Origin: Magnetococcales bacterium
Lineage (GTDB): Bacteria; Pseudomonadota; Magnetococcia; Magnetococcales; JADGAQ01
Assembly (NCBI GenBank): GCA_015231925.1
Contig: JADGAQ010000003.1
Span: forward strand, 27,424-62,859
Length of the DNA stretch: 35,436 bases
Reading direction: 5' to 3'
The notes beneath the pieces were generated by a model, which searched no databases, was not told the DNA's origin, and saw only the letters and a program-made list of their open reading frames with translations. A program made the position numbers and the translations under genes. Shown here piece after piece: positions 1-35,436 of the stretch (its first letter is position 1; each line of letters starts with the position of its first letter).

Positions 1-60
1 GGAGGGCCGCCAGGAGGGCCGCCAGGAGGGCCGCCAGGAGGGCCGCCAGGAGGGCCGCCA
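1..60 (+). repeat. 12-bp tandem repeat, five perfect units
   Basis: The unit GGAGGGCCGCCA is repeated five times without a mismatch, and a degenerate sixth copy begins at 61. In the coding frame each unit is one EGRQ tetrapeptide, so unit gain or loss keeps the frame. The array may extend upstream of the window. Confidence 0.95.
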
Positions 61-220
61 GGAAGGCATGGCCGAATTCCTGCTGGAGCTGATCCAGGAT
101 CGTTTTGGTCCGCCTCCGGAGTGGGTCTGTTCCCGCATTGCCGACGCGGATCCGGAGGCCCTGAAATCGTGGTGCAAACGGATTGTCGCCGCCAGGTGTA
201 TCGAAGCGGTTTTTCGGTAA
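2..220 (+). CDS. C-terminal part of an Rpn/DUF4351-type protein (truncated by window edge)
   Basis: The frame is open from base 2 to a TAA at 218-220 and has no start inside the window. It opens with five EGRQ repeats, then reads EGMAEFLLELIQDRFGPPPE and ends with a short helical segment (ADPEALKSWCKRI...EAVF). A charged EGxQ repeat followed by a 'LLxxLxxRFGPLPxW ... AxxExLxxW' tail is, from memory, the DUF4351 tail found on Rpn-family PD-(D/E)XK nucleases/transposase-like proteins. The nuclease domain would lie upstream and cannot be seen, so activity is unknown. It ends 9 bases before the convergent transglutaminase gene. The tail assignment is fairly confident and the whole-protein identity is inference. 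Confidence 0.65.
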   Translation, partial: EGRQEGRQEGRQEGRQEGRQEGMAEFLLELIQDRFGPPPEWVCSRIADADPEALKSWCKRIVAARCIEAVFR

Positions 221-229
221 ATCCCCAAC

Positions 230-1120
230 CTACTCCTCCTCCACATCCACCCGCGCCACATCCACCGAGACCTCCAGGGTTTCGCCCTGACCCCCCATGA
301 CCACGCCCTTGACCGGCGGCAGGTCCGAGTAGTCCCGGCCCCAGGCCACGGTGACGTGGCGTTGGCCGGGCAGCAGGTCGTTGGTGGGGTCGAAGTCGAT
401 CCAGCCGAATCCCGGCAGCAAGACCGCAAACCAGGCGTGGGAAGCGTCCGCGCCCACCAGTCGGGGCCGTCCCGGCGGCGGCAGGGTCTCCAGGTAGCCG
501 CTGACGTAACGCGCCGCCAGTCCCAGGGAACGCAATGCCCCGATGGCCACATGGGCGAAGTCCTGGCAGACGCCGGTGCGCCGCGCCATCACCTCGTGCA
601 GCGGGGTGGAGACGGTGGTGGACAGGGACTGATAGGTGAAGTCGGCGTGAATGCGGTGCATCAGGTCGGTGACGCCGTGAAGCAGGGAGCGGCCTTCGGG
701 AAAGGAGGGCCGGGCGTAGTCGGCCAGCTCCTCGCTGATGCGGATGTGGGGTGAATCGAGCAGAAACTGGCAGTTGGCCGGCTCCTCGGGCAGACAGCCG
801 CCCCGGAAAACGGCTTGGGCCTCCTCCCAGGAGAGGTCGTGGGCCTCGGCTTGAGCGCGTTCCCGCACCACGATCAGGCTGAGGGCCTGCACCGCCAGGG
901 TGCGATGCGGCTCCATGATTTCGAAGTAGTGGCCCTGGTTGCCGAAGGCGTCGAGGCGTCCCTGCAACACCGAGGGGGTGGGGGAGATCTCCAGATGAAA
1001 GCGGATGGGCTCCTGCCAGGGGGTGGATCGGGGCGTCAGCCAGGCCAGATTGTGACACAGCGAAACCGGATCGTGGTATTTGTAACGGGTCAGATGGCGA
1101 ATGCGGTAGGTGGTGCTCAT
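230..1120 (-). CDS. Transglutaminase-like cysteine protease/peptidase (COG1305 type)
   Basis: A 296-aa protein with the bacterial transglutaminase-like fold: an N-terminal beta domain (TYRIRHLTRYKYHDPVS), then the catalytic core. The catalytic Cys is C185 in RRTGVCQDFAH, the His is H228 in ADASHAWFAV and the Asp is D244 in WIDFDPTND, the order expected for the papain-like triad. The ATG at 1120 overlaps the stop of the upstream ATP-grasp-alpha-E gene (ATGA, 1117-1120), so it is the last gene of a three-gene minus-strand operon. Small transglutaminases of this type travel with circularly permuted ATP-grasp and alpha-E proteins and are predicted to hydrolyse or transfer amide bonds made by the ATP-grasp. 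No signal peptide is visible, so it is probably cytoplasmic. The substrate is unknown. Confidence 0.9.
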   Translation of the reverse strand: MSTTYRIRHLTRYKYHDPVSLCHNLAWLTPRSTPWQEPIRFHLEISPTPSVLQGRLDAFGNQGHYFEIMEPHRTLAVQALSLIVVRERAQAEAHDLSWEEAQAVFRGGCLPEEPANCQFLLDSPHIRISEELADYARPSFPEGRSLLHGVTDLMHRIHADFTYQSLSTTVSTPLHEVMARRTGVCQDFAHVAIGALRSLGLAARYVSGYLETLPPPGRPRLVGADASHAWFAVLLPGFGWIDFDPTNDLLPGQRHVTVAWGRDYSDLPPVKGVVMGGQGETLEVSVDVARVDVEEE

Positions 1121-3666
1121 CCCGGCAGACCTTTGCGGGCGTGGGCTGTGGTGTGTTGGAAATAGCCGTTGGAGAGTTCCACCGACAGGAGCGGCAGCAG
1201 ATCGTGCAGTCGGGAGAGGAGTTGCTCCAGGTTGGGACGGCCTCCTGCGTCGGTGACCAGGGAGAGCAGATCGGTATTGGCCAGGCGCACCGCGTTCAAC
1301 GCTTCCAGAATGATGCGACCTTCCGGGGTGCGATAGGTCGGCACGGAGACCCGGCGGGGCAGTTTGGTGATATGCCGCTCCAGGGCTTCCAGTTGAAAGG
1401 CGATGGCTCTCGGATTGGTTTCGTCGGCCAGGATCAGATCCAGGAAGGGTTTGACGAAGAGATGGGTGCGGTAGCGGCGGCGGAAGGTCATGGTGCTGTT
1501 GGTGGCGGCCAGCAGGGCTTCCAGCAGGGGGCGTTCCGCCTCGGGGCTGAACGGGGTCACCAGGGTGGTGCGCAACAGATCGACGGTGAGGAGGGAACGC
1601 TCCAGGCGTCGTCCCAGAACCATGAAGTGCCAGCCCAGGCCTCGGGTCATGTTTTCCATGGCCAGACCCGAGAGGGAGCCCAGTGCCATGATGAGTTCTT
1701 CCAGTTCGACGAGCATTTCCGGGGTGCTGGAGAGTCCCGACAGACGGGAGACCAGCTCCCGCAGGCGGTGGATGACCCGCCAGGTGTCGTTGGAGAGGCG
1801 TTCCCGCACGCGGTGGCTGCTCAAGATCAGGGCCTGCAGGGAGGAGACGATGCTGCCGGGATGACGGGTCGAGACAATGATGCGATGCAGCTCCTCTTCG
1901 GGCTCCTGCAGCCGTTGTTCCGCGCCTTCGCCCGCGAAGCCGGGCAGGATGTCGGTCATCAGGCTGGCGGCCCGGTAGATGAGGCGCAGGGACTCCTGCT
2001 GATTGACGGAAACGCCGTCGCTGCCGCCCATGGCGGGCAACAGCAGCACCACCCGCAGCAGTCGCAGGATGTTTTCGGCCCGTTCGGCGTAACGTCCCAC
2101 CCAGTAGAGATTTTCGGCGGTTCGGGAGGAGATCTCCCCGGTGAAGGCGGAGGGTTGATAGAGGCTCTCCAGCGGCGGGCGGTTGGCCCGGGCCACGGGC
2201 TGGGAGGAGAGGATCCAGACATCCTTGACCCGGCCCATGGGGCTGTCGAAGGCGTTCAGGGGCTCCCCGGCCCGAGCCACCCGTGCCAGTCCGCCGGGCA
2301 TCACTTCGACGCCCTGGGTACCGGCGGTGAAAAAGGTGCGCAAGATCCCGTATCCCGGAGCGGCGCTCTCGTCGAGGAGCAGCGGCAGGCTCGACGGCTG
2401 CGAGGCCTTCCGGGCCACGAAGTCGGCGGGGCGGGCTTTCAGGGCCTTTTGCAACGCGGCCTGTTTCTCCCGGCTCAAGTCGCCGAAGGGCAGGGGGGAG
2501 GGGTTGCCCCGTTCGTCGAGGCGGCTGATGATCCACGTATCCGGGGCCTCCAGCACGGTCTGAAGGGCATCGCCGCACCAGAGGGTGGGGGTGTGGGAGA
2601 GCAGCGGGGTTTCCTGAAGATAGTGGCGGCAGAGTTCGGGCAGGTAGGCCGGCAGGGCCGGATTTTCCAGAATGCCGACTCCCAGGGGGTTGATCACGCT
2701 GGTGCGCTGTTCCCGCAGGGCCTGAACCAGGCCGGCAACGCCTGATCCGGCCTTTTCGCCGAGTTCCAGGGGGTCGCAATGGCGATCTTCCAGCAGACGC
2801 AGAATCACGTCCACCGGATAGAGCCCCTCCAGGGTTTTGAAGTGAACCCGTCCGCCGCGCACCGCCAGATCCTCGCCCAGAACCAGGGGCAATCCCAGGT
2901 AGTTGGCCAGGAAGGCGTGTTCGAAGAAGAGTTCGCTGGAGGGACCGGGGGAGAGCAGAACGGAGCGGGGATCCTCCTTGTTCAGGGGGGAGGCCTCGAT
3001 CAGATGGGTGCGCAGGGCGGTGAAAAAAGGCAGCAGCAGGCGCACCTGGTTTTCGTTCAACGTCTCGCGCAGCAGGCGAAAGAAGATTTGACGGTTTTCC
3101 AGGGCATAGCCCACGCCGGTGGGGGTTTGCAGGGGATTGCCCAGAATCCGGAAAGCGCCGTTCTGCTGCCGCGCCACATCGACGGCGCCCCAGCGGATGC
3201 GCCACGGATGCGGCTGGTCCCAGCCCTGGCAGCAACGCAGGAAGCGTTCGTCACCGTAGATCAGGGAGGCGGGCAGAAGACCCGCCTTCAAGACATCCTG
3301 CTCGCCGTAGAGATCGTTCAGCAGATGTTCCAGCAGCCGGTGGTGCTGACGCAGCCCTTTTTCCAGCTGGGCCCACTCCGTTTCGGTGAGGATCCAGGGC
3401 AGCAGATCGAGATCCCAGGTGCGGCACGATTCGGGGGTGGTGTTGTAGGCGTCGTAGGTGACGCCGTTTTCCAGCAGCAGTTGCCGGGCCTGCTCCCGCA
3501 GGTTGGCCAGGCGCTGGGGTTCCATCTCCTGCAGATGGAGAACCACGGCTTTCCAGTGATCGCGCAACAGACCCCGGCTGTCCACCGCCTCGTCGTAACC
3601 GGGGGGCGGCGCATAATCGGCGAAGAGTCCCCGAATCGGATTGGGACTGGGGTTGGCTTGACTCAT
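1117..3666 (-). CDS. Fusion of circularly permuted ATP-grasp and alpha-E (DUF403) domains
   Basis: An 849-aa protein. Roughly residues 1-500 are a circularly permuted ATP-grasp (DUF404/DUF407, COG2308): it has the usual LLPWILTETEWAQLEKGL, DVLKAG and 'LENRQIFFRLL' landmarks and a C-terminal nucleotide-binding part (DFVARKASQPSS). From about 512 the alpha-E helical domain begins (SSRTAENLYWVGRYAERAEN), matching the start of the separate alpha-E protein at 8992. The ATG at 3666 overlaps the stop of the upstream DUF2126 gene, and its own stop overlaps the next start, so all three are translationally coupled. The family is predicted to be an amide-bond (peptide) ligase acting with transglutaminase partners. 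The reaction has not been established to my knowledge. The same two domains occur as separate genes on the other arm of this cluster. Confidence 0.9.
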   Translation of the reverse strand: MSQANPSPNPIRGLFADYAPPPGYDEAVDSRGLLRDHWKAVVLHLQEMEPQRLANLREQARQLLLENGVTYDAYNTTPESCRTWDLDLLPWILTETEWAQLEKGLRQHHRLLEHLLNDLYGEQDVLKAGLLPASLIYGDERFLRCCQGWDQPHPWRIRWGAVDVARQQNGAFRILGNPLQTPTGVGYALENRQIFFRLLRETLNENQVRLLLPFFTALRTHLIEASPLNKEDPRSVLLSPGPSSELFFEHAFLANYLGLPLVLGEDLAVRGGRVHFKTLEGLYPVDVILRLLEDRHCDPLELGEKAGSGVAGLVQALREQRTSVINPLGVGILENPALPAYLPELCRHYLQETPLLSHTPTLWCGDALQTVLEAPDTWIISRLDERGNPSPLPFGDLSREKQAALQKALKARPADFVARKASQPSSLPLLLDESAAPGYGILRTFFTAGTQGVEVMPGGLARVARAGEPLNAFDSPMGRVKDVWILSSQPVARANRPPLESLYQPSAFTGEISSRTAENLYWVGRYAERAENILRLLRVVLLLPAMGGSDGVSVNQQESLRLIYRAASLMTDILPGFAGEGAEQRLQEPEEELHRIIVSTRHPGSIVSSLQALILSSHRVRERLSNDTWRVIHRLRELVSRLSGLSSTPEMLVELEELIMALGSLSGLAMENMTRGLGWHFMVLGRRLERSLLTVDLLRTTLVTPFSPEAERPLLEALLAATNSTMTFRRRYRTHLFVKPFLDLILADETNPRAIAFQLEALERHITKLPRRVSVPTYRTPEGRIILEALNAVRLANTDLLSLVTDAGGRPNLEQLLSRLHDLLPLLSVELSNGYFQHTTAHARKGLPG

Positions 3667-6600
3667 GGCAGCTCCGGCGGTCGGCGCAGGTCCAGGGTGT
3701 GTGGGAAGTCGACGGAAGGTTCTTCCGGGGGTGGACTCATGGGTCGTGGCAGGTGGCCCGTGGCGACGAAGCGCCCCGGTCCCGCCGTCTCCGGCGGCGG
3801 TTGCAGGGGACCGGCGCGATGGCCGAACTCCTGGTAGCGCACGCCCCGACGGGCTTCGGCTTCGAAGCTGTTGACGGGAAAGACCTGGTAGTTGCGCCCC
3901 CCCGGATGACCGGCGTGATAGGTGCAGCCGCCCAGGGAGTGGCCGTTCCAGGTATCGACCAGATCGAAGACCAGGGGAGTTTGCACGCCGATGGTGGGAT
4001 GCAGGCACGAGGGCGGCTGCCAGGCGCGGAAACGCACCCCGCCAACGGCTTCGCCCGGCGTTCCGGTGGGCTGCAGGGGCACGCGCCGCCCGTTGCATGT
4101 CACCACGTGGCGACCCTCGGTCCGACCGGTGAGGTGAATCTGCAGCCGCTCCAGGGAGGCGTCCACGAAGCGGGAGGTCCCGCCGCGACTCACCTCTTCG
4201 CCGAGAACGTGCCAGGGCTCCAGGGCCATGCGCAACTCCAGATGAACATCGTCGAGAACCACCGTTCCGATATGGGGGAAACGAAACTCCCAAAAGGGAT
4301 CGAGCCACTCGCTCCGGAAGGGCAGTCCGGCGCGGCGCAGCATGGCCGTCACCTGTTTCACGTCGTCGCGAACGTGGTGGGGCAGCAGGAAGCGATCGTG
4401 CAACGCCGTGCCCCAGCGCACCAGGCGGTGGTGATAGGGCTGCCGCCAGAAATGGGCGATCAGGGTTCTTATAAGCAACATTTGCACCAGACTCATGCGG
4501 CTGTGGGGCGGCATTTCGAAGGCGCGCAGCTCCAGCAGACCCTGGCGGCCCGTGGCGCTGTCGGGGTTGTAGAGCTTGTCGATGCAGAACTCGCTGCGAT
4601 GGGTGTTGCCCGTCAGATCGACCAGCAGATGGCGCAACATCCGGTCCACCAGCCAGGGGGCCGTCACCTCGCCGTCGGGCATGTTGGCGAAGGCGATTTC
4701 CAGTTCATGGAGGTTTTCGTGACGCGCTTCGTCCACACGGGGGGCCTGGCTGGTGGGGCCGATGAAGAGACCCGAAAAGAGATACGACAGCCCCGGATGG
4801 TGCTGCCAGCAGGTGACCAGACTGCGCAGCAGATCGGGGCGGCGCAACAGGGGGCTGTCGGAGGGGGTGGCTCCGCCGATGACCACATGGTTGCCCCCGC
4901 CGGTGCCGGTATGCCGCCCGTCGAGCATGAACTTCTCCGTGGCCAGGCGGCTCTGCCGGGCCTCTTCGTAGAGGCGTTGCGAAGTGGTCACCAGTTCCGA
5001 CCAGGAGGCGGCGGGGTGGATGTTGACCTCGATCACCGCCGGATCCGGCGTCACCATGAAACGTTGCAGGCGCAGATCCTGCGGCGGCTCGTAGCCCTCC
5101 AGCACCACCGGCAGCTCCAGCGATTCCGCCACGCTCTCCACGGTGGCCACCAGCTCCACGTAGTGTTCCAGCAGGCCGACGGGGGGCAGGAAGAGGTGGA
5201 GCAGTCCGTCGCGCACCTGGGCGCAGCAGGCGGTGTGCAGCAGGGGACCGGGAGCCCGCGCCGTTTTCTGTTCCGCGACCTGTTGTCGCAAGGGGCCGTA
5301 TTCGGCCAGGGCGGGGACCACCTCGAAGAGGGAGCGGGTCAGGGGAATCGCCTCCTCCTCGTCCAGGGCGGGCAGGGATTCCAAGGGCAGCCTCAACCCC
5401 ATGGGGCTGTCGCCGGGAATCAGAAAGAGCCCTTTTCGCCGTAACGACCAGATGCAGCTTTGCCAGTTCCGGCCGTCGTGGCCCAGGGGCAGCGCCCAGC
5501 CCACCGGTTGGCCCAGCTTTTGGTCGAGTCGGGCCATGATCTGATCGAGATCGGCGCTCTGCGGCAGATTGCCCTCTTTCCAGAGGTGGTAGTAGCGATC
5601 CTCGAAGCCCGGCAGGATCAACGATTCGTCGACACCCAGACGCCGGGCCAGCTCTTGCAGATAGCGGCGGGCCGCCGTCGGGCCGTGGGCGGCCGGTTGG
5701 TGGAGTCGCGCCAGAAGGGCGGGGTTTTTCCACAAGGGCTGGCCATCCTTGCGCCAGAAACAGCCGTAACGCCAACGGGGCAGGGGCTCGCCGGGATACC
5801 ACTTGCCCTGGCCGTGCTGCAACACCCCTCCGGGGGCGAAGGCCGCGTGCAGACGCCGCAGCAGATCTTCCGCCAGCAGCCGTTTGCGGGGGCCGTCGGC
5901 ATCGAAATTCCACTCGTCGTCGTCGGTCTTCTCCATGGCGGTGAAGGTGGGTTCGCCCCCCATGGTCAGGCGCACGTCGTCGGCCAGCAGCCGTTCATCC
6001 ACCCGCTCGCCCAGAGCCAGAATGGCGCTCCAGTCGTGGTCGGTGTAGGGTTTGGTCACCCGTGGATCCTCGTGCAGGCGGATCACGGTGTTTTCGAAGA
6101 GGAATTCGGTTTCGCACTCGTCCACGCAGCCGGTGACGGGCGCCGCACTGGTATGATGCGGTGTGCAGGCCAGGGGAATGTGACCCTCCCCGGCAAAGAG
6201 TCCCGAGGTGGGGTCGAGTCCGATCCAGCCGGCGCCGGGCAGATAGACCTCCGCCCAGGCGTGCAGGTCGGTGAAGTCCCGATCGGTGCCGGCAGGGCCT
6301 TCCAGGGGTTTTTCGTCCGGGGTCAACTGCACCAGATAGCCCGAGACGAAACGGGCCGCCAGTCCCAGATGACGCAGGATGGTCACCAGCAGCAGGGCGC
6401 TGTCGCGGCAGGAGCCGGTGCGGCGTTCCAGGGTCTCCTCGCAGCTCTGCACCCCCGGCTCCAGGCGAATGGTGTAGCCGATCTCCCGTTGCAACCGCTG
6501 GTTGAGGTGGACCAGGAAATCGACGCTGCGCCCTTTGTGGCGATCCACCTTGTTCAACCACTGCGTCAGCAGCGGACCGGGGGTTTCGGTTTCGCGGTAG

Positions 6601-6947
6601 GGAGCCAGCTCCCGGGCCAGCAGGGTTTCGTAGGTGAAGGGGAACTCTTCCGCGTACTCCTCGACGAAGAAGTCGAAGGGGTTGATCACCGTCATGTCGG
6701 CGATGACCTCCACGTCGAGGCTCATTTCGCGCATGGCTTCGGGAAAGACCACTCGGGCCATGAAGTTGCCGAAGGGGTCCTGTTGCCAGTTGATGAAGTG
6801 GTTGGCCGGGGTGATCTTCAGGGAGTAGGCCCGCACGGGGGTGCGGCTGTGGGCGGCGGGCCGCAGACGGAAGACGTGGGGCGAAAGAGTGACCAACCGG
6901 TCGTAACGATAGGTGGTACGATGGCGAATGGCGACGCGAATGGTCAT
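3663..6947 (-). CDS. Large transglutaminase-like protein with DUF2126 (COG4196 type)
   Basis: A 1094-aa protein. The ATG at 6947 was chosen because it follows AGGAAGG at good spacing and gives the family's start MTIRVAIRHRTTYRYD; upstream in-frame codons only add a proline/glycine-rich leader. The N-terminal ~300 residues hold a transglutaminase core with C180 (RRTGSC), H229 (TDLHAWAEV) and D245 (GLDPTSG). From about residue 330 onward is the long DUF2126 region (RLTMGGEPTFTAMEKTDDDEW), typical of the ~1100-aa COG4196 proteins. It is the first gene of the minus-strand arm, overlapping the ATP-grasp-alpha-E gene by ATGA. Role: probably a cytoplasmic amide hydrolase/transferase in the same peptide-modification pathway. 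The DUF2126 function is unknown. Confidence 0.9.
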   Translation of the reverse strand: MTIRVAIRHRTTYRYDRLVTLSPHVFRLRPAAHSRTPVRAYSLKITPANHFINWQQDPFGNFMARVVFPEAMREMSLDVEVIADMTVINPFDFFVEEYAEEFPFTYETLLARELAPYRETETPGPLLTQWLNKVDRHKGRSVDFLVHLNQRLQREIGYTIRLEPGVQSCEETLERRTGSCRDSALLLVTILRHLGLAARFVSGYLVQLTPDEKPLEGPAGTDRDFTDLHAWAEVYLPGAGWIGLDPTSGLFAGEGHIPLACTPHHTSAAPVTGCVDECETEFLFENTVIRLHEDPRVTKPYTDHDWSAILALGERVDERLLADDVRLTMGGEPTFTAMEKTDDDEWNFDADGPRKRLLAEDLLRRLHAAFAPGGVLQHGQGKWYPGEPLPRWRYGCFWRKDGQPLWKNPALLARLHQPAAHGPTAARRYLQELARRLGVDESLILPGFEDRYYHLWKEGNLPQSADLDQIMARLDQKLGQPVGWALPLGHDGRNWQSCIWSLRRKGLFLIPGDSPMGLRLPLESLPALDEEEAIPLTRSLFEVVPALAEYGPLRQQVAEQKTARAPGPLLHTACCAQVRDGLLHLFLPPVGLLEHYVELVATVESVAESLELPVVLEGYEPPQDLRLQRFMVTPDPAVIEVNIHPAASWSELVTTSQRLYEEARQSRLATEKFMLDGRHTGTGGGNHVVIGGATPSDSPLLRRPDLLRSLVTCWQHHPGLSYLFSGLFIGPTSQAPRVDEARHENLHELEIAFANMPDGEVTAPWLVDRMLRHLLVDLTGNTHRSEFCIDKLYNPDSATGRQGLLELRAFEMPPHSRMSLVQMLLIRTLIAHFWRQPYHHRLVRWGTALHDRFLLPHHVRDDVKQVTAMLRRAGLPFRSEWLDPFWEFRFPHIGTVVLDDVHLELRMALEPWHVLGEEVSRGGTSRFVDASLERLQIHLTGRTEGRHVVTCNGRRVPLQPTGTPGEAVGGVRFRAWQPPSCLHPTIGVQTPLVFDLVDTWNGHSLGGCTYHAGHPGGRNYQVFPVNSFEAEARRGVRYQEFGHRAGPLQPPPETAGPGRFVATGHLPRPMSPPPEEPSVDFPHTLDLRRPPELP

Positions 6948-7263
6948 GACAACCTTCCTGAAGCGGCTTGACCGGCCCAGCCGAGGGGCTTTCCGGGATC
7001 CCCGGACACCAGCGGAACCCGCAATTCCCACGCCAACCGGGGTAGGGGGGCGGCAGGCCGTGAGGCCGGGGTGGTATCCCTCCAGGGTGCATTATTTATT
7101 GGCACGGCGCACTCTTTTCCATCAGTGCTGCCTAATGGATGGAAAATGGACAATGGGGGAATGGACGCAGAATCAATCCCGGCGCCTCTGGCCCGTCTGT
7201 TGCACAAGGGAAGATTGAATGAGGGGCCCGACCGGGCCAAACGGCTGCTGCAGAGGAGTTCTC
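6948..7263. promoter_or_regulatory. Divergent promoter region of the ATP-grasp/alpha-E cluster
   Basis: This 316-base gap separates the two divergent arms, so it should carry both promoters. I see an inverted repeat TTTTCCATC (7115-7123) / GATGGAAAA (7138-7146) with a 14-base spacer in its most AT-rich part, and a GGCCCG-AC-CGGGCC palindrome at 7226-7239 just before the plus-strand gene. Either could be an operator. No convincing -35/-10 pair can be assigned. Confidence 0.4.
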
Positions 7264-8709
7264 ATGACACTGTCCTGGCGGGAGTATCCGCAAACATCGC
7301 GTTTTGATGAGCTGATCACCTCCGAGGGGGAGCCCCGTCCGGAGGCGCAACTCCTCTGCGGGCATCTGGCCGATCTGGGGCTGGAGGCGGTGCGGCAGCG
7401 GCAGCAGGCGGCGGAAGCGGCCATCGTCAATCTGGGCATCACCTTCACCATCTATTCCGAAGGGGACAACATCGACCGGGCCTGGCCCTTCGACATCATT
7501 CCCCGGCTGCTCTCCCTGCGGGAGTGGCAGCGGGTGGAGCGGGGGCTGATCCAGCGCATCACGGCCATCAACCTCTTCATCGGCGATCTTTACGGGGAGC
7601 GTCGCATCATCCGGGACGGGGTGTTCCCGGTGGAGCTGCTGCACCAGTCGAAGAACTATCGCCCCCATTGCGAGGGGATGAAACCCGTTTGGGGCTCCTG
7701 GGCCCATATTTGCGGCAGCGATCTGGTGCGGGACGGCAACGGGGAGATTCACGTTCTGGAGGATAATCTGCGGGTGCCTTCGGGGGTCTCCTACATGCTG
7801 GAAAACCGCATGTTGACCAAACGGGTTTTCCCGGAGCTGTTCCGCCGCCATCGCATTCAGCCGGTGGACGACTATCCGGCCCAGCTTTACGAGACCCTGG
7901 CGGCCCTGTCGCCGCGCCCCGGCGATCATCCCCGGGTGGTGCTGCTGACGCCGGGCATTTACAACTCCGCCTATTTCGAACATGTCTATCTGGCGCAGCA
8001 CATGGGCATTGAGCTGGTGGAGGGGCGGGATCTGATCGTGGGGGACGACGACTGCGTTTACATGAAGACCATCTCCGGTCTGGAGGGGGTGGATGTCATT
8101 TACCGGCGGGTGGACGACCTCTTTCTGGATCCGGAGGTATTTGAACCGGAGTCGATGCTGGGGGTGGCGGGGCTGATTCGCGCCTGGCGCAAGGGCAAGG
8201 TGGCTTTGGCCAACGCTCCCGGCGCGGGCGTGGCCGACGACAAGGTGGTCTACGCCTATATGCCGGAGATCATTCGCTATTATCTGGGGGAAGAGGCCAT
8301 TCTGCCCAACGTGCCCACCTATAAATGTCTGGAGGAGGCGGAGCGGCGTTACGTTCTGGATCATCTCGGCGAGCTGGTGGTCAAGCCGGCCAACGAATCG
8401 GGAGGGTACGGCATGCTGATCGGCTCCTTCGCCACCCGGCAGCAGATGGAGGAGATGGCGGGGCGTATCGAGGCCGATCCGCGCAACTACATCGCCCAGC
8501 CGATCCTGTCGCTTTCCACGGTGCCGACCTTGTCGCCGGAGGGGTTGGCGCCACGGCATGTCGATTTGCGGCCTTTCATTCTGCAGAGCAAGGAGACCTA
8601 CGTCACGGCGGGGGGCTTGACCCGTGTGGCCTTGCGGCCCGGATCCCTGGTGGTCAACTCCAGCCAGGGAGGTGGCAGCAAGGATACCTGGATTGTGGCG
8701 GATGTTTGA
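7264..8709 (+). CDS. Circularly permuted ATP-grasp protein (COG2308)
   Basis: A 481-aa protein. The ATG at 7264 is preceded by GAGGAG, while the upstream ATG at 7219 has no comparable site and adds non-conserved residues. Family landmarks are present in order: LGITFTIYSEGDNIDR, IPRLLSLREWQRVERGL, INLFIGDLYGERRI, 'HVLEDNLRVPSGVSYMLENR', 'GIYNSAYFEHVYLA', DVIYRRVDDLFLDP and the C-terminal nucleotide-binding part LVVKPANESGGYGM. It is a predicted ATP-dependent amide (peptide) ligase of the cytoplasm. It heads the right arm of the cluster and the alpha-E gene follows 282 bases downstream. It is a distant paralogue of the N-terminal half of the fusion protein at 1117-3666. The family call is confident; the substrate is unknown. 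Confidence 0.93.
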   Translation: MTLSWREYPQTSRFDELITSEGEPRPEAQLLCGHLADLGLEAVRQRQQAAEAAIVNLGITFTIYSEGDNIDRAWPFDIIPRLLSLREWQRVERGLIQRITAINLFIGDLYGERRIIRDGVFPVELLHQSKNYRPHCEGMKPVWGSWAHICGSDLVRDGNGEIHVLEDNLRVPSGVSYMLENRMLTKRVFPELFRRHRIQPVDDYPAQLYETLAALSPRPGDHPRVVLLTPGIYNSAYFEHVYLAQHMGIELVEGRDLIVGDDDCVYMKTISGLEGVDVIYRRVDDLFLDPEVFEPESMLGVAGLIRAWRKGKVALANAPGAGVADDKVVYAYMPEIIRYYLGEEAILPNVPTYKCLEEAERRYVLDHLGELVVKPANESGGYGMLIGSFATRQQMEEMAGRIEADPRNYIAQPILSLSTVPTLSPEGLAPRHVDLRPFILQSKETYVTAGGLTRVALRPGSLVVNSSQGGGSKDTWIVADV

Positions 8710-8726
8710 TGTTTGGTCTTTTGACG

Positions 8727-8783
8727 TTCAATATTTTATCTTTTAAGTATCAAAAAAAGGAAATGTTCTGTCCGTTGACGTTT
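8727..8783 (+). repeat. 57-bp AT-rich dispersed repeat, copy 1
   Basis: The segment beginning TTCAATATTTTATC and running through a poly-A stretch to GTTGACGTTT recurs at 31010-31066 in the same orientation with only three differences. It is strikingly AT-rich against its surroundings and lies between the ATP-grasp gene and the first GC-rich hairpin repeat. Confidence 0.85.
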
Positions 8784-8833
8784 CCGTGATCAAAGCGCGG
8801 CAAAGGTTCCGACCCAGCGCAGCCTGGCCGTGC

Positions 8834-8966
8834 AACGGAAAAAGGCAACGTCCCAGGGGTGCCCCCTGGACCCCGTGGGGTCGGAAGTCAACAGAAAAAG
8901 GAAGAGTCCCAGGGCGCTGCCCTGGACCCGCCGGGGGGGATAATCCCCCCCGGACCCCCGTATTAG
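8834..8966 (-). repeat. GC-rich three-hairpin repeat (REP-like), copy 1, inverted
   Basis: A ~130-bp element with three palindromes: CCAGGGGTGCCCCCTGG, CCAGGGCGCTGCCCTGG and GGGGGGGATAATCCCCCCC. It is the reverse complement of the copies at 9942-10069 and 20297-20430. Together with copy 2 it brackets the alpha-E gene with inverted repeats. It has no coding content and is probably a non-autonomous dispersed element of this genome. Confidence 0.85.
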
Positions 8967-8991
8967 TTTATTACGGATGGAGGGGAGTTCG

Positions 8992-9918
8992 ATGCTCTCT
9001 CGCGTGGCGGCAAATATCTACTGGATGGGGCGTTACCTGGAACGGGCGGAAAACACCGCCCGTCTGGTTTCGGTGACCTCCGCCCTGATGCTGGACAATC
9101 CCGGCAGCGAAGCGGAACGCAATCGCGGCTGGACCCATCTGGTCACCATTGTGGGTGGCGACACCCTTTTTGCCAAAAGCGGCAACACCCCGGACGAAAC
9201 CGGCGTGACCCGCTTTCTGTTGAGCCGGGAGGAGAACCCTTCGTCCCTGGTCTCCACCATCGCCCAGGCGCGGGAGAATCTGCGCACCATGCGGGATCTC
9301 TTTCCGGTGGAGTTTTGGGAGAAACTCAACACGCTGCACGGTTTTCTCAAACAGAACGCCGAACAGGGTGTGGCCAGCGGACAACGCCACGCCTTTCTGG
9401 ACGAGGTGGTCTGCCATTGTCAGGTGCTGGTGGGCATTCTGTTCGGCACCTCGTCGCGAGATACGGTGTTCGATTTCACCCGCATGGGGCAATACCTGGA
9501 ACGGGCGGACATGAACACCCGTATCCTGGACCTGGACCTCTCCCGCATGGGTCAGAACGGCGCCTCCTCGCCCTGGCTGAACCTGCTGCGCAGCGTTTCG
9601 GCGGAACAGATGTACCGCCGCAACGTCCACCCCCGCGTCACCGACCAGGCGGTCTACGCCTACCTGTTGCAGGACAGGAGTTTTCCCAGAGCGTTGAACT
9701 TCTGCCTGCGGGAGGTGGAACGCTGCCTGGCCACCCTGAACGACAACGCTTTATGCATCCCCCTGGTCAAACGCATGGAGCGCATGATCGACGACGCCGA
9801 CATCCCCCGCCTGCTGACCGACGGCCCCGGCGCCTTCATGGACGCCATGCAACAGGAACTGGGCAAACTGCACGACTATATCGCCGCCATCTACTTCGCC
9901 ATTCCCCCGCCGAAGTGA
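8992..9918 (+). CDS. Alpha-E domain protein (DUF403, COG2307)
   Basis: A 308-aa, mostly helical protein starting MLSRVAANIYWMGRYLERAE, the classic alpha-E N-terminus, with a second internal copy of that motif (FTRMGQYLERADMNTRILD) around residue 165. The ATG at 8992 follows GGAGGGGAG; the ATG 15 bases earlier lies on top of that site and is rejected. Alpha-E proteins partner circularly permuted ATP-grasp proteins, are predicted to act in the same peptide-ligase pathway, and are not known to be enzymes. The gene lies between inverted copies of the three-hairpin repeat. Its last ~60 bases and the following 29 are duplicated at 14276-14364, on the far side of the RT-nitrilase gene. Confidence 0.93.
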   Translation: MLSRVAANIYWMGRYLERAENTARLVSVTSALMLDNPGSEAERNRGWTHLVTIVGGDTLFAKSGNTPDETGVTRFLLSREENPSSLVSTIAQARENLRTMRDLFPVEFWEKLNTLHGFLKQNAEQGVASGQRHAFLDEVVCHCQVLVGILFGTSSRDTVFDFTRMGQYLERADMNTRILDLDLSRMGQNGASSPWLNLLRSVSAEQMYRRNVHPRVTDQAVYAYLLQDRSFPRALNFCLREVERCLATLNDNALCIPLVKRMERMIDDADIPRLLTDGPGAFMDAMQQELGKLHDYIAAIYFAIPPPK

Positions 9919-9947
9919 GGGGGGAAACGGATCTGTTCGATAATACG
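9859..9947 (+). repeat. 89-bp direct repeat A (3' end of alpha-E gene)
   Basis: Bases 9859-9947 align without gaps to 14276-14364, with 76 of 89 positions identical by hand count and 64 of the first 70. Repeat A covers the last codons, the TGA stop and the flank up to TAATACG. This original copy sits on the left of the RT-nitrilase gene. Confidence 0.85.
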
Positions 9948-10069
9948 GGGGTTTGGGGGGGATTATCCCCCCCAACGGGTCCAGGGCAGCGCCCTGGGAC
10001 TTTTTCTGTTGACGTCCAACCCCCTGGGGTCCAGGGGGCACCCCTGGGACTTTTCCTTTCGCCGTTGAC
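9942..10069 (+). repeat. GC-rich three-hairpin repeat, copy 2
   Basis: It starts AATACGGGGGTTTGGGGGGG, continues through palindromes GGGGGGGATTATCCCCCCC, CCAGGGCAGCGCCCTGG and CCAGGGGGCACCCCTGG, and ends TTTCGCCGTTGAC. It is nearly identical to copy 3 (20297-20430) and in the same orientation. Copies 2 and 3 lie at the two edges of the accessory block. Confidence 0.9.
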
Positions 10070-10147
10070 CCGATTATGCCGCTCAAGGCGGGGGCCGAAT
10101 GGTTAGTGACATTGCAGGTGGTTGTGGATACCGCTGATTAGTCACTC

Positions 10148-13100
10148 CTACTTGAATCGGGTGAAGTCGGCGGGAGCGGTTTTCTTCTTTTTTATGCACT
10201 TCACCGAAAGGGTAGCCGCAGGACCAAAATCCTGTATATCCACGTCAAATATGCTTATTCCAACTTGATCCCCACCATGTAAGTGAGAAATAACTCGTTC
10301 GTGCCTTTCAGAAAACGGAGCCTGAACCGTTGATCCACCGTACTGGCCGGAATTAACCAGAACGATGTGTTGAAACATATGGTATTGTAAGGCTGCAGCC
10401 ATATTGTCAAATGTGGCGACGTCTTTGTTAAAAGCGGAAATAATAAACATATCGGAGACATTTTTTAAGTCTGATGCAAGCTTTAAGTCGGTTGCATCAT
10501 AACAAATTGCGCATGTCATTCGATACGGTCGACTGCAACCGGTATTCAATTCAATAACCAGTTGATAGGGGCGGTATCCAACCACGCCGAGCTTCTGTTC
10601 ATTCTCAGTTGGATACTTTTTGCCTTGAAAGCGGGTAATTATGGACATGCCGGACTCTTTTTTATCTGGAATCAGCCAGCAAGCCTCATTAATATACGAT
10701 CCTGAATTTAGCTGGCGGTAATTCAGGCCGGTGATAACCATGGCCTTTGTTTTGTTTATTAAGCTTCTTAATACGAAAAGATCGTCGCGATGAAAAGCGA
10801 GTTCTGGAAAGACGATCAGGTTAGCCAATGGTTCGTGGTTGGCATTCGTTCCTGCGGAATTCGTCGTCTGTTGTACACGCAAATAATTATTAACCAAACC
10901 GCATACGGCTGTTACGTGGCGCCGGTGCTTCGCTCTGAAGGATGGGCCGTCCATTGAGGGATCAAGCTTGGAAAAATCAGAGTCTTTTGGGAAAAGTGTT
11001 TGTACTAAGACTACGCGCAAGACATTTCCGCTTTCCCGTCGAGTGTGATTAATAGGAATAGGATAGATAGGGAGTTTGGATGCTCTTCCGTATAGATCTC
11101 TTAATAATTGAAGTCGAGTTAACAGCAGTTTCTTTAGGTCGTCCAACGAATTGATTGTACAAAAGCTATCAATGAGGCGGTTGGCTAGCTGTACTCCCGG
11201 CCACTGAAGTAATCCCATAAGTAGTTCGCTCACCCAAGGGGAAAAGGGGGCAGTCTGTCCGGACATGTATTCCGGGGAATGATTCATTCCTTGCCGGCGG
11301 CTATACCAACTATTTCTTAACCCGCGGTACCCATCCCAATCGTGGCGGTACAGGAAGGGAGTTATGGTAAAATCCTCATCTCCTGTTAAGGCTGTTCGTA
11401 ATAAGCGACCAAGGGCGAAAAATTGTTTAGGAGTATCGCTCCAATTGCACCAAGAGGGAGTTTCAATGCGTGGGTCTCTGATATCTGTAGTTTCAAGCTG
11501 CAACTCAATGGCTGTTGCGGACATCGTTGGGTGAGGTAATTTTGTCCAAGATTCAACATGAATATATAAATTACGAAAAGAAAGTGTGCTTATGGCGTCT
11601 AAATCGAATCGGCGCATCAAGTCGATCATCTTGATAGCCAATTTGACCCACGGGATTTCATGTTGAAATGGATTGTCCTCTCTTGAAATAATGCGCCAGA
11701 GGGAAATCATTTTATTATTAAGGTCGCTTAGTCGGGTAGGTGTTGTACTCCTTTTATATGTTGAAAATAAATATCTGGCTTCGGGCTTTATCCAATCTTG
11801 TTTAGCTTCTCCAATTTCTATTAAAATATCAGGCATTAGGTCGGGGCGGTTGAAAAAGATCCCATTTAGAGTCTTGGTTCGATCCTCGGGGGAATGATGT
11901 TCAAGGGCATTAACCAGCCATGTTGCAAAGCGATAATTATTTGGATGAAGTTGTTGAAAGACCAGCGCCGCAACTAGTTGATCCCAAGTAAACGGGGCGT
12001 CGTAGGTTGAGGCGTTCAGCAGATCTAGGTAGGGTTTAACTGTTTCTGAATCAACTGTGTTAGGGATGCTTAATGGGTTAGGTTCATGTGTGGCTAATAA
12101 TAGCAATGCCTGTTGTTTGACATACCAAGGCGGATTTCGTTGTTTTAATAACTTTTTGGCGTAGGAAACCAATAAAAAGCGGTATTCCTGGAGCTTGGCT
12201 GAATCGGGTATACCCAATTCAGGCACATTCATTCCGGTTTCGACAGCTCCTGCACGAAGCAAATCAGCGCATACATACCATGCAACCAATTGCAAACCTT
12301 TTGTTCCTTTTGATGGTCGTTTAGTGTAGAGTTTTTCAAGGGATTCCCAGACTGGTTTCAGAAGCTCAGGGCTGGGGAAAAGATCCAGTGCATAGCGAAG
12401 TACAAGGGAGAGGGATGGGTCGTGGGCCCATGCCAGGATCATCTTCCGGGCAAACATCTCTATTTCATGGTCGATGACCTCCCTTTCGGTAACCCCGTTT
12501 TCGAAATTTCTTTCAAGGTCAGTCATGCTGCGCCGTTCCCGCAGGACCTTTCGCAACCTACCAGCGGCAAACCGTTTAATGGTGTCGTCCCGAACGCCTG
12601 CCTTTGGAGATGTGAGTTTTGCCAATTGATGAAGCGGCTCCTCGGTCGTTACGATTCTGTCGAATGATGTGGCAAGTGATAATAATGCGTCTAGTCCAGC
12701 GGTGGTATGTTGTAGTGTTTCCATATCACCAGGTCCGCTAAGGTTGCTTGTAATCAGTGACATTCGAGATGACACTCCTGATTTGTCTTCTGTAAAGCGA
12801 ACCGGAGCGATCTCTGTTTTATCTTTATTTATCTCTAATTGTCCTTTATGGGTCAGGCTGTTTGTGAAGCAATCAAGGTAATTATTTATAAATTTAGAGA
12901 GTATTGTGTCTAGTTGTTTGTTATTTGTTGTGTTATTTTGTGGTTTTATGTCTACTAATAGTCGAATATCATCGACATACCTACAATAATCAAATATCGT
13001 AAGTCTGACGTTGCTATTCGATTCGTAACCATTGCAAGTAATCTTTATGTCTGCTCCGAGAAGTCCATTTATCTGGCGGTCAAATTCTAACATATAGGCG

Positions 13101-14014
13101 TTTGCAAAAAATCCACTTGCAACCAATCCTTGGGGGATCCCATTGGGTAAGTCTTCCCCCTTTAGGAACTTATGCGTCGAGGTATTAATTTTGTCTTGGC
13201 GGCTCCACTCCCAATTAAATATTTTCTTGAGAAGATTCCAGAAATTCTCTTCATCATTCTTTTGATCTGTAAATTGATAATTATTAATAAAATCTGCATA
13301 TTCGCTTTGTAGGCGAGCGAGGAGAATGTCTCGATTAATATTATCAAAAAACGCTGATATATCCAGTTTAATGATGTAAAGTTCGCGGTTGTCGCCAATC
13401 TGGTTTTGGATTGCATTTGCAACTATTTTAGGTCGTTCCAGAAAGCGTTGATAGTCCTGGTAGTAGCGCCTGTAGGTTTCGCTGTTTCCCCACCCGAACC
13501 GTGCCAGTGGTTTGTCATTTGCCCCTTTCGAATCTTGAAGAAAGTTGCAGTATAATCGATTACCGTAACTATGAATGCCTCGGCGACTGGCCTCAATATA
13601 ATCGGTAACTGTGGTGTCTCCTTGAGCGGTCTCGATGCAATCGGCGAGGCAAAGCATGGCGGCGGTGGCCATGGTTTGTTCCCGAATGCCCAGGTGAGCC
13701 AGAGGGCGAAGGAATACGGGCGCATTTATCGGCTTCCATACACCTTTTGAAAAGTGCCAAGGCGTACTCTTTGGGGCAGGGACCATTCGCATAGGGTTTG
13801 GTGTACATTCGCCATTTTTGATTTCCTCGCTCCACTGCGTTATTGACTCTTCCAGTGTCACAGCCGATTTATCAAGATCCAGAATATCGGCGTACCAATT
13901 ATGCCGTCGGATATAGCGTTGCGTCTTTTTCCATGCTTGAGTCAAGATTACAGGGTCACTCAGGTATTCCAGTCGCGGTGCAAGAAAACGGTACTTTGGG
14001 TCTACAATGCTCAT
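10148..14014 (-). CDS. Reverse transcriptase-nitrilase fusion, DRT type 1 architecture
   Basis: A 1288-aa protein, clearly poorer in GC than its neighbours. The N-terminal third is a reverse transcriptase: motif A KLDISAFFDNIN (catalytic D217), motif B GIPQGLVASGFFAN (~292-305) and the YVDD box at 346-349. A long helical middle region (~480-980) has no domain I recognise. The C-terminus from ~995 is a CN-hydrolase/nitrilase domain with all three catalytic positions: Glu1071 in FPELAF, a Lys at 1132/1133 in QGKKYPTE and Cys1171 in CAICYDATD. RT-nitrilase fusions are known as defence-associated reverse transcriptases of type 1 (UG/Abi clade), with anti-phage activity reported for the class. Both active sites look intact, so the gene is probably functional. 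It stands alone, with no retron ncRNA or maturase/intron features, and is bracketed by 89-bp direct repeats, suggesting acquisition. Confidence 0.92.
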   Translation of the reverse strand: MSIVDPKYRFLAPRLEYLSDPVILTQAWKKTQRYIRRHNWYADILDLDKSAVTLEESITQWSEEIKNGECTPNPMRMVPAPKSTPWHFSKGVWKPINAPVFLRPLAHLGIREQTMATAAMLCLADCIETAQGDTTVTDYIEASRRGIHSYGNRLYCNFLQDSKGANDKPLARFGWGNSETYRRYYQDYQRFLERPKIVANAIQNQIGDNRELYIIKLDISAFFDNINRDILLARLQSEYADFINNYQFTDQKNDEENFWNLLKKIFNWEWSRQDKINTSTHKFLKGEDLPNGIPQGLVASGFFANAYMLEFDRQINGLLGADIKITCNGYESNSNVRLTIFDYCRYVDDIRLLVDIKPQNNTTNNKQLDTILSKFINNYLDCFTNSLTHKGQLEINKDKTEIAPVRFTEDKSGVSSRMSLITSNLSGPGDMETLQHTTAGLDALLSLATSFDRIVTTEEPLHQLAKLTSPKAGVRDDTIKRFAAGRLRKVLRERRSMTDLERNFENGVTEREVIDHEIEMFARKMILAWAHDPSLSLVLRYALDLFPSPELLKPVWESLEKLYTKRPSKGTKGLQLVAWYVCADLLRAGAVETGMNVPELGIPDSAKLQEYRFLLVSYAKKLLKQRNPPWYVKQQALLLLATHEPNPLSIPNTVDSETVKPYLDLLNASTYDAPFTWDQLVAALVFQQLHPNNYRFATWLVNALEHHSPEDRTKTLNGIFFNRPDLMPDILIEIGEAKQDWIKPEARYLFSTYKRSTTPTRLSDLNNKMISLWRIISREDNPFQHEIPWVKLAIKMIDLMRRFDLDAISTLSFRNLYIHVESWTKLPHPTMSATAIELQLETTDIRDPRIETPSWCNWSDTPKQFFALGRLLRTALTGDEDFTITPFLYRHDWDGYRGLRNSWYSRRQGMNHSPEYMSGQTAPFSPWVSELLMGLLQWPGVQLANRLIDSFCTINSLDDLKKLLLTRLQLLRDLYGRASKLPIYPIPINHTRRESGNVLRVVLVQTLFPKDSDFSKLDPSMDGPSFRAKHRRHVTAVCGLVNNYLRVQQTTNSAGTNANHEPLANLIVFPELAFHRDDLFVLRSLINKTKAMVITGLNYRQLNSGSYINEACWLIPDKKESGMSIITRFQGKKYPTENEQKLGVVGYRPYQLVIELNTGCSRPYRMTCAICYDATDLKLASDLKNVSDMFIISAFNKDVATFDNMAAALQYHMFQHIVLVNSGQYGGSTVQAPFSERHERVISHLHGGDQVGISIFDVDIQDFGPAATLSVKCIKKKKTAPADFTRFK

Positions 14015-14072
14015 GTTGCTTTCTCTTTCGTAGGAAATGTGGCAACTTCCGCACTTTATTAACGGGTTGAAT

Positions 14073-14098
14073 CTACTGAGAATAGTCCTCGTCAGTAG
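14073..14098 (-). other. Inverted repeat in the RT-nitrilase leader
   Basis: CTACTGA (14073-14079) pairs with TCAGTAG (14092-14098) across a 12-base loop, about 60 bases upstream of the RT-nitrilase start. It could fold in the leader RNA or bind a regulator. Nothing else coding is seen in 14015-14275, which is AT-rich. Confidence 0.4.
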
Positions 14099-14216
14099 AT
14101 AGCGCCCGCAAATCTATATTCTGCTTCAGTTCTTGGTTTGGCGTTATCTGTCTGCTGCTCTAGCCTATAGTTTGTCGAGACCTGTCGAATAGTATAACTC
14201 ATCCTGTCTGAAATTC

Positions 14217-14245
14217 TATAAATAGTAATAAATGTAACTCGTCAA
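14217..14245 (-). promoter_or_regulatory. Possible promoter for the RT-nitrilase gene
   Basis: Reading the minus strand, TTGACG (14245-14240) is followed after 17 bases by TTTATA (14222-14217), an acceptable sigma-70-like pair in an AT-rich gap. This would give a leader of nearly 200 bases. The -10 match is weak, so this is tentative. Confidence 0.25.
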
Positions 14246-14275
14246 TAACGTCGTCATCATGGGTGGCAATAAATG

Positions 14276-14364
14276 CTGGGTATACTGCACGACTACATCG
14301 CCGCCATCTACTTAGCCATTCTCCCGCCGAAGTGAGGGGGGGAACGAATAAAATTGTTAATACG
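14276..14364 (+). repeat. 89-bp direct repeat B, fossil copy of the alpha-E gene 3' end
   Basis: An ungapped match to 9859-9947 with 13 substitutions. It still reads in frame as HDYIAAIY...PPK followed by TGA, so it is a detached gene end rather than a regulatory repeat. It stops exactly where the three-hairpin repeat begins in the other copy (TAATACG) and is immediately followed by the ImmA-like gene's stop codon. It marks the right edge of the RT-nitrilase insertion. Confidence 0.85.
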
Positions 14365-14366
14365 CC

Positions 14367-15695
14367 TTAAGATCGGAATTGTTCCTGATCCAGTTCAGCC
14401 GGTGATCCCAGGCCGTGGTTCACCAGATGGCTTTGGATGAGCAGGGGGGAGACGTTAAAATGGTTTCCGGCCTCTACGATGCGATCTTCGTCGCCCGGAT
14501 CGTTCCCCAGAAAATCCTGCAATGCGCCAATGGGAACCAGAAACTCGGCGGCAAAGGCGCGTTGAAACTTCTGGCGAGCGGTTTTGGATTCGGTGGCGGG
14601 CAGCCAGCGGTCCTGATCGGGGGCCATCAGGGAATCGGCCAGCCAACGGGCGGCTTCGAACCGCCGCCCGGTTTCCCACCTGCGGCGGAACAATAGTCTG
14701 ACCCGGTCTTCATCCTCCCTGACCGCCAGACTCAGGTGGGTATTGGCCAGGGGAGTGATCCCTCCGGTCAACTCTTGTTCCGTCAAAGCAAAGATCTCAC
14801 CCAGGCGACGGTTGGAAACTGGTTGCGAACCAAGCGCCATGGTTTCACGCGCCATTCGGGCCATATTCCGGCCCCGGTCCCAGGGGGAGGCATCCGACGG
14901 GGTATTCCGTGTCGGGTCATTGTTCAGGGTGGTTATCGCACACAGATTCCCCTGAACACCGCCAACCTGGGAATTGTTCATCAGGCGTTGCAGGCGCCGA
15001 TCGGGTTCACTACCGGCGCATGCGGCGGCGATCTCGGCTGCCGCCGCCTCGCCGATTTCACTGGAGAGTTGTTGAAGTTTAGTGAGGTATTCCGCCGACT
15101 CATCGGGCTCGAAGCCCGACAGAGCTTCCAGCTTGCGGTAAGCGGCGGCCTCGGCGCTGGCCCGTTCGGTGGACACCTCGTGCCACAAAGCGTGCAGATC
15201 GGTGTGGCGAAGTCCCACGGTCTCCAGTCGGGCAAGGACTGTCCGGATGAAGGTTTCGACACCTTCGATGAATGCGGTCGCCGGAATGGCTTGGCAAAAG
15301 TGGCCCAGGTAACGAATGGGTTCCATCGAGGAGGCGGAGGAAGGTTCACAGCGGATGGTGACCAACTCCCCGTCGGTTTCGATCCGCAGGAGAGGCCAAA
15401 GGTAACCATACCCCGCGCTACGCATGTCGTGAGCCAAACGCCAATCGACGTCCGGGGTTTTCTGTGGGGTCGGTTCCCAGCGCAGCCGCCACCAGGAGGA
15501 GGCCAGCCACAGAGCCAAGGGATAGGCGGAGAGGCGCACCCCGTCATGAACGGATCGGGACCAGGTATTGTCGACCCGAGAAGCTGACTGGTTGTTGATG
15601 GCGATACGCAGAAGCGCGGAGGTTTGTCGGATCTCATCCGGGCCGTGATCGGTGGCTTCCTCCCACAAGGGATCGATGACAAAAAGCTCGCTCAT
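14367..15695 (-). CDS. ImmA/IrrE-like protein without a zinc motif
   Basis: A 442-aa protein. The ATG at 15695 was chosen because it overlaps the stop of the small upstream gene (ATGA, 15692-15695); a TTG 12 bases earlier is the alternative. The C-terminal quarter resembles ImmA/IrrE metallopeptidase-like proteins: RRFEAARWLADSLMAPD, then KTARQKFQRAFAAEFLVP and HFNVSPLLIQSHLVNHG, the last two matching the 'ANxFAAELLMP ... F.VS...I..RL' part of that fold. The HExxH zinc motif expected just before is absent, so peptidase activity is doubtful. The N-terminal 250 residues are not recognised. ImmA/IrrE proteins often cleave or sense repressors in mobile elements and toxin-antitoxin modules. The tight coupling to the small upstream gene suggests a two-protein unit. 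Confidence 0.6.
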   Translation of the reverse strand: MSELFVIDPLWEEATDHGPDEIRQTSALLRIAINNQSASRVDNTWSRSVHDGVRLSAYPLALWLASSWWRLRWEPTPQKTPDVDWRLAHDMRSAGYGYLWPLLRIETDGELVTIRCEPSSASSMEPIRYLGHFCQAIPATAFIEGVETFIRTVLARLETVGLRHTDLHALWHEVSTERASAEAAAYRKLEALSGFEPDESAEYLTKLQQLSSEIGEAAAAEIAAACAGSEPDRRLQRLMNNSQVGGVQGNLCAITTLNNDPTRNTPSDASPWDRGRNMARMARETMALGSQPVSNRRLGEIFALTEQELTGGITPLANTHLSLAVREDEDRVRLLFRRRWETGRRFEAARWLADSLMAPDQDRWLPATESKTARQKFQRAFAAEFLVPIGALQDFLGNDPGDEDRIVEAGNHFNVSPLLIQSHLVNHGLGSPAELDQEQFRS

Positions 15696-16318
15696 GGCTG
15701 ATGCCAACGTTGCAGAACATTTTCCCGAAACGGATCACCTTCCGGCATGGGATAGCCGTGATAGGAACCAAGCCCTTCATTTTCCAACTGGGCCTCCAGG
15801 GGCACGCCATTGGAGTCAACCGCCCAGACGTTTTGTGGCCAGCCATTTCTTTGCTGTTCGCTGACCAATCCTCTGCGCAGTCCTTAGGGCGTATTGACAT
15901 TCACCATCTTTCGGCCCCTGGCCGCGTTGCAATCCGGTTCGGAATGCTCATGTAGGCGAGCTACACTCCGCTTCCTCACCGTCTTGCGCCTTGCCAGGAA
16001 CCAAAATCTGGCAAATGTCAACACGCCCTAGCGAAGCAACGCGGTCGCCTCTTGGCGGGTCAAGATGCCGGCAACGTCACAAAGTGTTTTTCCAGGCCGG
16101 GGATTGCCGGGGGGCGTCAAGCCAAAGTCTCCAGGGTTTTTCTTGTGCTCCGGATTACCGCCGTAGCGGACATTCTCCGCCAGTTCATCCAGTCGACGCT
16201 GTTGCGTTTCAGCTTGTTGCGCGGAAAGAATTCTCCGTCCTTGATGGTATTTACCACTCCGCGGTTGCATTTTTCCGCTCCCACCCGTGAAGGTAATAGG
16301 CAGCACCTCCCGCAACAT
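15692..16318 (-). pseudogene. Small conserved gene (GGNPEHKxNPGDFGL family) interrupted by a MITE
   Basis: The two halves read as one small protein. The 5' part (stop at 16028, start uncertain; ATG at 16318 or 16270) carries RYGGNPEHKKNPGDFGLTPP, then KTLCDVAGI and ends ATALLR. The 3' part (15886 down to 15692) reads GLRRGLVSEQQRNGWPQNVW, then PLEAQLEN, SYHGYPMPEGDPF and ends QRWHQP. I recall these motifs occurring together in one uncharacterised protein of a little over 100 aa. The MITE at 15887-16028 sits exactly between them. Removing it and one TA leaves CGC-TAA-GGA, a stop where one codon is expected, so there may be a second lesion. The 3' half ends in an ATGA overlap with the ImmA-like gene. 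Function unknown. Confidence 0.7.
15887..16028. mobile_element. 142-bp MITE with ~27-bp terminal inverted repeats
   Basis: The ends read GGGCGTATTGACATTCACCA (left) and, on the opposite strand, GGGCGTGTTGACATTTGCCA (right), and similarity continues into a TTT box. A TA dinucleotide flanks each side (15885-15886 and 16029-16030) as the likely target duplication. The interior is also partly palindromic (GTAGGCGAGCTAC at the centre), so the whole element can fold into one long hairpin. It has no coding capacity. The parent transposase is not in the window; the TA duplication fits IS630/Tc1-mariner or some IS5-group elements. Confidence 0.85.
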
Positions 16319-16438
16319 TGTGGTCTAATTCCGGTTCCAAATCAATCGGTGATGAGTCTCCCCAAAGGCATTCGCTCCAGCCCCGGACCGGATGATTTCT
16401 TCCCCCCCCCCATCAAATGGGTTCATTTCTTCCCAGCC

Positions 16439-16610
16439 GGCAGCCTCGCTTGCCGCAGCAGTTCCCGGGCGTTCTCCCGCGCCTGGGGGGTGATGCGGTC
16501 GGCGGCCAGCATGAGGGCGGCGGCGCGGCCTCCGACACCCACATCGGCTTTGTCGACCATGGTCGAAACCGACATGGCCGAGGCCAGAATCTGCTTCAGC
16601 GCCAACATCA
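16439..16610 (-). pseudogene. Decayed partial copy of recN 3' end
   Basis: Two blocks are almost identical to the intact recN: 16439-16512 matches about 20667-20741 (translation ITPQARENARELLRQARLP), and 16513-16610 matches about 20926-21026 (LALKQILASAMSVSTMV, then DVGVGG). The ~185 bases between them in recN are missing, and a 3-base loss changes VFDEADVG to VDKADVG. Homology stops abruptly at 16610. It lies 25 bases past the stop of the subtilase gene, on the opposite side of the subtilase-AAA pair from intact recN, and so works as a scar of how that pair arrived. It is not expected to be functional. Confidence 0.9.
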
Positions 16611-16634
16611 AGCGCTTCGGGTACGCTGTGTCCA

Positions 16635-19208
16635 CTAAACGGTGATCCTGGCAGCGCGGACCCGGCTGCGGATTTCATCGTAGATCGCTATTCCAATCCT
16701 TGGGTCCACTTCCAGGGTGATCACCAGGGCGTAGGGGATTTCCCCGTGGAAGGGGCCTGCCCCCGCTTTGCTGGTGATTTCGACTTCCATGTGGTCACCG
16801 TCTTGAAAAGCGGCAGCTTTTTCTCCTTGGAAAATCTCGTGCTGCACCGTGCCGCGTTTGACGGCATTGAGGTCCACCTCCACCCTTTCAACCTCCGGAT
16901 GTTCCTGCTTGCGGGCAAAGAAAAGTTCAGCAACCCGCCAATCCTGGTGGTCCGGATTGACCGGTGAGAACCAGGCCAAGGTGATGATCAAGCGGCGATG
17001 GCCCGTCTTGCCACTCAACGATGGGGGCAAGGGAAAACGATGCGTCTGAACTTGATCCTGATACAGGGATCCACAGGCCAGAGCGGTTACCCGATGTTCA
17101 TTACACGCCATAACGCGGCAGGGATCGGCATGGCCATACCCGAACAACCGGCTCATGTACTCCCTCAGCTTATTGGCATTTTGCGATGGTTTTAATATCC
17201 GGCTCGCCTCCACAAAGGCGTTTCCCCCGGAGGCGCCATGGACCAGGAGAGCTTTCAGCCAGAGAGCGCGGGGAATCGAATCGATCCGTTCGAAGCCGGA
17301 TTCAGCACTCAGGGATTCCAACACATCATACAGTTGCACCCCGGCGCGGGTGGCCAGGGCCGTGGCGTTGCTGGTCCCCCGGCTGTAACCGGTGTGCGTT
17401 GCATCTCCGGAAGGGCCGGGGCAAGCCGTTTTCTGGCCCGGTGCTGACGGCAGATTCAGTACATCCAAGGTGGCCTTGGCCGAGGTGGTGAAACTTTCTC
17501 TAAGGCAAATGCGGCCACCGTTCAATAAGATATCCGGCTTGATGGCGCGTCGATACCCCATGCCCTGGGCATTGATCGGACTGGGCATTTCCTTATGCGC
17601 CGGATAGGGATCGATGGAATGGGGAGGGATTCCCGGGGGAGAGGCGTCGGCATGGGTGGCGGCAACGGTCAAGACATTCATCGCCTCCGCAGGCGAGAGC
17701 AGGCGACGGTTGCGGGCATCGGCGGCGACGCCTGTCAGAACGGAGCGAGTGTGTTCCGAGGGCGCCATGTTCCGGAATGCCCCCGGGGATGCGTTCAACA
17801 CAATCGGGTGGTCATGGTTCCCGGCGCTGACCAGGAACAGAACCTTGTATTTCCAGGCAAGCCAATCCAGCAGGCGGGCCAGTGGGCTCAACATCCGGTC
17901 GAAGGGGCGGTCCCTGATACCGATGGAGAGGTTGATCAAACAGATCTTCCGGGTAGAGTCGGTTGGGGCGCCTTTTTCGAAGATGTCTCGAACCGATTGC
18001 TGTATCAGATCGATAAGGGAAACTCGCTCCGGGCTGCTCTCCGGGCGACGGCCACCCGTTGGATTGAAGCGGGGCTTCAAGATCGGGCGCACATACAGGG
18101 GATGGCGCAATGGGGCATCGTTGGATCCCAAATCGCCCCACAGGATCAGAGAGGCCATCGCGGTGCCGTGCCGCCTTTCGGAGGCTTGGTAATCGGCCTC
18201 GAAATCGTCCGGGTCGTCGATGATCAGTCTGCCGGAAAGACGCTCATGGTTGGCCAGTGGCAATCCATCCAGCAGTGCGGCGATGGGAGGCAGGTTTGGG
18301 AAGGGTGGTTCTTCCTGAACAGGGGAATCGGGTTGTGTTTCACCAAAATCAAGAATTCCCATCATTTGCCCGGAAGCCCGGATAAATTGAATCTGTTCAC
18401 ACTGTAACAGTTGCACCTCTTCGATAGTATCGATGATGTGCGCTACGGCGTGGATGGGAATCTCGATCAACAGGGCATGATAGCCAATCTCGGGGATAAG
18501 GCTGCGCTGCAAAATCCGGCCATGGAGCGGGGTGAGCAGATCGGTGACTCGCTGCTCGGCGGATGAGCGATCGAAGGGCGACTTTCGAGGCCAGAGCTCC
18601 ACTTCACAGAAAACGGATTCCGCACCCTGGTGCAATCGCTCCTTCCAGTCCGCCAGAACTCCGGTTTCCAGAAGTCGATCCTGAATGCCCCAGGGACGAA
18701 TGGTGTGCAAATGGCTAAAGAGTGCACTGATGCTTGTGTAACCCCATTCCATAGTCTCCCCATTAAGCCATCTGTTCCAAAGGGAGAGTAGTTCCTGCCA
18801 AGCGCGCTGATTTGCGAGTAGGAGAAATACCCTTCCGCGCAAGGTGCTTTCGGTACGCTCATTATGCGTGTTTGTGTTGAAAAAATCGTCGTCCGGGGGG
18901 ATATCCTCTTTCTCAAACTCCCCCATCCATTCCAGCCCTTCGATTTTTTTCAATGCATCCAGGAAGTACTCGATCGATCCGATCGTTTCCAGCACCAGCA
19001 CCTCTTCCGGAACGATTCCGGTGACATCGGTGGCAAGGCTGGCCCGCTTATTCAGAAAGGTGTTGTGGAGCGCTTCGAATTGTGGGGAGAGTCGTTCGGC
19101 TTGGCGTTGCGCAGAGAGGCCGGGTTTGCCGGATAAATTTAATTTTCGTTTGTTTCGCTCTTTCGGAACGCCAGGCGAAGGCAATATCAACAGCGGACGT
19201 TCAGCCAT
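16635..19208 (-). CDS. Subtilisin-like serine protease (S8), partner of an AAA ATPase
   Basis: An 857-aa protein without a signal peptide, so probably cytoplasmic. The peptidase S8 domain lies in the middle (~305-640) with an intact triad: D314 in AALLDGLPL, H347 in RRHGTAMASL and S613 in YSRGTSNATALA. The oxyanion-hole Asn464 is in LVSAGNHDHP. The ~300-residue N-terminal region and ~220-residue C-terminal region are not recognised; the layout resembles the Y4bN-type S8 subgroup. The ATG at 19208 overlaps the end of the AAA gene by 8 bases, so the two are coupled. An intracellular subtilase with a dedicated AAA+ protein suggests ATP-controlled proteolysis, possibly abortive anti-phage defence. 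That role is inference from the architecture and the island location. Confidence 0.9.
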   Translation of the reverse strand: MAERPLLILPSPGVPKERNKRKLNLSGKPGLSAQRQAERLSPQFEALHNTFLNKRASLATDVTGIVPEEVLVLETIGSIEYFLDALKKIEGLEWMGEFEKEDIPPDDDFFNTNTHNERTESTLRGRVFLLLANQRAWQELLSLWNRWLNGETMEWGYTSISALFSHLHTIRPWGIQDRLLETGVLADWKERLHQGAESVFCEVELWPRKSPFDRSSAEQRVTDLLTPLHGRILQRSLIPEIGYHALLIEIPIHAVAHIIDTIEEVQLLQCEQIQFIRASGQMMGILDFGETQPDSPVQEEPPFPNLPPIAALLDGLPLANHERLSGRLIIDDPDDFEADYQASERRHGTAMASLILWGDLGSNDAPLRHPLYVRPILKPRFNPTGGRRPESSPERVSLIDLIQQSVRDIFEKGAPTDSTRKICLINLSIGIRDRPFDRMLSPLARLLDWLAWKYKVLFLVSAGNHDHPIVLNASPGAFRNMAPSEHTRSVLTGVAADARNRRLLSPAEAMNVLTVAATHADASPPGIPPHSIDPYPAHKEMPSPINAQGMGYRRAIKPDILLNGGRICLRESFTTSAKATLDVLNLPSAPGQKTACPGPSGDATHTGYSRGTSNATALATRAGVQLYDVLESLSAESGFERIDSIPRALWLKALLVHGASGGNAFVEASRILKPSQNANKLREYMSRLFGYGHADPCRVMACNEHRVTALACGSLYQDQVQTHRFPLPPSLSGKTGHRRLIITLAWFSPVNPDHQDWRVAELFFARKQEHPEVERVEVDLNAVKRGTVQHEIFQGEKAAAFQDGDHMEVEITSKAGAGPFHGEIPYALVITLEVDPRIGIAIYDEIRSRVRAARITV

Positions 19209-20211
19209 CGGGCTCCTCGGGAACGGACGTTGCGGGTGGATCCGGCGTGAAACGCTTCTGCCATTGCAGGAGGCGTTCGGCGACGATCCGTTTCAAATCC
19301 CCGTTGGGGATGGAGAGGATATAGCGTCTTTGGACGTCCAGTCCGAACTGCTCCATCTCCGAAAAACTCAACCCTAGCAATTTTCGGGCGAGAGTGCCAG
19401 AGGTAAAACCCAATTTTTGATCAAAGCGCTGCTCGAAACGCTTGAACCACTCCTCCGCTTGTGCCCTGGTGGGGTTATCAAGACGTAAACGAATCTGAAA
19501 GCGCCGCCAAACCGCCCGATCCAAAAGTTCCGGATGGTTTGTCGCGGTGACGACAACCACGTAACTGGGTAGCGCATCGACTTGAAGCAACAACGAACTG
19601 ACCACCCGTTTTATTTCCCCGGTTTCATGAAGATCGCCCCGTTCTTTGCCAAGAACATCGAACTCATCCAGAAAAAGGACACAGCGTTGTGTACGCACAT
19701 AGTCGAAGAGTTTGGCCAGACGGGTCGATGTTTCGCCCAGAAAGCTGGTGATGACGGTATCGTAACGGACGACCAGAAGGGGAACGGCCAGTTCAAAGGC
19801 CAGCGCCTCCGCCAGGGAGGTTTTGCCGTTGCCGGGAGGACCGGCCAGTAAGACGCGATGGCGCGGTTCCACATTGTGAGAGCGCAACAGATCGGCCCGT
19901 TGCTGTTCCTCCACCAGTTCCCGACAGGCGTTGCGCGCGGTTTCCGGGAGAATCAAATCGTCCAGACCACGGTTGGCGGTCACTTCCAGTAAATAATCGC
20001 TTCCGGCAGCGTTGCGCTGCGGCAATTGACCGGCGAGACGAGGGGTGCCGTTGTTGCCGTTGGTCAGATAAACCGACAGGCGGTCGGCAAAGACATGATG
20101 TTGCTTGGCCCGCTCTTCGCTGATGATGGCTTCCAATACCTTGCGAAACAGCGTGTGGTCACTTCGTGACCCGGAACGTACCAGTTCCAGGAGTAAATCC
20201 GAACGTGCCAT
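19201..20211 (-). CDS. AAA+ ATPase coupled to the subtilase
   Basis: A 336-aa protein with one AAA+ module: Walker A GPPGNGKT (124-131), Walker B VLFLDEFD (178-185), sensor-1 Asn225 in TATNHPELLDRAVWRRF and arginine-finger candidates R236/R237 in the same motif. It belongs to the classic (FtsH/Cdc48-like) AAA clade. The ~110-residue N-terminal helical region is not recognised and may bind the substrate or the protease. The ATG at 20211 follows a GGAG at suitable spacing. It is the first gene of the two-gene unit, overlapping the subtilase start by 8 bases. It probably controls or feeds the S8 protease, as paired AAA+ proteins do for other proteases; this is inference. Confidence 0.9.
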   Translation of the reverse strand: MARSDLLLELVRSGSRSDHTLFRKVLEAIISEERAKQHHVFADRLSVYLTNGNNGTPRLAGQLPQRNAAGSDYLLEVTANRGLDDLILPETARNACRELVEEQQRADLLRSHNVEPRHRVLLAGPPGNGKTSLAEALAFELAVPLLVVRYDTVITSFLGETSTRLAKLFDYVRTQRCVLFLDEFDVLGKERGDLHETGEIKRVVSSLLLQVDALPSYVVVVTATNHPELLDRAVWRRFQIRLRLDNPTRAQAEEWFKRFEQRFDQKLGFTSGTLARKLLGLSFSEMEQFGLDVQRRYILSIPNGDLKRIVAERLLQWQKRFTPDPPATSVPEEPDG

Positions 20212-20296
20212 GTGGTGACTCCGACTTGCCTGGATCGTTGATCTCTACTATACCGCGTCTACTTTGGAACGCTTAATTTTTCTGTATCTGTTCAGG

Positions 20297-20430
20297 TATA
20301 CGGGGGTTTGGGGGGGATTATCCCCCCCAACGGGTCCAGGGCAGCGCCCTGGGACTCTTCTGTTTGCTGTTGACTTCCGACCCCATGGGGTCCAGGGGGC
20401 ACCCCTGGGACTTTTCCTTTCGCCGTTGAC
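20297..20430 (+). repeat. GC-rich three-hairpin repeat, copy 3
   Basis: Nearly identical to copy 2 at 9942-10069 and in the same orientation, with the same three palindromes and the same TTTCGCCGTTGAC end. It lies in the 434-base gap between the AAA gene and recN. The rest of that gap (20431-20645) is moderately AT-rich and shows no gene or clear signal to me. Confidence 0.9.
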
Positions 20431-20645
20431 TTGGTCATATCGCGCTGCGCGGGATCCTGAATAGTTACAGAAAAATGACGCATTCCAAAATGGACGCGGT
20501 ATAGAGCGTTTCACAACAATTGCTTCTTGAAAAGCCCAGCTTGACAAAATATAGCAATATCTTGTTCGTAATCCAAGCGGTTACCGCAATCCAATGAAGA
20601 TAGTTGTGTGAAGGAAAGAGCGGATAGGTTGTTGAGGGCAGTCCG

Positions 20646-22340
20646 TCATGATTTATTACCGGCGGTCGGCAGCCTCGCCTGCCGCAGCAGTTCCCGGGCG
20701 TTCTCCCGCGCCTGGGGGGTGATGCGGTCGGCGGCCAGCATGCGGGCCAGCTCTTCCACCCGCTCCTCGTCGTTCAACACCTGCACCCTGGCCACGGTGC
20801 GTTCCCCCTGCAGACCCTTTTCCACCTTGAGGTGACGGTCGGCCCAGGCGGCCACCTGGGGGGCGTGGGTCACCGCCAGGACCTGGCGGCCACCGGCGGC
20901 CAGACGCGCCATCTTCAGCCCGATGGCGGCGGCGGTGCGGCCTCCCACACCCACGTCGGCTTCGTCGAAAACCATGGTCGAAACCGACATGGCCGAGGCC
21001 AGAATCTGCTTCAGCGCCAACATCAGTCGCGCCAGCTCGCCTCCCGAAGCCACCTGTTTCAGGGGACGCGGCGGCTCCCCCGGATTGGTGCTGACCATCA
21101 GGGCGAAGCCCTCCAGCCCGTAAGCCCTGGGCTCGCCGTCCCCCGCCGGATGGGTCGCGGCCAGGCGGGTCGAGGCCATGTGCAGTTCCGCCAGCTCCTT
21201 CTCCACCTCCCGGATCAATCGGCTGGCCGCCTCCCTCCGGGCGCTCTTCAGCCTTTCCGCCACCTCGCGCCACTGTCCCAGCGCCGCCTCCCGGCGTCGC
21301 GCCACCCCCTCCAGATCGGCGTCCAGATGCTCCAGTCCGTCCAGCTCCTCCTGCCAGGTGTGGCGCAAGACCGGCAGTTGGTCCGCTTCGCACTGGTGTT
21401 TGCGCATCAGGTGGCGAATGCGGTGAATGCGCTCCTCCAGATTCTCCAGTTCCGCCGGATCCAGCTCCAAGGCGTCGCGATAGTGGCCCAATCGCGCCCC
21501 CGCCTCCTCCAGATCGTAGGAGAGGGATTGCAGCGTGGCCACCAGCGGCTCCAGGCTCTCGTCGAGACGGGCCATCTCCTCCACATGGGGCAGCGCCCTG
21601 GAAAGCAGTCCGGAGGCCGAGGGATTGCCCTCCGTCAGCCGGGCCAAAGCCTCCTCCAGGGAGGTCAACAGCTTGCCGCCGTGGGCCAGACGCTGCCGTT
21701 TGCCCTCCAGTTCCGCCAGTTCGCCGACCACCACCCCCGCGCGATTCAGCTCCTCCACCTGGAATTCCAGAAATTCGCGACGCTCCCTGGCCTGGGCGGC
21801 GCGTTGTTTCAACCGTTCACCCTCCGCCGAAACGGTCTGCCAGGCCTCGAAGGCCCTGGCCACTGCGGCGGCCTGATCCCGCAAACCGCCGAAAGCGTCC
21901 AGAATGGCCAGATGGCTGGCCGGATTGAGCAGGGTCTGCTGCTCCTGCTGGCCGTGAATCTCCACCAGCAGGGCGCCCAACTCCGCCAGCGCCCCCTGGG
22001 AGACCGGGGTTTCGTTGATGAAGGCCCGGTTGGGGCCGTTGGCCGACAACACCCGGCGGATCAGCAGCAGATCGTCGGTTGAATCGAGTTCCCGCTCTTT
22101 GAGCCAGGCCCGGGCCGGATGGTCGGGAGCGGGGCGGAACTCCCCGGTGACCCGTGCCTTTTCGGCCCCGCTGGCCAGCAGCGACGTTTCCGCCCGCGCC
22201 CCCAGCACCAGACCCAGGGCATCCAGCAGAATCGATTTGCCCGCGCCGGTCTCCCCGGTCAACAGGTTCAATCCGGCGTGAAAGCCGATCTCCTGATGCC
22301 GGATCAGGGCGATCTCCTCGATGGTCAGGCGCAACAGCAC
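20646..22340 (-). CDS. recN: DNA repair protein RecN
   Basis: A 564-aa SMC-like ATPase, of usual RecN length, acting in recombinational repair of double-strand breaks. Walker A is GETGAGKS (29-36), followed by a central coiled-coil region rich in Leu/Glu/Arg. The signature ASGGELARLMLALK lies near residue 425, Walker B VFDEADVGVGG near 458, and the VTHAPQVAAWAD D-loop region follows. The start is GTG at 22340, one base after the nadK stop, so recN is co-transcribed downstream of nadK. A decayed copy of its 3' end lies at 16439-16610. Confidence 0.97.
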   Translation of the reverse strand: MLLRLTIEEIALIRHQEIGFHAGLNLLTGETGAGKSILLDALGLVLGARAETSLLASGAEKARVTGEFRPAPDHPARAWLKERELDSTDDLLLIRRVLSANGPNRAFINETPVSQGALAELGALLVEIHGQQEQQTLLNPASHLAILDAFGGLRDQAAAVARAFEAWQTVSAEGERLKQRAAQARERREFLEFQVEELNRAGVVVGELAELEGKRQRLAHGGKLLTSLEEALARLTEGNPSASGLLSRALPHVEEMARLDESLEPLVATLQSLSYDLEEAGARLGHYRDALELDPAELENLEERIHRIRHLMRKHQCEADQLPVLRHTWQEELDGLEHLDADLEGVARRREAALGQWREVAERLKSARREAASRLIREVEKELAELHMASTRLAATHPAGDGEPRAYGLEGFALMVSTNPGEPPRPLKQVASGGELARLMLALKQILASAMSVSTMVFDEADVGVGGRTAAAIGLKMARLAAGGRQVLAVTHAPQVAAWADRHLKVEKGLQGERTVARVQVLNDEERVEELARMLAADRITPQARENARELLRQARLPTAGNKS

Positions 22341-22341
22341 G

Positions 22342-23256
22342 TCAGGATCTCCCGTAATCGGTGCGGTTCAGGGGTTCGGGTTGGCGTCCCACCCGTTCAC
22401 CCCAACGCAGCTTGTCGCGCAACACCGCGTAATAGTTGCGTTGCGGCGGATGGATCACCTTCAAGCGATGGGGCGAGCGACGGATTTCCACCATATCCCC
22501 CGGCTCCAGGGGAAAACCGCTCTGTCCGTCCAGGGTCAACAGCCGGTCGAGACCGTCCTCCACCACGCCGATGGTCACCGTGCCCTGGCCCGGCACCACG
22601 ATGGGGCGATTGCTCAGGGCGTGGGGGCAGATGGGCACCAGCAGAATCGCCTCCAGCGCCGGATGCACGATGGGGCCTCCCGCCGACAGGGCGTAAGCCG
22701 TGGAACCGCTGGGGGTGGAGACGATCAACCCGTCGGCGCGGCTGGAAAAGACGAACTGGTTGTCGATGGAGACCTCGAAGTCGATCATGCGGGCCAGCCG
22801 CCCCTTGTGGATCACCGCGTCGTTGAGTACATGGCAGGTCAACGGGGTGTCGTTCTCACGGCGCACCATGACCTCCAGCTGCATGCGCTCTTCCAGATGG
22901 CCCCGTCCGTGCAGGACATGCTCGATGGCGACGAGCATCTCCTCGTAGGGCACCTCGGTGAGAAAGCCCAGGCGGCCCATGTTGATGCCCAGCAGCGGGG
23001 TGTCCCGATCCCCCACGGAACGGGAGGCGGCGATGAAGGTGCCGTCGCCGCCCAGCACCACCACCAGATCCTGTCCTTCGGGCAGCAGATCCTGGGGGGT
23101 GAGGCAACAGGGGGGCAACTGCTGATATTCCGGAGGGATACCCTCTTCGGCGACGCTGACTTCGCAACCCCGCCGGTTCAGCCAGCGCACCAACAGCGCC
23201 GTGGCTTCCAGGGCGCGGGGTTCGGAATGTTTGTGAATGATGCCGATGCGATGCAT
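22342..23256 (-). CDS. nadK: NAD kinase
   Basis: A 304-aa ATP-NAD kinase making NADP+ in the cytoplasm. The family motifs are present: GGDGT at 69-73, PLLGINMGRLGFLTEV, VLNDAVIHKG and the nucleotide-binding GLIVSTPSGSTAYALSAGGP. The ATG at 23256 gives the expected start MHRIGIIHK and avoids the arginine/serine-rich upstream extension. It heads a minus-strand nadK-recN pair, a common bacterial order, and is divergent from folE2 across a 107-base gap. Confidence 0.97.
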   Translation of the reverse strand: MHRIGIIHKHSEPRALEATALLVRWLNRRGCEVSVAEEGIPPEYQQLPPCCLTPQDLLPEGQDLVVVLGGDGTFIAASRSVGDRDTPLLGINMGRLGFLTEVPYEEMLVAIEHVLHGRGHLEERMQLEVMVRRENDTPLTCHVLNDAVIHKGRLARMIDFEVSIDNQFVFSSRADGLIVSTPSGSTAYALSAGGPIVHPALEAILLVPICPHALSNRPIVVPGQGTVTIGVVEDGLDRLLTLDGQSGFPLEPGDMVEIRRSPHRLKVIHPPQRNYYAVLRDKLRWGERVGRQPEPLNRTDYGRS

Positions 23257-23363
23257 GAGCGTCTCTTCCCTTAGGGAGGATGATCGTCTTACACTCCCCG
23301 TTTCGGATTGCGCCCGGCCGGTGCCGGACGCCGCGAAAACCAAACGGGAATGGACGACTAACG

Positions 23364-24161
23364 ATGCCGGATGAATTCGCCCCCGAGGGGGAGCTGGTGG
23401 ATGTCCAATCGCGGGAAGATGATCGGCGATTGGCCATCGACAAGGTGGGGGTCAAGGATATCCAATATCCCATCGTGGTGAAAGACCGCCGCGAAGGGAG
23501 TCAGCATACCATTGCCTCCGTCGACATGTTCGTGCGACTGCCCCACCATTTCAAGGGAACGCACATGTCGCGCTTTCTGGAAGTGCTGGCGGAATACGAT
23601 CACGCCTTTTCGGTGGAGAGCCTGCCGGATCTCCTGGGCAAGATCCGCGAGCGTCTCGACTCCCGCGCCGCCCATGTGGAGCTGCGTTTCCCCTATTTCA
23701 TGCGCAAGTTCGCCCCCGTCACCGGGGCTTCGGCGCTGATGGACTATCGGGTGCGTTTTCTGGGGGATCTGGACGGTTCCGACTACCGTCTGACCCTGGA
23801 GGTGACGGTTCCGGTGACCACCCTCTGTCCCTGCTCCAAGGAGATTGCCGATTTCGGGGCTCACAATCAACGCTCCCAGGTGAAGGTGGCGGTGCGCTTC
23901 ACGGGATTCGTCTGGGTGGAGGAGCTGATCGAGCTGGTGGAACGCAACGCCTCCTGCGAACTGTACCCCATTCTGAAGCGTCCCGACGAGAAGCTGGTCA
24001 CCGAGAAGGCCTATCTCAACCCGCGCTTCGTGGAGGACATGGTGCGCACCGTGGCCGCCGAGCTGGATGCCGATCCGCGCATCGCCTCCTTTACGGTGGA
24101 GGCGGAGAATTTCGAATCGATTCACAACCATTCAGCCTATGCGTTCATTGCCAGGGAGTAG
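23364..24161 (+). CDS. folE2: GTP cyclohydrolase FolE2 (type IB)
   Basis: A 265-aa enzyme converting GTP to dihydroneopterin triphosphate, the first step of folate and queuosine-type deazapurine synthesis. The signature TVPVTTLCPCSKEIADFGAH is intact, with C155/C157 and H167 as metal or catalytic candidates, and GTHMSRF and ENFESIHNHSAY also match. The ATG at 23364 gives normal family length; an upstream ATG at 23280 would add 28 atypical residues. The Shine-Dalgarno site is weak. FolE2 can work with metals other than zinc and replaces FolE under zinc limitation in some bacteria; no Zur-like site was found upstream. Two CheX-like genes follow after 6 bases. Confidence 0.95.
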   Translation: MPDEFAPEGELVDVQSREDDRRLAIDKVGVKDIQYPIVVKDRREGSQHTIASVDMFVRLPHHFKGTHMSRFLEVLAEYDHAFSVESLPDLLGKIRERLDSRAAHVELRFPYFMRKFAPVTGASALMDYRVRFLGDLDGSDYRLTLEVTVPVTTLCPCSKEIADFGAHNQRSQVKVAVRFTGFVWVEELIELVERNASCELYPILKRPDEKLVTEKAYLNPRFVEDMVRTVAAELDADPRIASFTVEAENFESIHNHSAYAFIARE

Positions 24162-24167
24162 GCCTTC

Positions 24168-24644
24168 ATGAATACGGCGCGCCTTGCGGGATTGTGGGGG
24201 GAAGCGGTCGAGGAGACGGGTCGGGAGCTGTTGGGCGGGGTCTTGGAAGTGGTTCCCCTGGAAGGGACGCCGGTGGCGGACTGGTGCGCGGTGGCGGGCT
24301 TTTCCGGGGCGTTTCAGGGGCACTGCCGTCTGGCGGGATCGGTGCGCAGCGGACGACGGCTGGCCATGTATCTCTCCAAACGCCAGCCGGTGGAGGTGGC
24401 CCGGCCCTATCCGGAGATCCTGATGGCGCTGATGCAGCATCTGGCGGGGGACTTCTGCCGGGTGTCGCAACCGGTGCTGGGCAAGGTGGAGTGGACCGGA
24501 ACCACGGTGATCCGGGGCAACGATCAGCGGGTGACGGTGGCCCCCGGCTATGACGCCGGGCGGCTGGGGTTGAAGTGGGAAGGGTACGACTGGATGTTGG
24601 AATGGTGTTTCCACGCCGAAAAAGGGGGATCGCCCGGTGCATGA
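24168..24644 (+). CDS. CheX-like domain protein 1
   Basis: A 158-aa protein with no signal peptide. The segment VAGFSGAFQGHCRLAGSVRS followed by an AMYLSK helix, a YPEILMALMQHLAGDF helix and a VIRG strand resembles the CheC/CheX phosphatase-like fold (IGFSG...G, E-rich helix, P-T-V-xx-G). The E-x-x-N catalytic pair of active CheX is replaced by E-x-x-M, so phosphatase activity is unlikely. It starts 6 bases after folE2 and its end overlaps the GTG of the next, related gene. The family call is tentative and the function unknown. Confidence 0.5.
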   Translation: MNTARLAGLWGEAVEETGRELLGGVLEVVPLEGTPVADWCAVAGFSGAFQGHCRLAGSVRSGRRLAMYLSKRQPVEVARPYPEILMALMQHLAGDFCRVSQPVLGKVEWTGTTVIRGNDQRVTVAPGYDAGRLGLKWEGYDWMLEWCFHAEKGGSPGA

Positions 24645-25428
24645 GACCTTTGCGGAACTGCTGAAGACCGCGCTGTTGGAGGCGGGGGAACAACTGCTCA
24701 CTTCGGGGACGCTGGAGCCTTCCCGTTGCGAATGGCGTCCTTCGGGACACACCGCCGAATGGGTGGCCCTGGTGGGTTTCACCGGGTCGTTGCGGGCCAC
24801 CTTGCGTTTTTCGGGCAGCGTGTCCGCCGCGGAGACCCTGGCGATGAACTTTCCGGTCACGGTGGGGGAGGACCGGCTGGAATCCCTGGAGCCCATGGGC
24901 GCGGTGGAGCTGCTGGCGGAGACCATGGGCCGGCTGCTGTGTCACGCCTTTTCGGAGAAGTTCGGCACGGTGCATGTGGTGCCGGTGACGGTGGTGACGG
25001 GCCATCTGCGTCCGGGCACGCCGGCTTCGGAACTGGCCTATCTGACGCAACGCTGCCGGGTGGAGGATGCGGAGCTTTTCATCGAGCTGGGCTTCGCGGA
25101 GAACCTGTCGCTGGAGGAGGAGGGGGTTCCCGGCGAAGCGGCCCGACGGGTGCGGCAGGATCTGCACCTGGCCCGACTGGTTCAGGAGGAGGTCAACCGG
25201 CTGATTCCGCAGTATCTGGCGGAGATGGTGCCCCGGATGCTGCCGGACCACCTGCGCCGCCTTCGCGCCCTGCCGCGCGACCCGGAGGAGAAGGCCCTGC
25301 GTTTGGCTTTCGCCCCGGCGATTCAGCGCCTGGCCCGCGAAAGCGCCCGCGAAATGGTGCATCGCCACTTGCCCCGCGTCGCCGAGGCCATCCTCAAGGA
25401 GGAGATTCAGAAGCTGCGGAGTCATTGA
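24637..25428 (+). CDS. CheX-like domain protein 2 with C-terminal helical region
   Basis: A 263-aa protein. Residues ~1-165 repeat the plan of the preceding gene, more clearly CheX-like: VALVGFTGSLRATLRFSG, AETLAMNF, a VELLAETMGRLLCHAF helix, then VVPVTVVTG. The expected E-x-x-N is E-x-x-A. Residues ~180-263 are a charged helical tail (EEVNRLIPQYLAEMVPRMLP and a final ILKEEIQKL), like the helical tails of some response-regulator-associated proteins. The GTG start at 24637 overlaps the previous gene by 8 bases, so the two are coupled and probably interact. A signalling role is inference. Confidence 0.55.
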   Translation: MHETFAELLKTALLEAGEQLLTSGTLEPSRCEWRPSGHTAEWVALVGFTGSLRATLRFSGSVSAAETLAMNFPVTVGEDRLESLEPMGAVELLAETMGRLLCHAFSEKFGTVHVVPVTVVTGHLRPGTPASELAYLTQRCRVEDAELFIELGFAENLSLEEEGVPGEAARRVRQDLHLARLVQEEVNRLIPQYLAEMVPRMLPDHLRRLRALPRDPEEKALRLAFAPAIQRLARESAREMVHRHLPRVAEAILKEEIQKLRSH

Positions 25429-25461
25429 TCGTCTGCCGGGACAGGCTGATTCGCGGGGCGT

Positions 25462-25884
25462 TCAGGATTCTCGGAAGGGGTTGAGAAGGGTGATGCCCTC
25501 GACCTCGCGGCCATGGCTCAGATCTTCGGAATAGAGTTCCCGGCAACCGGAGGCACGCGCGGCGGCGATGATGGCGCTGTCCCAATAGGAAAAACCGTGA
25601 CGCGCCTTGATCTCCAGGGCGCCTTGCAGGACCGCGACGCTGTTTTCCTGAATATGAAAACGCAACCAGGTGCGGATCAAACCTGAAGCGATCTCATGGG
25701 AGAGCGCATCGATTCGTGTGGAACGGGTGGCCTGGACGTAAAACTCCTGCAACACCTGCACCGAGAGGACACTGTCGTCCCGATCCAGCATCTCGATAGC
25801 AATCCGGCGCTTCCTGCTTTCATTCTCCATGCGACTGATGGAATAAAGCAGAATATTCGTGTCAAGAAAGCGCATGACGATCAT
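25462..25884 (-). CDS. vapC: PIN-domain ribonuclease toxin (VapC type)
   Basis: A 140-aa PIN domain with its acidic residues in place: D8 in RFLDTNILLYS, E47 in VLQEFYVQ, D102 in SYWDSAIIAAA and D121 in LYSEDLSHG. It is a probable Mg-dependent RNase toxin. The ATG at 25884 lies inside the antitoxin gene (23-base overlap); an ATG nine bases later is the alternative. The overlap with a ribbon-helix-helix gene upstream is the normal VapBC order. It is convergent with the CheX-like operon, 33 bases away. Confidence 0.9.
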   Translation of the reverse strand: MIVMRFLDTNILLYSISRMENESRKRRIAIEMLDRDDSVLSVQVLQEFYVQATRSTRIDALSHEIASGLIRTWLRFHIQENSVAVLQGALEIKARHGFSYWDSAIIAAARASGCRELYSEDLSHGREVEGITLLNPFRES

Positions 25885-26104
25885 GCGCCTCCTCGCGGCT
25901 CAAACGGTCCGAGGCGGAAAAGGCGGTAATCTGTTCCCGAAGTGCCCGTTCTTCCTGTTTCAGCCGCTCGAATTCGCCTTCGCCGCTGGCCAGTTGCAGC
26001 AGAAACCGTTTGACCAGAGCCGACACGGAGGTATCCAACGCTGCCGCTTTCAGGCGAGCCTGCCGATAGACCTCATCGTCGAGTGAAACGGTGATGTTTT
26101 TCAT
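25862..26104 (-). CDS. Ribbon-helix-helix antitoxin
   Basis: An 80-aa protein starting MKNITVSLDDEVYRQARLKA, a typical ribbon-helix-helix (CopG/MetJ-like) DNA-binding N-terminus, followed by a charged helical tail (GEFERLKQEERALREQ) that should bind the toxin. The ATG at 26104 gives this start; a longer frame reaching upstream adds unrelated residues. It is probably autoregulatory through the 139-base gap to the divergent TMTC-like gene. Confidence 0.88.
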   Translation of the reverse strand: MKNITVSLDDEVYRQARLKAAALDTSVSALVKRFLLQLASGEGEFERLKQEERALREQITAFSASDRLSREEAHDRHALS

Positions 26105-26243
26105 AATCCCACGGTAAGCGGAGAGGTTGCTGAAAGTCAAGCAGACTCGGCTCAAACCGAATCCCTCTTTGCCCAACGCCCGCTCCCCTTGCTACAATAG
26201 CCTCTTTTAACAACGATTCCGAGGTGGATACGGGTAAGTCGCG

Positions 26244-28043
26244 ATGACCTTCTTGAAAACCCGCTGGCCCGAACTGAGTCTGGTGGCCCTGATCTGGCTG
26301 TTGTATGGCCGTACCGTCGGTTACGGCTTCATCAACTTCGACGACACCAACCACATCGTGGATTCCTGGCGATTGCAGCAGGGGCTCTCCCTCGATTCGC
26401 TGTGGTGGGCCCTCACCAACCGCGATCACGCTCTCTGGTCCCCCACCACCTGGATCTCCTTCATTCTGGAGGTGGAGTTCCTCGGGGGGCATCCCCAGGT
26501 TTCCCACGCCATCAACATCCTGCTGCACAGCGTCAATGCCCTGCTATGTCTGGGGGTGGCGCAGCGACTGACCGGATCCCGTCCGCTGGCCTGGCTGGTG
26601 GCGACGGCCTTCGCCGTGCATCCCATGCACGTCGAGGCGGTGGTCTGGGTCATCGAGCGCAAGGAGATGCTGGCCGGGCTCTTCGGTTTTCTGGCCCTGC
26701 GCGCCTGGCTGATCGAGCTGGACCGGGCCGGGGAGGGCAACCCCCTCAACTGGCAACCCGCCTTCGGCTGGCTCTTCCTCTCCCTGGCCTCCAAACCCAT
26801 GTGGATCACCCTGCCGTTCCTGCTGCTGCTGCTCGACTTCTGGCCCCTGCAACGTCTGCAACGTCCGCTGTGGATGGCCCGCTTGCGGGAAAAAGCGCCG
26901 CTCTTCCTGTTGAGCGGGATCTTTCTGGTCGTGGGGGTCTGGGCTGCGGAACGCAGCTATGCCGTCATCCCCCTGCGCTACAACCTCGCCAATGCCGCCA
27001 TCGCCTACTGGGTGCAGTTGCGCCGCACCCTGCTGCCGGTCGATCTCTCCATCTTCTATCCCCATCCCGAATCCCAGGTCTCCTTGCTGCTGGCCTTCGT
27101 CGCCGCTCTGGCCCTGCTGGGGCTGACCGTGCTGCTCTGGCGCGGAGCCAGCGCCCGCCCCTGGTTGCTGGTGGGCTGGCTCTGGTTCGCCGGGGCGCTC
27201 TTTCCCGTCAGCGGGGTGGTCCAGGTCAGCTTCAAGGCCATGGCCGACCGCTTCACCTATCTGCCCCACGTCGGCCTCTTCCTCGGCCTCGCCGTGGCGG
27301 GATACCGCTTCCGGGAGCCGCTGCGCCGCGTGTTGCTGGTCCTTTCCCTGATCCTGCTGGCCTTCTGGAGCGTGATGACCTGGCATCAGGCGGGTTACTG
27401 GCGCAACTCCGTCACCCTCTGGTCCCAGGCGGTGGAAAACACCTCACCCCACTTCTATTCCCACCACATGCTGGGTCTGGGGCACCTCTTCGCCGGGAGT
27501 TATCCCCAGGCCCTGCAGGAGTTCCAGAACGGTTACGCCCTGCTGAACCACATGATCCTGCCCTTTGTGAACGCCCGCATCGGTCAGGCCTATTTCATGA
27601 TGGGGGACTACCGTAACGCCCTCTATTCCTACAATACCGCCAACGGCGCCCATCCCGACAACCCGGTGATCCTGCTGAGTTTTGTCGTGGAGGCCATGGG
27701 CCTGCAGCGCTTCGAGGAGGCGCGCAAGGGGTTGGAGGAGATCCTGCGCCGCCTGGGTCGGGATCCGCCCATTTCGTTGCGGGAGCAGCAGCGTCTGGCG
27801 GCGGAGACCTCGTTTCAGCTGGGGGTGCTGGCCTTGCGGCAGGGCAGGCTGACGGAGGTGGATGCGGCCATCCGGCGGGCCTGGAAGACCTTGCCGGAGA
27901 AGCGACCGGGATGGTGCCAATTCCTGCGGGCCATCTCCCAGGCCCCGCTGCCCGAGGGGGGCCCGGGCGTGCTGGAACCGCTGTTGAAGGAGTGCGAACA
28001 GGTGGTCGCCGGGGCCGATACCGCCCCGAACGCCACGCGATGA
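26244..28043 (+). CDS. TMTC-like membrane glycosyltransferase-type protein with TPRs, copy 1
   Basis: A 599-aa protein. About ten hydrophobic segments fill residues 1-390 (e.g. LSLVALIWLLYG, WLFLSLASKPMWITLPFLLL, VSLLLAFVAALALLGLTVLL), and the C-terminal ~200 residues hold tetratricopeptide-like helices (NGYALLNHMI, RIGQAYFMMGDYRNALYSYN). An early FINFDDTNH acidic pair in the first loop, AFAVHPMHVEAVVWVIERKE and FKAMADRFTYLPHVGLF match the bacterial TPR proteins related to O-mannosyltransferase TMTC (GT-C fold). It probably sits in the inner membrane and transfers a sugar from a lipid donor; the acceptor is unknown. Its stop overlaps the start of a paralogue (ATGA). Confidence 0.85.
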   Translation: MTFLKTRWPELSLVALIWLLYGRTVGYGFINFDDTNHIVDSWRLQQGLSLDSLWWALTNRDHALWSPTTWISFILEVEFLGGHPQVSHAINILLHSVNALLCLGVAQRLTGSRPLAWLVATAFAVHPMHVEAVVWVIERKEMLAGLFGFLALRAWLIELDRAGEGNPLNWQPAFGWLFLSLASKPMWITLPFLLLLLDFWPLQRLQRPLWMARLREKAPLFLLSGIFLVVGVWAAERSYAVIPLRYNLANAAIAYWVQLRRTLLPVDLSIFYPHPESQVSLLLAFVAALALLGLTVLLWRGASARPWLLVGWLWFAGALFPVSGVVQVSFKAMADRFTYLPHVGLFLGLAVAGYRFREPLRRVLLVLSLILLAFWSVMTWHQAGYWRNSVTLWSQAVENTSPHFYSHHMLGLGHLFAGSYPQALQEFQNGYALLNHMILPFVNARIGQAYFMMGDYRNALYSYNTANGAHPDNPVILLSFVVEAMGLQRFEEARKGLEEILRRLGRDPPISLREQQRLAAETSFQLGVLALRQGRLTEVDAAIRRAWKTLPEKRPGWCQFLRAISQAPLPEGGPGVLEPLLKECEQVVAGADTAPNATR

Positions 28044-29752
28044 ACCCTCGCCGGGCGCTTGGGGTTGCCGCGCTTGTCCTGCTGCCGCTGCTGCTCTACG
28101 GTCGCAGTTGGGGCTACGGCTACATCAACTTCGACGATACCCTCCATCTGCAACACGCCGCGCCCCTGCACCAGGGGTTGAGCCCGGAAAGCCTCGTCTG
28201 GGCCCTGACCAACCGGGAACACGCCATCTGGACCCCCGTGACCTGGCTCTCCTTCCTCCTGGAGTGGTCTGTTTCCGGGGGGGATCCCGGCGTTTCCCAC
28301 GCCATCAACCTGGTGCTGCATCTGGCCAACAGCCTGCTGGTTTTCGGCGTGATGCAGCGGTTGCTCCCCGGTTTTTGGGCTGCGGCCTGGGTGGCGATGG
28401 CCTTTGCGGTGCATCCGCTGCACGTCGAGGCGGTGGTCTGGGTCATCGAACGCAAGGAGATGCTGGCGGCGCTGTTCGGCCTGCTGGCTCTGCGCTCCTG
28501 GTTGATCGCCGTGGAACGGGCCGGGGCGATGCCGCCGCGTCAAGGCCTGCCGTCTCTCTGGCTGGCCCTCTCCCTGGCGGCCAAACCCATGTGGATCACC
28601 CTGCCGTTCATTCTGATCCTGCTCGACTTCTGGCCGTTGCAGCGCCTCGACCGCCGTAGCGTGATCAGCCGCGTGTGGGAGAAGCGGGCCCTCTTCTCCC
28701 TGTCGCTCCTCTCCCTGGTGGTGGGCGGTTGGGCTGCCCAGGGCAGCTACTCCTCGATTCCGACGCTCTACAATCTGGCCAACGCGGCCCAATCCTACTG
28801 GATCTATCTGGGCAAGAGCCTCTTTCCCCCGCAACTCGCCATCTTCTATCCCCACGGGGAGGAGGGGGTTTCGCTGGCGCTTGGAGTCATGGCGGCCCTG
28901 GCGCTGTTGCTGCTGATGCTGGCTTTGTGGCGTCAGGCGCGGCAGTGGCCCGGCGCCTTGACGGGCTTCTACTGGTTCGTCGGGGCCCTGTTGCCGGTGA
29001 GCGGGGTGGTGCAGGTCAGCTTCAAGGCCATGGCCGATCGCTTCACCTACATGCCTCACCTCGGGCTTTTCCTGGCGATGGCCTTTGTCGGCGGGCGCAG
29101 TCGGCTCGCCGCGTTTGCCGGGGTGTTGCTGCTGCCCGTCTGGGCCGGGATCACCTGGCAGCAGGTGGGGGTGTGGCACAGTGCGGAAAGCCTGTGGCGT
29201 CAGGCGGCGGCGGTTTCCCCGCACCACTTCTATCCCCGGTTGATGGTGGGGGACGCCCTGATCGACGCCGGTCGATTCGAGGAGGCCGAAGGGGAGATCC
29301 GGGAGGCGTGGCGTTTGCTGGATCATCGGGTCCATCCCCTGGTGATGGTCAAACTGGCGGAGGTGGCGCTGCTTCGGGGGGATGTGGAGAGTGCCGCCAA
29401 GCGTTACAACACCGGTTTCGGGCTGCCCGTCGACAGCCCGGAAGGTCTGTTTCGTCTGGGGCGGCGTCTGCTGCGCAACGGCCATGCCCCCCAGGCCGAA
29501 AAAGCCTTTCGGGAGGTGCTGGCGCGTCTGGAACGACAGGGTTTCCCCCCCGGTGTCGAAGGATTGCGCGGCGAGACGCTGTTTCATCTGGCCCGCATCC
29601 AGCTTCGGCGGGGAGAGATCCGGGCGGCGGAGGAGGCGTTGCAGCAGGCCCGACGGCTTGTTCCCGATAAAGGCCGGGATTGGTGTAACGAAGTGAACCG
29701 GGAGGGGGGGAACACCCAAAATACTTCCCAGATTCCCTGTAATCCGCAATAA
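28040..29752 (+). CDS. TMTC-like membrane protein with TPRs, copy 2
   Basis: A 570-aa protein sharing the landmarks of the preceding gene almost word for word: YINFDDTLH, HPLHVEAVVWVIERKEMLAA, LAAKPMWITLPFILILLDFW and SFKAMADRFTYMPHLGLFLA. The C-terminal TPR-like region differs more, as expected after an old tandem duplication. The start was set at the ATG overlapping the previous stop (28040); the frame is open further upstream, but those codons lie inside the other gene. It is probably co-translated with copy 1, and both are inner-membrane proteins that may form a pair. Confidence 0.87.
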   Translation: MNPRRALGVAALVLLPLLLYGRSWGYGYINFDDTLHLQHAAPLHQGLSPESLVWALTNREHAIWTPVTWLSFLLEWSVSGGDPGVSHAINLVLHLANSLLVFGVMQRLLPGFWAAAWVAMAFAVHPLHVEAVVWVIERKEMLAALFGLLALRSWLIAVERAGAMPPRQGLPSLWLALSLAAKPMWITLPFILILLDFWPLQRLDRRSVISRVWEKRALFSLSLLSLVVGGWAAQGSYSSIPTLYNLANAAQSYWIYLGKSLFPPQLAIFYPHGEEGVSLALGVMAALALLLLMLALWRQARQWPGALTGFYWFVGALLPVSGVVQVSFKAMADRFTYMPHLGLFLAMAFVGGRSRLAAFAGVLLLPVWAGITWQQVGVWHSAESLWRQAAAVSPHHFYPRLMVGDALIDAGRFEEAEGEIREAWRLLDHRVHPLVMVKLAEVALLRGDVESAAKRYNTGFGLPVDSPEGLFRLGRRLLRNGHAPQAEKAFREVLARLERQGFPPGVEGLRGETLFHLARIQLRRGEIRAAEEALQQARRLVPDKGRDWCNEVNREGGNTQNTSQIPCNPQ

Positions 29753-29851
29753 AACGGGACGAAGTACTTTTCGGCAGGATCCTTTTTGGATAAGCTGCAT
29801 TCCGACAACAAAGCGTTGCAATAAACCTTTTGAAGAGTAAGGATGCGGAAC

Positions 29852-30631
29852 ATGGGGAACTTGCCATTTGCCGGTGAAGCCGTGGCGCTTTCACCGGAGG
29901 GTTTGTCGACAGCGTGCCACACGTTGGGGGTGGAGGCGGCGGTATTGTGGGCCGTGCTGCAGGTGGAGACCTCCGGGGTGGGTTTTCTGCCGGACCGGCG
30001 ACCGGGGATCTTGTTCGAGCGGCATATATTCTCCCGCCGCACCGGGGGGCGTTTCGACGCCGGCCATCCGGGGGTGAGCCAACCGCAGGCCGGGGGTTAC
30101 GGTCCCGAGGGGGCGGCCCAGTATGACCGGCTGGCGGAGGCGCTAGCCTTGGATCGCCGTGCGGCATTGGAGAGCGCCTCCTGGGGATTGGGGCAGGTGA
30201 TGGGCTTCAACGCGGGAGTGGCGGGATACGCCGGGGTGGAAGAGCTGGTTGCGGCCATGATGCAGGGCGAGGATGCCCATGTGGCGGCCATGACGGCTTT
30301 CATTCGGAAGAACGGGTTGGCTCGGGCTCTGGCCGGACGGGATTGGGCGTCGTTCGCCAGGGGCTACAACGGTGTGGATTATGCGCGCAACGCCTACGAC
30401 CGGAAGCTGGCCGAGGCTTACGGAAAGCTGACGCGCAACGGGCTGCCCGATCTGACGGTGCGGGCGGTACAGCTCTATCTGACCTACCTGGATTACGATC
30501 CGAAGGGTGTGGATGGTTTCGTGGGGCGCAACACCCGTTCGGCGGTGGCGGCGTTTCTGGCCGATGCCGGGTTGCCGGGGGATACGGCGATGGCGGGGGT
30601 TCTGAAGTCGTTGTGCGACCGGTTGGGGTAA
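29852..30631 (+). CDS. N-acetylmuramidase (DUF3380 family) with C-terminal peptidoglycan-binding-like region
   Basis: About 259 aa. ATG 29852 is preceded by AAGGA at 8 bases; ATG 29843 is the alternative. The N-terminal ~175 residues match the N-acetylmuramidase family: VLWAVLQVETSGVGFLPD, ILFERHIFSRRTGG (the Glu is the catalytic candidate), SASWGLGQVMGFN and 'FARGYNGVDYARNAYDRKL'. The tail (DLTVRAVQLYL...GVDGFVGRNTRSAVAAFL) is a peptidoglycan-binding_1-like repeat. No signal peptide is seen, as in phage endolysins, so export would need a holin or another route. No other phage gene is nearby; a small lipoprotein gene follows. It may be a domesticated endolysin. Confidence 0.88.
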   Translation: MGNLPFAGEAVALSPEGLSTACHTLGVEAAVLWAVLQVETSGVGFLPDRRPGILFERHIFSRRTGGRFDAGHPGVSQPQAGGYGPEGAAQYDRLAEALALDRRAALESASWGLGQVMGFNAGVAGYAGVEELVAAMMQGEDAHVAAMTAFIRKNGLARALAGRDWASFARGYNGVDYARNAYDRKLAEAYGKLTRNGLPDLTVRAVQLYLTYLDYDPKGVDGFVGRNTRSAVAAFLADAGLPGDTAMAGVLKSLCDRLG

Positions 30632-30709
30632 AGTCAATTGCCAATCGCGGCGCGACAGGCCATCATGGGGACCGAGGTGTGGGCTTTTGAACCGGAAGGG
30701 GTGGTGGCG

Positions 30710-30934
30710 ATGAAGACGGGACGATGGATGGTGCTGGCGGGGGTGTTTCTGGGAGGGTGTTCCGCCCTGGGCACGACGCTGAACAACACGACGGAGATGT
30801 TGTGTCGTCGGGAGTATCGCACCCACCCGGAGGTGGTGGAGTGTATCGATCAGGCCAACCGGGCCAAGGCCGCCAAGGAGCGCCAGGTCAAAAAACAGGA
30901 GGAGGAGATGAAGGCCGCCGGGAAGCAGCCCTGA
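30710..30934 (+). CDS. Small lipoprotein
   Basis: A 74-aa precursor. The ATG at 30710 follows GGAAGGGG and gives MKTGRWMVLAGVFLGGC, a short signal with a lipobox (LGGC, Cys17). The mature ~58 residues hold two further Cys (EMLCRREY, VVECIDQ) that could form a disulfide, then a charged helical tail (KERQVKKQEEEMKAAGK). It lies 78 bases after the muramidase gene, and a strong terminator follows. It could be an envelope anchor or a spanin-like partner of the muramidase, but nothing proves that. Confidence 0.75.
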   Translation: MKTGRWMVLAGVFLGGCSALGTTLNNTTEMLCRREYRTHPEVVECIDQANRAKAAKERQVKKQEEEMKAAGKQP

Positions 30935-30954
30935 GAATCTTTCCAACTCTTTAT

Positions 30955-31009
30955 GAACAGAGGGGGTTGTAAAGCGCCCTCTGTTCAATAGATATATTTT
31001 TATTTTCTT
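30955..31009 (+). terminator. Rho-independent terminator
   Basis: A perfect 10-bp stem, GAACAGAGGG (30955-30964) with CCCTCTGTTC (30977-30986), has a 12-base loop and is followed by an A/T tract with runs of T (ATATATTTTTATTTT). It ends the muramidase-lipoprotein unit and separates it from the PHP-ATPase operon. Confidence 0.9.
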
Positions 31010-31066
31010 TTCAATATTTTATCTTTTAAGTATCAAAAAAAGGAAATGTTCTATCCTTTGACTTTT
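31010..31066 (+). repeat. 57-bp AT-rich dispersed repeat, copy 2
   Basis: Matches 8727-8783 in the same orientation with three substitutions. It lies directly after the terminator and about 125 bases before the PHP-ATPase operon. The stretch 31067-31191 shows no other clear feature. Confidence 0.85.
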
Positions 31067-31191
31067 CATTTATCATTCATAGGGATTGTCCCAACCCATT
31101 GCAGCGCCGTTTTGCAATTGGCTCGACAAACAGAGTTTGGAAGTCTGAGGGGAAGCGTCTCCTCGGTATTGGAACGGAACGAGGGTGGGGA

Positions 31192-31608
31192 ATGAGCGCA
31201 TACCGGGGTATGAGGTGGTTCAAATGCGATCTCCATGTTCATACCCCGGAGGATGGCAGTTGGAGGGATGCCGAGACCAGACTGGGAGACCCGCGAAGAA
31301 TCAAGAAGGAAGGTACTTTCGACGAGACGGATGTTCAGGAAAAGGCCCGGAAATTCCTGATCCGTTGCCACGAGACTGGCCTTCATCTCATTGGAGTGAC
31401 CGATCATAATTTTTCAGCACGGGATGCGCACCGTGACTGGTTTTTGTCCCATCTTATCGAACAGAACGAACCAGTGGCCGAATCCGTTGGCAGGGATCCA
31501 CTCACCATCTTTCCGGGGTTTGAGGTGGATATCGGGTATCATCTGGTCTGTCTGTTTCCGCCGGTAAAGAAGTCGGAGGATTTGAAGAAACTCGACGAGA
31601 TCCTGTGA
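31192..31608 (+). CDS. N-terminal part of a PHP domain (5' piece of a split TrlF-like gene)
   Basis: A 138-aa reading frame from ATG 31192, which follows GAGGGTGGGG. It carries the first metal-binding motifs of a PHP phosphoesterase: CDLHVHTPED (D13, H15, H17), GVTDHN (D71, H72), GFEVDIGYHLVCLF (E111, H117). It then stops at TGA 31606-31608, in the middle of the PHP fold. The remaining PHP motifs continue in the next frame, whose first codons (TTLGLPKTARF) read on naturally from LKKLDEIL here. Dropping two bases (CTGTGACG to CTGACG) would join them. It is either a disrupted gene, a sequencing error, or a genuine GTGA-coupled split protein. Alone it cannot form a complete PHP active site. Confidence 0.85.
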   Translation: MSAYRGMRWFKCDLHVHTPEDGSWRDAETRLGDPRRIKKEGTFDETDVQEKARKFLIRCHETGLHLIGVTDHNFSARDAHRDWFLSHLIEQNEPVAESVGRDPLTIFPGFEVDIGYHLVCLFPPVKKSEDLKKLDEIL

Positions 31609-34046
31609 CGACATTGGGCTTGCCAAAGACGGCGCGATTTGGCGAGGGGAGAAGTTCCAAACCCCTTTTCCGGGATGGGGGGAAGGTATCCCTGAAAACG
31701 GTCTTGTCCATGGTGCAGCATACACACGGTGGTGTGGTCATTGCGGCCCATGCCGATCAAAAACCGGATGGGCTGTTCGTTTCGTCCAGTCATAAAGAGG
31801 AGTTCTCTGCAAATCCCGACTTGATGTGTGTCGAGGTGACCACTTGGCCCATTGCGGAAAATGCGGGATTGCGGGCCAAATTATCCGGGAATAATTCCTG
31901 GAGGCCCGATCCTCCCTTTGCCGCCGTCATGACCTCCTCCGATGCCAAGTCCCTGGCCACCGGTGAGGACGGCAAACCCGCAGCCAACTGTCTGGGCTAT
32001 CGTCATACCTGGATCAAGATGTCACAGCCCTCCATCGAAGCCTTGCGTCAGGCCTTTCTGGATGCCGAATCCCGCATTCGGCCCATGGAGCCGGACGATC
32101 CCGCCAGCCGTGAAAAACATGCCCGCCTCGAATGGGTCGAGATCAACGGAGCGGCTTTTCTGGGAGATCAGCGGATCGACTTTTCGCCCCATCTCAACTG
32201 TCTCATCGGCGGTCGTGGCAGCGGCAAGTCGGCCATTTTGGAGAGCATGCGACTGGCCTTGGGCAAAGAGCGGGATTCCTCCCTGGATGAGGAGAGCCGG
32301 AAGAAGGTTGCACGCATCAAGACGCTTCTCGACGTGGGGGAACAAACCGAGGTGCGGGTTGGCTGGCGCAGCCCTGACGGGGTCCGGGAGAGCGTTATCC
32401 TCTCAAAGAACGGGATCCGGGTGGAACCCGATTCGGACATCTGGGACATGGAAACCCATCTGGGCGATATCGCCATCCAGTTTTTCAGCCAGCAGCAGTT
32501 GAACCGAATGACCGAAGAGGGGGGGCTCTTTCTCCTTCCTCTTCTGAACGGTTTCGTCGGAGAGGCGTTGCAGGAGCAGGGGAAGTTGCAGGAGGCGGTT
32601 CGTGTCGAAATCCGGCAGTTGTTCGCCCGGAAAGAGCAGTTGGACAAGACCGACATGGAGTTGCGGCAACTGACCCAGGAGTTGGCGGACCTGGAGAGGC
32701 AGTGGCAGGCCGTGGCGGCCTTGCAGGAGGAGGCGCAGCGGCATCAGGGCTTGCAGGAGGAACGGAACTATATCAACCAACTCAAAGCCTCCGTGGAAAA
32801 CGACAAATCCCGTTTGCTGAATCTGGCTGCGGACATCTTCGACAGCCACTCTCCCTTGGGCTCGACCTGTGAAGCTTGGCCCCACGGAAGCTGGTTTTTG
32901 CAACGCGATCAGGAGATTCTCAAGAGAAGGGAAACGTTGCGGACAGCCATCGTCGAACTGGGGCAGCACTATCGACAGGATGTTGAAAAATTCTTCACCG
33001 CCCAAACCGACTGGCCTGAGATCAGGAAAACGATCTGGGAGGCGGAGGAGGTCTATGCCAGGGTTTGCGCCGACAAGGGGATTGCGCGGGAGGAGGTGAG
33101 CCGTTTCCAGGAGATCAGCCGGAAACGGCAGGAAAAGGGGCTGGCCTTGCAGCAGAAACAGGCGGAGCGGGAACGCCTTCGTCAGGAGGTGGAGCGGCTG
33201 CCCCAGGCTTTTGAGAGGTTGCACGCCGTCTGGCGCGAGGCTTACGCCATTCGAGTCCGGGTTGCGGAGGAGATTTCCGCTGGTTCCGCTCGGGACGGGA
33301 GACGTTTGATTCAGCTTTCGGTGGCTTTCGGAGCGGACCAAACGGGTTTCCAAAAGAGCTGGAACAGCCTCTGTACGGATCGACGTTCTCGTCTGGGCAG
33401 GAATTGGGAGGAGCTGGGAGACGTCGTTTTTGAGGAATATCGGCAACGGGAGGGAACTCCATCGGTTTGGGGGCTGGTTCAGGGGTGGTTGGAGAACGAG
33501 TTGACCCTGCCGGAGGCCATCAAGAAGCATCTCCGGGGGATTTCTCTTCATTTCGAAGAGGTGAGGAATCAGCTTCTCATTAAGGAATCCTCCAAATGGC
33601 GGGAGGTTCGGGTGAGCCGGGTGGCGGATCGGGTGGATCTGGAGTTGCTCGGCGAGGGTGGGCGGATCGGCAGAATCTCGGACGGCACCCTTTCGGACGG
33701 GCAGCGCAACACGGCGGTCTTGGCCATGATACTGGCCAAGGGCAACCATCCCCTGGTCATCGACCAGCCGGAAGACGAACTCGATGCCAAATTCATCTAC
33801 GGGGAACTGGTCCCCCTGATGCGTCATCTGAAATCGAAACGTCAGATCATCCTCTCCACCCACAATGCCAATCTCCCGGTCAACGGGGATGCCGAACTGG
33901 TATGCGCCCTGGAGGCCAAGGCGGGAAAGGCGGTGAAGCGCGCCGAGGGCGGTCTGGATCGGGAGGAGGTGACCCGTGCGGTGCTGGACATTCTGGAAGG
34001 TTCGGAGCAGGCCTTCCGGAAGCGCAAGGAGAAGTACCATTTCTGA
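31605..34046 (+). CDS. TrlF-like ATPase: end of PHP domain plus SMC/ABC-type ATPase (3' piece)
   Basis: An 813-aa frame from a possible GTG at 31605. Residues ~1-130 are the second half of a PHP domain (VVIAAHADQKPD with H49/D51, MTSSDAKSL), the continuation of the previous frame. The ATPase follows: Walker A GGRGSGKS (202-209), a long coiled coil (~330-560; EQLDKTDMELRQLTQELADL, QKQAERERLRQEVERL), the ABC signature LSDGQ (696-700), Walker B LVIDQPEDELD (~718-728) and the H-loop STHNANLPV. PHP fused to an SMC-like ATPase is the TrlF-type plan, suspected of nucleic-acid processing or defence. No good ribosome site precedes the GTG. An AlbA_2-HATPase gene follows 14 bases downstream. Confidence 0.88.
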   Translation: MTTLGLPKTARFGEGRSSKPLFRDGGKVSLKTVLSMVQHTHGGVVIAAHADQKPDGLFVSSSHKEEFSANPDLMCVEVTTWPIAENAGLRAKLSGNNSWRPDPPFAAVMTSSDAKSLATGEDGKPAANCLGYRHTWIKMSQPSIEALRQAFLDAESRIRPMEPDDPASREKHARLEWVEINGAAFLGDQRIDFSPHLNCLIGGRGSGKSAILESMRLALGKERDSSLDEESRKKVARIKTLLDVGEQTEVRVGWRSPDGVRESVILSKNGIRVEPDSDIWDMETHLGDIAIQFFSQQQLNRMTEEGGLFLLPLLNGFVGEALQEQGKLQEAVRVEIRQLFARKEQLDKTDMELRQLTQELADLERQWQAVAALQEEAQRHQGLQEERNYINQLKASVENDKSRLLNLAADIFDSHSPLGSTCEAWPHGSWFLQRDQEILKRRETLRTAIVELGQHYRQDVEKFFTAQTDWPEIRKTIWEAEEVYARVCADKGIAREEVSRFQEISRKRQEKGLALQQKQAERERLRQEVERLPQAFERLHAVWREAYAIRVRVAEEISAGSARDGRRLIQLSVAFGADQTGFQKSWNSLCTDRRSRLGRNWEELGDVVFEEYRQREGTPSVWGLVQGWLENELTLPEAIKKHLRGISLHFEEVRNQLLIKESSKWREVRVSRVADRVDLELLGEGGRIGRISDGTLSDGQRNTAVLAMILAKGNHPLVIDQPEDELDAKFIYGELVPLMRHLKSKRQIILSTHNANLPVNGDAELVCALEAKAGKAVKRAEGGLDREEVTRAVLDILEGSEQAFRKRKEKYHF

Positions 34047-34060
34047 GGTGGTGAGCGGCC

Positions 34061-35344
34061 ATGAGGTATGAAAAGACGGAAGAGCTGCTGCTGGAAATCG
34101 CGGCGGGGGAGGATACCTACCTGGAGTTCAAGGAGGTGGTCTTCGTCGGCGACGCGCCGCGCTTTTCCAACGAGGAGGGCAAGGCCCAGCAGGTCATTGC
34201 CGAGGTTTTCGTCAGCCTGGCCAATACCGACGGGGGGGTGGTCCTCTTCGGGGTCAACAAGAACCGGCAGGTGGTTGGAATCGATGAAAACAAGCGGGAC
34301 AAACTGGCCCAGTGGGTGGTCAATTGCGCTCTGGACGGTTGCCTGCCGAAAGGGCTGCTGGAGCCCCGCCTCAATTGGCGCTACCTGAATGAAGCGGGAC
34401 GGGAGCGATTGATTCTGCAAGTGGATATTCCCCGGTCGCGGGATACCATTTTCCAGACGGTCCAGGGACGATATCTGAAGCGGGTGGGGGAGCAACGGGA
34501 AATCATCCCTACGGAACAGTTGGGGCGACTGCTGACCTCGCGTGGACTGGCCCTGCCTTTCGAAGAGCGGCCCTGTTTTGGCGCCTCACTGGAGGATTTC
34601 GACCGGGATCTCTTCGATGACTACCACCGGCGCCGTTTCGGGCACTCCTTCGGGGAGCGGGGTCGTCCTTTGGAGTATCTTCTGGAAAACCTCAAACTGG
34701 CCAAATCCAGTGAAGAGGATGGCTGGCGGTTGACCAATCTGGGGGTTCTGCTCTTCACCAAACGTCCCCAGGGCTGGTTGCCGGGGGCGTATGTGGAACT
34801 GGCGCTGTACGACCACGACATCGCCGACGGCAATACGGTGGATGTAAAGCGGTTCGAAGGCCCGGTGGACCGGCAGATTGCCGCAGCGTTGGAGTATCTG
34901 TTCCGCAGTCCCTATCTGGCGATTCGCTCCGAGAAGAACGAGTGGGGTCGTCTCGACAAGCCGCGCTACAGCGGCACGGCGCTTCAGGAGGCGGTGGTCA
35001 ACGCCGTGGTGCATCGGGATTACGAGGTGAGGGGCTCCCAGGTGATCGTCAACGTATTTCCGGACCGGCTGGAGATCGGCAATCCCGGTGGTTTGCCCAA
35101 TTCGCTCATTCCGGAGGATTTGTATGAAGGCTGCCAGCCGATCCGACGCAATCAGCTTCTGGCGGGCACTCTGCGGGATTACGTCAATCCGCTCACCGGT
35201 CGCAATCTGATGGAGGCGCAGGGGGTGGGTTTTCTCTCACTGGTGAGGGAGAGCCTTGAAATATCGCATGCAAGGCCCTCCCTCGAAGTGGTCAACCAGG
35301 GGCAGGGGGTCAAACTGACCATCCATGGGGGTGATGGATTCTGA
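34061..35344 (+). CDS. AlbA_2 (Schlafen-like) domain plus RecG-like HATPase domain protein
   Basis: A 427-aa protein. The N-terminal ~130 residues are an AlbA_2/Schlafen-type domain: EDTYLEFKEVVF, then ANTDGGVVLFGVNKNRQVVGID and VDIPRSRDTIF. The C-terminal part has a GHKL-type ATP-binding module (HATPase_c_4): ALQEAVVNAVVHRDYEVRGS (~307-326), then DRLEIGNPGG near 340. Such proteins are often labelled 'ATP-binding protein' or RecG-related and occur as transcriptional regulators and in defence loci. It follows the TrlF-like ATPase by 14 bases in the same direction, so it is probably the same transcript. It may sense, regulate or add an RNA-binding function to the ATPase. Confidence 0.88.
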   Translation: MRYEKTEELLLEIAAGEDTYLEFKEVVFVGDAPRFSNEEGKAQQVIAEVFVSLANTDGGVVLFGVNKNRQVVGIDENKRDKLAQWVVNCALDGCLPKGLLEPRLNWRYLNEAGRERLILQVDIPRSRDTIFQTVQGRYLKRVGEQREIIPTEQLGRLLTSRGLALPFEERPCFGASLEDFDRDLFDDYHRRRFGHSFGERGRPLEYLLENLKLAKSSEEDGWRLTNLGVLLFTKRPQGWLPGAYVELALYDHDIADGNTVDVKRFEGPVDRQIAAALEYLFRSPYLAIRSEKNEWGRLDKPRYSGTALQEAVVNAVVHRDYEVRGSQVIVNVFPDRLEIGNPGGLPNSLIPEDLYEGCQPIRRNQLLAGTLRDYVNPLTGRNLMEAQGVGFLSLVRESLEISHARPSLEVVNQGQGVKLTIHGGDGF

Positions 35345-35391
35345 GCCCGTCTTGTTCCGTTTCTATTTCATCTTTGCATTGTTGCAGGGGT

Positions 35392-35414
35392 CTGGGGACC
35401 ATCATGGTCCCCAG
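35392..35414. repeat. Perfect hairpin at the window end
   Basis: CTGGGGACCAT (35392-35402) and ATGGTCCCCAG (35404-35414) form an 11-bp inverted repeat around one base. A further GGGGTTTGGGGAC follows to the window edge. There is no T-run, so it looks more like a dispersed palindromic repeat, cut by the window edge, than a terminator. Confidence 0.6.
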
Positions 35415-35436
35415 CAGGGGTTTGGGGACGGAGTCC

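Follow-up and report, generated by a model that had tools for sequence, protein, structure and literature searches.

The window, as the whole stretch of 35,436 nucleotides analysed here is called, comes from a Magnetococcales bacterium and carries near its end a TrlF-family gene that probably serves in anti-phage defence and encodes a PHP nuclease with an SMC-like ATPase; its reading frame is divided in two. The question raised by this locus is whether the divided trlF represents a protein made in two pieces, a gene whose frame can be switched or re-joined, or simply a broken gene. All features concerned lie on the forward strand. The N-terminal fragment (31192..31608) starts with the ATG at 31192, is 138 amino acids long, ends with LKKLDEIL and stops at the TGA of 31606-31608. 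The C-terminal fragment (31605..34046), read in the -1 frame relative to the first, starts with a GTG, begins with (V)TTLGLPKTARF and is 813 amino acids long. The break point itself (31604..31608) is a TG doubled to TGTG: the extra TG sits in CTGTGACG, where it creates the stop codon and makes the stop of the first frame and the start of the second overlap as GTGA. Both frames are open over the 28 codons from 31524 to 31608. Downstream, 14 bases after trlF, follows its operon partner (34061..35344, forward strand), an intact gene of 427 codons combining Schlafen AlbA_2 and HATPase_c_4 domains. The contig is 62,859 bases long and its end is that of the window, ~1.4 kb after the end of trlF; a second copy of the trlF locus was sought in the genome of the bacterium and not found.

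The N-terminal half matches positions 1-110 of the TrlF family model NF045780 (TrlF_fam_ATP; 75 bits, E 4e-21), while the C-terminal half matches positions 142-944 at 407 bits, exceeding by itself the curated cut-off of 350 bits. An earlier note made from the sequence alone was right in describing a TrlF-like PHP-SMC ATPase gene broken within the PHP domain by two bases and in placing the ends of the two frames where they are given above. The note's division of the PHP motifs is right for the C-terminal half, which harbors IAAHAD and SSDAK, but not for the N-terminal half, to which it assigned three motifs and which holds four motif regions: DLHVHTPED, VTDHN, PGFEVD and a conserved His (YH). 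The C-terminal half also contains the SMC/RecN-type ATPase motifs, namely the Walker A GGRGSGKS, the signature LSDGQ, the Walker B VIDQPEDE and the His switch STHN, and is matched by the Pfam families AAA_23, SMC_N and AAA_21. PDB matches, by sequence and by fold, are mostly to SMC, Rad50, RecN and RecF ATPases, and no solved TrlF or Ppl structure is among them. Whereas TrlF family members elsewhere are single proteins of ~920-1110 amino acids, in which PHP and ATPase parts are continuous, the frame of the window gene is interrupted after residue 138, at 31604-31608. As found, it is a broken gene of the TrlF family and not a working member.

Relatives for comparison came from a search of 150 related genomes, from 80 loci in species genomes and, within the order, from a family search covering 48 genomes. 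The 150-genome search and the 80 species-genome loci together provided 71 full-length proteins, a few genomes being represented twice. In all 71 aligned relatives the junction is continuous, with no spare codon between the flanking residues: the LDEIL/TTLGLP of the window corresponds to INRIL/IKLGL or VNMIL/TKLGL in relatives. Since the flanking residues are adjacent codons in the relatives, the excess at the break is exactly two bases, a tandem duplication of one TG unit, and the extra TG indeed accounts for the frame change, as had been claimed. Within the order Magnetococcales (48 genomes), the NF045780 cut-off is exceeded by 19 other matches, each whole in one frame, and the window gene is the only above-cut-off match in two; a PHP-only remnant is present in one other genome (L124). 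The earlier note had proposed to look for the same split in full-length TrlF-like relatives, and none has it. These relatives are not particularly close: the N-terminal half is 55-64% identical to its five closest Magnetococcales relatives and 39-41% identical to two more, and the nearest relative of the window TrlF is ~50-53% identical.

The split is therefore best explained, with good probability, as an ordinary and recent loss-of-function mutation. A normal two-gene TrlF-Schlafen defence unit would have had its first gene recently inactivated by duplication of a TG dinucleotide, for which replication slippage from TG to TGTG may be the source. Translation would end after 138 codons, and the 813-codon frame, which contains the ATPase part, may still be translated weakly, starting at the overlapping GTG. 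As the PHP metal ligands then reside on two separate chains, the nuclease of the window TrlF is expected to be inactive. We infer that the TG duplication is present in the living cell.

The break is believed to be recent because the rest of trlF looks intact and the operon partner is whole. Neither half carries a further stop or frame change; the earlier remark that there is no other decay is right, and the break is hence recent or an error. Among 40 relatives, the family-invariant columns are kept at 16 of 16 positions in the N-terminal half and at 75 of 78 in the C-terminal half, and the GC content by codon position remains coding-like 3' of the break. With a looser threshold, the window protein misses 12 of the 86 columns of the C-terminal half that are conserved at ≥90%; relatives, counted over the whole protein, miss 3-12 of 102-109 such columns. 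This is somewhat more than in most of its sisters, and a mild relaxation of constraint may have set in before the frameshift. The TrlF branch leading to the window measures 0.85 versus ~0.5 for its sisters (~1.7x), and that of the unbroken partner gene 0.45 versus roughly 0.25-0.4 (~1.5x). As the branch of the partner is lengthened too, most of the extra change in the window TrlF appears to be lineage-wide.

The comparison also brought to light that TrlF is disrupted repeatedly, at differing places. Of the 80 loci fetched, ~72 hold a TrlF gene away from contig ends and can be tested; ~8 of them (about 11%) are disrupted, each at a different place and none at the position of the break in the window. 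The lesions are an in-frame stop in L038, frame changes in L057, L075 and L096, and internal deletions in L063 and L088, while TrlF is present as fragments in L065 and L098. Two of these records are not metagenome-assembled genomes (MAGs): L057 is from Pseudomonas quercus and L063 from P. resinovorans. At L075, L088 and L096, where the Schlafen partner is present, its match is almost full-length, like that of the partner in the window. Judging from sequence, the scattered positions fit the repeated, independent loss of a dispensable defence gene and not a conserved arrangement.

An unlikely alternative, still to be taken seriously, is that the real gene is continuous and that the two bases stem from an error of assembly or consensus in a draft metagenome assembly, or from a minority strain variant that entered the consensus. 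The genome is a draft of 358 contigs with 1.96% contamination, the break is the sole defect of trlF, and the relatives are continuous at the junction, all of which would suit such an error. Conversely, duplication of a dinucleotide outside a homopolymer is an atypical and rare sequencing error, and real disruptions are common in the TrlF family, including those of the two Pseudomonas records.

Far less probable is a functional split, also raised by the earlier note, in which two GTGA-coupled cistrons yield products that assemble into one PHP barrel. The GTGA overlap permits termination-reinitiation and the motifs are kept in both halves; if true, TrlF would be here a naturally split, tunable defence nuclease, rebuilt from two translationally coupled chains and unusual among PHP nucleases. 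The evidence speaks against this, and such a nuclease is very doubtful. A two-gene arrangement is not conserved, the 71 full-length relatives being continuous and the 19 of the order whole. In the AlphaFold model of the relative L025 (mean pLDDT 86.7), the break maps to a predicted helix of the PHP barrel (129-141) and not to a loop, and the bases 5' of the GTG contain no strong Shine-Dalgarno sequence. Furthermore, when dinucleotide duplications were simulated in three intact relatives, a start codon overlapped the new stop at 23-61% of positions and lay within 30 nt of it at 66-92%. Such overlaps being common by chance, the GTGA is uninformative and no sign of design.

Phase variation through slippage at a short repeat, which would make trlF the switchable nuclease gene once envisaged, is more improbable still: the change does amount to one complete dinucleotide unit (TG to TGTG), but long tracts are normal in phase-variable genes, and a tandem-repeat search across trlF identifies no simple-sequence tract at the break, only two TG units. 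Programmed -1 frameshifting joining both frames, the last mechanism that had been put forward, is the least credible of all: the second frame is indeed in -1 and overlaps the first, but the 28 codons open in both frames contain no X_XXY_YYZ slippery heptamer, the RNA around and downstream of the overlap folds no better than shuffled sequences (z of -0.21 and -0.04, respectively), relatives conserve frame-0 residues as far as the break, so that a shift at an earlier codon would exchange conserved residues of the helix, and the arrangement is absent from all relatives. Even taken together, the split protein, phase variation and frameshifting are quite improbable.

Read as a recent loss of function, the broken trlF has little weight beyond annotation: it is one more loss of a defence gene whose operon partner is left whole. 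The pairing of TrlF with the Schlafen gene and a BREX-embedded branch of TrlF are more interesting than the split and merit a separate study. A Schlafen AlbA_2 plus HATPase_c_4 gene directly downstream of TrlF is conserved in Magnetococcales and in many other phyla. This gene order is observed at 31192-35344 of the window and at loci L005, L006, L008, L023-L025, L042, L062 and L066-L113, and the pairing occurs in both Magnetococcales TrlF subgroups as well as in distant phyla. TrlF and Schlafen-HATPase probably form a two-gene defence unit, one that can be tested. Further defence genes lie on the reverse strand of this contig: one encodes a DRT1a reverse transcriptase-nitrilase (10148-14014), and IetS and IetA form a pair at 16635-20211. 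The region is thus dense in such genes and qualifies as a defence island. To note, an AT-rich repeat is found just upstream of trlF (30985-31130) and again at 8727-8792. It has at least 60 copies in the genome and, in the ten loci read (L133-L142), is arranged in closely spaced inverted pairs, head to head. This repeat, for which an Rfam search of the window gives no match, is probably a MITE-like element.

Relatives of the window TrlF are diverse in their PHP part and in their setting. In one branch (L028-L064) the first PHP motif is QxQ instead of HxH. At the typed loci, the Schlafen partner is missing from 27 of 30 QxQ genes and present at 18 of 19 HxH genes. At least 15 QxQ genes are preceded by pglX and, where the locus reaches far enough, mostly followed by pglZ/brxL; with such flanks, these TrlF genes are located inside BREX operons. 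A literature search found no paper naming TrlF in BREX. Two Magnetococcales TrlF, those of L025 and L010, have nearly identical ATPase parts and partner genes but differ in the type of their PHP half, a pattern resembling an exchange of the PHP part. Finally, a PHP-less TrlF-like ATPase of ~630-680 amino acids recurs in Magnetococcales (L115-L122) and constitutes a separate, ATPase-only group; several genomes have a gene of ~378 codons directly after it, and some of them then a response-regulator-like gene. These ATPases (632-676 amino acids) were considered as natural splits of TrlF with an in-frame TGA and rejected: each begins at a start codon of its own and is not preceded by a PHP gene, and they therefore lend no support to a split TrlF.

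The literature searched contains nothing on a role of TrlF in defence against phages, and a scan of viral contigs found no relative. Among known systems, the window TrlF shares its PHP plus ATPase layout with Ppl (NF042955, PADLOC Ppl). The PADLOC Ppl model is matched by the C-terminal half at 131 bits, and the window protein scores 173 bits against NF042955, for which the cut-off is 1000 bits, making it a relative of Ppl and not a member. Ppl is described in a review as a 3'-5' exonuclease of ssDNA that is kept in check by NTP binding at its PHP and NTPase domains (PMC12904381). By analogy, intact TrlF presumably acts against phages as a nuclease under the control of its ATPase. The partner gene, in turn, has its AlbA_2 and HATPase_c_4 layout in common with the Schlafen-HATPase-wHTH genes of BREX and related loci (PMC12839542); unlike these, it has no BREX genes found adjoining it and is paired with TrlF.
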